Below are positions 1 to 64,000 of a stretch of 64,000 bases of DNA, piece by piece (position 1 is the first letter of the stretch; the number at the start of each line of letters is the position of its first letter). Source of the stretch: an uncultured Oscillospiraceae bacterium (GTDB taxonomy: Bacteria > Bacillota > Clostridia > Oscillospirales > Oscillospiraceae); NCBI GenBank assembly GCA_947625355.1, contig CANQOA010000002.1, positions 1 through 64,000 of the forward strand. The letters are read 5' to 3'. A program made the translations under genes and the position numbers. Under the pieces are notes generated by a model. The model saw only the letters and a list, made by a program, of their open reading frames with translations. It searched no databases and was not told the DNA's origin.

Positions 1-296
1 CCCATGCCGCAGGAGGCGATGTCCCACTCGGCGTTGGCTTCCATCATGGCGGGGCCGCCGGTGAAGCAGATGTACTCGAGCTCGATGTTCAGCGCGTCGA
101 ACACGCCCAGCTTATCCGCGAACAGGAACGGATAGGACAGCGGGGAGCCGGTGAAGAAGCCGATGCGGAGGGTCTGGGGCTCGTCAAAGGGAGTCAGGCC
201 CCAGGTCAGGTCCTCCTCAGCGTCCGCCGCGAAGGCGGCGGGGGCTATGGCCATGACCATCGCCAGGACCAGCAGCCAAGAGAGCAGTTTTTTCAT
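1..296 (-). CDS. ABC transporter solute-binding protein, NMT1/SsuA-like (partial)
   Basis: Only the first 98 or so codons lie in the window; the gene runs off the left edge. It starts with a Sec signal peptide (MKKLLSWLL...APAAFAA) without a lipobox cysteine. The mature part begins with an LRIGFFTG strand and a segment GVFDALNIELEY followed by GGPAMMEA, the pattern of NMT1/THI5- and SsuA/TauA-type periplasmic-binding-like proteins that feed ABC importers of sulfonates, pyrimidines or related small molecules. AAGGAGG lies just upstream of the ATG. It follows the larA-like gene on the same strand, so it is probably co-transcribed with that catabolic operon. The ligand is unknown. Confidence 0.75.
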   Translation of the reverse strand, partial: MKKLLSWLLVLAMVMAIAPAAFAADAEEDLTWGLTPFDEPQTLRIGFFTGSPLSYPFLFADKLGVFDALNIELEYICFTGGPAMMEANAEWDIASCGM

Positions 297-340
297 TGTG
301 TTTCCTCCTTAGATAGTTTTTATTGTTGTCGGTCAAATAA

Positions 341-394
341 GGCCGGCCGGGATATCAGATACGCGCCTGTCCGCGCCGCCGGGCCCGGCCGGCC
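341..394. other. GC-rich stem-loop between larA-like gene and solute-binding gene
   Basis: An 11-bp perfect inverted repeat (GGCCGGCCGGG and its complement) with a 32-base loop sits in the 112-base gap. On the minus strand it is followed by a short TTATTTGACC rather than a clean T-run, so it could be a weak terminator or a processing/stability hairpin that uncouples the distal gene from the operon. Confidence 0.4.
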
Positions 395-408
395 GGGCTC
401 ACGTCACA

Positions 409-1902
409 TCAGCCGCAGCAGCAGTGGCCGGCGCCGTCCCGGGAATGGCTGTTCTCGGCCGGGTCCTTCATGCACAGGTGCACCGCTCCGGTGGTGAAGG
501 TGCGGGGCAGGGCCAGGATGTTGGGGTGCGGCCCCACGTATTTTTTCATGGCGTCCGCCAGGGCCTCCTCCACGGTGGCCCGGGTCTTGAGGCCCATAGA
601 GCGGGCGATGCCCGGCTCCCGGGCGCCCACGATATAGATGGCGCTGGTGTGCTCCTCGGCCAGGTGGCCGCAGCTCATCATGCTGAAGCCGTGGAAGGGA
701 TGGAAGGCGTTGGCGAAGCGGTACTTGTCCGTATACTCCTTGCGGGTGGCGAAGTACTCGCCGTAGCGGTCCATATCCGGCAGGATCTGCATGTAGTCGT
801 GCTGGAACATCTCATACAGCTCCCGCAGATAGGGCCAGCGCTCGTCGTGGAACCAGCCGTCGCAGATGCTGGGCACGATGAACACGCAGTGGTCGGCCAT
901 CACCCGCTTGTGGCGGATGACCTGGGCGGACAGGGCCTGCATCATCTGGATGGGGTTGGTGCCCATGCCGGGGCCGTAGTGGAAGTTGGTGGGCATGCCG
1001 AACACCACCACGTCGTATTTCTTCTCCGCCCAGTGGACGTACGTGCGCTTGTCGGCCATCTTCCAGGAGACAGGCTGCATTTCCTTGGCCCAGCCGGAGT
1101 TGATCTCGATCTGGCGGGACTTGGAGTCCAGCACCGCGTCGCAGCAGAAGAACTTGTGGCCCATCTTCTCCTCCATCAGCATGCCCTGCTCGTCGAACTT
1201 CGAGCGCATGACGCTGTGGGTGGACACGGGCACGAAGTCGGGCGCGTGCATGACGCGGGGGATGTGGTGGCCGGCGATGGAGCGCCAGTGGGTGATGCCG
1301 GTGGCGCAGTGCTTGTAGCCGCCGGAATAGCCGCCGTAGGGGTTGCCCTGGGTGTGGCCGATGAGGATGGGAAGGTCCGCGTCAAAGACGTACTTGTTCA
1401 TGAGCACATGGTCGCCGGAGGCGGTGAAGCCCAGGTCCACCATGTGGTCATAGTCCTCGCTGTCGTGGCTGGTGATCTGGCCGGTGGGATAGAACTCGTT
1501 GAAAAGCTCCTCTCCCAGGATGGTGCGCATCTCGGGCACCGTGGCGCGGGGATGCAGGCCGTTGGAGATGAGCAGCAGGATGTCCTTCTTCTCCACGCCC
1601 ACGCTGTACAGCTCGTCCAGGCAGGCCCGGATGGACACCTTCCGGTGGCTGGTGGGCTGGTTGCCGCCCTTGACGATGTCGGGGATGACGAACACCACCG
1701 TCTTGCCGGGGCCGGCCAGCTCCTTCAGGGGGGGCATGCCGATGGGATCACGGATGCTCTCCAGGGTGGCGGCGTAGAGGCTGTCCCAGTCCTGGGGAAG
1801 GCACGGCGGATCGGGCACCGTCTCGCCGGGGACGAACACGTCGGTCCAGTCGGGCAGCTCCGCGCCCATCATGCCGTGGCCATATTCAAATTCCAATTTC
1901 AT
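409..1902 (-). CDS. LarA-family nickel-pincer-nucleotide racemase/epimerase homologue (DUF2088)
   Basis: This 497-residue protein resembles LarA, the lactate racemase that uses a nickel pincer nucleotide bound covalently to a lysine. Visible equivalents of the LarA catalytic and cofactor residues are His117 (NGLHPRAT), His183 (GHTQGN) and Lys197 (GGYSGGYKH). The usual TRP stretch near the N-terminus is replaced by PDIVKGG, so the substrate is probably not lactate; LarA homologues act on various 2-hydroxyacids. The C-terminus ends in a cysteine-rich HCCCG, which is unusual and might bind metal. It is the third gene of an operon with a phosphodiesterase-like enzyme and a beta-hydroxyacid dehydrogenase. 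GAAGGAG precedes the ATG. No larB/C/E cofactor genes are in the window. Confidence 0.75.
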   Translation of the reverse strand: MKLEFEYGHGMMGAELPDWTDVFVPGETVPDPPCLPQDWDSLYAATLESIRDPIGMPPLKELAGPGKTVVFVIPDIVKGGNQPTSHRKVSIRACLDELYSVGVEKKDILLLISNGLHPRATVPEMRTILGEELFNEFYPTGQITSHDSEDYDHMVDLGFTASGDHVLMNKYVFDADLPILIGHTQGNPYGGYSGGYKHCATGITHWRSIAGHHIPRVMHAPDFVPVSTHSVMRSKFDEQGMLMEEKMGHKFFCCDAVLDSKSRQIEINSGWAKEMQPVSWKMADKRTYVHWAEKKYDVVVFGMPTNFHYGPGMGTNPIQMMQALSAQVIRHKRVMADHCVFIVPSICDGWFHDERWPYLRELYEMFQHDYMQILPDMDRYGEYFATRKEYTDKYRFANAFHPFHGFSMMSCGHLAEEHTSAIYIVGAREPGIARSMGLKTRATVEEALADAMKKYVGPHPNILALPRTFTTGAVHLCMKDPAENSHSRDGAGHCCCG

Positions 1903-1926
1903 TTTTCAGGCTCCTTCTTTTGTCAG

Positions 1927-2841
1927 TCACTGAAAGCTGTCGTAATGGCGCTCAAAGACCTTATACAGGGCGCTGGTGTCCTGCATCCCCAGGCCGTCGG
2001 CGCTGGCAAGCTCGTTGTACATCTGCACGGTGCCGGCGATCAGGGAGGGCGCGTTGGCCTGCTTCGCCATCTGCAGGGCCAGCCGGGTGTCCTTGATGAG
2101 CAGGTCCACGGTGAACGCCGGGGTCTCGAAGGCCTCGTTGACGATGCACTTGCCCACCTCCCGGAACAGACCGCTCACCGTGGCGGCGCTGCTGGAGGCG
2201 ACGGTGTCATAAAACACCTTCTTGTCGATGCCCACATGGTCGCAGATCGCCATGACCTCGCTGCTGATGGCATTGATGCAGGAGAACATCATCTGGTTGA
2301 GCAGCTTCAGGGCGTTGCCGGCGCCGTGGCCGCCCACGTGGACGGCGTTGGCCGCGAAGGTGAGAAGCACGGGCTTGGCGTATTCCAGCGCCGCGGGGTC
2401 GCCGCCGGTGGGGAGCATCCACTTGCCCGTGGCGGAGGGACGGCCCAGGATGGGGCAGTCCAGATAGGCCGCGCCGGTCTTTTCCACCCCCTCGGCGTTG
2501 CGGCGGGTGGTATCCGGGTCCACGGTGCTGGTGTCGATGACCACCTGGCCGGCGTGCAGCTCCGGGAGCATGCCGCCCTTGCCGAAGATCACCTCGTCCA
2601 GCTGGGCGGGGCCGGGCAGGGACATGATGATGACGCTGGCCTCACGGGCCACGCCGGCCGGGTCGGCCGCCACCTGGGCGCCCATCTTGCCGGCGCGCTC
2701 GGCGGCGGCGGGGAACGCGTCGCAGGCCACCACCTTGTAACCGGCCTGCAGCATGACCTCCAGCATGCAGCAGCCCATGCGCCCGCAGCCGATCAGGCCA
2801 ACTTTCTCGATCTTATCGCTCAATGCGGTCCAGGACGTCAT
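1927..2841 (-). CDS. NAD(P)-dependent beta-hydroxyacid dehydrogenase (3-hydroxyisobutyrate dehydrogenase family)
   Basis: This is a 304-residue Rossmann-fold oxidoreductase with the N-terminal GLIGCGRMG dinucleotide motif, a DTSTVDP segment and the catalytic lysine in GAGNALKLLNQ. The family substrate-binding motif, normally DAPVSGG, reads DCPILGRP, so the substrate probably differs from 3-hydroxyisobutyrate or tartronate semialdehyde. The start chosen is MTSWTAL because AAGGAGGTG lies 6 bases before it; the longer ORF-track start has no such site. The gene overlaps the end of the upstream phosphodiesterase gene by 29 bases, which implies translational coupling. Confidence 0.8.
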   Translation of the reverse strand: MTSWTALSDKIEKVGLIGCGRMGCCMLEVMLQAGYKVVACDAFPAAAERAGKMGAQVAADPAGVAREASVIIMSLPGPAQLDEVIFGKGGMLPELHAGQVVIDTSTVDPDTTRRNAEGVEKTGAAYLDCPILGRPSATGKWMLPTGGDPAALEYAKPVLLTFAANAVHVGGHGAGNALKLLNQMMFSCINAISSEVMAICDHVGIDKKVFYDTVASSSAATVSGLFREVGKCIVNEAFETPAFTVDLLIKDTRLALQMAKQANAPSLIAGTVQMYNELASADGLGMQDTSALYKVFERHYDSFQ

Positions 2842-4837
2842 AGAGAACACCTCCTTCAGCATCTTTGGGAACGTCCACATTCAAAAGCTTCGCCAGGGTC
2901 GGGGCCACGTCGATGATCCGCGCGGGGTACTTGCAGGTGTACTGGGGCACGCCCGGGCCCACCATCAGCATGCAGGCGTGCATGTCGTGGAGCGTGGGCT
3001 CCGCCAGATGGACGCCGGTGAAGTTGCCGCACACCGCGGAGTAGTCGCCGCCGTTCTCCGCCACGATGTCCGCGATCAGGTCCGGGAAGTTCTTGCACAG
3101 CCGGGCCTCCTCATAGAGCTCCCGGTTGGCGATCATGCGCTCGGAGCCGTCGCGGTATTTGATCGCGGAGCGGTAGATGAACGGATGGGACATATAGCCG
3201 GGCTTCCAGGCGTACAGCACGTCGCCCACCCGGTCGAAGCCGGGTCCCTCGTAGATGCCCAGCCGGCCGGCCTCCTTTTTCTTCAGGGCGTAGGCCACCA
3301 CGTTCTCGCCCGTCTCGGGGTTGCGCATGGCCAGAAGGGTGTTGATGATCTTCTCCTGGACCTTCTCATAGTCCTCCGGCTCCACGATGCCGTGGGGGTC
3401 GCGGCCTTTGAGGTTGATGAAGATGTGCGCGTGGCAGGGCTCCAGGGGATGGCACATGGTCTTGTCCCAGTCGATGGTCAGGTTGGAGGGGTCGTCCGTG
3501 GACAGGTCCAGGTTGTATTTGAGCAGGCCCGCCCGCGCCAGATGCTCCTTCACGAAGGGATTCCAGTCCAGATGGGTCATGCCGTGGTCGGAGATGAGCA
3601 CCACATATGTATTGTCCAGATCCACCGCCTCCAGGATCTTGCCGATGTTCTCGTCCACCTGGCGGTAGACCTCCCGGATCATATGCCAGCAGAAGGGGGC
3701 GGTGCGCTCGCTGTAGACGCGGGCGGTGGGCTCGATGCCGGCGTACAGGGCGTGCTCGATGTGGTCGATGGTCCCCACCCAGGAGAAGGCCATATCCCAC
3801 TGCTGGTGCTCCAGCACGTAGCGGGTGGCGTTGCCCCACCAGTTGGCGTGCAGATTCAGCTGCTCCAGATAGAGGTCGGAGTTCATCCAGCCGTCCATGA
3901 AGGCCCAGGGGTCGTCCACCTCCATGTACACGCCCGCCACCTTCTCCACTTCCTTGCTCAGGCTGGCGGGCACCGAGTAGGGCTCGGCCATGTTGATGGA
4001 GCTCTGGTAGAGCTTGAAGTCCTTGCCGTCGGGGCTCAGCTCCAGGATCTGGAAGCGGAAGCGGCCGTCTCTCTGGTAGTCCCGGGCATGGAAGTTCTTG
4101 GTGATCCAGGGCCCGTAATCGCCCATGGCGATGTCGGTGACGGCCTGGGAGGCGTCCTTGCTCTCAGAGATGAGCATCCGGTCATAGCCGGCCTCGGAGG
4201 TGGCATAGACCAGCACGAACATCTTGTAGCCCTCCACATAGGTGGGCGGCACGGTGATCTCAAACTGCAGGCAGGGCTTTTTGCTCTCCGGCAGGTTGGT
4301 CCAGCCCTCCGCCGGCTCGGTCTGCACCTGGACGGCGCGGCCGGGGATCTGGTTGCAGTGCAGAAGCTTATTGGAGAAGCAGGCGCTGGAGGCCACGTCC
4401 CACAGCGGCATGTAGAAATACCGGAACGGCGGGTTCAGGGACCCGGCCAGCTGGCAGCCGTCCTCCTCGGTGATGGCCCCCATGGGGAAGGTCACCGGCC
4501 AGTTGATGAGGGCCGTCTTTTTGCCCAGGCGCTTGCCCACGTCCCACAGCGTCTCGCACAGCACCTCGTTGCGGTCGAAGGAGGTGTGCCAGTGGTCCAG
4601 CTCCTCCCCCTGGTGCTTGACCATCAGGCTGGGCACGCCGTTGGTGCCGGAGCCCGCGCCGCTGACGATGGCGGTCCACGCCGCGGCGGTCAGAGGCGGG
4701 AACACCGTCTCCAGCCGGGAAAAGACGCCCCGCTGCATCAGCTTGGCCGTGTTGGGCATGGCGCCCTCCTCCACGAACTTCTGCACCAGGTCGGGCATGG
4801 CGGCGTCCAGGCCCAAAAACAGAATCTTTTTGTCCAT
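2813..4837 (-). CDS. Type I phosphodiesterase/nucleotide pyrophosphatase family protein (alkaline phosphatase superfamily)
   Basis: This is a 674-residue enzyme of the alkaline phosphatase superfamily. It opens with ILFLGLDAAMPDLV, then PPLTAAAWTAI, where the threonine is the expected nucleophile, and has the metal-site motif ISDHGM mid-protein. A late histidine-containing segment (VHLAEPTLHDMH) replaces the commoner GSHR. There is no signal peptide, so it should act in the cytoplasm on a phosphodiester, phosphonate or sulfate ester; the actual substrate is not evident. The ATG giving MDKKIL is preferred since AGGAGG lies 7 bases upstream. It is the first gene of the leftward operon. Confidence 0.75.
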   Translation of the reverse strand: MDKKILFLGLDAAMPDLVQKFVEEGAMPNTAKLMQRGVFSRLETVFPPLTAAAWTAIVSGAGSGTNGVPSLMVKHQGEELDHWHTSFDRNEVLCETLWDVGKRLGKKTALINWPVTFPMGAITEEDGCQLAGSLNPPFRYFYMPLWDVASSACFSNKLLHCNQIPGRAVQVQTEPAEGWTNLPESKKPCLQFEITVPPTYVEGYKMFVLVYATSEAGYDRMLISESKDASQAVTDIAMGDYGPWITKNFHARDYQRDGRFRFQILELSPDGKDFKLYQSSINMAEPYSVPASLSKEVEKVAGVYMEVDDPWAFMDGWMNSDLYLEQLNLHANWWGNATRYVLEHQQWDMAFSWVGTIDHIEHALYAGIEPTARVYSERTAPFCWHMIREVYRQVDENIGKILEAVDLDNTYVVLISDHGMTHLDWNPFVKEHLARAGLLKYNLDLSTDDPSNLTIDWDKTMCHPLEPCHAHIFINLKGRDPHGIVEPEDYEKVQEKIINTLLAMRNPETGENVVAYALKKKEAGRLGIYEGPGFDRVGDVLYAWKPGYMSHPFIYRSAIKYRDGSERMIANRELYEEARLCKNFPDLIADIVAENGGDYSAVCGNFTGVHLAEPTLHDMHACMLMVGPGVPQYTCKYPARIIDVAPTLAKLLNVDVPKDAEGGVLYDVLDRIER

Positions 4838-4948
4838 GTTCATGCCTCCTAATTTTACGAAAACATTTGATTTCACGAAATTCCTATTCCATTATTAGGA
4901 AAAGCTGTTGATATTTAGCCGAATCGTCACACTCTCTTCTCGATTAAA

Positions 4949-5007
4949 ATTGTACATATCGCACAATCATCTGTCAACGGTTAATTACCCAATCGTTTGC
5001 GCACAAT
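4949..5007. promoter_or_regulatory. Candidate LacI-type operators in divergent region
   Basis: The divergent region between the phosphodiesterase operon and the lacI-type gene carries an inverted repeat ATTGT-N9-ACAAT (4949-4967) and a second near-palindrome ATCGTTTGCGCACAAT (4992-5007). Both include CGCACAAT, 40 bp apart, about four helical turns on one DNA face. They are good candidates for binding of the adjacent regulator; no clear minus-strand promoter was resolved here. Confidence 0.45.
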
Positions 5008-5029
5008 TTCGTAAATTTTCACGCTTTTG

Positions 5030-5058
5030 TTGTAATTTGCGCGGGGATATGATAAGAT
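5030..5058 (+). promoter_or_regulatory. Sigma-A promoter for lacI-type gene
   Basis: TTGTAA and TAAGAT are separated by 17 bp, ending about 70 bases before the LacI start codon. The candidate operators lie just upstream, allowing autoregulation. Confidence 0.5.
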
Positions 5059-5130
5059 ACCCCTCGTCTGACGGCGGCGCCGGCGTCCCGGCCATGATCC
5101 GACTGCCGTCCGACGGAAGGAGCACACAGC

Positions 5131-6150
5131 ATGAATCTGAAGGATATAGCAAAGCTGGCGGGCGTATCCCCCTCCACCGTCTCCCGGGTGGTCAACAGCG
5201 GCGACACCTCCGCCGCCAGCCGGGAGACCCAGGAAAAGATATGGTCCGTCGTCCGCATGGAGGGCTATATCCCCAACCAGACCGCCCGCAGTCTCCGCCG
5301 GCCCCAAAACCCGCCCAAGCGGACCATCCGGGAGATCGACTGCGTCTATGCCCGCATCGCCGGGTCCCTGATCGACCCCTTCTTCACCACCCTGATGCAC
5401 CACGTGGAGGTGGAGGCCATGGCCCGGGGCTACAACCTGCGCTACCAGTTCTCCATCGCCGACCTGGAGCCGGAGAAGTTCAGCAACTCGGTCTCCAACG
5501 TGGAGGCCGCCATCGTGCTGGGCCGCATCGACGAGCGGGCTCTGAAAAAGCTCCAGCAGTACTATAAGCACCTGGTCTGCACCGGTCTGCAGGAGACGGA
5601 CTTCCCCGTGGACCAGGTCGTCAGCAGCGGCTACCGCGCCGCCTATAGCTGCGTGGAATACCTCCACTCCCTGGGTCACCGGGACATCTGCTATCTGGGC
5701 GAGGTGGAGAACGAGCAGCGCTACCTGGGCTACGCCGACGCCATGGGCAAACACGGCGTCCAGGACACGCTGCCCTATGTGGCGGAGGCCATGTTCACCC
5801 CCGCCGGCGGCTTTGAGGCGGTCAACCAGCTGCTGGAGCGCCGCCAGAGCTTCACCGCCATCCTCTGCGCCAACGACATGCTGGCCGTGGGCGCCATGCG
5901 GGCTCTGAAGGAGCACGCCCTGCGCATCCCCCGGGACGTGTCCCTGGTGGGCATCAACGACATGGAGACCGTCCGCTACATGGACCCCATGCTGACCACC
6001 GTGAACATCCCGCTGGAGGAGATGGGCCGGCATGTGGCCAAGCTGCTCATCGACCGCATCGAGGGCGGTCACCGGCTGCCGGTGAAGATCGCGCTGCCCA
6101 ACGCCCTCATCCTCCGGGAGTCCAGCGGCCCCGTCCGGCCGGAGCCGTGA
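5131..6150 (+). CDS. LacI family transcriptional regulator
   Basis: This 339-residue regulator has a LacI-type helix-turn-helix at residues 1-25 (NLKDIAKLAGVSPSTVSRVV) and a periplasmic-binding-protein-like sensor domain from about residue 65 (FFTTLMHHVEVEA, GHRDICYLGE, FTAILCANDMLAVG, VSLVGINDME). AAGGAG precedes the start. It is divergent from the phosphodiesterase/dehydrogenase/LarA-like operon, which it most likely controls. The effector would be a sugar-like or hydroxyacid metabolite, but nothing in the sequence identifies it. Confidence 0.9.
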   Translation: MNLKDIAKLAGVSPSTVSRVVNSGDTSAASRETQEKIWSVVRMEGYIPNQTARSLRRPQNPPKRTIREIDCVYARIAGSLIDPFFTTLMHHVEVEAMARGYNLRYQFSIADLEPEKFSNSVSNVEAAIVLGRIDERALKKLQQYYKHLVCTGLQETDFPVDQVVSSGYRAAYSCVEYLHSLGHRDICYLGEVENEQRYLGYADAMGKHGVQDTLPYVAEAMFTPAGGFEAVNQLLERRQSFTAILCANDMLAVGAMRALKEHALRIPRDVSLVGINDMETVRYMDPMLTTVNIPLEEMGRHVAKLLIDRIEGGHRLPVKIALPNALILRESSGPVRPEP

Positions 6151-6199
6151 GCACAAGATTTATGGTAATCATATTATGTTAACTCTATCTCTATAGCAG

Positions 6200-6230
6200 G
6201 GAGCAAGGCCGCCGGCCTTGCTCCTTCTCT
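6200..6230 (+). terminator. Rho-independent terminator after lacI-type gene
   Basis: An 11-bp perfect stem GGAGCAAGGCC with a 3-base loop is followed by TTCTCTGTT. Confidence 0.6.
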
Positions 6231-6255
6231 GTTCCGGGGCTGCCCCGGCCGCCGG

Positions 6256-6296
6256 AACTGGTCTTATAAAAATATCCGAAACTGGCTCTTTTTATA
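6256..6296 (+). promoter_or_regulatory. PdxR-like direct repeats upstream of pyridoxal kinase
   Basis: Two copies of an AACTGG(T/C)-TCTT..TATA element start 24 bp apart immediately upstream of the -10 of the kinase gene. They resemble the direct-repeat sites of MocR-type PdxR regulators that respond to pyridoxal phosphate. The pdxR gene itself is not in the window. Confidence 0.45.
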
Positions 6297-6307
6297 GGGC
6301 CAATTTG

Positions 6308-6316
6308 TGGTATAGT
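6308..6316 (+). promoter_or_regulatory. Extended -10 promoter for pyridoxal kinase
   Basis: TGGTATAGT fits an extended -10 element (TGnTATAAT). The -35 region is poor (CTTTTT), consistent with activation by a factor bound at the upstream repeats. Confidence 0.5.
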
Positions 6317-6348
6317 CATCCCACAGACAAAAAATGGAGGTTCGAGCG

Positions 6349-7200
6349 ATGAAACGGATCATGACGATACAAGACCTGTCCTGCTTCGGCAAGTGCTCGC
6401 TGACGGTGGCCCACCCCATCATGTCCGCCATGGGGCTGGAGGTATGCCCGATCCCCACGGCCATCCTGTCCACCCATACAGCGGGCTTCCAGGATTGGAC
6501 GTTCCGGGACCTGTCCGCCGACCTGCCCCGGATCGAGGCCCACTGGAAGAGCCAGGGCCTGACCTTTGACGGCATCAGCACCGGGTATCTGGGCAGCGGG
6601 GAGATGATCGGCATGGTGGCCGACTACTTCCGCGCCTTCCCGGAGGCGGTCAAGATCGTGGACCCGGTGTTCGCCGACAACGGGCGGCTGTATCCGGCCT
6701 TCGACCAGGCGTACGCCGCCGGCATGGCGGGCCTGTGCGCCCAGGCGGACGTGATCGTGCCCAACCTGACGGAGGCGGCCTTCCTGCTGGGTGAGGAGTA
6801 CGTCGCCGGCGGGTATGACGAGGACTATATCCACGGGTTGCTGCGCCGGCTGGCGGCGCTGGGCTGCCGCGTCGCGGTGGTGACGGGCGTGAACTACGAC
6901 GGCGTCCATCAGGGCGCCGTGGCCTACGACAGCGCCGCGGACAGCTTTACCCAGTATTTCCGGGAGAACATCGACGTGTCCTTCCACGGCACCGGGGACA
7001 TCTTCACCTCCGCGCTGGCGGGCGCCATCGTCCTGGGCAAGTCCCTCGGCGACGCGCTGCGCGTCGCGGTGGACTACACGGTGGACTGCATCCTGGCCAC
7101 CATGCCGGAAAAGGAGACCCACTGGTACGGGGTCAAGTTCGAGGCATGCCTGCCGGGGCTGATCCGCGCCGTGCAGGGAGACAAGGCGGCGTCCGTCTGA
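6349..7200 (+). CDS. pdxK: Pyridoxal/pyridoxamine kinase (PfkB-like, PdxK/PdxY type)
   Basis: This 283-residue ribokinase-superfamily enzyme phosphorylates B6 vitamers in the PLP salvage pathway. Visible landmarks are the opening QDLSCFGKCSLTVA, the STHTAGF segment, DPVFADNG, VPNLTEA and the C-terminal anion-hole/catalytic motif HGTGDIFTSAL, where the aspartate is the base. The start MKRIMT is preferred over the upstream one because GGAGG lies 8 bases before it. The PdxR-like repeats upstream support vitamin B6 control. A strong terminator follows, so the gene is probably monocistronic. Confidence 0.87.
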   Translation: MKRIMTIQDLSCFGKCSLTVAHPIMSAMGLEVCPIPTAILSTHTAGFQDWTFRDLSADLPRIEAHWKSQGLTFDGISTGYLGSGEMIGMVADYFRAFPEAVKIVDPVFADNGRLYPAFDQAYAAGMAGLCAQADVIVPNLTEAAFLLGEEYVAGGYDEDYIHGLLRRLAALGCRVAVVTGVNYDGVHQGAVAYDSAADSFTQYFRENIDVSFHGTGDIFTSALAGAIVLGKSLGDALRVAVDYTVDCILATMPEKETHWYGVKFEACLPGLIRAVQGDKAASV

Positions 7201-7228
7201 GCCGCCACCTTTCCGGACAAAGCGCCAA

Positions 7229-7261
7229 AGCGCCGTCCCGGCAGCCTGCCGGGACGGCGCT
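7229..7261. terminator. Convergent terminator hairpin
   Basis: A perfect 15-bp stem AGCGCCGTCCCGGCA with a 3-base loop lies between the rightward kinase gene and the leftward small gene. CTCTTTC follows on the plus strand; it probably serves both directions. Confidence 0.65.
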
Positions 7262-7287
7262 CTCTTTCGCGGCGGCAGGGGCCTCCG

Positions 7288-7503
7288 TCACCACTCGTAT
7301 CGCAGCTCGTCCTTTTGAAATCCGTAATCGTCCAAAAACCGCGCCAGGTCCGCGTCATTGCGGATCAGCACGACCTCCACGAATTTTCCCGTGGCGGTAT
7401 CCCTATAACCAGCCACCTTCTCGCCGGTACAGATGCTGGCGCGGATGACCGGCTCCTTGCCGGTCCTGTCAAAGGCCGGCGCGCGCTTTTTTCTGCCAAA
7501 CAC
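7288..7503 (-). CDS. Small conserved-type protein of unknown function (71 aa)
   Basis: The ORF track begins this frame too far upstream: the ATG at residue 32 overlaps the TATAAT of its own promoter. The GTG at 7503 is preferred; it gives MFGRKKRAPAFD and has GGTGAGGG just before it. The 71-residue product contains EPVIRASICTGEKVAG and FVEVVLIRNDADL and ends in RYEW. Similar short Clostridia proteins are sometimes labelled aspartate dehydrogenase, but this is far too short for that enzyme and has no nucleotide-binding motif. Function unknown. It is a single-gene unit convergent with pdxK. Confidence 0.65.
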   Translation of the reverse strand: MFGRKKRAPAFDRTGKEPVIRASICTGEKVAGYRDTATGKFVEVVLIRNDADLARFLDDYGFQKDELRYEW

Positions 7504-7537
7504 TGCCCTCACCCGCTTTCCCAAGGATATAACGCGC

Positions 7538-7565
7538 ATTATACGTGTATGATATTGTACCGCAA
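7538..7565 (-). promoter_or_regulatory. Sigma-A promoter for the 71-aa protein
   Basis: On the minus strand TTGCGG and a perfect TATAAT are separated by 16 bp, placing the transcript start about 30 bases before the GTG at 7503. Confidence 0.6.
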
Positions 7566-7611
7566 ACGGCCGCTTCTGGCAATAGGTCCGATCTACCCAG
7601 CGCGTTTTGCC

Positions 7612-7640
7612 TTGCGCCCGGCCGAAAAACATCTTATAAT
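7612..7640 (+). promoter_or_regulatory. Sigma-A promoter for the membrane protein/phosphatase pair
   Basis: TTGCGC and TATAAT are spaced by 17 bp, ending 21 bases before the GTG start of the membrane protein. It is divergent from the promoter of the small leftward gene. Confidence 0.6.
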
Positions 7641-7661
7641 AGGATCAAGGGGGGTTGGACC

Positions 7662-8507
7662 GTGAAATGGCGACGCACGCCGAAGATGCAATCGCTGAAG
7701 GAGACCGTCCACCGCAAACCCGCCGTGGCCGCGGTGTATTTCGTGCTGCGGGCGCTGGTGATCCTCACCATGATCCGGCAGTTCATCAACGGGGACTATG
7801 AGAACGTGTTCCTGTGCGCGCTGACGCTGGTGCTGTTCGTGATGCCGGCCTTCCTCGAGCGGCGGCTGCGCATCGACTTTCCCGACACCATGGAGATCGT
7901 CATCCTGCTGTTCATCTTCGCCACGGAGATATTGGGCGAGATCCGCTCCTATTACACCACGTTCCCCGGCTGGGACACGGTCATGCACACCCTCAACGGC
8001 TTTCTCTGCGCGGCGGTGGGCTTCTCCCTGGTGGATATGCTGGACCGCAACGAGCGGTTCTCCCTGTCCCTGTCGCCGGTGTTCCTGGCGCTGGTGGCGT
8101 TCTGCTTTTCCATGACCATCGGGGTGCTGTGGGAATTTTTCGAGTGCGCCGCCGACACGTTCTTCCTCCGGGACATGCAGAAGGACGCCGTTTTGGACGC
8201 CATCTCCACCGTGGCCCTGGACCCCACCGGCGGCAACACCCCGGTGGTCATCCGGAACATCGAGGACGTGATCGTGGTCTCCGGCGGCCAGCAGATCCCC
8301 TTGGGATTGGGCGGGTATCTGGACGTGGGGCTGCGGGACACCATGAAGGACCTGTTCGTGAACTTCATCGGCGCGGCGGTGTTCTCCAGCATCGGCTATT
8401 TCTATCTGATCGGCCGGAGCAAGGGCCGCTTCGCCCGCCGCTTCATCCCCCAGGTGCTGGAGGACGGGGACGCCCCGGAAAAGGCCGAGCCCCCCGCGCA
8501 GACTTGA
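7662..8507 (+). CDS. Multipass membrane protein, DUF2238/YjdF-like
   Basis: This protein of about 281 residues has roughly six hydrophobic segments (AVAAVYFVLRALVIL, VFLCALTLVLFVMPA, IVILLFIFATEIL, TLNGFLCAAVGFSLV, FLALVAFCFSMTIGV, FIGAAVFSSIGYFYL). The PGWDTVMHTLNGF and GVLWEFFECAAD segments carry polar residues within membrane helices, as in YjdF-type (DUF2238) proteins; the family call is tentative. The GTG at 7662 is chosen because GGGGGG precedes it and the promoter lies just upstream, inside the longer ORF-track frame. It is followed after 20 bases by a low-molecular-weight tyrosine phosphatase gene. Confidence 0.65.
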   Translation: MKWRRTPKMQSLKETVHRKPAVAAVYFVLRALVILTMIRQFINGDYENVFLCALTLVLFVMPAFLERRLRIDFPDTMEIVILLFIFATEILGEIRSYYTTFPGWDTVMHTLNGFLCAAVGFSLVDMLDRNERFSLSLSPVFLALVAFCFSMTIGVLWEFFECAADTFFLRDMQKDAVLDAISTVALDPTGGNTPVVIRNIEDVIVVSGGQQIPLGLGGYLDVGLRDTMKDLFVNFIGAAVFSSIGYFYLIGRSKGRFARRFIPQVLEDGDAPEKAEPPAQT

Positions 8508-8527
8508 CTGATAAGGAGCTGCATAAC

Positions 8528-8989
8528 GTGTATAAGATCCTATTCGTCTGCCACGGCAACATCTGCCGCAGTCCCATGGCCGAATTCGTGATGCGGGACC
8601 TGGTGAAACGGCAGGGCCTGGCAAAGCAGTTTCTCATCGCCTCCGCCGCCACCAGCACCGAGGAGATCGGGAACCCCGTCTATCCCCCCGCCCGGCGGAT
8701 GCTCCAAAAGCACGGCATCGACTGCGCCGGCAAGACCGCCCGGCAGATGACCCGCAGGGACTACGACCAATACGACCTGCTGATCGGCATGGACGGGGCC
8801 AATCTGCGCAGCATGCGCCGCATCTGCGGCGGCGACAGGGCCAACAAGCTGCGGCTGCTGCTGGAATACACCGACCGACCCGGCGATGTGGCGGACCCCT
8901 GGTATACCGGGGACTTCGAGGCGACCTGGCGGGACGTGAACGACGGCTGCCGGGGCCTGCTGACCGCCCTCCGGGAGGGCTTGACCTGA
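8528..8989 (+). CDS. Low-molecular-weight protein-tyrosine phosphatase
   Basis: The 153-residue protein starts with the phosphatase P-loop CHGNICRSP, where the cysteine is the nucleophile and the arginine binds phosphate, and has the general-acid aspartate late in DPWYTGD. Length matches the family. The GTG start has AAGGAG nine bases before it and begins YKILFV. Such enzymes dephosphorylate bacterial tyrosine kinases and often modulate polysaccharide export; the lic operon next door makes that plausible here, but no tyrosine kinase is seen. Confidence 0.9.
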   Translation: MYKILFVCHGNICRSPMAEFVMRDLVKRQGLAKQFLIASAATSTEEIGNPVYPPARRMLQKHGIDCAGKTARQMTRRDYDQYDLLIGMDGANLRSMRRICGGDRANKLRLLLEYTDRPGDVADPWYTGDFEATWRDVNDGCRGLLTALREGLT

Positions 8990-9004
8990 AACGACCCGCC
9001 GGGG

Positions 9005-9033
9005 TTGACAGAATGCCCCGGCGGGTGTATAAT
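9005..9033 (+). promoter_or_regulatory. Consensus sigma-A promoter of the lic operon
   Basis: A perfect TTGACA and perfect TATAAT with a 17-bp spacer. The predicted transcript start, seven bases after the -10, falls on or next to the A of an ATG at 9040. Confidence 0.8.
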
Positions 9034-9069
9034 ACGTCTATGTTCACGAAACGAGGTTTTATTGAGTAC

Positions 9070-10839
9070 ATGAACATTCAGGAAGCGGACATCCTGAACA
9101 TCCTGGCCCGGGAGCCCTATGCCGGCCAGCGGCAGCTGGCGGAGCGCAGCGGCCACAGTCTGGGCATGGTGAACCGGTGTCTGCGGTCCCTGGCGGCGGA
9201 GGGTCTGCTGGACAGGGACATGGCCCCCACGGAGGCGGCCCGGCGGCTGCTGGCCCGCTCCGCGCCGCGCAACGCCGTGATCCTGGCGGCCGGCAGCGGG
9301 ATGCGGATGGCCCCCGTCAACGTGGAGGTGCCCAAGGGGCTGCTGGAAGTGAACGGGGAGCCGCTGATCGAGCGGGCCATCCGCCAGCTCCACCGGGCCG
9401 GCATCCGGGACGTGACCGTCGTGGTCGGCTTCATGAAGGAGCAGTATGAATACCTCATCGACCGATATGGCGTGACGCTGGTGGTGAATCCCGACTGGGC
9501 GGCCAAGAACAATCTCCACTCCCTGCTGCTGGTACTGGACCGGCTGTCCAACACCTATGTGATCCCCTGCGACATCTGGTGCGCGTTCGATCCCTTCCGT
9601 CCCACGGAGCTCTACTCCTGGTATATGGTCAGCGACCGGCCCGACCATGTCAGCACCGTGCGGGTGAACCGGCGTTCGGAGCTGGCCGTCGTCCCTCCCG
9701 CCTCCGGCGGCAACGCCATGATCGGCATCGCCTACCTGGCCGAGCCAGAGGCCGCCGTCGTCCGCCGGCGCATCGCCGCCATGGCGCTGGACCCCCGCCG
9801 CCGGGGCTCCTTCTGGGAGGACGCCCTCTACGAAAAGGACAAGATGCTGGTCTACGCCCGGACCGTGCCGGCGGACCAGGTGGAGGAGATCAACACCTGC
9901 GCCCAGCTGCAGGACCTGAACAGCGGCGCGGGCCGGGCCGATCCCACCGCCCTCTCCGCCGCCGCGGCGGCTCTGGGCGTCCGGCCGGAGGCGCTGGGCG
10001 GCATCTCCCTGATGAAAAAGGGCATGACCAACCGCTCGTTCCTGCTCACCTGCCGGGACCGGCGCTATGTGCTGCGCATCCCCGGTCCAGGCACGGACCG
10101 GCTCATCGACCGGGCCGGTGAGGCGGCGGCCTACGCGGCCATCCGGGGCCGGGGGCTGTGCGACGAGCCCCTGCTGATGGACCCGGCCAGCGGCTATAAG
10201 CTGACGGCCTGTCTGGAGCGGGCCCGGACATGCGACGCGTCGGACCGCGCAGACGTGGAAAAGTGCATGGCCCTGCTGCGGTCGTTCCACGGCATGGACC
10301 TCGCCGTAGAGCGCCGGTTCGACCTCTTCGAGCGGCTGGATTTTTATGAGTCCCTCTGGGACGGAGCCCCCTCCGCCTACCGGGACTACCGCGAGACGAA
10401 GGCGAACGTGCTGTCCCTGCGGGATTACATCGAGGCCCACGCGGCGCGGCCCTGCCTGGCCCACATCGACCCGGTGCCGGACAACTTCCTGTTCGTGCCC
10501 CTGCCCGGCGGGCGGGAGGAGCTGCAGCTCATCGACTGGGAATACGCCGGCATGCAGGACCCCCATGTGGACATCGCCATGTTCGGCATCTACGCCCTGT
10601 ACGGCCGGGAACAGATGGATGGTCTCATCGACGCCTACTTCCCCGAGGGCTGCCCCGAGAGCACCCGCACAAAAATCTATTGCTATGTGGCCGTCTGCGG
10701 GCTGATCTGGAGCAACTGGTGCGAGTATGAGCGCGGTCTGGGCGTGGATTTCGGCGCGTACTCCCTGCGGCAGTACCGCTACGCCAAGGAATATTACCGG
10801 CTGGCCCGGGAGAGGATGGAGCGAGAGCATGGGCTATAA
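9070..10839 (+). CDS. Fusion: winged-helix - LicC-like nucleotidyltransferase - LicA-like choline kinase
   Basis: A 589-residue three-domain protein. Residues 1-65 form a MarR-like winged helix (ILNILAREPYAGQRQLAERS). Residues 70-300 are a LicC-type nucleotidyltransferase (VILAAGSGMRM, VPKGLLEVNGEPL). Residues 310-589 are a choline/aminoglycoside kinase domain (GMTNRSFLL, catalytic HIDPVPDNFL, metal-binding LIDWEYAG). It should phosphorylate choline and activate it as CDP-choline for surface decoration, with the DNA-binding domain perhaps giving self-control. MNIQEAD is taken as start; an in-frame ATG at 9040 would give a leaderless message. First gene of the operon; it overlaps the next by 11 bases. 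Confidence 0.82.
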   Translation: MNIQEADILNILAREPYAGQRQLAERSGHSLGMVNRCLRSLAAEGLLDRDMAPTEAARRLLARSAPRNAVILAAGSGMRMAPVNVEVPKGLLEVNGEPLIERAIRQLHRAGIRDVTVVVGFMKEQYEYLIDRYGVTLVVNPDWAAKNNLHSLLLVLDRLSNTYVIPCDIWCAFDPFRPTELYSWYMVSDRPDHVSTVRVNRRSELAVVPPASGGNAMIGIAYLAEPEAAVVRRRIAAMALDPRRRGSFWEDALYEKDKMLVYARTVPADQVEEINTCAQLQDLNSGAGRADPTALSAAAAALGVRPEALGGISLMKKGMTNRSFLLTCRDRRYVLRIPGPGTDRLIDRAGEAAAYAAIRGRGLCDEPLLMDPASGYKLTACLERARTCDASDRADVEKCMALLRSFHGMDLAVERRFDLFERLDFYESLWDGAPSAYRDYRETKANVLSLRDYIEAHAARPCLAHIDPVPDNFLFVPLPGGREELQLIDWEYAGMQDPHVDIAMFGIYALYGREQMDGLIDAYFPEGCPESTRTKIYCYVAVCGLIWSNWCEYERGLGVDFGAYSLRQYRYAKEYYRLARERMEREHGL

Positions 10840-11701
10840 AGTGGACAACGCGGTGATCATGGCCGCCGGCACCTCCAGCCGGTTCGCCCCTCTGAGCTAC
10901 GAGAAGCCCAAGGCCCTGTTTGAGGTGAAGGGCGAGGTGCTCATCGAGCGGCAGATCCGCCAGCTGTACGAGGCGGGCGTGCCGGAGGTGATCGTGGTCA
11001 CCGGCTACAAGCAGGAGCAGTTCGCCTATCTCGCGGAAAAATTCGGCGTGCGCCTGGTGTACAACCCGGAGTACCTGACCCGCAACAACACCGGCAGCAT
11101 CCACGCCGTCCGGGACCGGATGGGCAGCACCTATCTGTGCTCGGCGGACAACTACTTCGCCGTAAACCCCTTCGAGACCGAGGTGGAGGACAGCTACTAC
11201 GCCGCCGAATACGCCGACGGCCCCACGGAGGAATGGTGCATGCAGGCGGACGGGTCCGGCCGCATCTGCCAGGTGCAGATCGGCGGCCGCGACGCCTGGT
11301 ACATGATGGGCCACACCTTCTGGAGCCGGGACTTCACCCGGAAGTTCCTGGACCTGCTGGAGGCGGAGTACGACGAGCCGGAGACCGCCGCCAAGCTGTG
11401 GGAGAGCTTTTTCATCCGCCATCTGGACCAGCTGGACATGACCATCCGCAAGTACCCGCCGGGGCATATCTATGAGTTCGACTCCCTGGACGATCTGCGC
11501 GCCTTTGACGAAAGCTACGTCGCCGACGCCCGCTCCCCCATCCTGGCGGACACCGCCGCCCGTCTGGGCTGCGCCCAGGGGGACATCCGGTCCATCCGGG
11601 CCCTCACCGGCGGCACCGCCGAGGCGGAGGGCTTTGCCTTCACCGCCCCGGGCGGACAGTACAAGTACATTTACAAAACCAAAAGGATCGAGAGGATATG
11701 A
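10829..11701 (+). CDS. licC: LicC-like phosphocholine cytidylyltransferase
   Basis: A 290-residue nucleotidyltransferase of the sugar-nucleotidyltransferase fold. The N-terminal signature VIMAAGTSSRF and lysine-rich EKPKALFEVKGEVL bind the nucleotide; GSTYLCSADNYF contains the metal-binding aspartate. Family members transfer CMP to phosphocholine. The first ATG inside the end of the upstream fusion gene is used, and the stop overlaps the start of licA (ATGA). The last 70 residues have low similarity to LicC and may be a short extension. It duplicates the LicC domain of the preceding fusion, perhaps with another substrate such as phosphoethanolamine. Confidence 0.82.
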   Translation: MGYKVDNAVIMAAGTSSRFAPLSYEKPKALFEVKGEVLIERQIRQLYEAGVPEVIVVTGYKQEQFAYLAEKFGVRLVYNPEYLTRNNTGSIHAVRDRMGSTYLCSADNYFAVNPFETEVEDSYYAAEYADGPTEEWCMQADGSGRICQVQIGGRDAWYMMGHTFWSRDFTRKFLDLLEAEYDEPETAAKLWESFFIRHLDQLDMTIRKYPPGHIYEFDSLDDLRAFDESYVADARSPILADTAARLGCAQGDIRSIRALTGGTAEAEGFAFTAPGGQYKYIYKTKRIERI

Positions 11702-12603
11702 CCATGGAGCAAAGAGACCTGGGGACCGTGAAGTCCCTTCTCCGCACAGCGATCGGCCGGGACGGCTATGCCGCCATCCGGCGGCTGGGCGGACTGACCA
11801 ACCGGACCTACCACGTGACCATGCCCGAGGGGGACGAGTACGCGGTGCGGGTGCCCGGCGACGGGACGGAGGAGATGATCGTCCGCTCGGACGAAAAGGT
11901 GAGCACGGAGCTGGCCTGCCGGCTGGGCATCGACGCGGAGCTTCTGTACTTCGGCCCCGAGGGCACGAAGGTCACCCGCTACCTCCCCGCCGCCGAGACC
12001 ATGTCCCCCGAGGCTATGCGCCGGCCGGAGCACATCCGCCAGGCGGCGGAGCTGCTGCGCACGCTGCACACCTGCGGCGAGGACACGGGCGTGCCCTTCG
12101 AGGTGTTCGAGATGGCCGCCACCTATGAGCGGGTCATCCGGGAAAACCACGTGCCCCTCTATGACGACTACGAGGCCGTGAAGGCCCGGGTCATGGCCAT
12201 CAAGGAGGCCCTGGAGGCCGGCCATGAGCGGAAGCTGGTGCCCTGCCACAACGACCCGCTGTGCGAGAACTGGATCGTGTCCCAGGGCCGGATGTACCTG
12301 GTGGACTGGGAGTACGCCGGCATGAACCTGGGCATGTGGGACCTGGCGGACGTGTCCATCGAGGCCGCCTACGACGGGACCCAGGACGCGCTGCTGCTGG
12401 ACGCCTATTTCGGCCGCCCGGTGACCGCCTATGAAAAGCAGAGCTTCCTGGGCAACAAGCTCTATCTGGACTATCTCTGGACCCTGTGGGGCCTGACGCG
12501 GGTGCCTTTCGACGGGGAGCCCATGGTCCAATACGCCCTGGAGCGGTACGTCCGTCTGAAGGGCAACCTGCAGGCTTACGAAACCATCAGCAAGGAGGAT
12601 TGA
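11698..12603 (+). CDS. licA: LicA-like choline (or ethanolamine) kinase
   Basis: A 301-residue phosphotransferase with the choline kinase landmarks: GGLTNRTYHV at the nucleotide loop, catalytic PCHNDPLCENWI and metal-binding LVDWEYAGMN. It phosphorylates imported choline in the first step of phosphocholine decoration of teichoic or other cell-surface glycans. The ATG overlaps the licC stop. It is the second kinase of this operon, the other being the C-terminal domain of the fusion protein. Confidence 0.87.
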   Translation: MTMEQRDLGTVKSLLRTAIGRDGYAAIRRLGGLTNRTYHVTMPEGDEYAVRVPGDGTEEMIVRSDEKVSTELACRLGIDAELLYFGPEGTKVTRYLPAAETMSPEAMRRPEHIRQAAELLRTLHTCGEDTGVPFEVFEMAATYERVIRENHVPLYDDYEAVKARVMAIKEALEAGHERKLVPCHNDPLCENWIVSQGRMYLVDWEYAGMNLGMWDLADVSIEAAYDGTQDALLLDAYFGRPVTAYEKQSFLGNKLYLDYLWTLWGLTRVPFDGEPMVQYALERYVRLKGNLQAYETISKED

Positions 12604-12607
12604 AACA

Positions 12608-13543
12608 ATGTTCAGCGGATTGGTAGCCGGTATCCTTTGGGGCCTGGACACGGTGATCCTGGGCGTGGCCCTGGCCATGAGCGAGTTCGTCTCCACGGAG
12701 CAGGCGGTGTTTCTGGCGCCCTTCGTCAGCACCTTCCTGCACGACGCCTGCTCGTCCCTGTGGATGCTGCTATATATGGGCGTCAAAAAGCAGTATAAAA
12801 ACGTCATCCGGGCCCTCAAGACCCGCAGCGGCAAATTCATCGTCCTGGCGGCCCTGCTGGGCGGGCCCATCGGCATGAGCGGCTATGTGGCCGCCATCAA
12901 CTACATCGGTCCGGCCTATACGGCCATCATCTCCTCCCTGTTCCCGGCTCTGGGCGCCTTTTTGTCCTACATCTTCCTCAAGGAGAAGATGACGCCCCTG
13001 CAGCTGGGCGGTCTGCTGGTGAGCATCGTGGGCGTCATCGTGCTGGGCTACACCCCCGGCGGCATCCCCGAGGGCAGCAACCTGCTGCTGGGCTTCGGCT
13101 GCGCCATCCTGTGCTGCGTGGGCTGGGCCGCCGAGGCGGTCATCTGCGCCTACGGCCTGAAGGACCCGGACATCACCGACGAGCACGCCCTGCAGATCCG
13201 CCAGCTCACCTCCGCCATCTTCTACGGCGTGGTGATCCTGAACGTGCTCCGGGGCTGGCGCTTCACGGTGAGCCTGGTCCCCACCACCTGCATGGCGGTG
13301 ATCGCCCTGTCCGCCCTGTTCGGCACGGCCTCCTATGTGTTCTATTACAAGGCCATCGTCAAGATCGGCGCGGCCAAGGCCATGGCCCTGAACATCACCT
13401 ATTCCGCCTGGTCCATCGTCTTTGCCCTGCTTTTGCTGCACACCCTGCCCGACGCCAAGAGCATCATCTGCGGCGTCGTGATCGTGGCCGGCTCCATCGT
13501 GGCCGCCACGGACATCAAGGAGCTGGTGGGCAAAAAGCACTGA
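12608..13543 (+). CDS. licB: LicB-like choline transporter (EamA/DMT superfamily)
   Basis: A 311-residue membrane protein with about ten hydrophobic helices in two EamA repeats (first GLVAGILWGLDTVIL, second FGCAILCCVGWAAEAVI). Position directly after licA and length match LicB, the choline permease of lic1 loci. AAGGAGG lies nine bases upstream of the ATG. A good terminator follows, so this is the last gene of the operon. Confidence 0.85.
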   Translation: MFSGLVAGILWGLDTVILGVALAMSEFVSTEQAVFLAPFVSTFLHDACSSLWMLLYMGVKKQYKNVIRALKTRSGKFIVLAALLGGPIGMSGYVAAINYIGPAYTAIISSLFPALGAFLSYIFLKEKMTPLQLGGLLVSIVGVIVLGYTPGGIPEGSNLLLGFGCAILCCVGWAAEAVICAYGLKDPDITDEHALQIRQLTSAIFYGVVILNVLRGWRFTVSLVPTTCMAVIALSALFGTASYVFYYKAIVKIGAAKAMALNITYSAWSIVFALLLLHTLPDAKSIICGVVIVAGSIVAATDIKELVGKKH

Positions 13544-13559
13544 TCCCTCAGACACATCT

Positions 13560-13588
13560 CCCGGCAGCCAACGGCTGCCGGGATTTTT
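13560..13588 (+). terminator. Terminator of the lic operon
   Basis: Perfect 10-bp stem CCCGGCAGCC with a three-base AAC loop, followed by ATTTTTG. Confidence 0.8.
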
Positions 13589-13628
13589 GCGGCCAATCTG
13601 TGCAAAACGGAAAAAATACGGACAGCAC

Positions 13629-13657
13629 TTGCAAAACCGGGCCGTCTCGACTATACT
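13629..13657 (+). promoter_or_regulatory. Sigma-A promoter for the aminotransferase gene
   Basis: TTGCAA and TATACT with a 17-bp spacer, about 30 bases upstream of the start codon. Confidence 0.65.
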
Positions 13658-13686
13658 GTATTAGCCCGATTTCATAAGGAAAGGTA

Positions 13687-14973
13687 ATGTCTATGAAAAG
13701 CTATCTTGATATGAACGCGCAGGAACTGGCCGCGGAGCTGGCCGCTGTCAGCGCCCGGTACGCCGCCCTGAAGGCCGTCCCCCGGAGCCTGAACATGGCT
13801 CGGGGCAAGCCCAATCCCGCCCAGCTGGACCTGTCCATGGAGATGCTGGCGCTGGACCCGGCCAGCCTCACCCACACCGCCAAGGGCGCGGACACCCGCA
13901 ACTACGGCGAGCCCACCGGCATCGACGAATGCAAGGCGCTGTTCGCCGACGTGCTGGGGGTGGAGCCCGGCAACATCATCGTGGGCGGCCAGTCCAGTCT
14001 GAACCTGATGTATGACTGCGTCGTGCGGGCGCTGCTGCTGGGCGTCTATGGGGGCGCTGAGCCCTGGGGCCGGCAGGGTCCCCTGAAGTTCCTGTGCCCG
14101 GTGCCCGGCTATGACCGCCACTTTGCCGTCACCGCCGAATTCGGCTTTGAGCTGATCAACATCCCTATGCTGCCCACCGGACCGGACATGGCGCTGGTGA
14201 AAAAATACGTGGAGTCCGACCCGTCCGTGAAGGGCATCTGGTGTGTGCCCAAGTATTCCAACCCCTCCGGCATCACCTATTCCGACGACACCGTCCGCGC
14301 CTTCGCGGCTTTGAAGCCCGCGGCGGACGATTTCCGCATCTTCTGGGACAACGCCTACTGCGTGCACACCTTCGAGGAGGAGGGCGACGAGCTGCTGAAC
14401 ATCTTCGACGCCTGCCGGGAGGCCGGCTCGGAGGACATGGTCTATGAGTTCGCCTCCACCAGCAAGATCACCTTCGGCGGCGCGGGCGTGTCCGTGATCG
14501 CCGCCAGCGAGAACAACATCAAGCTCCTCTCCAAGCAGCTGGGCATCCAGACCATCGGCCACGACAAGATCAACCAGCTGCGCCACGTCCTGTTCCTCAA
14601 GGACGCCGCCGGCGTCAAGGCTCACATGAAAAAGCACGCCGCCATCATCAAGCCCAAGTTCGACTGCGTGCTGAACGCCCTGGACAGCGAGATCGCCCCC
14701 CTGGGCATCGCCTCCTGGAACCGGCCCCGCGGCGGCTACTTCGTGGCCTACGAGGGCCTGCCCGGCACCGCCGCCCGCTGCGTGGGGCTGTGCAAGGAGG
14801 CCGGCATGGTGCTGACCGGCGCCGGCGCCCCCTTCCCCTATGGCAAGGACCCCAAGGACAACGTGATCCGCATCGCGCCCACCTTCCCCTCCCTGGAGGA
14901 GCTGGAGCAGGCCATGGAGCTGTTCTGCGTGGCGGCAAAGCTGGCCGCGCTGGAGGTCCTCTCGGCGAAATAA
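13687..14973 (+). CDS. PLP-dependent aminotransferase, aspartate aminotransferase subgroup Ic-like
   Basis: A 428-residue fold-type I aminotransferase. NMARGKPNPAQLDLS near the N-terminus, NYGEPTGIDECK, CPVPGYDRHF, PKYSNPSG, the aspartate in FWDNAYCVH and the PLP lysine in STSKITFGGAG match the AspC-like subgroup with an Ala_aminotrans/MocR-like domain. It likely interconverts aspartate and oxaloacetate, linking to the cysteine synthase gene downstream only by location. Two closely spaced ATGs exist (MSMKSYL); the first is kept, with AAGGAAAGG ahead. Own promoter and a terminator on either side indicate a single-gene unit. Confidence 0.85.
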   Translation: MSMKSYLDMNAQELAAELAAVSARYAALKAVPRSLNMARGKPNPAQLDLSMEMLALDPASLTHTAKGADTRNYGEPTGIDECKALFADVLGVEPGNIIVGGQSSLNLMYDCVVRALLLGVYGGAEPWGRQGPLKFLCPVPGYDRHFAVTAEFGFELINIPMLPTGPDMALVKKYVESDPSVKGIWCVPKYSNPSGITYSDDTVRAFAALKPAADDFRIFWDNAYCVHTFEEEGDELLNIFDACREAGSEDMVYEFASTSKITFGGAGVSVIAASENNIKLLSKQLGIQTIGHDKINQLRHVLFLKDAAGVKAHMKKHAAIIKPKFDCVLNALDSEIAPLGIASWNRPRGGYFVAYEGLPGTAARCVGLCKEAGMVLTGAGAPFPYGKDPKDNVIRIAPTFPSLEELEQAMELFCVAAKLAALEVLSAK

Positions 14974-14989
14974 CGCAAAACATGAGAAT

Positions 14990-15020
14990 AACGCGCTCTC
15001 TGCCAGGCAGAGGGCGCGTT
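14990..15020. terminator. Convergent terminator hairpin
   Basis: A 15-base arm AACGCGCTCTCTGCC pairs with its near-complement (one G-U) between the convergent aminotransferase and cysK genes. Confidence 0.55.
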
Positions 15021-15043
15021 ATTGCATGCCCGCCGGGGGCTTT

Positions 15044-15973
15044 TTATTCCTGGAACAGCGGCGTGGACAGGTACCGGTCGCCGGTGTCCGGGAACAGGAC
15101 CACGATGGTCTTGCCCTCGTTCTCCGGCCGCCTGGCCAGCTCGACGGCCGCCCAGAGCGCCGCGCCGGAAGAGATGCCCACCAGCACGCCCTCCGTCCTG
15201 CCCACCATGCGCCCGGCGGCGAAGGCGTCGTCGCTCTCCACGGGGATGACCTCGTCATAGATACCGGTGTTCAGCACCGCCGGCACGAAGCCCGCGCCGA
15301 TGCCCTGGATCTTGTGGCTGCCGGCCTTGCCCTTCGACAGCACCGGCGAGTCGGCCGGCTCCACGGCCACCACACGGACGGCCGGGTCCTGCTCCTTCAA
15401 ATACTCCCCCACGCCCGTGAGGGTGCCGCCGGTGCCCACACCGGCCACGAAGATGTCCACCTTTCCCTCCGTGTCCCGCCAGATCTCCGGGCCGGTGGTG
15501 GCCTTGTGCATGGCCGGGTTGGCCGGGTTCACGAACTGGCCGGGGATGAGGGCCCCCGGGATGGCCGCGGCGATCTCGTCCGCCTTGGCGATGGCGCCCT
15601 TCATGCCCTTGGCCCCCTCGGTGAGCACCAGCTCCGCGCCGTACGCCTTGAGCAGGTTCCGCCGCTCCACGCTCATGGTGTCCGGCATGGTGAGGATGAC
15701 CCGGTATCCCTTGGCGGCGGCCACGGCGGCCAGGCCGATGCCCGTGTTGCCGGAGGTGGGCTCCACGATCACCGAACCGGGCTTCAGCTTCCCGGAAGCC
15801 TCCGCGTCCTCGATCATCGCCTTGGCGATGCGGTCCTTCACGGACCCGGCGGGGTTGAAATACTCCAGCTTCGCCAATACCGTCGCCTTCAGACCCAGCT
15901 TTCTCTCCAAATTGGTCAGCTCCATCAGCGGCGTGCCGCCGATGAGCTCCGTCAAAGAGTGATAGATCGCCAT
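15044..15973 (-). CDS. cysK: Cysteine synthase A (O-acetylserine sulfhydrylase)
   Basis: A 309-residue PLP enzyme that makes cysteine from O-acetylserine and sulfide. The PLP lysine is in [11 protein letters not shown], the substrate loop is [10 protein letters not shown], the phosphate-binding loop is [10 protein letters not shown], and [10 protein letters not shown] binds the PLP ring. Length is typical. GGGGAG precedes the ATG. It has its own consensus promoter with a possible Rrf2-type operator, and an Rrf2 regulator gene lies nearby upstream, suggesting CymR-like sulfur control. Confidence 0.95.
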
Positions 15974-15987
15974 ATTAATTCTCCCCT

Positions 15988-16020
15988 ATTTCCCATTGGT
16001 TTAATATGTTTTATGGGTAT
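15988..16020 (-). promoter_or_regulatory. Inverted repeat between cysK -10 and ribosome-binding site
   Basis: On the minus strand ATACCCAT and ATGGGAAAT face each other across 17 bases, directly downstream of the cysK -10. The right half resembles the ATNGGAATT half of CymR-type sites. A repressor bound here would block cysK transcription. Confidence 0.45.
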
Positions 16021-16024
16021 TTCC

Positions 16025-16052
16025 ATTATACACCCGCCCGCCCCTATGTCAA
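16025..16052 (-). promoter_or_regulatory. Sigma-A promoter of cysK
   Basis: Perfect TTGACA and TATAAT with a 16-bp spacer on the minus strand. Confidence 0.75.
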
Positions 16053-16059
16053 TCCCTTT

Positions 16060-16108
16060 TTGCAAAAAAGAACGGGGGAGACCGCTTCTCTGGGAAGCGT
16101 CTCCCCCG
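16060..16108 (-). terminator. Terminator after the YcxB-like gene
   Basis: A long stem (CGGGGGAGAC plus CGCTTC, one bulge) spans 16073-16108 and is followed on the minus strand by TTCTTTTTTG. It separates the rrf2-ycxB unit from cysK. Confidence 0.75.
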
Positions 16109-16124
16109 GCTCAGTATTCTCGAT

Positions 16125-16646
16125 TCAATCCACCTTGCTGACGGTCTTTCCGACCGCATCCTGGATAAAGGCGCGGAACTGGTCCGCCGTACCGCCGGTG
16201 AGCCGGCGCTTATCGTAGACCTGGACGTGGCTGGCGCTGAACAGGAACACGAAATAGTCCTCCGTCTCCGCCACCGCCTGGATCGCTTCATAGCTGAACT
16301 GGGTCGTCCCCAGCGCCGTCACGGAGGTATAGCCTTCCGGGCCAAACGTGGTCCTGACGCTCCGCGTCGCCGGCAGCGTCCGCTTCAGCGCGAGGGCGCC
16401 GTTGAGCCGGTCCTCAAAAAGGAGCACCGCCACGAGGATGGCGCCCGCCAGGACCGTCACCGCCCCAGGCACGCCCAGCCTCTCGCCCCTGGCGATCCTT
16501 CCGGCGACCAGCAGCACCGCCAGCGCAGCCACGATCCAGCCGAAGATATGGGTCCGCCGGCTGTGGCCCCGGCGCACGGTCCGGCGCAGCACCCTGGCCA
16601 TGGCCGTCATGGCCCGCCGGTCATATTCCGTCTCGAAGGTGAACAT
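16125..16646 (-). CDS. YcxB-like membrane protein
   Basis: A 173-residue protein with two hydrophobic helices at about residues 35-55 and 60-80 (FGWIVAALAVLLVAG, AVTVLAGAILVAVLL) followed by a soluble C-terminal domain of the YcxB-like type (FSYEAIQAVAETEDYFVFLFS, VQVYDKRRLTGG). Function of the family is unknown. It is 11 bases downstream of the Rrf2 regulator gene and probably in the same transcript, ending at the hairpin at 16073. Confidence 0.75.
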   Translation of the reverse strand: MFTFETEYDRRAMTAMARVLRRTVRRGHSRRTHIFGWIVAALAVLLVAGRIARGERLGVPGAVTVLAGAILVAVLLFEDRLNGALALKRTLPATRSVRTTFGPEGYTSVTALGTTQFSYEAIQAVAETEDYFVFLFSASHVQVYDKRRLTGGTADQFRAFIQDAVGKTVSKVD

Positions 16647-16657
16647 GTCCTGCCTCC

Positions 16658-17095
16658 TCAGATCATGTAGTCGTCCCCGGCGGAGGCGGACGCCCGGTTC
16701 ACCAGGTCCTCCAGCGTCACGTTCCCCAGATAGTCGGTCATGACCTTATACAGGCCCGTCCACATGTCCACCGTGGGGCACTGGGCGCACCGGTCGCAGG
16801 AGGCGCTGTCGTTCTCCAGGCACTCCACCGGGGCCAGGCTGCCCTCCACCAGCTCCAGGATCTCGCCCACGGTGTAGTCCTTCGGGGCACGGGCCAGCTT
16901 ATAGCCCCCCTGGGGGCCGCGGGTGCCCTTCACCAGCCCCGCCCGGCTCAGCTGGGTGACGATCTGCTCCAGATACTTCTGGCTCAGCTCCTGCCGGGCG
17001 GCCACGTCCTTGAGGGTCACCAAGCCCTCCCCGCTGTGCTGGGCCAGGTCCACCATGGTCCGCAGGGCATACCTGCCTCTCGTCGAGATCTTCAT
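16658..17095 (-). CDS. Rrf2 family transcriptional regulator (CymR/IscR-like)
   Basis: A 145-residue Rrf2 regulator with an N-terminal winged helix (MKISTRGRYALRTMVDLA, LSQKYLEQIVTQLSRAGLV, GPQGGYKLA). The C-terminal part contains three closely spaced cysteines (SCDRCAQC) plus an upstream cysteine (VECLEN), as in cluster-binding IscR-type proteins, whereas Bacillus CymR lacks such a cluster. Candidate targets nearby are cysK and the nifS-nifU-mnmA genes. Four 11-bp tandem repeats lie directly upstream of its start. Confidence 0.9.
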   Translation of the reverse strand: MKISTRGRYALRTMVDLAQHSGEGLVTLKDVAARQELSQKYLEQIVTQLSRAGLVKGTRGPQGGYKLARAPKDYTVGEILELVEGSLAPVECLENDSASCDRCAQCPTVDMWTGLYKVMTDYLGNVTLEDLVNRASASAGDDYMI

Positions 17096-17126
17096 GACGC
17101 CGACCTCTTTTCTGAAAAGTTCATAA

Positions 17127-17170
17127 TTTTGATGCCGTTTTGATGCAGCTTTGAAGCCGGAATGATGCCG
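17127..17170. repeat. Four imperfect 11-bp tandem repeats upstream of rrf2
   Basis: Consecutive units TTTTGATGCCG, TTTTGATGCAG, CTTTGAAGCCG and GAATGATGCCG follow each other without gaps. An 11-bp period places them on one face of the helix. They lie between the start of the Rrf2 gene (minus) and a small plus-strand ORF, so they may be an operator array for either. Confidence 0.6.
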
Positions 17171-17214
17171 CCGGCTCCTAAACTTGTCCCATCCAGTGAA
17201 AGAGAGGGCGGAGG

Positions 17215-17289
17215 ATGCGCGGCGTCATCGTGTTGATAGGGCTGGGAGCCTATCTCATCTACTGTCTCTGGGACAGGACCCTTCTCTAG
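17215..17289 (+). CDS. Candidate 24-residue single-helix membrane peptide
   Basis: Too short for the ORF track. The ATG is followed by a hydrophobic helix (GVIVLIGLGAYLIYCLW) and ends DRTLL. AGAGGGCGGAGG lies directly before the start codon, and a strong rho-independent terminator begins 12 bases after the stop, so the ORF fits a short transcription unit. No promoter of good quality was found upstream. Product function is unknown; small membrane peptides of this size often modulate transporters or sensors. Translation is unproven. Confidence 0.45.
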   Translation: MRGVIVLIGLGAYLIYCLWDRTLL

Positions 17290-17300
17290 TTCTCCCTCCG

Positions 17301-17323
17301 CCGCCCCGAAAGGGGCGGTTTTT
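17301..17323 (+). terminator. Terminator after the small membrane peptide
   Basis: Perfect 7-bp CCGCCCC stem with a GAAA tetraloop followed by TTTTTG. It is oriented for plus-strand transcription and the only plus-strand ORF in front is the 24-residue peptide. Confidence 0.75.
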
Positions 17324-17328
17324 GCGCC

Positions 17329-18318
17329 TTACAGGACATACTTTTTCAGCGGCGGGATCAGAGACATGACCCAGGACGCAAAGAACGAGATCAGCGTAAA
17401 AGCGGAGAAGAATACGACCATCATAAGCGGATATGCTTTATAATTCGCCGGCGTGAGATGAAAAACCTTATAAACCAGATTCATGAACACCGGATGCGTC
17501 AAATAGACGCCAAAGCAAAGCCGATCCAACTTCCACAGCGCACCCTTCCACCGCTCGGGTACATGAACGCCCTTGAAAAGACAGACAACGCAGCAAGTAA
17601 CGAATGGCACAAGGACCGGGAGCAGCGGGATCTCATTGGAAGAAACTCTTTCAAATATCGCGGCAACGCCGATGAACAATGCCGGTATCACTGCGCACAG
17701 CTTCTTGCTGCGGAAAACACGCGGGGTCTCATCCGCCAGATATCTCCCGAGCAGCAGGTAAAACACCGGAGCTGTGATCGGCGATTCGAAACCGATCTTA
17801 GTCCCCGCGATACTGTCAAACAGCGGTATGCAAAAATCGTACAGCAGCAGCAACAGCAGCACATATTCCTGCGCGCGGCGCGGCGCTCCGTCTGTAAACC
17901 CCTTAAAGGCCGGCAGAAACAGATAGACCCCCACCATCGTGTACAGATACCATAGATGCCCCCAGCTCTCTCCGTTCAGCGTATTGACGAAGGCCTTCCA
18001 AATCAGAGCCAGCGAGACCGTTCTCTCAAAGAAGAACAACTCCAAAAACGAAAACGGAACGCCAGAGAGAAAGATGGCCAATACCAGGCGTGCTGCATAC
18101 TTACGAACGCACAGACGCGGCGTCAGCCGACGCTCTGGCTGCAGCATCAGCATTCCCGTGATCGTAATGAATACCGGAACATGCCAAGACAGGCAGACGG
18201 CTACCGTATCAAAAAACCACGCCTGTGTATCAGACAGCGCAAACATACCAGGATTCTCGACGAGCCCAGCGCCCATATGTCCAAATATGACCGCAAGAGT
18301 CGCCGCTATGCGCAGCAA
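17329..18318 (-). CDS. Acyltransferase 3 family membrane protein, 5' end interrupted by a variable repeat (phase OFF as read)
   Basis: A membrane acyltransferase (OafA/WecH-like, PF01757 type) of at least 329 residues with about nine to ten helices. The family histidine lies in LAVIFGHMG, and WGHLWYLYTMVGVYLFLP and LCFGVYLTHPVF are typical. It would acylate an envelope glycan. The in-frame part begins inside or after a 20-unit tetranucleotide tract. Upstream ATG (18425) and GTG (18430) both read through the tract in other frames, and the acyltransferase frame has a TAG at the tract's 5' edge, so this copy lacks a proper start. GC content is visibly lower than its neighbours, suggesting acquisition by transfer. 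Confidence 0.8.
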   Translation of the reverse strand: MLRIAATLAVIFGHMGAGLVENPGMFALSDTQAWFFDTVAVCLSWHVPVFITITGMLMLQPERRLTPRLCVRKYAARLVLAIFLSGVPFSFLELFFFERTVSLALIWKAFVNTLNGESWGHLWYLYTMVGVYLFLPAFKGFTDGAPRRAQEYVLLLLLLYDFCIPLFDSIAGTKIGFESPITAPVFYLLLGRYLADETPRVFRSKKLCAVIPALFIGVAAIFERVSSNEIPLLPVLVPFVTCCVVCLFKGVHVPERWKGALWKLDRLCFGVYLTHPVFMNLVYKVFHLTPANYKAYPLMMVVFFSAFTLISFFASWVMSLIPPLKKYVL

Positions 18319-18326
18319 ACTAATAT

Positions 18327-18407
<81 letters not shown>

Positions 18408-18410
18408 AAG

Positions 18411-18445
18411 ATTGTCGTCCCGCATGTCACTTTTGTCAACTCCTT
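18411..18445 (-). promoter_or_regulatory. Start region of the repeat-controlled acyltransferase
   Basis: AAGGAG overlaps the stop codon of the HD gene (18440-18445). It lies 9 bases before GTG 18430 and 14 before ATG 18425. The same segment contains TTGACA-17-GACAAT (18434-18439 and 18411-18416), a possible promoter whose transcript would begin at the edge of the repeat, so copy number could affect transcription as well as frame. Confidence 0.5.
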
Positions 18446-19016
18446 ACTTCCCCATGGCCGCCTGCACATCCGCCTCGCAGGAGCGCATGGCCAGGATGGT
18501 CTTTTCCATCAGCGTCTCCAGGGGCCAGCCCAGCATATCCGCGCCCTTTTGGATGACCTCCCGGCTGCAGCCGGCGGCGAAGGTGGCGGTCTTGAACTTC
18601 TTTTTCAGGCTCTTGACCTCCATGTCCTGCACGCTCTTGCTGGGCCGCATGAGGGCCGCCGCGCCGATCAGGCCCGTGAGCTCGTCGGCGGCGAAGAGCA
18701 CCTTTTCCATCTCCAGGGTGGGCTCCATGTCCACCCCCGTCAGGCCCCAGCCGTGGCTGCACGCGGCGTGGACGGTGGCCTCGTCCACCCCGGCCTCGCG
18801 CATGAGCTGCTGCTGCCTGACGCAGTGCTCTTCCGGCCACATCTCAAAGTCCAGGTCGTGCAGCAGGCCCACCGTGGCCCAGAAATCCGCCTGGTCGCCG
18901 TAGCCCAGGTCATTGGCGTACCAGCGCATGACCCCCTCCACCGTCAGCGCGTGCTGCAGGTGGAAGCGGTCGTGATTGTACTTCGTGAGAAGCTCCCACG
19001 CCTTTTCCCGTTCCAT
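18444..19016 (-). CDS. HD-domain hydrolase
   Basis: A 190-residue HD-superfamily protein. Histidine and aspartate ligands are seen in HLQHALTVEG, GLLHDLDFE and the following histidine in CSHGWG, with LFAADELTG later. These small predicted phosphohydrolases have no assigned substrate. The start MEREKAW is preferred over the upstream ATG because GGAGG lies 7 bases before it; its A overlaps the TGA of mnmA. Its TAA overlaps the ribosome-binding site of the acyltransferase gene. Confidence 0.8.
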   Translation of the reverse strand: MEREKAWELLTKYNHDRFHLQHALTVEGVMRWYANDLGYGDQADFWATVGLLHDLDFEMWPEEHCVRQQQLMREAGVDEATVHAACSHGWGLTGVDMEPTLEMEKVLFAADELTGLIGAAALMRPSKSVQDMEVKSLKKKFKTATFAAGCSREVIQKGADMLGWPLETLMEKTILAMRSCEADVQAAMGK

Positions 19017-20092
19017 CAAAGTTCCTCCGTTTTCCATATGGTCCCGCCGCCCAGCACCGTGTCCCCGTCATAGAGCACCACGGCCTGGCCCGGCGCGATG
19101 GCCCGCTGGGGCTCGTCAAATTCCACCGTCAGCTCATCCGGCCCCGTCTGGGTCACCGTGGCGGGCTGCTCGGCGTGTTTATACCGGATGCGGGCCCGGC
19201 AGCGGATGGGCCCGTCCAGCCTTTCAAAGGCGATGAGGTTGATGTCCCGGGCGGTGAGCCGCCGGGAAAAGAGCCGGTCGTTGTCCGTGAGGGTGACGGT
19301 ATTGTCCCGCAGGCTCTTGCGAGCCACATAGAGCCGCCGGCCCCCGCTGACGCCCAGGCCCCGCCGCTGGCCGATGGTGTAGGCGATGATCCCCTCGTGG
19401 CGGCCCAGCACATGGCCGGCCTCGTCCACGAAGTCCCCCGCCGGATAGTCCCGGCCGGTGTAGCCCCGGATGAAAGCGGCATAGTCCCCGTCGGGGACGA
19501 AGCAGATGTCCTGGCTGTCCCGCTTGCGGGCGTTGAGAAAGCCGTTCTCCTCCGCCAGGGCCCGGACCTGGTCCTTGGCAAGGCCCCCCAGGGGGAACCG
19601 GACGTGGGCCAGCTGGTCCTGGGTCAGCATATAGAGCACGTAGCTCTGGTCCTTCTCCCCGTGGACGGCCTTTTTCAGCAGCCACCGGCCGCCGGCGTCC
19701 CGCTCCACCCGGGCGTAATGGCCCGTGGCGATCACGTCGCAGCCCAGCGTCCGCCCCTTTTCCAAAAGCCGGGAGAATTTCATGTACCGGTTGCAGTCGA
19801 CGCAGGGATTGGGGGTCAGCCCCTCCTCATAGGCGCGGACGAACCGGCCGATCACCTGCCGGTCGAATTCCCCGGCCATATTGAACACATAAAAAGGTAT
19901 TCCCAGCCGCATGGCCACGCTCCGGGCGTCCATGGCGTCGTCGGCGGTGCAGCAGGTCTTGTCCCCCGCCGTCTCGCCGGCCCAGAGCTTCATGGTGACG
20001 CCCAGGCACTCGTAGCCCGCCCGGGTCATCAGCAGCGCGGCCACAGAGCTGTCCACGCCGCCGGACATGGCGATCAGCGCCTTATCAGCCAT
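19016..20092 (-). CDS. mnmA: tRNA-specific 2-thiouridylase MnmA
   Basis: A 358-residue enzyme that thiolates U34 of Lys, Glu and Gln tRNAs, using sulfur from a cysteine desulfurase. The ATP-pyrophosphatase loop is AMSGGVDSSVAA, and the two catalytic cysteines are in NPCVDCNRYMKF and DICFVPDG. The C-terminal barrel is complete. It overlaps the EamA gene by eight bases and lies in one operon with nifS and nifU, which supply sulfur, a classical arrangement apart from the transporter in between. Confidence 0.96.
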   Translation of the reverse strand: MADKALIAMSGGVDSSVAALLMTRAGYECLGVTMKLWAGETAGDKTCCTADDAMDARSVAMRLGIPFYVFNMAGEFDRQVIGRFVRAYEEGLTPNPCVDCNRYMKFSRLLEKGRTLGCDVIATGHYARVERDAGGRWLLKKAVHGEKDQSYVLYMLTQDQLAHVRFPLGGLAKDQVRALAEENGFLNARKRDSQDICFVPDGDYAAFIRGYTGRDYPAGDFVDEAGHVLGRHEGIIAYTIGQRRGLGVSGGRRLYVARKSLRDNTVTLTDNDRLFSRRLTARDINLIAFERLDGPIRCRARIRYKHAEQPATVTQTGPDELTVEFDEPQRAIAPGQAVVLYDGDTVLGGGTIWKTEEL

Positions 20093-20984
20093 CGTTCTCG
20101 TCCTTTATCATGATCTCCGCCGCCACGCCCAGCAGTATCACGATGCCGCCCGCCACGCCGGCCGCCGCCAGCTTTTCTCCCAGGATGACCCGGGAGAAGA
20201 GCGCCGTCATCACCGGCGCGGTGCATTGCAGCAGCGCCGCACGGCGGGAGGGGATATATCGCAGCGCGGTATTCTGTAAAAAGTATCCGGCGATGGTGCA
20301 GCCCAGGGCCTGATACGCGATACCGGCCCATACCTGCCAGCCCGTATAGGCAAACTGCCATGCGCCGCCCACGGTCAGCTGGCATGCCAGCGCCATCACC
20401 GCCGAGCACGCCGTCATCATGGCGGTGAGGGTGATGGGGTCCACCTTGCTCAGGGACCGCCGGCCGAATACCAGCGAGCCCGCCAGCAGCAGCGCCTGGG
20501 TCATCGCGAGCGCCTCACCCGGTCCGAAGCGGGAAAGGCCGCCCCGGCCGCACAGCAGGTAAAGCCCCGCCAGCACCAGCGCCAGGATAGGCACATGCCG
20601 CCAGCTGTAACGCTTGCGGAACACCGCCAGCGCCAGCAGCGGCGTGAGCACCGAGGAAAGCGAGCGCAAAAACGCGCAGTTGGTGGCGGCGGTGCGCTCC
20701 ACCGCCATATTGCCTACGATGAACGCCCCGCCCATGCACAGGCTGGGCAGCAGCCAGTCCGTCACACGGCATGCCCGCAGCCCCGCTGTGATGCGCCTGC
20801 CGAACAGGACAAACAATACCGCCAGTGCGAAAAAGTAGCGGATGACCATCACGGGATATACCGGCGCGACCCGGTAGACCAGCTTGGAGATGGGGTCGCC
20901 CATACCGTAGATGACGCTCTGGGCCAATATCAGCCCATAGGCCCACCGGCCCCGGGTGCCAGCGGCCGGCGCGGTGGTCCGCAT
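20085..20984 (-). CDS. EamA/DMT superfamily transporter
   Basis: A 299-residue protein with about ten hydrophobic helices in two EamA repeats (GLILAQSVIYGMGDPISKLVY at the N-terminus; GPGEALAMTQALLLAGSLVFG in the middle). Direction and substrate cannot be told from sequence. It sits between nifU and mnmA with only six bases from nifU and an eight-base overlap with mnmA, so it is part of the sulfur-transfer operon; a thiol or cysteine-related metabolite is possible but unproven. Confidence 0.85.
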   Translation of the reverse strand: MRTTAPAAGTRGRWAYGLILAQSVIYGMGDPISKLVYRVAPVYPVMVIRYFFALAVLFVLFGRRITAGLRACRVTDWLLPSLCMGGAFIVGNMAVERTAATNCAFLRSLSSVLTPLLALAVFRKRYSWRHVPILALVLAGLYLLCGRGGLSRFGPGEALAMTQALLLAGSLVFGRRSLSKVDPITLTAMMTACSAVMALACQLTVGGAWQFAYTGWQVWAGIAYQALGCTIAGYFLQNTALRYIPSRRAALLQCTAPVMTALFSRVILGEKLAAAGVAGGIVILLGVAAEIMIKDENDG

Positions 20985-20990
20985 ATCCGC

Positions 20991-21437
20991 TTACTCCTCC
21001 GCAGGGGCCTGATCGTGCTCGTGGGCACAGCTGTCGCAGCCGAACATGGCCGGATCGTAGGCGATGCCGCTCTTGTCATAGTAGTCCTTCACCGCGGCGC
21101 GCACCGCCTCCTCCGCCAGCACGGAGCAGTGCAGCTTATGGGCGGGCAGGCCGTCCAGCGCCTGGGCCACGGCCTTGTTGCTCAGCTCCAGGGCCTCGGT
21201 GATGGGCTTGCCCTTGATCATCTCCGTGGCCATGGAGGAACTGGCGATGGCGCTGCCGCAGCCAAAGGTCTTGAATTTCACGTCGGTGATGATGCCGTCC
21301 CGGACCTTGATATACATGCGCATGATGTCGCCGCAGACGGCGTTGCCCACCTCGCCGATGCCGTCGGCGTCGGGCATCTCCCCCACGTTCCGGGGGTTCT
21401 GGAAATGGTCCATGACGGTCTCGCTGTAAAGTGGCAT
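20991..21437 (-). CDS. nifU: Iron-sulfur cluster assembly scaffold NifU/IscU
   Basis: A 148-residue scaffold on which iron-sulfur clusters are built with sulfur from NifS. It has the three cluster cysteines in NAVCGD, FGCGSA and HCSVLAEEA, plus an extra C-terminal FGCDSCAHEH tail typical of Clostridia versions. It is 16 bases downstream of nifS. Confidence 0.94.
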   Translation of the reverse strand: MPLYSETVMDHFQNPRNVGEMPDADGIGEVGNAVCGDIMRMYIKVRDGIITDVKFKTFGCGSAIASSSMATEMIKGKPITEALELSNKAVAQALDGLPAHKLHCSVLAEEAVRAAVKDYYDKSGIAYDPAMFGCDSCAHEHDQAPAEE

Positions 21438-21453
21438 TGGTAAAGCTCCCTTC

Positions 21454-22641
21454 TTATATCAGGTGAGGCGTGACGCCCCGCTCCAGTTCGTCCCACACCG
21501 GGGACATATCCCGCAGGTATCGCACCACCTCGGGCACGACCTGCAAAATGTGGTCGATCTCCTCGGGGGTGTTCCAGCTGTCCACGCTCAGGCGCAGACT
21601 GCCGTGGGCGATCTCATGGGGCAGGCCCAGGGCCAGCAGCACATGGCTGGGGTCCAGGGACCCAGAGGTGCAGGCGCTGCCGGAGGAGGCGGCCACGCCC
21701 TTCTGGTCCAGCCACAGCAGCAGACCCTCCCCCTCGATGCCCTCGAAGCAGAAATTCACCGTGCCGGGCGCCCGCTTTTCCCGGTCGCCGTTGAGGCGGC
21801 TGTGGGGGATCTGGGACAGGCCCTCGATGAGCCTCTCCCGCAGGCCGGTGACATAGGCCATGTGCTGCTCCAGGTCCGTGGTGGCCTCCTGAAGCGCCGC
21901 CGCCATGCCCACGATGCCGGGGATGTTCTCCGTGCCGCCCCGCTTGCCCCGCTCCTGCTGGCCGCCCTCGATCACGTTCACCAGGGCGATGCCCTTCCGG
22001 GCATAGAGCGCGCCCACGCCCTTGGGCCCGTGGAACTTGTGGGCCGCCAGGGAGAGCATATCCACCCCCAGGTCCTTCACGTTCACGGGGATGTGGCCCA
22101 CGGCCTGGACCGCGTCGGTGTGACAGAGCACGCCCTTCTCCCGGCAGACCTTCGCGATGTCCGCGATGGGCTGGACCGTGCCGATCTCGTTGTTGACGAA
22201 CATGACGGTCACCAGCGCCGTGTCGGGCCGGATGGCCGCCGCCACGTCCTCCGCCGTGACCACGCCGTTCTCATGCACAGGCAGGAGCGTGATCTCGTAG
22301 CCCTCGTTTTCCAGTTTCTTCAAGGTGTGCAGCACCGCGTGGTGCTCGAAGGCGGTGGAGATGATGTGTTTTTTCCCTTTCCGGGCGCCCAGGGCCGCGC
22401 CGGTGAGGATGGCCTGGTTGTCGGCCTCGCTGCCGCAGCCGGTGAAGTAGATCTCCCGGGCCTCGGCGCCCAGAGCCGCGGCCACGGTCTCCCGCGCCCA
22501 CAGCAGGCCCTCCGCGGCCCGCTGGCCGGGAGAGTGGAGACTGGAGGCGTTGCCGTAGGTCTCCGTGAAATAGGGCAGCATGGCCTCCAGGGCCTTGGGA
22601 CTCAAAGCCGTGGTGGCCGCGTTGTCAGCATAAACATACAT
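21454..22641 (-). CDS. nifS: Cysteine desulfurase, NifS/IscS class I
   Basis: A 395-residue PLP enzyme that takes sulfur from cysteine for cluster assembly and tRNA thiolation. It shows DNAATT at the N-terminus, histidine in SAFEHHAVL, the PLP lysine in LAAHKFHGPKG and the catalytic cysteine in ASSGSACTSG. First gene of a leftward operon (nifS, nifU, EamA, mnmA, HD, acyltransferase) behind a good promoter. Confidence 0.95.
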   Translation of the reverse strand: MYVYADNAATTALSPKALEAMLPYFTETYGNASSLHSPGQRAAEGLLWARETVAAALGAEAREIYFTGCGSEADNQAILTGAALGARKGKKHIISTAFEHHAVLHTLKKLENEGYEITLLPVHENGVVTAEDVAAAIRPDTALVTVMFVNNEIGTVQPIADIAKVCREKGVLCHTDAVQAVGHIPVNVKDLGVDMLSLAAHKFHGPKGVGALYARKGIALVNVIEGGQQERGKRGGTENIPGIVGMAAALQEATTDLEQHMAYVTGLRERLIEGLSQIPHSRLNGDREKRAPGTVNFCFEGIEGEGLLLWLDQKGVAASSGSACTSGSLDPSHVLLALGLPHEIAHGSLRLSVDSWNTPEEIDHILQVVPEVVRYLRDMSPVWDELERGVTPHLI

Positions 22642-22685
22642 GGTGTCAAGCTCGCCTCTCTGCGTGATTTTTTCTTCCGAGAGGT

Positions 22686-22714
22686 AGTATATCCCCCATT
22701 TCCTACCCTGTCAA
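22686..22714 (-). promoter_or_regulatory. Sigma-A promoter of the nifS operon
   Basis: TTGACA and TATACT with a 17-bp spacer on the minus strand, about 45 bases before the nifS start. Confidence 0.75.
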
Positions 22715-22747
22715 CGGGTTTTGGAAGATTTCCCACCGATTTTCAGG

Positions 22748-22786
22748 AAAATCAAAGACCGGGAGGGGCTCATACCTCTCCCGGTC
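22748..22786 (-). terminator. Terminator of the MBOAT-DHHW operon
   Basis: A 12-bp stem (GACCGGGAG...) with a six-base loop followed on the minus strand by TTTGATTTT. Confidence 0.75.
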
Positions 22787-22801
22787 ATTCGGTTTTCCGG
22801 C

Positions 22802-24196
22802 TCAGCTGCCGATCTTGAGGAATAGGTCGTTGCACAGCCCGCCGGTGGCGTTGAAGGTGGCCGCCTCGAAGATCACGTCCTGGACGCCGTAGGTCTCCAC
22901 CATGTGGGAGACGGTCTCGTCGGTATAGCGGAAGTCCACCCAGTAGGTGTATTCATAGTGATCCACCAGCCAGGGGATGAAGGCGTTGCCGTAGGAGTCC
23001 TTGATGACCATGACGGCGGAGCCGTCGTGGATGTTGGGGTTGTGCAGGCTGGAGAAGGGCTGGTCCGCCGCGGAGAACACGCAGTACCACTCGGAGTCAG
23101 GGTAGTCGAACATGTCGTTGATGATGCGCCAGTCGTACTCGGAGCCGTCCCGCTGCTTCATGTGCATATCCCGGTCGTTGGGGTCGTCGGCGTTGACGCA
23201 CATGGGATACCAGGCGTAGACCGTGTCCGGGTTGGCGGCCAGCTGGGCGGACTTGTTGCTGGCGGTATAGTAGCTGCCCAGATAGGCGTTCTGGCCGAAG
23301 GAGGTGGTCCTGAACTGGCTCAGCTCATGGGGCGTCCAGCCCTTCAAGCCGCAGAACACCCGGTAGGCGTAATAGGAGCCCAGCTGGGTCCAGTGGTGGT
23401 CGGTGTGGAAGTAGATATACTCGGCGTTGTGCTCCCGCAGGGTGTCATAGACCATGATAGGGGTGATGCCCGGGTCCAGCTTGCTGCTGATATACTCGAT
23501 GGCGGCGCCCTCGTCGCTGGAGCCCATATGGGACCAGACGTTCTCGTCCAGCATGACGCTGGCGCTGATGGGCACGTTCATGATATACATGTTCACCTTG
23601 CCGCCGATGTTCTTGTAGATCTGGTTCATGGTGCTGATATAGTTATCGGTGCTGCTCTGGCTGAACCCGTACATGCCGTAGGCGCAGTTGTTGGTGATAT
23701 AGATGCTGCCGGAGAACTCGCCCAGAGTGTGGACGGTGCCGTCAGGCAGCGGGGTCGCCGTGGGGATGGGCGTGGCCGTGGGGGGCGCGTCGGGATCAGC
23801 CGGGGCGTTGGGGTCCGGCACCGGGTCCGAGGGGATGGCGTCATTGGGCATGGTGCCGCCCACCAGCTGGGTGGTGCGGATGCCGTAATGCTCCTCCATG
23901 GCCAGATCCGCGCTGATCAGGTCCTCCCGCATGGGATAGGTGTCCGCGTACCAGGTGTCCACGCCGGAGAAGAAGCTGCCGTCCCACAGGCCGGCAAGGG
24001 TGAACGCCGGGAACTTGGTCAGCTCCCGCTTCTCCACGGTGGAGGTGTCCGGCCGGGGCCAGACGATGCCCACCACGAACATGACCAGCAGCGTCAGCGC
24101 GAAGGCCCCCGCCTTCATATAGCGGATCATGTCGTTTTGCTGTTCCCGGGCCTGGTCCCTTTGCTGCCGGGCGGTATTTTTCTGTTCCCGATCCAT
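22802..24196 (-). CDS. DHHW-motif protein, AlgJ/AlgX-like O-acetylation factor
   Basis: A 464-residue membrane-anchored protein with one helix near the N-terminus (FALTLLVMFVVGIVW), a Pro/Thr-rich linker around residues 130-155 and an SGNH-like extracellular domain carrying the DHHW motif (HTDHHWTQLGSYYAY) and a late VIKDSYGNAF segment with the catalytic serine. AlgJ/AlgX-like proteins accept acetyl from an MBOAT partner and pass it to an exopolysaccharide. Its partner gene lies 15 bases upstream. Confidence 0.87.
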   Translation of the reverse strand: MDREQKNTARQQRDQAREQQNDMIRYMKAGAFALTLLVMFVVGIVWPRPDTSTVEKRELTKFPAFTLAGLWDGSFFSGVDTWYADTYPMREDLISADLAMEEHYGIRTTQLVGGTMPNDAIPSDPVPDPNAPADPDAPPTATPIPTATPLPDGTVHTLGEFSGSIYITNNCAYGMYGFSQSSTDNYISTMNQIYKNIGGKVNMYIMNVPISASVMLDENVWSHMGSSDEGAAIEYISSKLDPGITPIMVYDTLREHNAEYIYFHTDHHWTQLGSYYAYRVFCGLKGWTPHELSQFRTTSFGQNAYLGSYYTASNKSAQLAANPDTVYAWYPMCVNADDPNDRDMHMKQRDGSEYDWRIINDMFDYPDSEWYCVFSAADQPFSSLHNPNIHDGSAVMVIKDSYGNAFIPWLVDHYEYTYWVDFRYTDETVSHMVETYGVQDVIFEAATFNATGGLCNDLFLKIGS

Positions 24197-24211
24197 AGGG
24201 CGATCCTCCGA

Positions 24212-25648
24212 TCAGAACTGGAAGTAGAGGAAGGGGTTGTAGCTGTCCCCCACCAGGGCCATGGCCGACACCAGCAGCAGCAGCACCGGATGGACGATGT
24301 CCCACACGCCGTTGACGAAGAACAGCGCCTCCGAGCGCCGGGCCAGATTCTCCAAGATCTGCCGCAGGCCCTTCCCCACCGGGGTGCAGGCCACCACGGC
24401 GAAGATGAGGAAAAAGAGGTTGTTCTTGAACAGCAGCGACACCGTGGCGTTGGAAAAGCCGTTGTGGTTGAGCCCGAACAGGCCCTTGATGGCCGTGCCC
24501 AGCAGGTGCATATCCGTGAACTTGAAGATGATCCAGCTGAACATCACCAGCAGCAGCACGCCGCCGTGGCGGACCACCTGGGGCAGGAACCGCTGGGCGT
24601 CCTTTCCCAGCACATACCGCTCGATGCCCAGCAGCAGGCCGAAGTAGAGCCCCCAGAGGATGAAGTTCCAGCTGGCCCCGTGCCACATGCCCGTCAGGAA
24701 CCACACGACGGCCAGATTCAGGATCTGCCGGCCCGTAGAGCAGCGGCTGCCGCCCAGGGGGATGTACACATAGTCCCGGAAGAAGGAGCTCAGGGAGATA
24801 TGCCACCGCCGCCAGAACTCGGTGATGGAGCCGGAGATGTAAGGATAGTTGAAGTTCTCTTTATAATGGAACCCGCACATCAGTCCCATGCCGATGGCCA
24901 TGTCCGAATAGGCGGAGAAGTCCAGATAGATCTGCAGCGTGAAGGCCGCCGCCCCCAGCAGCACGCCCATGGCGGGCACCGCCGCCAGCGCCTCGGCGTC
25001 GGACAACAGAAGCTGGTCGGCGATGACGGCGCAGCCGTTGGCCAGCACCGCCTTTTTGGCCAGGCCGACGGTGAACCGGCTGATGCCCGCGCCCACCTCC
25101 TTGGGGGTGGTCCGGCGGCGGACGATGTCCTCGTTCACGTCCTTATAGCGGACGATGGGCCCGGCAATGCACTGGTGGAACAGACTGGCATACAGCAGCA
25201 GCATCCAATACTTCGGCTGGGCCTCCACCTCTCCCCGGTACACGTCCACCACGTAGCTGAGCAGCTGGAAGGTATAAAAGGAGATGCCGATGGGCAGCGC
25301 GATCTGGGGGATGACCTTCGGGAAGCCGGTCAGGCTCTGCAGGTTGCCCAGCAGGAACCCGGTGTATTTGAAGATGCCCAGGATCACCAGGCACAGCCCC
25401 ACCGTGATGGCCAGCAGCAGCTTGGCCAGGCCCGTGCCCTCGTTCATCTGGATGAAGATGGCCCCCACCCAGCAGATCAGCACCATCCCCAGCAGCAGCA
25501 GCAGATACCGGGGCCCGGCCCAGCTGTAGAACACCAGGGAGAACGCCAGCATGGCGATATTTTTCGCGCGGGGAGATTTCAACAGGAGCTGACTGAGCAG
25601 GTTCGCCGGCAGAAACAGAAAGACGAACAGCATACTGGAAAAGACCAC
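24212..25648 (-). CDS. MBOAT family O-acyltransferase (AlgI/DltB-like)
   Basis: A 478-residue polytopic protein with MBOAT features: LPIGISFYTFQLLSYVVDVYRG, EFWRRWHISLSSFFRDYVYIPLGGSR and the catalytic histidine in GMWHGASWNFILWG. It moves acetyl groups across the membrane for addition to an envelope glycan, working with the DHHW protein. The GTG start has GAGGTG upstream. First gene of a two-gene operon. Confidence 0.92.
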   Translation of the reverse strand: MVFSSMLFVFLFLPANLLSQLLLKSPRAKNIAMLAFSLVFYSWAGPRYLLLLLGMVLICWVGAIFIQMNEGTGLAKLLLAITVGLCLVILGIFKYTGFLLGNLQSLTGFPKVIPQIALPIGISFYTFQLLSYVVDVYRGEVEAQPKYWMLLLYASLFHQCIAGPIVRYKDVNEDIVRRRTTPKEVGAGISRFTVGLAKKAVLANGCAVIADQLLLSDAEALAAVPAMGVLLGAAAFTLQIYLDFSAYSDMAIGMGLMCGFHYKENFNYPYISGSITEFWRRWHISLSSFFRDYVYIPLGGSRCSTGRQILNLAVVWFLTGMWHGASWNFILWGLYFGLLLGIERYVLGKDAQRFLPQVVRHGGVLLLVMFSWIIFKFTDMHLLGTAIKGLFGLNHNGFSNATVSLLFKNNLFFLIFAVVACTPVGKGLRQILENLARRSEALFFVNGVWDIVHPVLLLLVSAMALVGDSYNPFLYFQF

Positions 25649-25707
25649 GGCCGCACCTCGATAACATGTATTTCAAACCAATGGACGGTATGCAAGCGCT
25701 TAGGAAT

Positions 25708-25736
25708 ATTATATCGTTTTACATAATACTTCAATC
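25708..25736 (-). promoter_or_regulatory. Likely promoter of the MBOAT-DHHW operon
   Basis: A perfect TATAAT on the minus strand with TTGAAG at 15 bp or GATTGA at 17 bp. The spacer contains one copy of the TTATGTAAA motif listed under findings. Confidence 0.5.
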
Positions 25737-25754
25737 GGTGGAAAAAATAAAGAG

Positions 25755-25827
25755 AAAAAATCGAATTTGGCGATTTTTTTCCGCGCGCCCCCACAGAACA
25801 GCGCCCGCCTGGCCGGCGGGCGCTGTT
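25755..25827. terminator. Two hairpins downstream of the NahK-like kinase gene
   Basis: A GC-rich 13-bp stem (AACAGCGCCCGCC, 25797-25827) lies next to an AT-rich stem (AAAAAATCG, 25755-25779) whose minus-strand arm ends in a T-run. Together they should stop leftward transcription from the kinase. Confidence 0.6.
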
Positions 25828-25840
25828 TTTGATATCCAGA

Positions 25841-26911
25841 TCATTCCATTTCTCTGCTCAGCCGGGCCACCGCGGCGGCCATGGCGTCCCACTTGCGCTC
25901 CATGTCCGCCACCAGCTTGAACTGGGTCCGCGCCCGGTCCAGGTTGTGCTCCGGCCGGTGGACGGCAAAGTACACGTCCCCCTCCAAGTAGTCGGTCAAA
26001 AACCGCACCCCGCACTCCAGCGTCATGATCTTCGCCCCCAGCGGCAGCGTCTGCTTCTCCCGCTCCGTCAGTCCCGGGCACGCTTCCAAAAAGCCTCTCG
26101 TGAACGTCTCGAAGGCGTCCATGCTCATCTCCATTTTGCTCAGGTCCTTCTCATCCTCCGCGGCCGTGGCCGCCCCGAACCGGATGGAGTCCCCGAAGTC
26201 ATAGGCCGCCAGGCCCGGCATCACCGTGTCCAGATCGATCACGCACAGCGCCTTGCGCGTCCGGGCGTCCAGCATCACGTTGTTGAGCTTGGTGTCGTTG
26301 TGGGTCACCCGGGTGGGCAGCTCGCCGCTGTCCCGCATCCGCTGCAGCGCGCCGGCCTCCTCCTCCCGCGCCAGGACGAAGTCGATCTCCGGCTGGACCT
26401 GCTTCGCCCGGCCCAGCTTATCTGCCGCCAGGGCCCGGCGGAGCTTCCGGTACCGGTCCGGGGTGTTGTGGAAATTGGGGATGGTCTCGTGCAGGGTCTC
26501 GGCGGGGAAGTCCGCCAGCTGGTTCTGGAAGGTGCCGAAGGCGATGGCGCTCTGGTAAAAGTCGTCCAGGGTCTCCGGGGCCTGCAGGCAGATGCCGTCC
26601 CCCACAAAGTCGAACAGCCGCCATATGTTGCCCTTCCCGTCGTCCCAGAACATCCGCCCGTCCACCGTGGGGTTCAGACGCAGACAGCCCCGGGGATCGT
26701 CGGTCTTTTTCTCCAGAAAGTCGATCACGGCGGTCACGTTCTCCATGAGCCCCTCCGGGTCGGGGAACACGGCGCCGTTGATGCGCTGGAGGATGTACTG
26801 TCTGCCGGCGTCCGTACAGACCAGATAGGTGCGGTTGATGTGGCCGCAGCCGTATGTCTTGCAGCGGACGGGCGTCCCGTCCAATTTGAATCGATAGATG
26901 GCGTTTTGCAT
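25841..26911 (-). CDS. Phosphotransferase of the aminoglycoside/choline kinase fold, NahK-like
   Basis: A 356-residue kinase similar in layout to N-acetylhexosamine 1-kinase NahK. CGHINRTYLV is the nucleotide loop, THNDTKLNNVM the catalytic loop and IDLDTVMPGL the metal site, all as in NahK. It could phosphorylate amino sugars at C1 from mucin or human-milk glycans, but related proteins are often annotated only as phosphotransferases. The start MQNAIYRF is chosen since AGAGGG lies just before it. It stands alone, divergent from pyrG. Confidence 0.75.
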   Translation of the reverse strand: MQNAIYRFKLDGTPVRCKTYGCGHINRTYLVCTDAGRQYILQRINGAVFPDPEGLMENVTAVIDFLEKKTDDPRGCLRLNPTVDGRMFWDDGKGNIWRLFDFVGDGICLQAPETLDDFYQSAIAFGTFQNQLADFPAETLHETIPNFHNTPDRYRKLRRALAADKLGRAKQVQPEIDFVLAREEEAGALQRMRDSGELPTRVTHNDTKLNNVMLDARTRKALCVIDLDTVMPGLAAYDFGDSIRFGAATAAEDEKDLSKMEMSMDAFETFTRGFLEACPGLTEREKQTLPLGAKIMTLECGVRFLTDYLEGDVYFAVHRPEHNLDRARTQFKLVADMERKWDAMAAAVARLSREME

Positions 26912-27028
26912 GCGGGTCCCTCTCATTGATATATTCTGTATCAACAACTGGTGTATTATAGCGCACCTTGCCGCCGATGAAAAGCCCCGTTTTTCGTCAC
27001 GGCCCATTTTTGCGTCACATTCGTCTCA

Positions 27029-27057
27029 TTGACATTCCCTGCCGGATAGATTATACT
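27029..27057 (+). promoter_or_regulatory. Sigma-A promoter of pyrG
   Basis: Perfect TTGACA and TATACT with a 17-bp spacer. The leader of about 70 bases contains a 6-bp hairpin (CTTCGC/GCGAAG) without a following T-run, so no attenuator is claimed. Confidence 0.8.
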
Positions 27058-27117
27058 GTATTTTGTATGTTTTTGTGGATGCCTTCGCCATATGAGCGAA
27101 GCCGACAACTTAGATAG

Positions 27118-28749
<1,632 letters not shown>

Positions 28750-28826
28750 CCCGGCCGGACCGCGCGCCGCGCCGCCAGCGGGCCTGACGGCCCCGCCAAA
28801 TCTGCCACCATGGAGTGAACCGTCCT

Positions 28827-30257
28827 ATGAAAGACATCTATGAAAACCCCCTGTGCGCCCGTTACGCCTCCCGCCAGATGCAGCACATCTTCTCCCCCGA
28901 CTTCAAGTTCTCCACCTGGCGGAAGCTCTGGATCGCCCTGGCGGAGAGCGAGCAGGAGCTGGGTCTGCCCATCACCGACGAACAGCTGGACGAGATGCGC
29001 GCGCACATTTACGACATCGACTATGCCAAGGCCGCGGACTATGAAAAGCGGCTGCGCCACGACGTGATGGCCCACATCCGCACCTACGGCGAGGCCTGCC
29101 CCAGCGCAAAGGGCATCATCCATCTGGGGGCCACCAGCTGCTACGTGGGCGACAATACCGACATCATCCAGATGCGCGACGCCCTGGTGCGCATCCGCAC
29201 GCTGCTGGTGAACGCCGTCGCGGCGCTGGCGGACTTCGCCCGGGCGCACCGGGACGTGCCCACCCTGGCCTATACCCACTTCCAGGCCGCCCAGCCCACC
29301 ACCGTGGGCAAGCGGGCCTGCCTGTGGCTGCAGGACTATCTGATGGACCTGGAGCGGCTGGAGTTCGAGCTGGACCACCTGAAGCTCCTGGGCTGCAAGG
29401 GCACCACCGGCACCGGCGCCAGCTTTCTGGAGCTGTTCGGCGGCGACGGGGACAAGGTGCTGGAGCTGGAGAAGAAGATCGCCGCCAAGATGGGCTTTGC
29501 CGCGTGCATGCCCGTGTCCGGCCAGACCTATTCCCGGAAGGTGGACGCCTTCGTGCTGAACGTGCTGGGCGGCATTGCCCAGAGCATGTACAAGATGGCC
29601 CAGGACCTGCGGCTGCTGGCCCATATGAAGGAGTTCGACGAGCCCTTCGAGGCCGAGCAGGTGGGCTCCTCCGCCATGGCCTACAAGCGCAACCCCATGC
29701 GCTGCGAGCGGATCTGCTCTCTGAGCCGGTATGTGACCAACGCCGTGCGCAACACCGCCGACACCGCCTCGGCCCAGTGGCTGGAGCGGACGCTGGACGA
29801 CTCCGCCAACCGGCGCATCACCCTGCCGGAGGCGTTTCTCGCCACCGACGGGGCCCTCACGCTGGTCATCAACGTGATCCGGGGCGGGCGGGTCTACCCC
29901 AAGGTCATGGAAAAGCACCTTCTGGAGGAGCTGCCCTTCATGGCCACGGAGAACATCCTCATGCACGCGGTGACCATGGGCGGCGACCGCCAGGAGCTGC
30001 ACGAGGCCATCCGGCGCCACTCCCAGGCCGCGGCAGTCAAGGTGAAGCTGGAGGGCGGCGAGAACGACCTTCTGGACCGGCTGCTGGCCGACCCGGCTTT
30101 CCATCTGACCCGGGAGGCGTTGGACCAGGTGCTGGACGTGGGCAAGTTCGTGGGCCTGGCCCCGGAGCAGACCGACGCCTTCCTGGCCCAGTACGCCGCG
30201 CCGGTGCTGGAAAAATACGCCGCCGAGCTGGGCGTGGCGGCCGATACGAACGTATAA
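28827..30257 (+). CDS. purB: Adenylosuccinate lyase
   Basis: A 476-residue lyase that acts twice in purine synthesis (SAICAR and adenylosuccinate cleavage). It shows HLGATSCYVGDNTD, TLAYTHFQAAQPTT with the catalytic histidine and the fumarase-family signature GSSAMAYKRNPMR. The ATG giving MKDIYENP is chosen over a GTG four codons upstream. It sits 77 bases after pyrG and 34 before purA with no terminator in between. Confidence 0.95.
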   Translation: MKDIYENPLCARYASRQMQHIFSPDFKFSTWRKLWIALAESEQELGLPITDEQLDEMRAHIYDIDYAKAADYEKRLRHDVMAHIRTYGEACPSAKGIIHLGATSCYVGDNTDIIQMRDALVRIRTLLVNAVAALADFARAHRDVPTLAYTHFQAAQPTTVGKRACLWLQDYLMDLERLEFELDHLKLLGCKGTTGTGASFLELFGGDGDKVLELEKKIAAKMGFAACMPVSGQTYSRKVDAFVLNVLGGIAQSMYKMAQDLRLLAHMKEFDEPFEAEQVGSSAMAYKRNPMRCERICSLSRYVTNAVRNTADTASAQWLERTLDDSANRRITLPEAFLATDGALTLVINVIRGGRVYPKVMEKHLLEELPFMATENILMHAVTMGGDRQELHEAIRRHSQAAAVKVKLEGGENDLLDRLLADPAFHLTREALDQVLDVGKFVGLAPEQTDAFLAQYAAPVLEKYAAELGVAADTNV

Positions 30258-30291
30258 CATCGCTCTGCGATAGAAATAAGGAGATAGCATC

Positions 30292-31566
30292 ATGATCACA
30301 GCAGTCGTTGGCATCAACTGGGGCGACGAGGGCAAGGGCCGCATGGTGGACCTGCTCAGCAGCCAGTATGACATCGTCTCCCGCTACCAGGGAGGCAACA
30401 ACGCCGGCCACACGGTGGTGAACGAGCGGGGCAAGTTCATCCTGAACCTGCTGCCCTCCGGCATCCTCCGCCCCGAGACCGTGAACGTCATGGGGCCCGG
30501 CATGGTGGTGGACCTGGGCCATCTGACCGGCGAGATCGCCAGGCTCCGGGAGAAGGGCGTCCACATCGGCGCCGATAACCTCAAGATCAGCGACCGGGTC
30601 ACCATCTGCATGCCCTTCCACCCCCTTCTGGACGGCTTGGAGGAGGACCGGATGGGGGCCAAGAAGCAGGGCTCCACCCGCCGGGGCATCGGCCCGGTGT
30701 ACTCCGACAAGTACATGCGCAAGTCCATCCGCATGGGCGACCTGCTGTTCCCCGACGTGCTGAAGGACCGGCTGGCGGACATCGTGGAGTGGAAGAACCT
30801 CACCATCGCCGGCGCCTACGGCCATGAGCCCGTCTCCGTCACGGAGATGTACGACTGGCTGATGGAGAACGGCGGCCCCCTGATGGAGAACATCTGCGAC
30901 ACCACCAGCTACCTGACCGAGGCCACGGACAGCGGCAAGAGCCTGCTTCTGGAGGCCCAGCTGGGCGCGCTGCGGGACCTGGACTTCGGCATCTTCCCCT
31001 ATACCTCGTCCTCCTGCACCCTGGCCTCCTTCGCCCCCATCGGCGCGGGCATCCCGGCCAAGAGGCTGGACAGCGTGGTGGGCATCACCAAGGCGTACTC
31101 CTCCGCCGTGGGCGGCGGCCCCTTCGTGTGCGAGTTCTCCGGCGACGAGGCCCACGCGCTGCGGGAAGCGGGCGGCGAGTATGGCGCGGCCACCGGCCGG
31201 CCCCGGCGTGTGGGCGGCTTCGACGTGGTGGCCAGCCGCTACGGCGTGCAGATGCAGGGCGCCACGGAGCTGGCCCTGACCAAGCTGGACGTGCTGTCCG
31301 GCTTCGAGAAGATCCCCGTGTGCGTGGCCTACGAGCTGGACGGGGAGCGGATCGACCGGTTCCCCCTGGAGCCGGCGCTGGAAAAGTGCAAGCCCGTCTA
31401 CGAATACCATGAGGGCTTCTCCGGGGACATCACCGGCTGCCGGAAATTCGCCGACCTGCCCAAGGCCGCCCAGGCCTACATCCGCTACCTGGAAGAGGCG
31501 GTGGGCTGCGCTTTCACCTACATCTCCGTGGGCGCGGACCGGGACCAGTACATTTATATGGGATAA
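30292..31566 (+). CDS. purA: Adenylosuccinate synthetase
   Basis: A 424-residue GTP-dependent enzyme joining IMP and aspartate. Catalytic residues are in GINWGDEGKGRMVD (the commoner form is QWGDEGKGK) and NNAGHTVV, with STRRGIGPVYSDK and the GTP-binding KLDVLSGFEKI further on. Together with purB it completes the IMP-to-AMP branch. AAGGAG precedes the ATG. Confidence 0.96.
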   Translation: MITAVVGINWGDEGKGRMVDLLSSQYDIVSRYQGGNNAGHTVVNERGKFILNLLPSGILRPETVNVMGPGMVVDLGHLTGEIARLREKGVHIGADNLKISDRVTICMPFHPLLDGLEEDRMGAKKQGSTRRGIGPVYSDKYMRKSIRMGDLLFPDVLKDRLADIVEWKNLTIAGAYGHEPVSVTEMYDWLMENGGPLMENICDTTSYLTEATDSGKSLLLEAQLGALRDLDFGIFPYTSSSCTLASFAPIGAGIPAKRLDSVVGITKAYSSAVGGGPFVCEFSGDEAHALREAGGEYGAATGRPRRVGGFDVVASRYGVQMQGATELALTKLDVLSGFEKIPVCVAYELDGERIDRFPLEPALEKCKPVYEYHEGFSGDITGCRKFADLPKAAQAYIRYLEEAVGCAFTYISVGADRDQYIYMG

Positions 31567-31580
31567 AAACCGCCGACAGC

Positions 31581-31613
31581 AAGACCGGGAGCGTGCGAAC
31601 GCCCCCGGTCTTT
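31581..31613 (+). terminator. Terminator after purA
   Basis: A 9-bp AAGACCGGG stem with a GC-rich internal part and loop, ending in TTT. It is convergent with the regulator gene. Confidence 0.65.
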
Positions 31614-31646
31614 GTATTCTGCAAAACCGCCTGTGCAGAGGCAGCA

Positions 31647-32597
31647 TCAAAAAGGAAACGTCAGGCCCAAATGCTCCGCGATGTCCTTTTCCAGGAGCCG
31701 GCGGTCATGCTCATCGCCGATCACCTTGTAGAGGCAATACGCGTCCCGGTAGTACTCTTTGCATCTGTCCGCATCGCCCCGGCGGAAAAAGCACTCGCCC
31801 ATGAGGTGCAGGAGCAGCGGCAGAAATTGATAGTGCGCGTACTCCACGCAGGCTTTCCGCCCCAGTTCCGCGACCTTGAGCGCGTCGTCATAGCGTCCCA
31901 GCTTATAGAGCTCATGGGCGTAGTTGCAGGCGACCAGGGTCAGCTTTCCGGCATACCGGCTCATCCCATCCGAATAGTGCTTCTGCACATACCGGAGCAG
32001 CTGACGATAGATGTCGGCTGCTTTTGGGGGCTGCCCCATCTGGGAATAGGTGATCGCGATCTGGTTGAGCAGCGTGGTCTCCTCCATGCTGTACAGGCCC
32101 AGGTCGATCTGATCCAGGTCGATATTGGGGACGGTAAGGCGCAAGGCGTCCATCAGCATCTCCAGCCGTTCCTCCGGCGGATAAGGTCCGTCCGGCTTCC
32201 CCAGCGTGACCCGCCGGGCGATGATGTATTGCCGGGCGATCCGGTCGTCAGGCTCTGTGAGCGCTTCCAGTTCCGCCAGCTTTTGCAGTCCCGCTGCTCG
32301 AATACAGGGGCGGTCCTCCGCTGACGCCCGCTCGAACCGGATGACGTCGGCGCGGATCTCGTCCTCCAGGGCCTTGACCTCCGATTCGTGTTTGCTCAGC
32401 AGGGCGTAAAACCGCTCGTCCGGCAGACCCAGCCGCTGGAGAAAGGCGCGGACGCGGCCATAGGAGGGCATCTGCTTCCCGTTTTCCATGCGGGAAACGG
32501 TGATGGGCTCGCATATGCCGGCGCACAAGCGCTCCTGGGTGATAGCCTGCTTCAGCCGCTCCTGCCGGATGTATTCGCCAAGAAACATTTCTCTCAT
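31647..32597 (-). CDS. XRE-type regulator with TPR-like helical repeats (RRNPP-like)
   Basis: A 316-residue protein with an N-terminal XRE helix-turn-helix (residues 5-60, YIRQERLKQAITQERLC, TVSRMENGKQMPS) followed by a long array of helices typical of tetratricopeptide repeats (ITYSQMGQPPKAADIYRQLL, YAHELYKLGRYDDALKVAEL, LMGECFFRRGDADRCKEYY). This layout resembles peptide-sensing PlcR/Rgg-type regulators, though no pheromone ORF is seen next to it. It is divergent from an ABC exporter, the likely target. A perfect 12-bp palindrome lies between them. Confidence 0.8.
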   Translation of the reverse strand: MREMFLGEYIRQERLKQAITQERLCAGICEPITVSRMENGKQMPSYGRVRAFLQRLGLPDERFYALLSKHESEVKALEDEIRADVIRFERASAEDRPCIRAAGLQKLAELEALTEPDDRIARQYIIARRVTLGKPDGPYPPEERLEMLMDALRLTVPNIDLDQIDLGLYSMEETTLLNQIAITYSQMGQPPKAADIYRQLLRYVQKHYSDGMSRYAGKLTLVACNYAHELYKLGRYDDALKVAELGRKACVEYAHYQFLPLLLHLMGECFFRRGDADRCKEYYRDAYCLYKVIGDEHDRRLLEKDIAEHLGLTFPF

Positions 32598-32656
32598 CGG
32601 CGCGCCTCCTTCTCGTCAAGGTGGAAAGTGACTGGGTCCATTATACCATCTCCCCA

Positions 32657-32668
32657 GTCAAATTTGAC
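32657..32668. promoter_or_regulatory. Perfect palindrome GTCAAATTTGAC in the divergent region
   Basis: The 12-bp palindrome lies 60 bases upstream of the regulator start, just upstream of a TATAAT on the minus strand (about 32640-32645). It is a candidate operator for the XRE-TPR regulator. Confidence 0.45.
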
Positions 32669-32766
32669 CTGTCGTTTCGTGTTATTTTCGGGGAACACGG
32701 GACGATATGTACTCCGCTCCCCCGCTGTGGTATCATCACATAGCTGCGACATCGGGAGGGAGAGAA

Positions 32767-34389
32767 ATGAAAACACTGACACCCAAGGGAAAGCGGCTCA
32801 TGGCGCTGGCATGTTTTTTGTACGCCGCCCAGCCCGTCCTTTTCGTATGGATCGCCTATGTGAACGGACACCTGATCGACTGCGTGACAACAGCCGACAT
32901 GGACGGCCTGCTGCGGTCAGCCCTGCTGAGCGCGGGGCTGACCGTGGTGAGCTATGGGATGGACGCGGCCATGATGTCCTCCCGGCTGGCGGTCATCGCC
33001 GACGGGGAGATGGGACTCAAGACCGGGATCGTGGGAAGCCTGCTGCGCCGCCCGCTGCAAAAATTCCGGGAAGAGCCGGACGCCTATTGGCTGAATCTGC
33101 TCACGACCGATGTGGAGCTGTTCCGGCAGTATCTGCGCTATATCCCCCTGCTTTTTACAAGCGCCGCCTCCATCCTCGCGGCCTCGTGGATGCTTCTCCG
33201 GATGCACCCGCTCCTGCTGCTGACCGCCGTGATCGCCGCAGCCATCCCCCTGGCGGTCATGAAGCCCTTTACCAAGCTGGGGACAAAGTGCGCCAACACC
33301 TACTCAAAAGCCGCCGAGGGCTATACCGGCGTGCTCAAGGAGACCATCGAGGGCTGCGAGATCATCCGCGCGGCCGGGGCGGAGAGTGCGTTCCTGGACC
33401 GCTGCGCCGCCGCCGGCAGGTCCCGTCAGCGGGCCTGGTCAAAAAATGAACTCGTGGGGAATATGACGTTCCAGACCCTTTTGTCCGTCGCCTCTCTGGC
33501 CTCCGTCGCCTGCACGGTCCTGGGCGGATGGCTCACCGTCCGGGGCGTTATGACGGTGGGCATGCTGGTCGCCGCCCAGACCTATTTTGTCAATATCTCC
33601 AACTATTTCTCCAACCTCACCGGCTATATCGTCGAGATCCGCGCGTCCAAAAAGATACGGGAAAAGCTGCGGGGCCAGATGGATGTGCCCTGCCCCGGGG
33701 ACAGCGGCCTGCCCCTCGCCCCCCGGCCGGAGGTCGTCTATGATAATGTATCCTTTGCCCTCGGCGGCCGGCAGCTCTACAGCGGGCTGAGCGCGCGCTT
33801 TGCGCCGGGGGGCTGCTACGCGGTGGTCGGGGAGAGCGGCAGCGGAAAATCCACGCTTATCAAGCTGCTGCTCAAGTATTACGACGGCTATCAGGGGACC
33901 ATCTCCCTGGCCGGACAGGACATCCGCCGGCTCTCCGAACGGGAGGTATATAAGCTGGTGGGCGTGGTGGACCAGACGCCCTATCTGTTCAACGCGTCAT
34001 TATATGAGAATATCACCCTGTTCAGCGGCCGGCCCGGACAGGACATGGAGGAATACCGGGCGCTCATACAAAAACTGCATCTGACCGCCCTGGCCGCGCG
34101 GGTGGGGGATGCGCCGCTGGGGGATTTTGGCGACAAGATCTCCGGCGGCGAGCGCCAGCGGATCAACATTGCCCGCGCTCTGCGGCGGGAGCCCAAGATA
34201 CTGGTTTTCGATGAACCCACCACCGGCCTGGACCCGGAGAATGTGCAGATGATCAACGAGTTTATTTTTGCTCTGCAGGGCGTGACGCGCATCGTCGTCT
34301 CCCACGACTGGTCGGAGGAATATCTGGGGCGGTTCGACGGCGTGATAATGATCGGAGGCGGAAAAACGCCGCGTCAGAACAGCATTTGA
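32767..34389 (+). CDS. ABC exporter, fused membrane and ATPase domains
   Basis: A 540-residue half-transporter with six predicted membrane helices in the first 300 residues and a nucleotide-binding domain from about 330. Walker A is GESGSGKST, the signature is ISGGERQR (variant of LSGGQ), Walker B is ILVFDEPTTGLD and the switch histidine is in IVVSHDW. It is a type of exporter used for peptides, lipids or drugs; as a single gene it would work as a homodimer. Start MKTLTPK has GGGAGGGAG before it. Control by the divergent XRE-TPR protein is likely. Confidence 0.88.
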   Translation: MKTLTPKGKRLMALACFLYAAQPVLFVWIAYVNGHLIDCVTTADMDGLLRSALLSAGLTVVSYGMDAAMMSSRLAVIADGEMGLKTGIVGSLLRRPLQKFREEPDAYWLNLLTTDVELFRQYLRYIPLLFTSAASILAASWMLLRMHPLLLLTAVIAAAIPLAVMKPFTKLGTKCANTYSKAAEGYTGVLKETIEGCEIIRAAGAESAFLDRCAAAGRSRQRAWSKNELVGNMTFQTLLSVASLASVACTVLGGWLTVRGVMTVGMLVAAQTYFVNISNYFSNLTGYIVEIRASKKIREKLRGQMDVPCPGDSGLPLAPRPEVVYDNVSFALGGRQLYSGLSARFAPGGCYAVVGESGSGKSTLIKLLLKYYDGYQGTISLAGQDIRRLSEREVYKLVGVVDQTPYLFNASLYENITLFSGRPGQDMEEYRALIQKLHLTALAARVGDAPLGDFGDKISGGERQRINIARALRREPKILVFDEPTTGLDPENVQMINEFIFALQGVTRIVVSHDWSEEYLGRFDGVIMIGGGKTPRQNSI

Positions 34390-34423
34390 AGGAAACGGAC
34401 CGTTGGCCTGGAGAAAGACCCTC

Positions 34424-34452
34424 TTGCGATCCCTGGCCGTTCATGGTATACT
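34424..34452 (+). promoter_or_regulatory. Sigma-A promoter of the leader peptide and MFS gene
   Basis: TTGCGA and TATACT with a 17-bp spacer; transcript start about 34459, just before the leader's ribosome-binding site. Confidence 0.65.
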
Positions 34453-34465
34453 TTTTCTATCCTGT

Positions 34466-34618
34466 GAAAGGAGGGCGCTGCGATGCGGTGGACGCGCGGC
34501 GGCTTGGTCCTGCATTTTCTCGGCTGCGATATGGCCATCCATAGGATCAGTGCGCCCTTTTTTCGGTGACCACGGGTCACGATAGACGGCCGCGCCGATC
34601 CTTTTCTTATTTTCTTCT
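34466..34618 (+). promoter_or_regulatory. Candidate ribosome-mediated attenuator ahead of the MFS gene
   Basis: Arm A GAAAGGAGGGCGC (34466-34478, includes the leader SD) can pair over 13 positions (two G-U) with arm B GCGCCCTTTTTTC (34552-34564). Arm B's upstream part AGGATCAGTGCG (34543-34554) can instead pair with arm C CGCGCCGATCCT (34591-34602), which is followed by TTTTCTTATTTTC, a terminator. A small GTGACC/GGTCAC hairpin sits in the terminator loop. Ribosome stalling near the end of the leader would free the transcript from the terminator. Confidence 0.6.
34483..34569 (+). CDS. 28-residue leader peptide
   Basis: Too short for the ORF track. The ATG has an excellent GAAAGGAGGG eight bases upstream and its own promoter. 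The peptide starts MRWTRGGLVL and ends SAPFFR, and its last codons coincide with the shared arm of two mutually exclusive hairpins. This is the layout of regulatory leader peptides before antibiotic-resistance genes. Its own sequence is not recognised. Confidence 0.6.
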   Translation: MRWTRGGLVLHFLGCDMAIHRISAPFFR

Positions 34619-34647
34619 GATAAAAAAGAAAGGATGGCGCTATTTTT

Positions 34648-35754
34648 ATGCCCAAAAATAAAAAACAGTTTTCTATTTCCAGACAAAAGCGGGCCCTTAT
34701 GGTCCTGGAATGGTCGGTGGGCTTCCGTCCGGCGGGAAGCGTGTGGGTCCTGCTGCTGGCGCTGCGGGGGTTCTCCCTGGTCCAGATCGGCTTCGCGGAG
34801 GCGGTGTTCCATGTGGTGAGCCTGTGCTGCGAGCTGCCCTCGGGGGTCCTGGCGGACGTGCTGGGGCGAAAGCGGACCCTGATCGCCAGCCATGTGATGT
34901 TCGTGCTCTCCACGCTGCTGATGGCGGCCTCCCAAGGGATGGGCGGGGTATGCCTGTCCCTGGCCGCCTCCGCTCTTGGGTACAACCTGGAGTCCGGCAC
35001 GCGGGAGGCCATCACCTATGAGTCCATGCTGCGGGCGGGGCAGGAGTCGGGATATCTGAGATTTTCCTCCCTGCAAAACGGGGTATACCGCTTCAGTGGC
35101 GGCGGCGCGATGCTGCTGGCGGGGGCCACGGTGCTGCTGGGCTGGCGGTGGGCGTACCTGCTGGACACGGGCATCGCCCTCATCGGTCTGGCGGCCGCGC
35201 TGACCGTCACGGAACCTGCGCGCAGCGCCCCCGCGGCAACGCTGCGGACGCTGCCCGCCGCCCTGGCGGAGACCGTCCGGGGCGCCTGGTCGCTCCTCAG
35301 ATCGGACGGCGCCGCCGTCCGGATCATGGTGTTCAACGCCCTGGTGGGGGCATGCGCGACCCTGACGGAGTTTTACCTGCAGGAGAAGGTGGAGGCGGCG
35401 GTGACGGTCCCGGCGCTGCTGGGGCCGGCGCTGTTCGTATTGGGTCTGGGCGGCGCTCTGGCGGGGCTGCTGACAGGCCGGCTGGACCGCCTGTCCTATC
35501 CAAGGACAGCGGCCCTCGCGGGAGGGGGCGTCCTGCTCTGCGTCCTGGCGGCGCGGGGGACATGCCTGCCGGTGCTGATGGCCTCCGGCCTGCTGGCGGG
35601 GCTGCTGGACGACAGTCTCCAGCTGATCAGCGACAAGAGGCTCAACGACCGGTTCCCGTCCGCCCAGCGGGCCACGCTGATCTCCGTCTCGTCCATGATC
35701 TTCTCGGTTTTCATGATACCGCTGTCGCCGCTTTTTGGCGTGTGGTTTACATAA
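34648..35754 (+). CDS. MFS transporter, putative drug efflux
   Basis: A 368-residue major facilitator with about eleven to twelve helices. The motif ELPSGVLADVLGRKRTL between helices 2 and 3 is the MFS motif A, and FRPAGSVWVLLLALRGFSLVQIG/FHVVSLCCE resembles small multidrug or macrolide/tetracycline-type efflux pumps. The leader-peptide attenuator upstream suggests induction by a ribosome-targeting compound. The substrate is not known. Confidence 0.8.
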   Translation: MPKNKKQFSISRQKRALMVLEWSVGFRPAGSVWVLLLALRGFSLVQIGFAEAVFHVVSLCCELPSGVLADVLGRKRTLIASHVMFVLSTLLMAASQGMGGVCLSLAASALGYNLESGTREAITYESMLRAGQESGYLRFSSLQNGVYRFSGGGAMLLAGATVLLGWRWAYLLDTGIALIGLAAALTVTEPARSAPAATLRTLPAALAETVRGAWSLLRSDGAAVRIMVFNALVGACATLTEFYLQEKVEAAVTVPALLGPALFVLGLGGALAGLLTGRLDRLSYPRTAALAGGGVLLCVLAARGTCLPVLMASGLLAGLLDDSLQLISDKRLNDRFPSAQRATLISVSSMIFSVFMIPLSPLFGVWFT

Positions 35755-35803
35755 GTTGTTCCCTTTTGTCCCGGCGGGCGCGCCTTTTTGTCAACAAAAC
35801 GCA

Positions 35804-35832
35804 TTTACAAACCATCCCAATGCGCGTATAAT
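35804..35832 (+). promoter_or_regulatory. Sigma-A promoter of the nadE operon
   Basis: TTTACA and a perfect TATAAT with a 17-bp spacer, 37 bases before the nadE start. Confidence 0.7.
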
Positions 35833-35869
35833 TCCCTCAAAGCTCCATGGGAAAGGAGAGATCGTCATC

Positions 35870-36598
35870 ATGCGAGACTACAAGGAAGAATTTGAAAAGC
35901 GGGTCGCGTTCATCCGCGAGACGCTGGAAAAGAGCGGCCAGAAGGGCATCGTGTACGGAAACTCCGGCGGCAAGGACTGCACCCTGGTGGGCATCCTGTG
36001 CAAGGCCGCCTGCGAGAACACCGTGGGCGTGCTCATGCCCTGCGCCTCCAAGCGCAACTTCAGCATCGACCTGGCCGACGGCAAGGCCGTCGCCGAAAAA
36101 TACGGCATCGAGACCCGGCTGGTGGACCTGACCCCCGTGCGGGAGGCGGAGCTGGCCGCCCTGGAGGGCGTCACGGCCATGACCCCGGCCGCCATCGCCA
36201 ACATCGCCCCCCGGCTGCGCATGACCACGCTCTACGCCATCGCCGGGGCCGAGGGCCGGCTGGTGGCCGGCACCGGCAACCGCAGCGAGGCGTACATGGG
36301 CTACTTCACCAAGTGGGGCGACGGGGCCTATGACCTGGACCCCATCGCGGACCTGACCGTGACGGAGATCTATGAATTCCTGGCATACCTGGACGCGCCC
36401 ATGTCCATCCGCACCAAGGCCCCGTCGGCGGGGCTCTTCGAGGGCCAGACCGACGAGCAGGAGATGGGCGTGACCTACGCCGCCATCGACAAGTTCCTGC
36501 TCCGGGGCGAGGCGGACGAGCATGACCGGGCCGTCATCGACCGGTTCCACCGGATCAGCGAGCACAAGCGCCAGCCCCAGGTGACCTACCCCGGATGA
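35870..36598 (+). CDS. nadE: NH3-dependent NAD(+) synthetase
   Basis: A 242-residue ATP-pyrophosphatase that amidates nicotinate adenine dinucleotide. The ATP loop is NSGGKDCTL, in which the usual serine after aspartate is cysteine. NIAPRLRMTTLYAIA, GTGNRSEAYMGYFTKWGDGA and PSAGLFEGQTDEQEMG are strongly conserved family stretches. No glutaminase domain is present, so it uses ammonia. The start MRDYKEE has GAAAGGAG before it. Its stop overlaps the next start (ATGA). Confidence 0.92.
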   Translation: MRDYKEEFEKRVAFIRETLEKSGQKGIVYGNSGGKDCTLVGILCKAACENTVGVLMPCASKRNFSIDLADGKAVAEKYGIETRLVDLTPVREAELAALEGVTAMTPAAIANIAPRLRMTTLYAIAGAEGRLVAGTGNRSEAYMGYFTKWGDGAYDLDPIADLTVTEIYEFLAYLDAPMSIRTKAPSAGLFEGQTDEQEMGVTYAAIDKFLLRGEADEHDRAVIDRFHRISEHKRQPQVTYPG

Positions 36599-37359
36599 GC
36601 GTGCGGGAGATGGACGCCCGGCGGCTGACCGACGCCGTGGCGAAGCTGTATGTGCAGGCGTGCCTCGTGCTGCCCGAACCGGTGAAGGCGAAGCTCTACG
36701 CCTTCGGCAATCCCTACATCATCGAGAATTTTGAGAGGAACGGGATCATCCCCCTGTGCCAGGACACGGGCATGGCCGCCGTCTATCTGGAGGTGGGCCA
36801 GGACGTGCATCTGACCGGCGACATCCCCGCCGCGGTGGACGAGGGTGTGCGTCGGGCGGTGAAGGAGGGCTATCTGCGCTCCTCCATCGTGGCGGACCCC
36901 CTGCGCCGGCAGAACACCGGGGACAACACCCCCGCCCTGCTCTACACCGACCTGGTTCCCGGCGACAGGGTGAAGGTCACCGTAGTCCCCCGGGGCTTCG
37001 GCTGCGAGAACAAGGCCCGCGTCGCCATGCTGGCCCCCGCGGACGGCGTCGAGGGCGTGAAGGCTTTCGTGCTGGAGACGGCGAAGCTGGCGGTGCCCGA
37101 CGCCTGCCCCCCGGTGAGCATCGGCGTGGGTCTGGGCGGCAGCTTCGACCGGGCGGCATATCTGGCGAAAAAAGCCACGCTGCGGGACGGGCCCAATCCG
37201 GACCCCTATTACGCGCAGCTGGAATCCGCGCTCTATGAGCAGACGAAAAAGTTCTCCTTCGGCGTGCATATCCTCGCCGCCCCCACCCACATCGCGGGCC
37301 TCCCCTGCGCCGTATCCATCGGCTGCCACAGCCTGCGGTACGCTTCGGAGGAATTATAA
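36595..37359 (+). CDS. fumA: Class I fumarate hydratase, alpha subunit
   Basis: A 254-residue subunit of a two-subunit [4Fe-4S] hydro-lyase converting fumarate and malate. Cluster cysteines are visible in PLCQDTGMA, GFGCENKAR and SIGCHSLR. The same fold serves L-tartrate dehydratase (TtdA), but the malic enzyme gene downstream favours fumarase. It overlaps nadE by four bases and the beta subunit gene by one. Confidence 0.88.
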   Translation: MSVREMDARRLTDAVAKLYVQACLVLPEPVKAKLYAFGNPYIIENFERNGIIPLCQDTGMAAVYLEVGQDVHLTGDIPAAVDEGVRRAVKEGYLRSSIVADPLRRQNTGDNTPALLYTDLVPGDRVKVTVVPRGFGCENKARVAMLAPADGVEGVKAFVLETAKLAVPDACPPVSIGVGLGGSFDRAAYLAKKATLRDGPNPDPYYAQLESALYEQTKKFSFGVHILAAPTHIAGLPCAVSIGCHSLRYASEEL

Positions 37360-37889
37360 TGGAAAAACACATCACCACCCCCCTCACCGACGAGGCCATC
37401 AAGGGCCTGCGCGCCGGGGACGAGGTCCGCATCACCGGCGTCATCTACACCGCCCGGGACGCGGCCCATAAAAAGCTCTGCGAGCTGCTGGCGGCGGGCC
37501 AGGCCCTGCCCTTCGATCCCGCCGGCCAGATCATCTACTACACCGGCCCCACGCCGGCGCCGCCGGGACGGCCCATCGGCTCCTGCGGCCCCACCACCTC
37601 CTATCGGATGGACAAGTATACCCCCGCTCTGCTCGCGGCGGGCATCAAGGGCCTGATCGGCAAGGGCCGCCGGGGCCAGGCGGTGCTGGACGCCATCCGG
37701 GAGCGCACCTGCGTCTACTTTTCCGCCGAGGGCGGCTGCGGGGCGCTGCTGGCCAACTATGTGAAAAGCTGCCGGGTGGTGGCCTTTCCGGAGCTGGGCA
37801 CCGAGGCGGTGCACCGGCTGGAGGTGGAAAACTTCCCCGTCAGCGTGTTCTGCGACTGTCTGGGCGAGATCTATTCGCCCTATCTTTAA
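37359..37889 (+). CDS. fumB: Class I fumarate hydratase, beta subunit
   Basis: A 176-residue C-terminal-type subunit (PF05683) with GDEVRITGVIYTARDAAHKKL, YYTGPTPAPPGRPIGSCGPTTS and GKGRRGQA. It completes the fumarase with the alpha subunit encoded immediately before it (TAATG overlap). Eighteen bases separate it from the malic enzyme gene. Confidence 0.88.
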   Translation: MEKHITTPLTDEAIKGLRAGDEVRITGVIYTARDAAHKKLCELLAAGQALPFDPAGQIIYYTGPTPAPPGRPIGSCGPTTSYRMDKYTPALLAAGIKGLIGKGRRGQAVLDAIRERTCVYFSAEGGCGALLANYVKSCRVVAFPELGTEAVHRLEVENFPVSVFCDCLGEIYSPYL

Positions 37890-37906
37890 GAGAAGGAGCA
37901 AATCCC

Positions 37907-39079
37907 ATGGACTATCTGAAAGCATCCCTCGAGGCCCACGCCCGGTGGCGGGGCAAGCTCTCCGTGGAGCCCAAGGCGCCCGTGGACACCGCCGAGGCCC
38001 TCTCCCTGGCCTATACCCCCGGCGTGGCGGCCCCCTGCCTGGAGATCCAGAAGGACCCGGCCAAGAGCTATGAGCTCACCGGCCGGTGGAACACCGTGGC
38101 GGTGGTCACCGACGGCTCCGCCGTGCTGGGTCTGGGCGACATCGGCCCGGAGGCCGGCATGCCGGTGATGGAGGGCAAGTGCGTCCTCTTCAAGGCCTTC
38201 GGCGGCGTGGACGCCATCCCCCTGTGCGTGCGCAGCAAGGACCCGGACGATGTGGTGCGCACGGTGGCGCTGCTGGCTGGCTCCTTCGGCGGCGTGAATC
38301 TGGAGGACATCGCCGCGCCCCGGTGCTTTGAGATCGAGGAGCGGCTGAAGGCGCTGTGCGACATCCCCATCTTCCATGACGACCAGCACGGCACCGCCGT
38401 CATCGCCCTGGCGGGGCTGCTCAACGCCCTGAAGGTGGTCCATAAGCGTCTGGAGGACGTCCGGGTGGTCATCAACGGCGCCGGCGCCGCCGGTACCGCC
38501 ATCGCCCGGCTGCTGGTCTCCGCCGGGGCCGGCGACGTGATCGTCTGCGACCGGTCCGGCCCCATCGCCGCCGCCCGGCCCGGTCTGAACGCCGCCAAGG
38601 CGTCCCTGGCCGCGGTCACCAACAAGACCGGCCTCACCGGCACCCTGGCCGACGCCCTCAAGGGCGCGGACGCGGTGATCGGCGTGTCCGCCCCCGGTGC
38701 CATCACCGGCGAGATGGTCAAAAGCATGGCGAAAGACGCCATCGTGTTCGCCTGCGCCAACCCCACCCCGGAGATCTTCCCCGACGAGGCAAAAGCCAAC
38801 GGCGCCGCCGTGGCCGCCACGGGCCGCAGCGACCTGCCCAACCAGCTGAACAACGTGCTGGCCTTCCCCGGCATCTTCCGGGGCGCCCTGGACGTGCGGG
38901 CCAGCGACATCGACCGGGAGATGAAGGTGGCCGCCGCCCACGCCCTGGCGGGGCTGGTGAGCGAAGAGGAGCTCTCCGCCGAATACATCATCCCCAAGCC
39001 CTTCAATCCCCGAGTCGCCCCCGCCGTGGCCGCCGCCGTGGCCCAGGCGGCCCGCGACTCCGGCGTGGCGAGGATATAA
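37907..39079 (+). CDS. NAD(P)-dependent malic enzyme
   Basis: A 390-residue malic enzyme of the short bacterial type, lacking a phosphotransacetylase tail. Landmarks are AYTPGVAAPC, VTDGSAVLGLGDIGP, the metal-site aspartates in PIFHDDQHGTA and the Rossmann VVINGAGAAGTAIA. It decarboxylates malate to pyruvate; with the fumarase upstream it forms a fumarate-to-pyruvate route and with nadE shares an operon supplying NAD. Confidence 0.93.
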   Translation: MDYLKASLEAHARWRGKLSVEPKAPVDTAEALSLAYTPGVAAPCLEIQKDPAKSYELTGRWNTVAVVTDGSAVLGLGDIGPEAGMPVMEGKCVLFKAFGGVDAIPLCVRSKDPDDVVRTVALLAGSFGGVNLEDIAAPRCFEIEERLKALCDIPIFHDDQHGTAVIALAGLLNALKVVHKRLEDVRVVINGAGAAGTAIARLLVSAGAGDVIVCDRSGPIAAARPGLNAAKASLAAVTNKTGLTGTLADALKGADAVIGVSAPGAITGEMVKSMAKDAIVFACANPTPEIFPDEAKANGAAVAATGRSDLPNQLNNVLAFPGIFRGALDVRASDIDREMKVAAAHALAGLVSEEELSAEYIIPKPFNPRVAPAVAAAVAQAARDSGVARI

Positions 39080-39100
39080 AAAGTACATCCCGACAGACCA

Positions 39101-39131
39101 AGCGCCCCCGTCCCATGAGGACGGGGGCGCT
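39101..39131. terminator. Terminator after the malic enzyme gene
   Basis: Perfect 13-bp stem AGCGCCCCCGTCC with a five-base loop followed by TTGCG. It lies between convergent genes and may serve polC too, although no minus-strand T-run follows. Confidence 0.6.
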
Positions 39132-39160
39132 TTGCGCCGCATTTCCGTTTGAATAAACAG

Positions 39161-42100
39161 CTAGAAATCGAAGAGCGTCATCTGGCTCTGCTCGGGCATC
39201 TCGCCAAAGGCGCCCATCTTTTTCAGCACCTCGATATGGGCGGAGCTGACCTTGGGGCACGCGGCCGCCAGCTCCTCCACCGACACGAACCGGCGTCCGC
39301 CCTCCCGGGCATGGGCCAGGTCCAGCGCCGCCGTCTCCCCCAGGCCCGACACGGCCACGAAGGGCACCCGCAGCAGCTTGTCCCCCACCGGCTCGAACCG
39401 AAACGCGTCGGACTGGTAGAGGTCGATGGGGGCGAAATCGAACCCGCGCATATAGAACTCGTACACCATCTCCAGGGTGGTCACCAGGTCCTGCTCCTTG
39501 GCGGTGGCGTTGGGATTGCCGTTGATCTCCCGGATCTTGGCCCGGACCTTGGCGGCCCCGCCCATCATCATCTCCGCGTCGAAGCCGTCCTTCTGGCTGC
39601 GGCGGTAGAACAGCGCCGAATAGAACGCCAGCGGCTCATGGACCTTGTACCAGGCGATGCGGAAGGCCATCAGCACATAGGCCACCGCGTGGGCCTTGGG
39701 GAACAGGTATTCGATCTTGTGGCAGGAGTCGATGTACCACTGGGGCACGCCGTGGGCCTTCATCTCCGCCTCCTGCTCGTCAGTGAGCTGCTTGTTCTTC
39801 TTGCGGACGTTCTCCATGGTCTTGAAGGCGGTATTGGCGTCGATGCCCACGCTCATCAGGTAGATCATGATGTCGTCCCGGCAGCCGATGGTCTGGGAGA
39901 CGGTGGCGGTCTTGGACTTGATCAGGTCCTGGGCATTGCCCAGCCACACGCCGGTGCCGTGGGAGTAGCCGGACAGGCGCACCAGCATGTCGAACTTGTC
40001 CGGCTGGGTGTCCACCAGCATCTGCCGGGTGAAGCCGGTGCCGAACTCGGGGATGCCGATGGAGCCGGTCTGGCCGATGATGGGGTCGTCGTCGGGCAGA
40101 CCCAGCGCCTTGGGCGATGAGAACAGACTCATGGTCTCCGCATCGTCCAGGCGGATGGCCTTGGCGTCGGTATCCGTCAGCCGCTCCAGCATGTTGATCA
40201 TGGTGGGGTTATCGTGGCCCAGCTCGTCCAGCTTGAGCAGATAGTCCTCCATGAAGTGATACTCCAGATGAGTGGTGATGACCCCTGCGTCCGCGTCGTC
40301 CGCCGGGTGCTGGACCGGGCAGAAGTCGGTCACGTCCATATCCTGTGGGATGATGACCAGGCCCCCAGGATGCTGGCCGGTGGTGCGCTTGACGCCCACC
40401 AGCCCCTGGGCCAGGCGGTTCATCTCCGCCTGGTTGAAGGTGCAGCCCTTCTCCTCGGCGTATTTCTTCACATAGCCATAGGCGGTCTTTTCGGCGATGG
40501 TGCCCACAGTGCCGGCCTTGAACACATGGTCCTCGCCGAACAGGGTCTTGGTATAGGCGTGGGCGTTGGCCTGGTACTCGCCGGAGAAGTTCAGGTCGAT
40601 ATCGGGCACCTTGTCGCCCTTGATGCCTAAAAACGTGGCGAAGGGGATGTCGAAGCCCTCTTTTTTCATCTCGACGCCGCAATGGGGGCACAGCTTGTCC
40701 GGCATGTCCGCGCCGCAGCCGTAGCCCTTGCCGGACTCAAAGTCCGTATGGTAGCACCGGGGGCACAGATAGTGGGCCGGGAGGCTGTTGACCTCCGTGA
40801 TGCCCGCCAGATACGCCACCAGGCTGGAGCCCACGCTGCCCCGGCTGCCCACCAGATAACCGTGGGCGTTGGAGTCCGCCACCAGCTTCTGGGCGGACAT
40901 GTAGATCACGTCAAAGTGCCGGCCCAGGATGGTGTCCATCTCCATCTCCACCCGGTCGGTGATGATCTTCTCCGGGTGCTCGCCGTAGAGCTGGCGCAGC
41001 TTGCCGTATACCAGCTCCTTCAGCTGGTCGGCGGAATTCTCGATGACCGGCGGGTACAGCCGCAGCGGCGGCAGCAGGTCCACCTGTCCCTCGATCCGGT
41101 CCGCGATGGCGTTGGTGTTGGTCACCACCACCTCGAAGGCCTTTTCCTCGCCCAGGTATGCGAATTCCTCCAGCATCTCCTCGGTGGTCCGGAAATAGAG
41201 GGGCATTTCCCGGTCCCCGTCCTGGATGCCCTTGGCCGTGAGCAGGATATGGCGGAACACCTCGTCCTCCGGCTCGAGAAAGTGCACGTCCCCCGTGGCG
41301 CACACGGGCTTGCCCGCCTCGTCGGCAAAGGCCACGATCCGCCGGTTCAGCTCCCGGAGCTGTTCCTCGTCCCTGACCTGGCCCTTGTCCAGCATAAAGG
41401 CGTTGTTGGCGATGGGCATGACCTCAAAATAGTCATACAGCTCCCCGATGCGGCGCAGGGCCGCCCGGCTGGCGCCCCGGTATACCGCCTGGAAAAACTC
41501 CCCCGCCTCGCAGGCGCTGCCGATCAGCAGCCCCTCCCGGTGCTCCAGCAGCAGGCTCTTGGGGATGATCGGCACCTTGTCGAAGTGCTCCAGATGGCTC
41601 TTGGAGATGAGGGTATAGAGGTTCTTCAGCCCCTTCCGGTCTCGCACCAGCAGGGAGATGTGCCGGGTCCGGGCCCGGCGGCCGGACCGCTTGTCCAGCG
41701 CCCGGCACACGTCGTTCACCTGGCCCAGCCGCTCCGCCCCCGCCTCCCGGAGCATGGGGACGAACTTGGCCAGGATGCGCCCGCAGACCAGCGCGTCGTC
41801 CGCCGCCCGGTGGTGGTTGAAACCGGGCAGGCCCAGCCGGTCGGAGACGATGTCCAGTTTGAACTTCTTCAGATCCGGCAGCAGCGCCCGCGCCAGGGCC
41901 AGCGTGTCGATGCCCAGCGGGTCGAAGGCCCGGCCCAGCCGCTCCGCCGCCGCGGCGATGAAGCCCAGGTCGAAGTCCGCGTTGTGGGCGCAGATGGGCG
42001 CGCCCCCCGCGAAGTCCAGAAAAGCGCTCACCGCCTCGGCCTCCGCCGGCGCGTCGAACACGTCCCGGTCAGATATGCCGGTCAGGCGCTGGATGCTCTC

Positions 42101-43144
42101 GGGAATGGACATTCCGGGGTTTACATAAGTTAGGAACTGTTCTCCCGGCGTACCGTTATGGAACCGGACCGCGCCGATCTCGATGACCCGGTCGCTGCCG
42201 CTGTTCAGGCCGGTCGTCTCGATATCCAGGGCCACAAAATCCCCGTCCACCGGCCCGTCTCCGGGACCGTGGACGGCGGCCGGGTCATCGATATCATTTA
42301 CATAATATCCTTCCATGCCATAGATGACCTTGATGCCCTTGGCCGCCTTGGAGGCGGCGGGGAATGCCTGGGCCACCCCGTGGTCGGTGATGGCCACGGC
42401 CGGCATGCCCCAATAGGCCGCCCGCTTCACGGCGGCGGCCGGATCGGTCAGGCCGTCCATGGAGGACATCTGGGTATGCAGGTGCAGCTCCACCCGCTTT
42501 TGGGGGGCGTTGTCCCGGCGGACCTCCGGGGCGGCCACGGCCATGATGTGCCGGGGCTCCAGCTCCACCTCTTTGCTGTAGCTGTTGAACTTCATGGCGC
42601 CGGACACGGTCAGGTACATCCCCGGCTGGACCCGGTCCACGATGGACTGGTCCTCCTCCTTGGGGATGAACTTGCTCACCCGCACGCTGCCGGTGCCGTC
42701 GGTCATGTCGAACTGCAGCACCGACGCGCCCAGCCGCTGGACGGCCCGGCTCTCGGCGGCGAACACCCGGCCGGAGACCACCACCGTTTTCTGCTCCGGG
42801 GAGGCGTCACGCATGGGCATAGGCTTGCCCTTGATGGCCTTGCCCATGAGCGCCTTGCCCTCCGCCGGGGCGCCGGGCTTCTTCCCGGCGGCGGCGCGGG
42901 CCTCCTCCTGGGGCCAGGACGCCTCCACATGGACCGCGCGCAGCCCGAACTCCGCCGCGATGGCCCACTCCAGGGCCGACAGCTCCGCCGGGGCGGGCAT
43001 AGCGCCGAACCGGGCCCGGATGGTCATCTCCATCCGCTCCCGGCTCACAGTGGCGTCCTGCACGAACGCCTCATGCAGGTTGCCGTAGCTCTTATCCACC
43101 CCTTCGCAGCAGGGGAACATGTCCAAAAACCCGATCTTCTCCAC
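39161..43144 (-). CDS. polC: DNA polymerase III alpha subunit, PolC type
   Basis: The replicative polymerase of low-GC-type Gram-positives, 1327 residues here against about 1440 in Bacillus, with the shortfall at the N-terminus. In order: OB fold (VVVSGRVFAAESR), PHP domain (ELHLHTQMSSMDG, ITDHGVAQ), DEDDh proofreading exonuclease (ALDIETTGLN, HNADFDLGF, HHRAADDALVCG), polymerase palm (PDIDLNFSGEYQ, LVGSRGSVGSSL) with a four-cysteine zinc-binding insert (CPRCYHTD, CPHCG). Last gene of a long leftward operon. Confidence 0.97.
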   Translation of the reverse strand: MEKIGFLDMFPCCEGVDKSYGNLHEAFVQDATVSRERMEMTIRARFGAMPAPAELSALEWAIAAEFGLRAVHVEASWPQEEARAAAGKKPGAPAEGKALMGKAIKGKPMPMRDASPEQKTVVVSGRVFAAESRAVQRLGASVLQFDMTDGTGSVRVSKFIPKEEDQSIVDRVQPGMYLTVSGAMKFNSYSKEVELEPRHIMAVAAPEVRRDNAPQKRVELHLHTQMSSMDGLTDPAAAVKRAAYWGMPAVAITDHGVAQAFPAASKAAKGIKVIYGMEGYYVNDIDDPAAVHGPGDGPVDGDFVALDIETTGLNSGSDRVIEIGAVRFHNGTPGEQFLTYVNPGMSIPESIQRLTGISDRDVFDAPAEAEAVSAFLDFAGGAPICAHNADFDLGFIAAAAERLGRAFDPLGIDTLALARALLPDLKKFKLDIVSDRLGLPGFNHHRAADDALVCGRILAKFVPMLREAGAERLGQVNDVCRALDKRSGRRARTRHISLLVRDRKGLKNLYTLISKSHLEHFDKVPIIPKSLLLEHREGLLIGSACEAGEFFQAVYRGASRAALRRIGELYDYFEVMPIANNAFMLDKGQVRDEEQLRELNRRIVAFADEAGKPVCATGDVHFLEPEDEVFRHILLTAKGIQDGDREMPLYFRTTEEMLEEFAYLGEEKAFEVVVTNTNAIADRIEGQVDLLPPLRLYPPVIENSADQLKELVYGKLRQLYGEHPEKIITDRVEMEMDTILGRHFDVIYMSAQKLVADSNAHGYLVGSRGSVGSSLVAYLAGITEVNSLPAHYLCPRCYHTDFESGKGYGCGADMPDKLCPHCGVEMKKEGFDIPFATFLGIKGDKVPDIDLNFSGEYQANAHAYTKTLFGEDHVFKAGTVGTIAEKTAYGYVKKYAEEKGCTFNQAEMNRLAQGLVGVKRTTGQHPGGLVIIPQDMDVTDFCPVQHPADDADAGVITTHLEYHFMEDYLLKLDELGHDNPTMINMLERLTDTDAKAIRLDDAETMSLFSSPKALGLPDDDPIIGQTGSIGIPEFGTGFTRQMLVDTQPDKFDMLVRLSGYSHGTGVWLGNAQDLIKSKTATVSQTIGCRDDIMIYLMSVGIDANTAFKTMENVRKKNKQLTDEQEAEMKAHGVPQWYIDSCHKIEYLFPKAHAVAYVLMAFRIAWYKVHEPLAFYSALFYRRSQKDGFDAEMMMGGAAKVRAKIREINGNPNATAKEQDLVTTLEMVYEFYMRGFDFAPIDLYQSDAFRFEPVGDKLLRVPFVAVSGLGETAALDLAHAREGGRRFVSVEELAAACPKVSSAHIEVLKKMGAFGEMPEQSQMTLFDF

Positions 43145-43156
43145 GATATGCTCCGC

Positions 43157-44209
43157 TTATGTACTCTGGATCAGGGCCATCAGCTCTCCCAGCAGCCGGT
43201 CCTCCGGCACCTTCGTTTTGACCACCTGTCCCTTGACGAACAGGCTCCCGAAGCCGGGGCCGCCGGCGATGCCGTAATCCGCCTCCCGGGCCTCGCCGGG
43301 GCCGTTGACCTCGCAGCCCATCACCGCCACCGTGATGTCCCGGTCCAGGCCGGAGACCGCCTGCTCCACCCGCTTGGCAAGGCCGATGAGGTCGATCCGG
43401 GTCCGCCCGCAGGTGGGGCAGGACACGAACCGCACGCCGCCCTTCCGCAGCCCGCAGGCCCGCAGGATGGCAAGGCCCGCCTTTACCTCTTCCGCCGGGT
43501 CCGCCGTCAGGCTCACCCGGATGGTGTCGCCGATGCCCTCCATGAGAAGGGTCCCGATGCCCACGGCGGAGTTGACAAGGCCGCCGTAGCTGGTGCCGGC
43601 CTCGGTGACGCCCACGTGCAGCGGGCAGTCGAACCGCTCCGCCGCCAGACGGTAGGCCGCCACGGTGAGGGGCACGTCCGACGCCTTCACGGACAGGGCG
43701 ATGTCCTCAAAGCCCACCGCCCGCAGCGCCTCGATCTCATCTCCGGCGCTCTCCACCAGCGCCTCGGCCGTGGGACCGCCGTATTTCTCCAGGAGCCGTT
43801 TTTCCAGCGAACCGGTGTTGACGCCGATGCGGATGGGGATGCCCCGCTCCCGGCAGGCGTCAGCCACCGCCCGCACCCGGTCCCTGGAGCCGATGTTGCC
43901 GGGGTTGATGCGCACCGCGCTCACCCCCGCCTCCGCCGCCGCGATGGCCAGCCGGTGGTCGAAGTGGATGTCCGCCACCACCGGCATGGGCGCCTGGGCC
44001 ATGATGGCCGGCAGGGCCGCCGCCGCGTCCTCATTTGGCACCGCCACCCGGATGATGTCGCACCCCGCGGCGCGAAGCGCACGCATCTGGGCCAGGGTAG
44101 CCTGGGCGTCCTGGGTCTTTGTATTGCACATGGACTGGACCGTCACGGCCGCGCCGCCGCCCACGGCCACGCCGCCCACGTCGATCCGTCTCGTCGCGTC
44201 TCTGTTCAT
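43157..44209 (-). CDS. ispG: 4-hydroxy-3-methylbut-2-enyl-diphosphate synthase
   Basis: A 350-residue [4Fe-4S] enzyme of the MEP isoprenoid pathway. Cluster cysteines are in SCPTCGRTR and VMGCEVNGPGEA. N-terminal VQSMCNTKTQD and VADIHFDHRLA are typical. It overlaps rseP by four bases and sits 12 bases before polC, with dxr and uppS in the same operon. Confidence 0.96.
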   Translation of the reverse strand: MNRDATRRIDVGGVAVGGGAAVTVQSMCNTKTQDAQATLAQMRALRAAGCDIIRVAVPNEDAAAALPAIMAQAPMPVVADIHFDHRLAIAAAEAGVSAVRINPGNIGSRDRVRAVADACRERGIPIRIGVNTGSLEKRLLEKYGGPTAEALVESAGDEIEALRAVGFEDIALSVKASDVPLTVAAYRLAAERFDCPLHVGVTEAGTSYGGLVNSAVGIGTLLMEGIGDTIRVSLTADPAEEVKAGLAILRACGLRKGGVRFVSCPTCGRTRIDLIGLAKRVEQAVSGLDRDITVAVMGCEVNGPGEAREADYGIAGGPGFGSLFVKGQVVKTKVPEDRLLGELMALIQST

Positions 44210-45282
44210 CCCGCTATGATCCTCGCCACGTCGTTATACATCACATATACCATCAGCGCCATCAGCAGCACCAGCCCCGCCGTGTTGATGTAGCCCTCAT
44301 ATTTGGGGTCGATCCGCCGGCGGAGGATGTGCTCCAAAAGCCAGGTCACGATAAGGAAGAACACCCGTCCTCCGTCCAGCGCCGGCAGGGGCAGCAGATT
44401 CATCACCGCCAGGTTCACCGCGATGAACGCCGCGAAATACAGCACGTTCAGGACCCCGTCCGCCACCGTGGCCGCCTCGGTGCCCACCTGAGCCATCATG
44501 TCCACCACGCCCACCACGCCGGTGATCTGCTTGACGCCCACCGCGCCGGTGATCAGGTCTGTCAGCCCCAGCCGCACCATCCGCACGAAATCCAGCGCGC
44601 AGTACCAGGTATACTTGATCTTGGCCCACAGGCCGGACTCCTGGTTTTCAAAATAAAACCCGTAGCGCTTCACCTGCTGGCCGGTGTCCGGGTCCGTGTA
44701 CTCCCGCAGGGTCATGGGGAAGTCCTCCAGGACCACCTTTTTCCCGTCCCGGATCAGCTCCAGGTCCATCTTCCCGTTTCGGCTCCGGGCCATATAGGTG
44801 GACACGTCGCTGGCCAGGTAGGTCCGCTCCCCGTTGACGCGGTAGAACGTGTCCCCCAGCATGATGGCGTCCTCCCCCTCATAGGGGCAGCCCTCCATGA
44901 ACCGGGTCACCGTGGGCACGGAAAAGGCCGGCAGCTGGGAATAGCACACCGCGATGAGCCCCAGCCCCAGCAAGAAATTCATGGCCGCGCCGGCCACCAG
45001 GATGATGAACCTCTTCCAGGCCGCCGCGTTGACGAAGGCCGCCGGGTCGTCGGACGAGCCGTCCTCCCCCTCCATGGCGCAGAACCCGCCGATGGGCAGG
45101 CACCGCAGGCTCACTCTGGTGCCGGAGGCGGTGTCCCTCCGCCACAGCACCGGGCCCATGCCCAGGGAGAACTCCAGCACCTTCACCCCGCACGCCCGGG
45201 CCGCCATGAAATGGCCCAGCTCGTGGATGGCGATCAGCACCCCGAAGATCAGTATCGCAAGCAAGATATAGAGAAATGTCAT
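44206..45282 (-). CDS. rseP: RIP metalloprotease RseP (site-2 protease)
   Basis: A 358-residue intramembrane zinc protease. The active site HELGHF lies in the first helix and LPLPALDGGRVFF in a later one, with a PDZ domain between. These proteases cleave anti-sigma factors or remnant peptides; the zinc-finger anti-sigma gene at 51884 could be a substrate. It lies 32 bases after dxr and overlaps ispG. Confidence 0.94.
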   Translation of the reverse strand: MTFLYILLAILIFGVLIAIHELGHFMAARACGVKVLEFSLGMGPVLWRRDTASGTRVSLRCLPIGGFCAMEGEDGSSDDPAAFVNAAAWKRFIILVAGAAMNFLLGLGLIAVCYSQLPAFSVPTVTRFMEGCPYEGEDAIMLGDTFYRVNGERTYLASDVSTYMARSRNGKMDLELIRDGKKVVLEDFPMTLREYTDPDTGQQVKRYGFYFENQESGLWAKIKYTWYCALDFVRMVRLGLTDLITGAVGVKQITGVVGVVDMMAQVGTEAATVADGVLNVLYFAAFIAVNLAVMNLLPLPALDGGRVFFLIVTWLLEHILRRRIDPKYEGYINTAGLVLLMALMVYVMYNDVARIIAG

Positions 45283-45314
45283 AGTACCACCAGTTTATTC
45301 CGTGAAAAAACCGA

Positions 45315-46448
45315 TTATTGCTCCAGGACCAGCCGCCTCGCCTCGGCGTCGGCCGTCAAAATGTCGTCCAGAGCCGGGTCCGGGATCTCCCCCGCCCGCT
45401 CCACCGCGGCCGCCACCCGGTCATAGATGTCATTATACCCGATCTTCCCCGCCAGAAACAGCGCCACCGCCGCCTCGTTGGCCGCGCTCATCACCGCCGG
45501 CGCGACGCCGCCCCGGCGGGCGCAGTCCATGGCCAGGGCCAGACAGGGCGTTTTTTCCGGGTCCGGGGCCTCAAAGGTCATGTCCCGCATCTGCCAGAAG
45601 TCCAGCCGTTCATAGGGCGACGGGCTCCGCTCCGGCCAGGTCATGGCATATTGGATGGGCAGGCCCATATCCGGCACCGCCAGCTGCGCCAGCACGGTGC
45701 CGTCGATGAGCTCCACCATGGAGTGGATCACGCTCTGGGGGTGGATCACCACCTGGATGTCGTCGGGGCGCACGGAAAAAAGGTGCATGGCCTCGATGAA
45801 TTCCAGCCCCTTGTTCATCATGGTGGCACTGTCCACGGAGATCTTGGCGCCCATGTGCCAGTTGGGGTGGCGCACCGCCTGCTCCGGCGTGACGGAGGCG
45901 GTCTGCTCTCTCGTCCAGCCCCGGAAGGGGCCGCCCGATCCGGTGAGCAGGATCTTGTGCAGCTGGTCCCGCCGGCCCTCCAGGCACTGGAAGATGGCCG
46001 AGTGCTCCGAGTCCACGGGCACGATCTGGGCCCCCGCCTCCCTGGCCGCGCGCATCACGATGGACCCGGCGCAGACCAGCGTCTCCTTGTTGGCCAGGCA
46101 GATGCGCTCCTTCGCCGCGATGGCGTCCAGCGTCGGCCGCAGCCCCACAGAGCCGGACACCGCCGTCACCACCGCCTCGCAGCCGTATACCGCCGCCCGG
46201 CGCAGGCCCTCCAGGCCCTCGCCGATCTCAATGTCCAGGTCTGCCACGGCCACCCGCAGCGCCCTGGCGGCCGCCGGGTCATACACCGCCGCGTAAGCCG
46301 GGCGGAATTTTCTGATCTGCTCTTCCAGCAGCCCGATGTTCCTCTGGGCGGCCAGGGCCGTGACGCGGATGCCCAGCCGCTCCGCCGCCGCCAGGCTCTG
46401 CCGGCCGATGGAGCCGGTGGAGCCCAGGATGGATACGGTCCGGATCAT
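45315..46448 (-). CDS. dxr: 1-deoxy-D-xylulose 5-phosphate reductoisomerase
   Basis: A 377-residue NADPH enzyme of the MEP pathway. N-terminal ILGSTGSIGRQSL binds NADPH; ANKETLVCAG, PVDSEHSAIFQ and NWHMGAKISVDSATMMNKGLE are diagnostic active-site stretches. It overlaps uppS by four bases. The cdsA gene often found between uppS and dxr is missing here. Confidence 0.96.
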   Translation of the reverse strand: MIRTVSILGSTGSIGRQSLAAAERLGIRVTALAAQRNIGLLEEQIRKFRPAYAAVYDPAAARALRVAVADLDIEIGEGLEGLRRAAVYGCEAVVTAVSGSVGLRPTLDAIAAKERICLANKETLVCAGSIVMRAAREAGAQIVPVDSEHSAIFQCLEGRRDQLHKILLTGSGGPFRGWTREQTASVTPEQAVRHPNWHMGAKISVDSATMMNKGLEFIEAMHLFSVRPDDIQVVIHPQSVIHSMVELIDGTVLAQLAVPDMGLPIQYAMTWPERSPSPYERLDFWQMRDMTFEAPDPEKTPCLALAMDCARRGGVAPAVMSAANEAAVALFLAGKIGYNDIYDRVAAAVERAGEIPDPALDDILTADAEARRLVLEQ

Positions 46449-47173
46449 TGGCTCTCCCCCACTGCGCCAAAGCGGCGTTCCCGGCCGCAGTAGGCCGCGA
46501 TGGCCTTATCCAGCTCCGCCTCGTCGAAGTCCGGCCACAGCACGTCGGAGAAATAGAGCTCCGCGTAAGCCAGCTCCCACAGCAGGAAGTTGGAGATGCG
46601 CTTCTCCCCGCCCGGCCGGATGAGCAGGTCCGGGTCCGGGATGGACCCGCCCCACATATAGGAGCCGAAGCGGTCCTCGTCCAGCTCCGGGCAGCCCTCC
46701 GCCGCCCACTTTTTCGCCGCCCGGACGATCTCGTCCCGGCCACCGTAGTTGAGGCAGATGTTCACCTGGCCGCCCGTATAGGCAGCCGAGCGCTCCATGC
46801 ACTGCTCGCACATCCGCCGCAGCTCCGGGCTGAAGGGGGCCAGATCCCCGAAGATGCGGATGCGCACCTTCTCCTTGTCCATATCCCGCAGCGCCTGGCG
46901 CAGATACCGCTCCAGCAGGGCCATGATGCCGTCCACCTCGTCCTTGGGCCGCTTCCAGTTCTCCGTGGAGAAGGCGTACACCGTCAGGTACTCGATGCCC
47001 AGCTTTTGGCAGTACCGGGCCATCCGGCGGAAGCTGTCCGCGCCGGCGGAATGGCCCGCCGTCCGGGGCAGGCCCTGCCGCTTGGCCCAGCGGCCGTTGC
47101 CGTCCATGATAACGGCGATATGGCGGGGGAGCCCCGAAGGCCCTCCCGCCAGGTCGTTTCCCTTTGCGCTCAT
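46445..47173 (-). CDS. uppS: Isoprenyl transferase (undecaprenyl diphosphate synthase)
   Basis: A 242-residue cis-prenyltransferase making the lipid carrier for cell-wall synthesis. VIMDGNGRWAKRQ holds the catalytic aspartate; FSTENWKRP and LIRPGGEKRISNFLLWELAYAE complete the family signature. It overlaps frr and dxr by four bases each. Confidence 0.96.
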   Translation of the reverse strand: MSAKGNDLAGGPSGLPRHIAVIMDGNGRWAKRQGLPRTAGHSAGADSFRRMARYCQKLGIEYLTVYAFSTENWKRPKDEVDGIMALLERYLRQALRDMDKEKVRIRIFGDLAPFSPELRRMCEQCMERSAAYTGGQVNICLNYGGRDEIVRAAKKWAAEGCPELDEDRFGSYMWGGSIPDPDLLIRPGGEKRISNFLLWELAYAELYFSDVLWPDFDEAELDKAIAAYCGRERRFGAVGESQ

Positions 47174-47721
47174 ATGGCGAACAGCTCTTTTTCCTTGGCC
47201 TCGGTGAGCTTGTCGATGTCCTTGATGTTGTCGTCGGTCAGCTTCTGCAGCTCCTTCTCCAGGTCCTTTTGGTCGTCCTCGGTGATCTCGCTGGCCTTCT
47301 GCTGCTTCTTGATCTTGTCCATGGCGTCCCGGCGGATGTTGCGCACAGCCACCTTGGCCTCTTCGCCGTACTTGCGGACCTGCTTGGCCAGCTCCTTGCG
47401 CCGTTCCTCGGTCAGCTGGGGGAAGGCCAGCCGGATGACGCGGCCGTCGTTCTGGGGGTTGATGCCCAGCTCCGAAGCCTGGATGGCCTTCTCGATGCCC
47501 TTGAGGATCGAGGCGTCCCAGGGGGAGATCACCAGCGTACGGGGGTCAGGCACGGAGATGGCCGCCACCTGGTTGATGGGCGTGGCCGAGCCATAGTAGT
47601 CCACGGTGATGCCGTTGAGCACGGCGGCGTTGGCCCGTCCGGCGCGGACGGCGTCGAACTGTCCGGACAGAAACTCCTTGGCCTTGGTCATTTTCTCTTC
47701 AAATTCCTTGAGCTCCGACAT
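47170..47721 (-). CDS. frr: Ribosome recycling factor
   Basis: A 183-residue factor that with EF-G splits post-termination ribosomes. RAGRANAAVLNGITVDYYG and a charged C-terminal helix are typical. The start MSELKEF is chosen because AGGAGG lies 8 bases before it; the longer ORF-track start is not supported. It is 59 bases downstream of pyrH. Confidence 0.96.
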   Translation of the reverse strand: MSELKEFEEKMTKAKEFLSGQFDAVRAGRANAAVLNGITVDYYGSATPINQVAAISVPDPRTLVISPWDASILKGIEKAIQASELGINPQNDGRVIRLAFPQLTEERRKELAKQVRKYGEEAKVAVRNIRRDAMDKIKKQQKASEITEDDQKDLEKELQKLTDDNIKDIDKLTEAKEKELFAI

Positions 47722-47780
47722 AGTCAGGTCCTCCTTTTGTTTGTTGTAGCTATCGAAAACCGGGCCGCGCCCGGCATGGA

Positions 47781-48494
47781 TCAACAGACGACGGTGCCGA
47801 TCTTCTCGCCCCGGACCACCCGGAGGATGTTCTCCGGCGGATCGAGGGCAAAGATCATGGTGGGGATGCCGTTGTCCCGCAGAAGGCTCGCCGCCGCCGC
47901 GTCGATCACCCGCAGGTCCTTGGCCAGCATCTCCCCGTAGCCGACGGTGTCCAGCCGCCGGGCGGTGGGATCGGTCTTGGGATCGGCGGTATAGACGCCG
48001 TCGACGCTCTTGGCCATCAGCAGCGCGTCCGCCCCGATCTCGGCGGCCTTCAGCGCCGCGGCGGAGTCGGTGGTGAAATAGGGATTGCCGCTGCCGGCGG
48101 CGAACAGGACCACCCTGCCCTTTTCCAGGTGGTGCATCGCCCGGTGGTAGGAGTAGGGCTCGGCGATGCGGACCATGTCGATCATGGTCATCACCCGGGC
48201 GGGGACGCCCTCCTGCTCCAGCACCTCCGCCAGGGCCAGGCTGTTCATGACCGTGGCCAGCATGCCCATCTTATCGGCCTGGGAGCGCTCCATCTTGCCG
48301 CCGCCGTCCTTGGCGCCGCGCCAGTAGTTGCCGCCGCCGGTGACGATGCCCACCTGGACGCCCGCCGCCGCGCAGGCCCCGATGGCCCGGGCCACCCGGT
48401 GCATCACGGCAAAATCCAGGCCCCGGCCGCTCTCGCCTCCCAGGGCCTCGCCGCTGAGCTTCAAGAGCACCCGGCGGTATTTCAACGCTTCCAT
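47781..48494 (-). CDS. pyrH: UMP kinase
   Basis: A 237-residue amino-acid-kinase-fold enzyme making UDP. LLKLSGEALGG at the N-terminus, GGGNYWRGAK and KSVDGVYTADPKTDP mark the family. First gene of the operon pyrH-frr-uppS-dxr-rseP-ispG-polC. Confidence 0.96.
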   Translation of the reverse strand: MEALKYRRVLLKLSGEALGGESGRGLDFAVMHRVARAIGACAAAGVQVGIVTGGGNYWRGAKDGGGKMERSQADKMGMLATVMNSLALAEVLEQEGVPARVMTMIDMVRIAEPYSYHRAMHHLEKGRVVLFAAGSGNPYFTTDSAAALKAAEIGADALLMAKSVDGVYTADPKTDPTARRLDTVGYGEMLAKDLRVIDAAAASLLRDNGIPTMIFALDPPENILRVVRGEKIGTVVC

Positions 48495-48522
48495 GGGAAC
48501 ACGCCTCCCTTGCCTTTTCCTA

Positions 48523-48551
48523 TTGTACGGGCCAAAGGTAACAATTTCAAC
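48523..48551 (-). promoter_or_regulatory. Sigma-A promoter of the pyrH-polC operon
   Basis: TTGAAA and TACAAT with a 17-bp spacer on the minus strand, 29 bases before the pyrH start. Confidence 0.65.
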
Positions 48552-48647
48552 CCCATCGGGCCGCCCTGATCCCGCATTTTAAATTTTACCACACTTGCCC
48601 GCCGATTTCAACCGGCTTCGCAGGACCGGCGGGGGTATCATCGTGCC

Positions 48648-49454
48648 ATGAGGACCGTGTATCTGGATGAGCTGTTCTGTCTGAACCTGGCCATCGACTA
48701 CTTTTTGCTGCTGGGGACGGCCAAGGTCTGCGCCCTGCCCTACCGGCGGGGGCGGTTCCTGGCGGGCGCGGCCCTGGGGGCGGCATGGTGCTGTCTGGCC
48801 CTGCTGCCGGGGATGGGCTGGCTGGGCTCGCCGGCCATGCTGCCGGCGGCCGCTCTGGCCATGACGGTCGCGGCCTTCGGGGACCGGCGGCGCATCGGCC
48901 GGCCCTTCGCCGTGTTTTTGGGGCTGACGGCCCTGTTCGGCGGGACGGTATACGCCGCGGCGCTGCTCCGGGGCGGCGGGGGCGGGCCGCTGCTGCGGCT
49001 GGATATGCGGGTGCTGGCGCTGGCCTTCGCCGTCAGCTGGGCGGCGGTGAGCCTGCTGTTCCGGGGCACGGCGAAAAGCGCCGGGCGGCGGGTGCTGGAG
49101 GTGACGCTGGAGCGCGGCGGCCGCGCGGTGACGCTGCGGGCCCTGGAGGACACGGGAAACGGCCTTGTGGACCCGATCACCGGCTGCGCCGCCCTGGTGG
49201 CGGAGGCGGACGCGGTGGCGGACCTGTTCGCCCCGGAGGACGCGGCGCTGCTCCGGGGCCCGCCGGCGGAGGCCGTGCTGCGCATCGAGGGCCTGCGGCT
49301 CATCCCCTACGCCGGCGTGGACGGCAGCGCCCGCCTCATGGCCGCCTTCCGTCCGGACCGGGTGACGGTCCAGGGACGGGAGCGCAAGGACCTGATCGCC
49401 GCGGTGACGCCCGCGCCCATCGGCGCCGGCGGCATGTACGACGCCGTGATCTGA
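48648..49454 (+). CDS. spoIIGA: Sigma-E processing peptidase SpoIIGA
   Basis: A 268-residue protein with about five membrane helices in the first half ([32 protein letters not shown] and others) and an aspartic-protease-like domain carrying [14 protein letters not shown], where the aspartate is catalytic. In sporulation it activates pro-sigma-E in the mother cell. It lies 17 bases ahead of sigE. Spo0A boxes were looked for upstream and not found. Confidence 0.9.
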
Positions 49455-49471
49455 CGAGAAAGGAGCTGCTT

Positions 49472-50176
49472 ATGCACAAACTGAGACTCTTTCTACGAAA
49501 GCTGTTCCTGCGGCTGGCTCCCCCGCCCCGCATCTTTTACATCGGCGGCAGCGACGCGCTGCCCCCGCCCCTGGACCGGGAACGGGAGGACGCCGCCATC
49601 GCCGGCCTGATGGCCGGGGACCACGAGGCCCGCCAGACGCTCATCGAGCACAACCTGCGCCTGGTGGTGTACATCGCCCGCCGGTTCGAGAACACCGGCG
49701 TGAACATCGAGGACCTGATCAGCATCGGCACCATCGGCCTGATCAAGGCCATCGGCACTTTCGACCCGGCCAAGCGCATCAAGCTGGCCACCTACGCCTC
49801 CCGCTGCATCGAGAACGAGATCCTCATGTACCTGCGCAAAAAAAGCTCCCAGCGCACGGAGGTGTCCATCGACGAGCCGCTGAACACCGACTGGGACGGC
49901 AACGAGCTGCTGCTCAGCGACGTGCTGGGCACCGACGGCGAGGAGGTCAGCAAGCCCATCGAGGACGACGTGGAGCGGCAGCTGCTCATGGAGGCGGTGG
50001 ACCGGCTGGAGGAGCGGGAGCGCACCATCATCCTGCTGCGCTTCGGCCTGGGCGGCCGGCGGGAGATGACACAAAAGGAGGTGGCGGACCTGCTGGGCAT
50101 CAGCCAGAGCTACATCAGCCGCCTGGAAAAGCGCATCATCCTGCGCCTGCGCCGGGAGCTGATCCGGCAGTTTTGA
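49472..50176 (+). CDS. sigE: Sporulation sigma factor SigE (pro-sigma-E)
   Basis: A 234-residue sigma-70 family factor of the mother cell. It has a hydrophobic, basic pro-sequence at the start ([15 protein letters not shown]), region 2 ([35 protein letters not shown]) and region 4 ([19 protein letters not shown]). The start MHKLRL has AAAGGAG before it and lies inside the longer track frame. The forespore sigG gene, frequently next in this locus, is absent; dusB follows. Confidence 0.94.
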
Positions 50177-50204
50177 GCCGGCGCCTCCCGGCGGCCAGGA
50201 GCAA

Positions 50205-50232
50205 AAATTATGTAAATCATATTATGTCTACT
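50205..50232. repeat. AT-rich tandem motif in the sigE-dusB gap
   Basis: TTATGTAAATCATA and TTATGTCTACTTAT follow in tandem with a 14-bp period. A related pair, TTATGGTAATCATA-TTATGTTAAC, occurs at 6162-6185 after the lacI-type gene. Both are in otherwise GC-rich intergenic DNA. Confidence 0.5.
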
Positions 50233-50244
50233 TATGGAAAAAGA

Positions 50245-50282
50245 TTGACACCCCGGCCCGTTGCATTTACAATGGGCCGGGG
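50245..50282 (+). promoter_or_regulatory. dusB promoter overlapping a 13-bp inverted repeat
   Basis: TTGACA-17-TACAAT (50245-50273). The spacer and -10 are part of a 13-bp stem CCCCGGCCCGTTG/CAATGGGCCGGGG (50251-50282, one G-T pair). It may be a sigE terminator, an operator, or both. Confidence 0.55.
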
Positions 50283-50307
50283 AACTTTTACGCCCCTGGG
50301 AGGGTCT

Positions 50308-51276
50308 ATGCGTATCGGTCAGGTCGAGCTCGCTTCCGGCGCGGCGCTGGCCCCCATGGCGGGGGTCACGGACGCCGCTTTTCGCCATATCTGCGCGGGG
50401 CTGGGCGCGGCGCTGACCTGCACGGAGATGGTCTCCAGCCGGGGGCTGGTGTACAATGACCCCAAGACAAAGGAGCTGCTGCTGTGCCCTCCCGGCGACG
50501 GCCCCACCGCCGCCCAGATCTTCGGCTCGGACCCGGCCATCATGGCCGAGGCAGCCGCCATGGCCCTGGAGATATCCGGGGCGGACATCCTGGACATCAA
50601 CATGGGCTGCCCCGTGGGCAAGATCGTCCGAAGCGGCGACGGCTCCGCCCTCATGCGGGACCCGGAGAAGGCCGGGCGCATCATCGAGGCGTGCGTGAGA
50701 GCGGTGGACAGGCCGGTGACGGTGAAGTTCCGCAAGGGCTGGGACGGCGGGAACGTGAACGCGGTGGAATTCGCGCGGGTATGCCAGGCCGCTGGGGCCG
50801 CCGCCGTCACCGTCCACGGCCGGACGCGTGTGCAGATGTACGCCGGCGCGGCGGACTGGGACATCATCCGGGACGTGAAGGCGGCGGTGTCCATCCCGGT
50901 GATCGCCAACGGGGACGTGTTCTCCGGGCCCGACGCCCTGCGCATTTTGAAGCGCACCGGCGCGGACATGTGCATGGTGGGCCGGGGCTGCTTCGGGGAC
51001 CCGTGGCTCTTCGCCCGCATCCGGGCGGTCCTGGCGGGCGAGCCGGAGCCGCCGCTGCCGCCGCTCAGCCAGCGGATGGACGCGGCGCTGGAGCAGTTCA
51101 CCCTCGCCTGCCAGTGGAAGGACCCCCACATCGCCTGTCTGGAGGCGCGCAAGCAGCTTTGCTGGTATCTGCGGGGCGTCCCCTGGTCGGGACCCATCAA
51201 GCGGGAGATGGTCCATGTGAACACTCTGGACGACATCCGGGCCATCATCGCCCGCATCAAACGGGAGCTGGGATAG
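50308..51276 (+). CDS. dusB: tRNA-dihydrouridine synthase (DusB-like)
   Basis: A 322-residue FMN enzyme that reduces uridines in tRNA. ALAPMAGVTDAAFR at the N-terminus, the catalytic cysteine in DINMGCPVGKI, VKFRKGWD and VHGRTRVQMY mark the family. The start MRIGQVE follows GGGAGG and the promoter; the upstream track start precedes the -10 and is rejected. Its TAG abuts the ATG of the ECF sigma gene, so the genes are co-transcribed. Confidence 0.94.
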   Translation: MRIGQVELASGAALAPMAGVTDAAFRHICAGLGAALTCTEMVSSRGLVYNDPKTKELLLCPPGDGPTAAQIFGSDPAIMAEAAAMALEISGADILDINMGCPVGKIVRSGDGSALMRDPEKAGRIIEACVRAVDRPVTVKFRKGWDGGNVNAVEFARVCQAAGAAAVTVHGRTRVQMYAGAADWDIIRDVKAAVSIPVIANGDVFSGPDALRILKRTGADMCMVGRGCFGDPWLFARIRAVLAGEPEPPLPPLSQRMDAALEQFTLACQWKDPHIACLEARKQLCWYLRGVPWSGPIKREMVHVNTLDDIRAIIARIKRELG

Positions 51277-51897
51277 ATGACGAGAGACGAGGAAAAAAAC
51301 CTCATACAGCGCGTCCTGGCCGGAGAGACGGAGCTTTTTGAGACGCTGGTCAAGGCCCACGAGCGGGCGGTATACGACCTGGCGCTGCGGATGCTGGGCA
51401 GCGAACAGGACGCCCTGGACGCCGCCCAGGAGGCGTTCTTCCGGGCCTGGCGGGCCCTGGGCTCCTTCCGGGGGGACAGCAAATTCTCCGTGTGGCTGTA
51501 CCGGCTGACCAGCAACGTCTGCCTGGACATGCTCCGGCGCGCGTCCCGCCGGGAGGAGAGCTCCCTCACCGACGAGGAGGGCGAGGACCTGGAGCTGCCG
51601 GACCGGCGCTTCGATCCCCAGACGGAGCTGGAGAAAAAGGAGCTGCGCGCCGCGGTGCGGGAGGGATTGGCCCGGCTGGAGCCCTCCTTCCGTCAGGCGC
51701 TCATCCTGCGGGACATCCACGGCCTTACATACGACGAGATCGCCCAGGCCACCGGCCTGGAGCCCGGCACTGTGAAGAGCCGCATCTTCCGGGCCCGGCG
51801 AAAGCTGGCGGCCTTTCTGGCCTCCGGCGGGAACTTTTCCGCCTCCGGGCCGTCCTATACATCGGAGAAAGGAGGCGGGAACGGTGGCCGGCTGTGA
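51277..51897 (+). CDS. RNA polymerase ECF sigma factor
   Basis: A 206-residue group IV sigma factor with region 2 (YDLALRMLGSEQDALDAAQEAFFRAWRAL, FSVWLYRLTSNVCLDMLRR) and region 4 (ALILRDIHGLTYDEIAQATGLEPGTVKSRIFRARRKL). The start directly follows the dusB stop and the end overlaps its anti-sigma gene by 14 bases. It probably drives an envelope-stress response held off by that anti-sigma. A Gly/Ser-rich C-terminal tail of about 25 residues is unusual. Confidence 0.92.
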   Translation: MTRDEEKNLIQRVLAGETELFETLVKAHERAVYDLALRMLGSEQDALDAAQEAFFRAWRALGSFRGDSKFSVWLYRLTSNVCLDMLRRASRREESSLTDEEGEDLELPDRRFDPQTELEKKELRAAVREGLARLEPSFRQALILRDIHGLTYDEIAQATGLEPGTVKSRIFRARRKLAAFLASGGNFSASGPSYTSEKGGGNGGRL

Positions 51898-52837
51898 ATA
51901 TTACGAGAAACTCATCAACGCCCTTCTGGACGAAGGGCTGACAGCGGAGCAGGAAGCGGACCTGCGGGAGCATGTGCGCGGGTGTCCCTCCTGCCGGCGG
52001 CTGCTCACCGCCGTCACCGCCGCCACGCGCGTCCTCCGGGAGGAGGACCTGGCCCAGCCGCCCGCGGAGCTGGCGGAGGGGGTCATGGCCCGCGTCGCCG
52101 CGGCCGCCGAGGGAGCGGGCCCTGCCCGGCCCATGGCCGCGCCGGAGCCCATCCGGCCCCGCCATTCCCGGTCCCGGCGCCGGTCGCCCTGGGTCCGATG
52201 GGGCGCGGCGGCCTGCCTGGTGCTGGCGGCCGGCGGCGCCGTGTTCGCCCTCCGGGGCGGCCTGCGCGGCGGGGCAAAATCCGCCGCCCCCCAGATGGCC
52301 GCCGTGGACGGTCTGGCCAACGGCGCGGTGGTCTATCAGGCGGCCGGGGAGGACGCGAGCGGCGCGAAGGCCGCTGACGCCGCCATACCGGAGCCCGCCC
52401 AGGCGCCGGAAAACGATGAGAATACCTCCTCCGGCATGGACAGCACGGCGGACAGCGCCATGATCGCGGCGGACGAGGCTGTGCCGGAGGCCGCCGGGGA
52501 CGGCGGCGCGGTCCTGCCCTCTCCCTCCCCCACGCCGGCGGCCCCCGTCATCATCCGGGACGCGGCCCGCGCCGAGGCGGGCACGGTGCCGACGGAGAAC
52601 CGGGAGGCGCTGCTGGCCCTGCTGGAGGGCGGCCAGCCCGCCGGCGGCACCGCCGCCGACTGGGATATGCTGTTCACCGCGGACATCGACGGGCTGACCT
52701 ACACCTTCGCCACCGACGAGAACGCCCGCGTCCTGGTCTGGTGGGACAGCGTCGGCACCGGCCCCATCCGCAGCGGCGGCACGCTGGACGATCTGCGCGC
52801 GCTGATGGTCTTTGCCGAGCCCGTCCTGCCGGAATGA
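51884..52837 (+). CDS. Zinc-finger anti-sigma factor with extracytoplasmic domain
   Basis: A 317-residue membrane protein. The N-terminal zinc-binding anti-sigma motif has Cys4, then HVRGCPSC (HX3CX2C). One helix near residue 105-125 (WGAAACLVLAAGGAVFAL) anchors it, and an Ala/Pro-rich extracytoplasmic part follows, ending in a folded segment (DIDGLTYTFATDENARVLVWW). The GTG start has AAAGGAGG before it and lies inside the sigma gene. Regulated proteolysis by RseP-type proteases would release the sigma factor. Confidence 0.85.
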   Translation: MAGCEYYEKLINALLDEGLTAEQEADLREHVRGCPSCRRLLTAVTAATRVLREEDLAQPPAELAEGVMARVAAAAEGAGPARPMAAPEPIRPRHSRSRRRSPWVRWGAAACLVLAAGGAVFALRGGLRGGAKSAAPQMAAVDGLANGAVVYQAAGEDASGAKAADAAIPEPAQAPENDENTSSGMDSTADSAMIAADEAVPEAAGDGGAVLPSPSPTPAAPVIIRDAARAEAGTVPTENREALLALLEGGQPAGGTAADWDMLFTADIDGLTYTFATDENARVLVWWDSVGTGPIRSGGTLDDLRALMVFAEPVLPE

Positions 52838-52852
52838 CCCGAAAATGCAACG

Positions 52853-52883
52853 AACGCCCGCCGGGATATCCCGACGGGCGTTT
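52853..52883. terminator. Convergent terminator hairpin
   Basis: AACGCCCGCCGGGA pairs with its near-complement between the anti-sigma gene and the leftward GGDEF gene; TTTCC follows on plus. Confidence 0.6.
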
Positions 52884-52904
52884 CCTATATCGTTTTTCCG
52901 CGCG

Positions 52905-54038
52905 TCACTCCGCCGGCGCGGCGCTCCGGTAGCGCTGCACGGCATACTGGCCCTTTCCCCTGTCCTTGGACGCGTATGTCGCCTCGTCCACCTGCTTGAA
53001 CAGGCTCTTGAAGTCCGCCGGCTGGTTGGTCACCAGCACCGCCCCCACGCTGCACGAGACGCTGATGTTCCGCTCGCGCATGGCATAGACCCGCAGCGTA
53101 TCGCACAGCAGCCGGCACTTCTTCTCCAGCACCTCCACCTCCGTCAGCCCCGGAGACAGCACGATGAACTCGTCGCCGCCGAACCGGCCGATCACGTCCG
53201 TGACCTTGAACACGCTTCGCAGCACCTCGCTGGTGCACCGGAGGATATCGTCCCCCGCGTCGTGGCCGTAGGCGTCGTTGATATGCTTGAAATCGTCCAG
53301 GTCCAGAAACACCATGGAGCAGCTGACCCGGGGCGAGGTGTCCCGCAGATACTGCCGGATCCGATCCAGACAGCTGCGCTTGTTGAGCAGGCTGGTGAGC
53401 ATGGGGTCCCGGGTGCTGCGGATCATATAGTGCATGCGCATCTCATGGTCCTGGACCCGCAGGGAGAGGATCACCAGAGAGATGACGGTGGCCAGCAGCA
53501 GCCCCACCACCACGCAGAACAGGTCATACCGGCCCACGGCCCACTCCTTGACCAGGACCACCGCCAGCGCATAGGCGGCCCCAAAGGCCCACACGAGCCC
53601 CAGCTCCAGCCCTATGGGCAGGATGAAGCTCACCGACAGGGCGATGCACAGCATCGGCGTGAAGCAGCCGGGCATGGACGGATCCACCAACACGTCCAGG
53701 GCGATGCTGAACGAGAGCACCACCGCCTGGAACCCCACGCACAGCGCCATGGCGCCCTTTCGGTTCGCGGCGCTCTCCTTCCGGTAGACGTACACGCCGG
53801 CGCACAGGACCACCGCCACCGCCAAAAAGGCGATGTGCCACACGCTCACGCGCCAGTCCCGGATCATCGCCGAGCACATGATCAGGTACAGCACCAGCAT
53901 CCCCACCGTCACAAGGGTGAGCGTCTGCAGGATATGCAGATTGCTCTCCATGATCTCCTGATGGGATTCGTGGAAATATTTTTTTACCTTATCGCGCAGC
54001 TCCTGCAGCTTGCCCAGCCATGCATGGAACTTGCCCAT
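52905..54038 (-). CDS. Membrane-bound diguanylate cyclase (GGDEF)
   Basis: A 377-residue protein with about six N-terminal membrane helices (LVTVGMLVLYLIMCSAMI, VWHIAFLAVAVVLCAGVYVY, CVVVGLLLATVISLVILSL among them) and a C-terminal GGDEF domain (TRDPMLTSLLNKRS, DDFKHINDAYGHDAGDDIL, RFGGDEFIVL). The active-site motif is intact, so it should make cyclic di-GMP. The inhibitory I-site, normally RXXD, reads KVTD and may be weak. It lies next to an HPt and an HD-GYP protein that act in the same signalling. Confidence 0.9.
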   Translation of the reverse strand: MGKFHAWLGKLQELRDKVKKYFHESHQEIMESNLHILQTLTLVTVGMLVLYLIMCSAMIRDWRVSVWHIAFLAVAVVLCAGVYVYRKESAANRKGAMALCVGFQAVVLSFSIALDVLVDPSMPGCFTPMLCIALSVSFILPIGLELGLVWAFGAAYALAVVLVKEWAVGRYDLFCVVVGLLLATVISLVILSLRVQDHEMRMHYMIRSTRDPMLTSLLNKRSCLDRIRQYLRDTSPRVSCSMVFLDLDDFKHINDAYGHDAGDDILRCTSEVLRSVFKVTDVIGRFGGDEFIVLSPGLTEVEVLEKKCRLLCDTLRVYAMRERNISVSCSVGAVLVTNQPADFKSLFKQVDEATYASKDRGKGQYAVQRYRSAAPAE

Positions 54039-54096
54039 ATGTTCTCCCCCTCACACGAAGGCGCTCCCGGCCGCCGCCGGGACAGGACGGGATATC

Positions 54097-54450
54097 TTAC
54101 TGGCCGCTCACGGCCGCGACCACCCGCTCATACAGAGGGGTGATCTCATCCATCATGGCGAAAGCTTTTTCCCACTGGCCCGCCCGCATGGCCGCCAGCT
54201 GGCCGTTCACCAGCTCGAACAGCGCGGTCATGGACAGGTTGCCGCACACGCCCTTCAGGGTATGGGAGGCGGTGAGAGCGGCGTCGTTGTCTCCGGCGGC
54301 GATGGCCTCCACCAGCTTGGCGTAATTCTGATCCGCGGGGAATTTGCCCAGGAACTTGTCCAGCAGCTTCTCGTTGCCCATAAAGCGCTCCAGGGCGCTG
54401 TCCACGTCGATGCCGGCGTCGGCGAGCCGCTGTCTTTTTGCTGCGTCCAT
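54097..54450 (-). CDS. Histidine phosphotransfer (HPt) protein
   Basis: A 117-residue four-helix HPt domain with the phosphorylatable histidine in ASHTLKGVCGNLSM. It passes phosphate between receiver domains. Neighbours are an HD-GYP response regulator (leftward) and a hybrid kinase with two receivers (rightward, 1.3 kb away), so it is a natural link between them. Confidence 0.88.
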   Translation of the reverse strand: MDAAKRQRLADAGIDVDSALERFMGNEKLLDKFLGKFPADQNYAKLVEAIAAGDNDAALTASHTLKGVCGNLSMTALFELVNGQLAAMRAGQWEKAFAMMDEITPLYERVVAAVSGQ

Positions 54451-54497
54451 ATCATCAATACCTCCGTATCATATTTCCGCTTCGATGATGATCATTC

Positions 54498-55598
54498 TCA
54501 GTGCTCCCCCTCGGGGACGTCATACAGGTGGCAGAGCGTCTCCTCCGCCTGGAAGAAGCACTCCAGCAGCTTGGGATTGAAGATCCCGCACTGGCCCTCC
54601 CGGATCATGGTCAGCACCGTCTCCCGGGGGAAGGCGTTTTTGTACACCCTCTTGCAGCTGAGGGCGTCGTATACGTCCGCCAGGGACACGATCTGGGCCC
54701 AGGGAGAGATCTCGTCGCCCTTCAGCCCGTCCGGGTAACCCCGGCCGTCCCACCGCTCGTGGTGGTGCAGGGCGATGTCGTAGGCATAATGATAGAACCC
54801 GTTCTCCCGCAGCTGGGGGATCTTCTCCAGAAGGAGGGCTCCCTGGGTGGTGTGGCTCTTCATGATCTCGTATTCCTCCGCCGTCAGCCTGCCGGGCTTG
54901 TTGAGGATCTGGTCGGAGATGGCGATCTTGCCCACGTCGTGCATGATGGCGGCGATGGAGATGTTCTGAATCTCCTCCTCGCTCATGCCCTTGCCCAGCT
55001 CGGTGTTGCGCAGCAGGAACTCCGTGATGTCCCGGATGCGCTGGACATGCTCGCCGGTATCGCCGCCCCGGAACTCGATGGCGGTGGCCAGGGCCTCGAT
55101 CATGCCCTGGTTCAGCTCGATGATCTTCTGCGCGCGCTGGAGCAGCTCGATGTTCTGCTGCTCTACCCGGTGGCCCAGGCGCTTTCTGGCCCGGAACAGC
55201 TCCACCACCGAGTTGATCCGCCGCAGCACCACATAGGGCACCACCGGCTTGAGGATCACGTCCATCACGCCCAGGCGGTACGCCTCCTGCAGGGTGTCGC
55301 CGGTGGCCTCGGCGGTGATGAGGAACACGGGGATGTGCTCCTGCAGGCCGGCGGCGTTGAGATGGCGGAGCATCTCCAGCCCGTCCATTTCCGGCATGAT
55401 CACATCCAGCAGCACTGCACAGTATCTTCCCGGTTCCGCCGTGAGCTTTTCCAGCCCCTCCCGGCCGTTCTCCGCCTCTTCGATGGCATACTGATCGGAG
55501 AAGATATTGTCCAGGATCGCCCGGTTGAACTCATCGTCATCCACGATGAGGATGGTCTCGGCCTCGCTGCCCGTCATTTGCTGAATGATCGCGTCCAT
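54498..55598 (-). CDS. Response regulator with HD-GYP c-di-GMP phosphodiesterase domain
   Basis: A 366-residue protein. The receiver domain (ILIVDDDEFNRAIL, phospho-acceptor in VLLDVIMPEMDG, LKPVVPY) is followed by an HD-GYP domain (IMHDVGKIAISDQILNKPGRL, HHHERWDGRGYPDGL) with intact metal and GYP motifs, so it should degrade cyclic di-GMP when phosphorylated. Start MDAIIQQ has AGGAGG five bases before it. First of three leftward genes (HD-GYP, HPt, GGDEF). Confidence 0.93.
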   Translation of the reverse strand: MDAIIQQMTGSEAETILIVDDDEFNRAILDNIFSDQYAIEEAENGREGLEKLTAEPGRYCAVLLDVIMPEMDGLEMLRHLNAAGLQEHIPVFLITAEATGDTLQEAYRLGVMDVILKPVVPYVVLRRINSVVELFRARKRLGHRVEQQNIELLQRAQKIIELNQGMIEALATAIEFRGGDTGEHVQRIRDITEFLLRNTELGKGMSEEEIQNISIAAIMHDVGKIAISDQILNKPGRLTAEEYEIMKSHTTQGALLLEKIPQLRENGFYHYAYDIALHHHERWDGRGYPDGLKGDEISPWAQIVSLADVYDALSCKRVYKNAFPRETVLTMIREGQCGIFNPKLLECFFQAEETLCHLYDVPEGEH

Positions 55599-55643
55599 GA
55601 ATGCCTCCTGCGCGCAGACATACGCTTTGCATAATCTCTGCAA

Positions 55644-55672
55644 ATCTTATCACGCGTCCGGCCCGTTGTCAA
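55644..55672 (-). promoter_or_regulatory. Sigma-A promoter of the HD-GYP/HPt/GGDEF genes
   Basis: Perfect TTGACA and TAAGAT with a 17-bp spacer on the minus strand. Confidence 0.7.
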
Positions 55673-55700
55673 CGCCGCCGCCGAAATCTGCCCCGCGCTC

Positions 55701-55729
55701 TTGACGGAAAACCCCAAACATGGTACCAT
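55701..55729 (+). promoter_or_regulatory. Sigma-A promoter of the hybrid histidine kinase
   Basis: TTGACG and TACCAT with a 17-bp spacer, back to back with the HD-GYP promoter. Confidence 0.6.
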
Positions 55730-55802
55730 CGACAGGGATACATAGTTCTAATTTTTAAGGGCCGCCCCGGGCGGTCTCATCTTACACGACAGGGGGCAGG
55801 AC

Positions 55803-58376
55803 ATGTCCGCCGCCATGAAAAAGAAGCTTGCCGAAAAAAAGAATATCCTCGCCACCATCCTGACGATCTTCCTGATCCTGGGACTCTATCTGACCGCCTA
55901 CGTGCAGGCCGCCGCCTCCATCCGGGACCGGTGCATCGCCCGCATGGAGGAGGGCGTGAACGTGGTGGTGGACGAGATCGCCCAGAAGTTCGCCCGGGAC
56001 AGCCGCATCCTCAACGCCACCGCCGACATCCTGGGGACCGCCGACGAGATCACCGACGAGTCCGTCCGGGAGCTCATGAGCACGGTCGCCCCTCTGGCGG
56101 AGACCATGCAGTTTTTCGTGCTGATGCCCGACGACTCCATCGTCAGCACCACCGGCATCTCCGAAAGCGACAGTGACCTCTCCTTTGCCCGGGAGGCGCC
56201 TCTGGGCGAGCATATCTCCGACCGGATGCACAGCATCGGCTCCGACTCCTATGTGCTGCGCCACTTCGTGCCCATCCAGCGGGACGGCGAGACGGTGGCT
56301 CTGCTGTACGGCGTCACGGATCTGCGCACCCTGCCGAACAGGCTGAACATCCGCAACATCTATAACGCCTCCGCCAGCGTCTACATCATCGACACCCGAA
56401 ACGGCGATTTCATCCTGGACACCTACCACGACGAGCTGGGCAACATCAACCAGTACACCATCGAGGCCGATCCCTCCCGCGAGACCAAAGAGGGGGTGTC
56501 CTGGGAGGAGTATACCGACGACATCCTGAACATGGGCACGGGACTGGTGGTGTTCCGCACCGACAGCACCGACGGCTGGGAGTACATGTACTACGGCCCC
56601 GCCGGTCTGAACGGCTGGTCCATCATCGTGTCCGTGCCGGAGAAGGAGGCCTTCGTCAGCCTCTACGCCGTGCAGCGGATCTTCCTGTTCACCGGCACGC
56701 TGATGGTGATCGTGCTGGTGCTGTACTATTTCTGGTCCCGCCACGCCGCCCAGGCCCACACGCGGGGAGTGGTGGAAAAGGCCGTGCTGGAGGAAAAGCT
56801 GCAAAAGGCCGAGGCGGCCGAGCGGGCCAAGACCATGTTCCTGAGCAACATGAGTCACGACATCCGCACCCCCATGAACGCCATCATCGGCTTCACCACC
56901 CTGGCCGAGACCAACATCGACAACAAGGACCGGGTCCAGGATTACCTGAGCAAGATCATGAGCTCGTCCAACCACCTGCTCAGCCTGATCAACGACATCC
57001 TGGACATGAGCCGCATCGAGTCCGGCCGGCTGAACATCGAGGAAAAGCCCTGCAGCATCTCCGACATCTTCAAGGACATGCGCAACATCCTGCTCACCCA
57101 GATGCAGTCCAAGCAGCTGAACTTCTTCATGGACACCATCGGCGTCATCGACGAGGACATCTACTGCGACAAGCTGCACCTGAACCAGGTGCTTTTGAAC
57201 CTTCTCTCCAACGCCATCAAGTTCACCCCCGCAGGCGGCTCCGTGGCCCTGTCCATCGAGCAGAAGCCCAGCGCCCCCAAGGGCTACGGCGCCTATGAGA
57301 TCCGGGTGAAGGACACCGGCATCGGCATGAGCCCGGAGTTCGCCGCGCATGTGTTCGAGCCCTTCGAGCGGGAAAAGACCAGCACTGTCAGCGGCATCCA
57401 GGGCACCGGTCTGGGCATGGCCATCACCAAGAACATCGTGGACACCATGGGCGGCACCATCCGCGTGGAGACCGAGCAGGGCCGCGGCACCGAGTACATC
57501 GTGGATCTGGAGTTCCGGCTCCAGACCGAGACGAAGCCGGTGGAGACCATCCGGGAGCTGGCGGGACTGCGGTCCCTGGTGGTGGACGACAACTTCTCCA
57601 CCTGCGACAGCGTCAGCAAGATGCTCATCCAGATCGGCATGCGGGCCGAGTGGACCCTCCGGGGCCAGGAGGCCGTGCTCCACGCCCAGCACGCCGCGGA
57701 GCTGGGCGACCCCTTCTACGCCTACATCATCGACTGGGCCCTGCCGGACCTGAACGGCATCGAGGTGGCCCGCCAGATCCGGGCCATCGCCGGGGAGAAC
57801 GTGCCCATCATCGTGCTCACCGCCTATGACTGGAGCCTGATCGAGGACGATGCCCGCAAGGCGGGCGTCACCGCCTTCTGCAACAAGCCCATCTTCCTGT
57901 CCGAGCTGCGGGACACCCTGGTCTCCGCGCTGGACAGGACCGCGCCTCCGGAGGCGGCCGCCTCCGTGCTGCCGCCCACCGGCGAGGAGCTCAAGGGCAA
58001 GCGGCTGCTGCTGGTGGAGGACAACGAGCTCAACCGGGAGATCGCCCAGGAGCTGCTGGAGGAGAGCGGCCTTTTGGTGGAGACCGCCGAGGACGGCACC
58101 GTGGGCGTGGAGAAGGTGAAAGCCTCCCAGCCCGGCTATTACGACCTGATCCTCATGGACGTGCAGATGCCCGTCATGAACGGCTACGACGCCACGCGGG
58201 CCATCCGGGCCCTGGAGGACCCGGCTCTGGCCAATATCCCCATCCTGGCCATGACCGCCAACGCCTTCGAGGAGGACCGGCAGGCCGCCATCGACGCGGG
58301 CATGAACGGCCACCTGGCCAAGCCCATCAACATCGCCAAGCTCATCGAGACCCTGCGGGAGCTTCTGAGCAAATGA
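55803..58376 (+). CDS. Hybrid sensor histidine kinase with two receiver domains
   Basis: An 857-residue membrane kinase. Helix 1 (about residues 17-37, ILATILTIFLILGLYLTAYV) and helix 2 (about 295-315) enclose a sensor domain of roughly 255 residues resembling dCache. Then DHp with H-box LSNMSHDIRTPMNAI, an ATPase domain (NLLSNAIKFTPAGG, DTGIGMSPEF, GTGLGMAITK), receiver 1 (LVVDDNFSTC, phospho-acceptor in YIIDWALPDLNG) and receiver 2 (LLLVEDNELNREIA, ILMDVQMPVMNG). Divergent from the HD-GYP regulator and likely its partner via the HPt protein. Confidence 0.93.
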   Translation: MSAAMKKKLAEKKNILATILTIFLILGLYLTAYVQAAASIRDRCIARMEEGVNVVVDEIAQKFARDSRILNATADILGTADEITDESVRELMSTVAPLAETMQFFVLMPDDSIVSTTGISESDSDLSFAREAPLGEHISDRMHSIGSDSYVLRHFVPIQRDGETVALLYGVTDLRTLPNRLNIRNIYNASASVYIIDTRNGDFILDTYHDELGNINQYTIEADPSRETKEGVSWEEYTDDILNMGTGLVVFRTDSTDGWEYMYYGPAGLNGWSIIVSVPEKEAFVSLYAVQRIFLFTGTLMVIVLVLYYFWSRHAAQAHTRGVVEKAVLEEKLQKAEAAERAKTMFLSNMSHDIRTPMNAIIGFTTLAETNIDNKDRVQDYLSKIMSSSNHLLSLINDILDMSRIESGRLNIEEKPCSISDIFKDMRNILLTQMQSKQLNFFMDTIGVIDEDIYCDKLHLNQVLLNLLSNAIKFTPAGGSVALSIEQKPSAPKGYGAYEIRVKDTGIGMSPEFAAHVFEPFEREKTSTVSGIQGTGLGMAITKNIVDTMGGTIRVETEQGRGTEYIVDLEFRLQTETKPVETIRELAGLRSLVVDDNFSTCDSVSKMLIQIGMRAEWTLRGQEAVLHAQHAAELGDPFYAYIIDWALPDLNGIEVARQIRAIAGENVPIIVLTAYDWSLIEDDARKAGVTAFCNKPIFLSELRDTLVSALDRTAPPEAAASVLPPTGEELKGKRLLLVEDNELNREIAQELLEESGLLVETAEDGTVGVEKVKASQPGYYDLILMDVQMPVMNGYDATRAIRALEDPALANIPILAMTANAFEEDRQAAIDAGMNGHLAKPINIAKLIETLRELLSK

Positions 58377-58411
58377 GCGCGGACAGCGCTGTCACATAAG
58401 GAGACTTTGAA

Positions 58412-59086
58412 ATGTACACCATCGAGACCCATCTGCACACCACCCACACCAGCAAATGCGGCTGGCTGGAGGCCCCCGTCCTGGCCGAGGCTTACAAGGC
58501 CGCCGGCTATGACGCCATCGCCGTCACCGACCACTACAACCGCACCACCTTTGAATACCTCCAGGTGGACCTGCGCTCCGGCGTCGATAAGGTAGCGGCG
58601 TTCCTCACCGGCTACCGCCGCATGGTGGAAGAGGGCCGAAAGCTCGGCCTGACCATCTACAAGGGCGCGGAGCTGCGTTTCGATGAGTGCGACAACGACT
58701 ATCTGCTCTACAACTGGCCGGACGAGCTGCTGGCGGACCCGGAGAGCATCTTCCGCATGGGCATCGCCGCCTTCGCCCCCCTGGCAAGGGAGGCCGGGGC
58801 GCTGCTGATCCAGGCCCACCCCTTCCGCAAGGGCTGCACGCCGGCCATCCCCTGCTATCTGGACGGCATCGAGGTGGTGAACCTCAACCCCCGCCACGAG
58901 AACCGCAACGATCGGGCGGTGGAATTCGCCGACCAGTTCCACATCGCCATCCGCACCAGCGGCTCGGACTGCCATCGGACCGAGGACATCGCCCGGGGCG
59001 GCATCCGCTCCGAGACCCTGCCCGCCGACGAAGCCGCCTATGTGGCCCTGATGCGCTCCGGCGGCTTCACCCTCATCGGGGCGTAA
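58412..59086 (+). CDS. PHP-domain metal-dependent phosphoesterase
   Basis: A 224-residue single PHP domain with metal ligands in ETHLHTTHTSKCG, ITDHYN-like AVTDHYNR, AHPFRKG and a late SDCHRTED. Such proteins include histidinol phosphatases and nucleotide or oligonucleotide phosphatases; this one's substrate is unknown. It follows the hybrid kinase by 35 bases with AAGGAG before its ATG and a terminator after it. Confidence 0.85.
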   Translation: MYTIETHLHTTHTSKCGWLEAPVLAEAYKAAGYDAIAVTDHYNRTTFEYLQVDLRSGVDKVAAFLTGYRRMVEEGRKLGLTIYKGAELRFDECDNDYLLYNWPDELLADPESIFRMGIAAFAPLAREAGALLIQAHPFRKGCTPAIPCYLDGIEVVNLNPRHENRNDRAVEFADQFHIAIRTSGSDCHRTEDIARGGIRSETLPADEAAYVALMRSGGFTLIGA

Positions 59087-59101
59087 GACCGCATATGACC
59101 G

Positions 59102-59135
59102 GGACCGGGGAGCCAAACGCTCCCCGGTCCTTTTT
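59102..59135 (+). terminator. Terminator after the PHP gene
   Basis: An 11-bp GGACCGGGGAG stem with a seven-base loop followed by TTTTT. Confidence 0.85.
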
Positions 59136-59138
59136 GGA

Positions 59139-60179
59139 TCATTCAAAAGACTCGCTCTTCAGTTTTTCCCATGCCTCATTCCCCTGCATATAATCAAAGG
59201 TCTCATCGTCAAGGGACTTCAAAAGCTCCCGCTTCAAGCCGGCGGAAAGATCGGGATCGACCGTTTTCAGGGTCATATGCCGATACAGCTTTGATCTTGC
59301 GAAAGCACCGATCGTTCCGATGCTGTCCAATATCTCCCCCATGAGCCGCGCCGTCCAGGCGGCGTTCTTTTCCCAGACCGCGACATGCAGCCCATAACAG
59401 ACCTCATCATATCTGCCCATCTCAAACGCGGACGCGGCGGCGGACGAGACCTCGACCAGCTTTCTGGCCATAGCATGGTCGCCATCCTCCATATAGAGGA
59501 TGCGCAGATCGTTCAACGTCATTTGTATGTGCTGATACCCGGTGAAGAGCAATTCCTCACAGGCGCGGTAGGCCTCCGGCCGTTTTCCGGTCTTGCTGTT
59601 TATGAGCGCCTGCTTCCGCTTGCGCTCCGGGTCTGCCAACGAGAAGTATCCCAAATACTGCCCCGCTTTTTCATAGTCGTTTTTCCGGACGAACATGTGG
59701 AACAGGCTATCTGCCGCCTGCGCCCGGACCTGTTCATCCTCTGCGCGCAGGCACCGCTCGTACCATCCGCATATCACGCTTTCATAGCCGTCTTTGTCCG
59801 GAAGCCGGGCCGTCATCCGTTTCGCATCCAGCATGACCGCCGCCTGCCAGATCAGTTTTTCGCAGTTGGGGTATTCCTCGATCTTTTCCTTCGCGGAGAG
59901 GAAACCCTCGTGGAAGTCTTTGCTCTCCAGATCCCTTTGGAGCCCGGACAGATATTGGCTGATCTCTTCGTCTGTGAGATCCTCCTTGAAGGACAGAAGC
60001 TCGTCTGTGGTGATGCCCAGCAGCCGCGCGATCGGGGCGAGCAGCGCCACGTCCGGCAGCGTGCCGCCTCTTTCCCATTTGTTCACGGCGGGCGCGGTCA
60101 CGCCGAGACTGGCGGCCATCTCCTCCTGGGTCAGCCCCTTGTTCTTTCTGTATTTTTTGATGACATCTCCGATCGTCAT
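59139..60179 (-). CDS. XRE family regulator with helical C-terminal domain
   Basis: A 346-residue protein with an XRE helix-turn-helix at residues 1-62 (VIKKYRKNKGLTQEEMAASLGV, VNKWERGGTLPDVALLAPIARLL) followed by about 280 mostly helical residues without a recognised fold, perhaps TPR-like. GC content is a little lower than its surroundings. Direct repeats GTATATC-AA-GTATATC lie about 40 bases upstream of its start (60217-60232) and may be its operator. Target genes unknown. Confidence 0.8.
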   Translation of the reverse strand: MTIGDVIKKYRKNKGLTQEEMAASLGVTAPAVNKWERGGTLPDVALLAPIARLLGITTDELLSFKEDLTDEEISQYLSGLQRDLESKDFHEGFLSAKEKIEEYPNCEKLIWQAAVMLDAKRMTARLPDKDGYESVICGWYERCLRAEDEQVRAQAADSLFHMFVRKNDYEKAGQYLGYFSLADPERKRKQALINSKTGKRPEAYRACEELLFTGYQHIQMTLNDLRILYMEDGDHAMARKLVEVSSAAASAFEMGRYDEVCYGLHVAVWEKNAAWTARLMGEILDSIGTIGAFARSKLYRHMTLKTVDPDLSAGLKRELLKSLDDETFDYMQGNEAWEKLKSESFE

Positions 60180-60303
60180 GTTCAGCGCTCTCCTTCACAG
60201 CTTCCGGATCGATCCTGTATATCAAGTATATCCGACCGAGCCGGAGAAGTCTATTGAAAGCGCGTTAAAGAACAGGACTCATTTTTTCCTGTCGTTTAAT
60301 TTT

Positions 60304-60338
60304 AAAAAGATAAGCGGGAGCTGATCGCTCCCGCTTAT
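60304..60338 (-). terminator. Terminator after the PfkB kinase operon
   Basis: Perfect 11-bp stem ATAAGCGGGAG followed on the minus strand by TCTTTTTAAAA; it ends the leftward HAD-PGM-MgtC-PfkB run. Confidence 0.7.
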
Positions 60339-60413
60339 CCGCCATCCTCCGATCTGTTGTTCTTCTCCCGCAACGAGCGGCGGCCGCCTCTGACGGGGCG
60401 GCCGCTGTCAGCG

Positions 60414-61295
60414 TTACTGATAAAACTCCCGGATGTACGCCTCCACATCGGCGCGGGTGCCCTGGAAGGGACCGGGGGTCTCCATCTTGAGGGAGACGCA
60501 GGCGGTGGCGTACTGCAGCGCCGTGGGCACGTCCGCGCCCGTCATGCGCATGGCGAGATAGGACCCGAAGGTGGTGTCCCCCCGCCCGGTGCGGCCGGAG
60601 AGGTTCCGGGCCTTGATGGGGCAGGTATAGGTCCCGTGGCCGTCAAAGACCAGGATCTCCGTGTTGTGGGACACCATGACCTCCTTGGCGCCCCAGGCGT
60701 AGAGCTGCTTTGCCGCCGCAGCCCGGTCGGTGAGGCCGGTGAGGATCTCCGCCTCGGCGGCGTCGGTCTTGAAAAAGTCCATATAGGGCAGGTATCTCAT
60801 CTTGTCCGCCCAGTCATGGAACCGCAGTTCCCCGCCCTCGTTGTGGCGCAGAAAGCCCTGGGCGTCGGCGGACACCATCCCCCGGCCGTGCAGCCCCTCG
60901 ATGAGGCTGTTGGGGAAGTCACCGTACAAAAGCCCCGCCAGGTGATACAGCCGGCAGGACACCTCCGGCACCTGGTCCAGCGTCACCGGGTCGGACTGGG
61001 CCTGGCAGCCGCAGTGGCGGCGCTCCCGGTCGGCGGTGAAGTACACGTTGCTCATCAGCGTGGTCACCGGCGAGGGCAGCAGCGCCGCGTCCTCCCCGTA
61101 GCGGCGGAACATCGCCACGATGTCCTCGTCCGCCGGGGACGCCTTCACCGCCGAGAACACCTTCGCGCCGGCGGCCCGGGCGGCGGGGGTGCAGTAGGTG
61201 ACGGCGCCGCCCACGATCAGCTCCTCCCGGCCCGTATAGTCGGTATTCCGGTCCCGCGTGGCGGGGCCGACGATCATCAGATCATATGGTCTCAT
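60414..61295 (-). CDS. PfkB family carbohydrate kinase
   Basis: A 293-residue ribokinase-like enzyme. It begins DLMIVGPATRD, has GGAVTYCTPAARAAGA in place of the usual GG..AN sugar site and a signature SGRTGRGDTTFGSYL in which the aspartate is the base. The sugar is not identifiable. It is 22 bases downstream of mgtC-like and in the same transcript as a permuted phosphoglycerate mutase. Confidence 0.82.
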   Translation of the reverse strand: MRPYDLMIVGPATRDRNTDYTGREELIVGGAVTYCTPAARAAGAKVFSAVKASPADEDIVAMFRRYGEDAALLPSPVTTLMSNVYFTADRERRHCGCQAQSDPVTLDQVPEVSCRLYHLAGLLYGDFPNSLIEGLHGRGMVSADAQGFLRHNEGGELRFHDWADKMRYLPYMDFFKTDAAEAEILTGLTDRAAAAKQLYAWGAKEVMVSHNTEILVFDGHGTYTCPIKARNLSGRTGRGDTTFGSYLAMRMTGADVPTALQYATACVSLKMETPGPFQGTRADVEAYIREFYQ

Positions 61296-61317
61296 CGTTG
61301 CTCCTTTTCCACAGCTG

Positions 61318-62046
61318 TTATATCCTGCTGCGGCTCAGCTCCATTTTCTGGGTGCTCTCGTCGTTCTCCAGGGCGGCCACGAACATATCCAGCCGCTCCT
61401 TGGCCCGGCGGCCGGAGAAGTCGGCCTTGAAGATGACGGTCACCTCGCCCTCCTTCCCCTCCACCTGGATGTGGGTGATCTTGGCGGAGAAATCCTCCGC
61501 CAGGCGGTTCACCTGCTCCAGCGTGTCGGTCAGGTCCGTGCAGTGCACGGTGAACTGGTACAGCTCATAGTGGTTGCGCATCATCTTCTCCTGCAGCCCC
61601 TCGAACACCACCAGCGTGATCATCATGAAGGCCGCGCCGATGAGCGCCACGCTGTAGTAGCCGCCGCCCACGGCGATGCCCATGCAGGCCGTGGCCCAGA
61701 TGCTGGCCGCGGTGGTCAGGCCCTTGATGCTGACGCCCTCTTTCATGATGGTGCCGGCGCCCAAAAAGCCCATGCCGGTGATGACCTGGGCGCTGAGCCG
61801 GGCCGGGTCCGGGGTGGCCCCATAGGCCCGGTACTGAGCGAAGATCATCTGGCTGGTGGTCATCACGGCGCAGGCGCCGATGGCCACCAGCATGTGGGTG
61901 CGCATGCCGGCGGGCCGATGGGTATACTCCCGCTCGGTGCCCACCACCGCGCCGATGAGCATGGCGCAGCCCAGACGCAGCAGCACCACCCAGGGCGACA
62001 GCGCCAGGGGGGACAGATCTATGGTAACGTCAGTAGCAGTCGGCAT
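61318..62046 (-). CDS. MgtC/SapB family membrane protein
   Basis: A 242-residue protein with about five helices in the first 140 residues (RLGCAMLIGAVVGTERE, GMRTHMLVAIGACAVM, ITGMGFLGAGTIMKEG, TTAASIWATACMGIAVGGGYY) and an ACT-like cytoplasmic C-terminus. These are the conserved MgtC segments. MgtC proteins modulate ATP synthase and magnesium or phosphate homeostasis. It lies 13 bases after the phosphoglycerate mutase gene. Confidence 0.92.
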   Translation of the reverse strand: MPTATDVTIDLSPLALSPWVVLLRLGCAMLIGAVVGTEREYTHRPAGMRTHMLVAIGACAVMTTSQMIFAQYRAYGATPDPARLSAQVITGMGFLGAGTIMKEGVSIKGLTTAASIWATACMGIAVGGGYYSVALIGAAFMMITLVVFEGLQEKMMRNHYELYQFTVHCTDLTDTLEQVNRLAEDFSAKITHIQVEGKEGEVTVIFKADFSGRRAKERLDMFVAALENDESTQKMELSRSRI

Positions 62047-62059
62047 AAGCGACCTCTCT

Positions 62060-63625
62060 TCAAGCGCGATAGCGGGTCCCCTCGCCCGCGGTCAGGGCCC
62101 GGTACGCCTTCTCGATGCGGGCATAGTTGCCGTCCCGGTCCAGGGCGATGCCCCGGCCGATGCCGTCCACGATCATGCCCCGGCCCAGCTGGGCGAGCTT
62201 GCCCTCCACCATCCGCAGCAGCGCGGGGGCGCTGCCCGGCTCGGTGCTCCGGCCGTCGAAGATGATATGCAGATAGATCTCCGGCACGCCCTCGGCCATC
62301 TCCGTGAGCATCAGGGGATAGTCGATGCAGCCGTGGCTGGACTTCTCCGTCAGCAGGGCGATCAGATGCAGCGCCCCGCTCTTTTTGGCGTTCTCGATGA
62401 ACCGCAGGAACACCGGATTCTTGCTGAAGGAACCGTCCTTGATGGCGTTGTCCATGCGCACGTCGTCCTGGGCCACGATCCGGCCCGCGCCCAGATTGGT
62501 GTGGCCGGCCTCGGAGTTGCCGGCCTTGCCGGCCTTCAGGCCCACGTCCTCCCCGGAGGCGCGCAGCTTGCTGTTGGGATAGGCCGCCAGCAGCGCGTCC
62601 CAGTCATGGGTGTCCGCCACAAACAGCGCGTCGCCCTCGTCGCCGGTGCCGAAGCCCCAGCCGTCCAGGATGATGAGCATCATCTTCTTGCCGGTGATGT
62701 TCCCGGAGGTGATGAGGCTCTCGCCGGTCATCTCGGCGGGCTTTTTAAGGCCCAGTACGGACAGGACCGTGGGGGCCACGTCTCCCAGCCGGCCGTCCCG
62801 CAGGGTCATGTCCCGGCCCTGGGGGTCCAGCACCACGAAGGGCACCAGGTTGGTGGTGTGGGCGCCGTCAGGCTTGCCGTCCTTGGTGTACAGCTTTTCG
62901 ATGTTGCCGTGGTCGGCGGTGACCGCCACCACATAGCCGTGGGCCTTGCCGTACTCCGCCGCGTCACGCACCTTTTCGCTGACGATGGCGGCGGCCTTGA
63001 TCTTGGCCTCGGTGTTCTGGGTGTGGCCGATCACGTCGCCGTTGGCGAAGTTGGTGAGGATGAAGTCATAGCCCTCGTCCACGGCGGCCTTGACCTTCTC
63101 CGCCACCTCCGGCAGGCTCAGCTCCGGCTTCTGGTCGAAGGGGACGCCCTTCAGGGAGGGCACCCGCACGTCCGTCTCGCCGGGGAAGGGCTGGTTCACG
63201 CCGCCGTTGAAGAAGAACGTCACATGGGCGAACTTCTCCGACTCGGAGCAGTGGAACTGGGTCAGGCCCGCTTCGCTGATCACCTGGGCCAGGGGCTTTT
63301 GCACCCGCTCGGGGGCAAAGGCGATGGGCAGGTCCTTGAGCTTCTCGTGGTACATGGTCATGATGGCGAACTCCAGCCCGCTCATGTCCGGCCGGGCAAA
63401 ATGGGGGAAGTCCCTGTCGGTGAACGCCTCGGTCAGCTCCACCTCCCGCTCGCCCCGGCGGCAGCAGAAGATCACGTGGTCCCCGTCCTTGATCCGGCCC
63501 ACGGGCGCGCCGGTCCCGTCCTCCAGGATCATGGGCTCCAGGCTGTAATCGGTCTGGCCCGCGGCATAGGCAGCCTCCACCGCCCTGGCCAGGGACTCTC
63601 CCCCGTGAAGCGTTTTCTCAGTCAT
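62060..63625 (-). CDS. Circularly permuted cofactor-independent phosphoglycerate mutase
   Basis: A 521-residue alkaline-phosphatase-superfamily enzyme interconverting 3- and 2-phosphoglycerate, but with the domain order rotated. Residues 1-80 match the end of the usual transferase domain (DYSLEPMI, RRGERE); 85-305 match the C-terminal phosphatase part (SEKFAHVTFFFNGG, Asp197/His201 in GDVIGHT, ADHGN, AHTTNLVPF); after a short linker, 315-385 match the usual N-terminus (LIILDGWG, catalytic Ser371 in AGNSEAGH); 390-521 match the start of the transferase domain (His431, FDGRSTEP, ALDRDGNYARIEKAY). All catalytic motifs are present. Confidence 0.9.
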   Translation of the reverse strand: MTEKTLHGGESLARAVEAAYAAGQTDYSLEPMILEDGTGAPVGRIKDGDHVIFCCRRGEREVELTEAFTDRDFPHFARPDMSGLEFAIMTMYHEKLKDLPIAFAPERVQKPLAQVISEAGLTQFHCSESEKFAHVTFFFNGGVNQPFPGETDVRVPSLKGVPFDQKPELSLPEVAEKVKAAVDEGYDFILTNFANGDVIGHTQNTEAKIKAAAIVSEKVRDAAEYGKAHGYVVAVTADHGNIEKLYTKDGKPDGAHTTNLVPFVVLDPQGRDMTLRDGRLGDVAPTVLSVLGLKKPAEMTGESLITSGNITGKKMMLIILDGWGFGTGDEGDALFVADTHDWDALLAAYPNSKLRASGEDVGLKAGKAGNSEAGHTNLGAGRIVAQDDVRMDNAIKDGSFSKNPVFLRFIENAKKSGALHLIALLTEKSSHGCIDYPLMLTEMAEGVPEIYLHIIFDGRSTEPGSAPALLRMVEGKLAQLGRGMIVDGIGRGIALDRDGNYARIEKAYRALTAGEGTRYRA

Positions 63626-63638
63626 GATAAACCCCTCC

Positions 63639-64000
63639 TCAGACCAGCGGCGGGAAGATATCCAGCAGCTGGGTAAAATGCGTGATGAACGCGTCCGGCT
63701 CGTTCTCCTCGGTGACGGCCTGGTGCTTCTTGCCGGGATAGCGCACGCCGATGGTCATGCCCAGGCCCGCGGCCTTGGCGCCCACGATGTCCCGGTCCAG
63801 GTTGTCCCCCACGAAGCAGGTCCGGGCCGGGTCCGCACCGGTCTCCTCCAGCGCGTAATAGTAGATGGCCGGGTGGGGCTTGCGGATCAGGCACAGGGAG
63901 GACTGCTGCACGGACTTGAAGTAAGGCCGCAGCCCGTCCTTATCCAGCCACTCGTCCACCTCGTGCACGCCCACCAGGTCGCTGACGATGGCCATGGTAT
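63639..64000 (-). CDS. HAD family hydrolase (partial)
   Basis: The C-terminal 120 or so residues of a HAD-IA-like phosphatase that continues past the right edge. RKPHPAIYYYALEETG and FVGDNLDRDIVGAKAAGLGMTIGV are the conserved motif 3/4 region. The ATG at 63995 is internal, not a start. It is immediately upstream (13 bases) of the permuted mutase gene on the same strand; substrate unknown. Confidence 0.85.
   Translation of the reverse strand, partial: TMAIVSDLVGVHEVDEWLDKDGLRPYFKSVQQSSLCLIRKPHPAIYYYALEETGADPARTCFVGDNLDRDIVGAKAAGLGMTIGVRYPGKKHQAVTEENEPDAFITHFTQLLDIFPPLV

Follow-up and report, generated by a model that had tools for sequence, protein, structure and literature searches.

An MFS transporter gene of an uncultured Oscillospiraceae bacterium is probably preceded by a leader-peptide attenuator, as an earlier note on this DNA had proposed, and the conservation and covariation of its parts support this strongly. 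The attenuator probably acts in cis and is controlled by the ribosome, with the nascent peptide as its sensor: the pairing of arms 3 and 4 (3:4) would keep the transporter gene off, and the pairing of arms 2 and 3 (2:3), formed after a stall in the leader, would turn it on. Attenuators of this kind, with a leader peptide ahead of a resistance or MFS efflux gene, are already known from ermC, vmlR and mef(E)/mel (the last in PMC4335068). The window is the whole stretch of 64,000 nucleotides that was analysed (GCA_947625355.1, contig CANQOA010000002.1, positions 1 to 64,000, forward strand). The features of the locus are the following.

34424 to 34452, plus strand: sigma-A-type, promoter-like sequence TTGCGA-17 bp-TATACT with an extended TG, read from the sequence.
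34466 to 34478, plus strand: arm 1, which is the SD of the leader ORF, GAAAGGAGGGCGC; pairs with 34552-34564.
34483 to 34569, plus strand: leader ORF of 28 codons, ATG to TGA, MRWTRGGLVLHFLGCDMAIHRISAPFFR, called from the sequence and from in-frame indels in relatives.
34483 to 34524, plus strand: conserved peptide core, W3 to G14 (G13 in deep relatives), a candidate arrest sequence.
34519 to 34530, plus strand: predicted stall codons, P site at about codons 13-16, from folding with the upstream RNA masked.
34544 to 34564, plus strand: arm 2; 34552-34564 pairs with arm 1, 34544-34554 with arm 3.
34566 to 34580, plus strand: small hairpin GTGAC...GTCAC over the leader stop codon, within the 2:3 loop.
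34591 to 34604, plus strand: arm 3, whose partner is arm 2 (34544-34554, ON) or arm 4 (34629-34640, OFF).
34623 to 34640, plus strand: arm 4, with the MFS SD (AAAGGA), the 3' strand of the 3:4 hairpin.
34643 to 34647, plus strand: run of five T (T5) between the 3:4 hairpin and the MFS ATG, which makes 3:4 terminator-like.
34648 to 35754, plus strand: regulated gene, a 368-aa MFS transporter (P0001), putative drug exporter, Pfam MFS_1.

The promoter and the ribosome-binding site that the earlier note placed ahead of the 28-codon ORF are both recognisable, the SD being a strong one, and both are conserved in about 30 relatives. Transcription is expected to start at about 34459. In the relatives the promoter resembles TTGACA-17-TATAAT, and beyond the -35 box, on its upstream side, the sequences diverge. 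In the window clade about 13 nt separate the MFS SD from the ATG, which counts against the proposed switch.

The pairing between the SD region and the end of the ORF (34466-34478 with 34552-34564) covers exactly the 13 positions that had been claimed, two of them G-U, and the overlapping segment 34544-34554 does pair with a downstream arm, 34591-34601, which is followed by TTTTCTTATTTTCTT. The note's design of three mutually exclusive arms was thus right about these pairings but missed a fourth arm, which holds the MFS SD and is followed by T5 and the ATG. Indeed, arm 3 (34592-34604) can also pair with 34629-34640, that is, with the MFS SD, after which comes TATTTTT-ATG. The 2:3 hairpin had been taken for a terminator; this assignment has to be reversed, since the inhibitory hairpin is 3:4, which contains the SD and abuts the T-run and the start codon, and 2:3 is its competitor, the ON form. 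Because 3:4 holds the MFS SD and competes with 2:3, the logic is of the ermC/vmlR type, with 1:2 + 3:4 as the OFF state and 2:3 as the ON state. The whole leader folds more stably than 196 of 200 dinucleotide shuffles (z = -2.67). The two SD arms, 34466-34478 and 34628-34640, are near-identical 13-mers (GAAAGGAGGGCGC and GAAAGGATGGCGC), so that arm 2 could in principle pair with either of them. This 2:4 alternative was rejected as energetically poor (-65.4 vs -77.7).

The polarity first proposed, in which 2:3 and the T-rich tract form a terminator, 1:2 is the antiterminator, and stalling or initiation on the leader turns the gene off, is very unlikely. The 2:3 hairpin of the window clade is GC-rich at its base and is followed by TTTTCTTATTTTCTT, as this polarity would have it, but distant members (e.g., L094 and L095) have no T-rich tract behind arm 3, and they keep the SD in arm 4 and the T-run before the ATG. 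Moreover, when 2:3 is not formed, arm 3 forms 3:4 and hides the SD, so the supposed antiterminator state would still be OFF.

With 3:4 as the inhibitory hairpin, its end in T5 just before the ATG means that it may also terminate transcription. T5 is invariant in A1, and a run of at least five T directly precedes the MFS ATG in 47 of 58 members. This run may be part of a terminator or, equally, an unstructured spacer. Separate GC-rich intrinsic terminators are found in L074, L075, L078 and L079; the window has 3:4 and T5. The terminator of L074, L075 and L078 lies between arms 2 and 3, hence arm 3 cannot be a co-transcriptional antiterminator in these three. L079 and L083 (genus g1) represent a second, diverged type of leader and MFS gene in the window's own genus, in which W3 is lost (MPGYGYIIFTSSG...) and a separate strong terminator lies between arms 3 and 4. 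We take translation attenuation to be primary; transcription attenuation would likely be a second layer, which has been demonstrated for vmlR (PMC9226507). The merger of SD hairpin, T-run and start codon is unusual.

A scan of bacterial genomes with the MFS protein returned 34 related loci, nearly all from rabbit-gut MAGs ('Lapin') labelled Oscillospiraceae, Lachnospiraceae, Eisenbergiella or Clostridia. The 29 loci with enough upstream DNA, plus L011, make up the close-clade alignment. A lack of conservation of the arms in relatives had been named as what would speak against the attenuator; promoter, ORF and arms are all kept in these about 30 close relatives. The differences in ORF length among relatives are multiples of three. 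L031 has lost the usual start and keeps an in-frame ATG, and L052 has ATT where the ATG is expected. In this alignment, 99.1% of cells are paired for 2:3 with its inner hairpin, 96.4% for 1:2 + 3:4, with little covariation, and 98.7% for the small stop-codon hairpin, which shows one compensatory change from G-C to C-G. For 2:3, compensatory changes were found against both shuffle and slid-partner controls, which answers the earlier call for a covariation check. RNAalifold extends 1:2 across the leader start codon and codons 2-5.

The flanking genes are not shared. The ABC gene upstream in the window is absent at the relatives' loci, except for one 30% ABC match in L049, and the downstream NAD-synthase-like gene is absent from all of them. 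Since no flanking gene is common to the relatives, promoter, leader and pump travel together. They seem to form a mobile single-gene unit, whose context differs from that of the window in every relative examined (L025-L055); no mobile element was seen beside the units in these loci. One genome (Lapin-001 bin13) carries two copies of the promoter-leader-MFS unit, L027 and L036.

The neighbouring DNA of the window contains, on the minus strand, an XRE/Rgg-like regulator (31647-32597; the regulator call was made by eye), which has a helix-turn-helix and a long, helical C-terminal region, and, divergent from it on the plus strand, an ABC exporter whose permease and ATPase are fused (32767-34386). 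The two (31647-34386) are possibly a peptide-signalled export unit. A near-consensus promoter, TTTACA-17-TATAAT (35804-35832), precedes the downstream NAD-synthase-like gene.

More distant copies were searched for with two covariance models: R1, built on the leader, searched 401 genomes from the family and 391 from the class, with matches of about 18-22 bits taken as chance, and R2, which spans SD to arm 2, was run on samples of the class, the genus g206, the family f52 and the phylum. R2 detects the leader in 60 of 85 g206 genomes (35 of the 46 of good quality) and in 12 of 120 genomes of f52; in a phylum sample of 200, only the window's genome has it. Together the models give about 45 further copies in three families, nearly all directly upstream of a homologous MFS gene, so that the leader is tightly linked to one MFS family. 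The exceptions are L097 and L109, in which the start codon and the gene are gone. L076 shows no MFS gene in the fetched downstream stretch, and the filter found no leader ORF in the weak match L154. A transposase-like ORF lies downstream in L097, whose ATG is gone. In L145 the MFS gene keeps its first codons and the sequence breaks after about 13 codons.

In these distant members the arms have changed wholesale and still pair. The window has GGATCAGTGCG:CGCGCCGATCC, and pairing is kept despite the sequence changes in L079 (GGGATCACTGC:GCAGTGATCCC), L074 (GGGACAAG:CTTGTCCC) and L116 (GGGAGAAGTCTG:CAGATTCTTCTCC). Arms 1 and 2 also co-vary in deep relatives, with GGAGC/GCTC in L111 and GGGCACAG/CTGTGCCC in L115. 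When arms were re-paired at random among 20 diverse members, none of 5000 pairings matched the natural arms for 1:2, 2:3 or 3:4, and among 12 deep members the numbers out of 5000 that did so were 9, 0 and 0; these counts are not strict probabilities, because the members share ancestry and pairing itself served to locate the arms. The covariation of both mutually exclusive pairings of arm 3 across families argues against a constitutive structure or simple translational coupling, to which we give hardly any credence. Coupling also fits poorly with the distance from the end of the leader ORF to the MFS start, which is 78 nt in the window and larger where the ORF stops at codon 18.

The leader peptide is conserved as well. 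The distant leaders have the signature M-x-W-x4-[I/V/L]-x4-G (W3, G13), and the fuller consensus of the 43 distinct leaders of g206 and f52 is M-x-W-[I/K]-T-x-N-[I/V/L]-[Q/H]-L-x-[N/K]-G. G13 is present in all 43, with four codons used, and position 8 is I, V or L in all 43, with Ile, Val and Leu codons used. N7 occurs in 39 (AAT and AAC about equally frequent) and L10 in 40. W3 is also found in 43 of 43, partly by construction, since the leader filter required TGG at codon 3 and a Gly within residues 12-15; the other positions were not constrained in this way. The window clade has one residue more (W3...G14). Five leaders have an ORF that ends at codon 18 and does not reach arm 2. This suggests that the terminal SAPFF codons of the window are probably kept as RNA, and the first 13-14 residues as peptide. 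The RNA arms by themselves would not require the degree of conservation seen in the peptide core.

The earlier reader had not recognised this peptide, and the searches agree: Rfam gives no match, plasmid records none at E up to 10, and phages three weak ones (best E about 1). The leader DNA has no match in plasmids or phages. No Rfam family reaches its gathering score in the window; the best in the region is Flavo-1, with 17.6 bits vs 42. A 21-nt arm-2 pattern has four matches in viral contigs, about the estimated chance number, and no leader was present in the contexts inspected. The viral contigs L059 (8982-9002) and L062 (9-29) carry GGGATAAGTGCGCCCTTTTTTC, identical to an arm-2 variant, with no recognisable leader, probably by chance. 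The macrolide stall motifs of the Erm and Mef leaders (IFVI or MRLR type) are absent from the leader peptides. A run of regulatory codons, as in trp- or his-type attenuators, is likewise absent: there is one Trp codon only, and the gene encodes an MFS pump. Trp attenuation was ruled out on account of this single codon. No description of the peptide or of the leader was found in the open-licence literature. Given this and the absence of an Rfam match, the leader was filed as a new family of a known kind; the switch type is known, while the peptide family and its ligand appear to be new.

The effect of a stalled ribosome was modelled with a mask that reaches 14 nt beyond the P-site codon and makes all upstream RNA unavailable, which presupposes a trailing ribosome on arm 1. 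In the free RNA of the window, 3:4 is slightly favoured (-77.7 vs -76.6 kcal/mol). A stall at codon 5 favours 2:3 (-52.0 vs -45.5 kcal/mol), as does one at codon 10 (-49.0 vs -42.7 kcal/mol), and a stall at codon 20 brings 3:4 back as the minimum-energy fold. The computed switch therefore depends on position: stalls up to about codon 15-16 lead to 2:3, and those from codon 17 on to 3:4. Similarly, over the 55 members folded (L097, L119 and L146 were left out because the start codon was missing or the arms could not be called reliably), the probability of 2:3 (P23) exceeds that of 3:4 (P34) in 52 with a stall at codon 14, and P34 exceeds P23 in all 55 with a stall at codon 22. The free RNA favours 3:4 in 43 of the 55 and does not in 12; the nine window-type members favour 2:3 on average when free. 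The preference of only about 1 kcal/mol in the window and the 12 members that do not favour free 3:4 imply that the co-transcriptional order of events must help. Even in the ON fold, the hairpin at the MFS SD can retain its AT-rich part, which is why the computed full accessibility of this SD is low throughout, a point against the model; the partner probabilities of arm 3 were used as read-out in place of this accessibility.

The upper limit of the stall window is set by the place of arm 2, and its coincidence with the end of the conserved peptide argues for a programmed stall. Outside the window clade, the preference for the ON state is highest at codons 14-15. Since arm 1 lies outside the reach of a ribosome at codon 14, the model has to suppose that a second, trailing one keeps this arm occupied. 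A general sensor of translation stress without peptide specificity, for which slowing anywhere in the leader would suffice, start codon included, would fit the window clade, in which modelled stalls at all positions between codon 1 and about codon 15 favour 2:3; the E. coli uORF toiL indeed senses several antibiotic classes at different codons (PMC12121999). We regard such a sensor as unlikely, though not negligibly so, because early stalls are weaker in most other members (mean P23 of 0.39-0.50 at codon 1 vs 0.70-0.81 at codon 14) and because conservation of the peptide core exceeds the needs of the arms.

In the preferred, peptide-dependent mechanism, without a stalled ribosome, or with the ribosome at or past arm 2, arm 3 would be free to pair with arm 4 and the MFS SD would be hidden. 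To switch the gene on, a ribosome would stall in the conserved first part of the leader, with its P site at about codons 13-16 and W3 about 10-12 residues inside the exit tunnel. The stall would bar arm 1 from pairing and free arm 2, which would take arm 3, so that arm 4 would be released and the pump made. The cue would likely be a ribosome-targeting antibiotic exported by the pump; that the attenuation is antibiotic-induced is inferred.

The sequence of the pump makes a drug exporter likely. P0001 matches Pfam MFS_1 with 63.8 bits against a cut-off of 33.4. It is not one of the named resistance pumps HP1165, TetA(P) or Tet(40), since it scores 21-23 bits against NCBIfam cut-offs of 700-800. 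Among the below-cut-off NCBIfam matches of 16 family members, HP1165 appears in 16, TetA(P) in 10 and Tet(40) in four; the pump of L111 reaches 29-37 bits to named NCBIfam MFS models, also below cut-off. The matches to solved structures are weak and include the efflux protein EfpA. The MFS protein has no match in viral contigs. An MFS homologue on a Lactococcus plasmid is preceded by an AraC regulator, and no leader is annotated there.

TnaC needs a Trp located 12 residues from its stall codon. That the peptide senses a metabolite or an amino acid (e.g., free tryptophan, as TnaC does) and that the MFS protein exports this compound is quite unlikely, even though the predicted stall codon is about 10-12 residues away from W3: the peptide is unlike TnaC except for W3, and the nearest named models of the transporter are drug exporters, though far below cut-off. 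The likeness to TnaC (an arrest peptide treated in PMC3902921 and PMC8429421) is a conserved Trp that would sit deep in the tunnel, about as far from the stall codon, which is a predicted one here; there is no other sequence similarity, the output differs, and the arrest is a candidate one here.

The attenuator of ermC (leader peptide ErmCL, Staphylococcus) is similar in having a leader peptide and four arms, with 1:2 + 3:4 as the OFF state, the downstream SD in 3:4, and 2:3 as the ON state after a leader stall. The ermC-type traits found here are a leader ORF with its own SD and promoter (read from the DNA), an arm 3 that pairs with arm 2 or with the SD arm, and a pairing set by the stall position (computed). 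Arm 1 of ermC is part of the leader ORF; here it is the leader's own SD, the peptide is unrelated, the gene encodes an MFS pump and not a methylase, and the SD hairpin abuts the T-run and the ATG.

In vmlR of Bacillus subtilis, stalling on the uORF prevents an anti-antiterminator, and transcription and translation attenuation are combined, with an SD-sequestering hairpin (PMC9226507). The locus would share with it control by a uORF stall and a hairpin that hides the SD, here predicted from sequence and folding. The uORF of vmlR is only Met-Ile-Asn, in contrast with the 28 codons of this leader, its terminator (SL-3) and SD hairpin (SL-4) are separate and seem merged here, and its gene is an ABC-F instead of an MFS (PMC9226507). 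The mef(E)/mel system of Streptococcus (PMC4335068) also has a leader peptide and an attenuator before an MFS-type macrolide efflux gene, but its peptide is MTASMRLR, with no similarity noticed to this leader, and its rho-independent terminator is separate. Finally, the uORF of toiL controls access to the downstream SD, as proposed here, and responds to ribosome-targeting drugs, but its arms, sequence and target gene are different, and Rho-dependent termination follows repression (PMC12121999).

A bolder reading, which we consider somewhat less likely than not, is that the leaders form a new arrest-peptide family, M-x-W-x4-[I/V/L]-x4-G, that senses one specific small molecule in the exit tunnel and, by way of a merged terminator/SD hairpin, controls a family of efflux pumps in gut Clostridia that has yet to be characterised. 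If so, the ligand could be an unrecognised natural antibiotic or gut metabolite. Arrest peptides report the small molecules that bacteria meet, and how the exit tunnel reads peptide and ligand jointly. The invariant landmarks (W3, G13), the predicted stall window and the single pump family lend themselves to a direct test, and once the ligand is found, the substrate of the pump would probably follow. Many uncultured gut Clostridia would then have an inducible, probably intrinsic efflux, where annotation now misses resistance.
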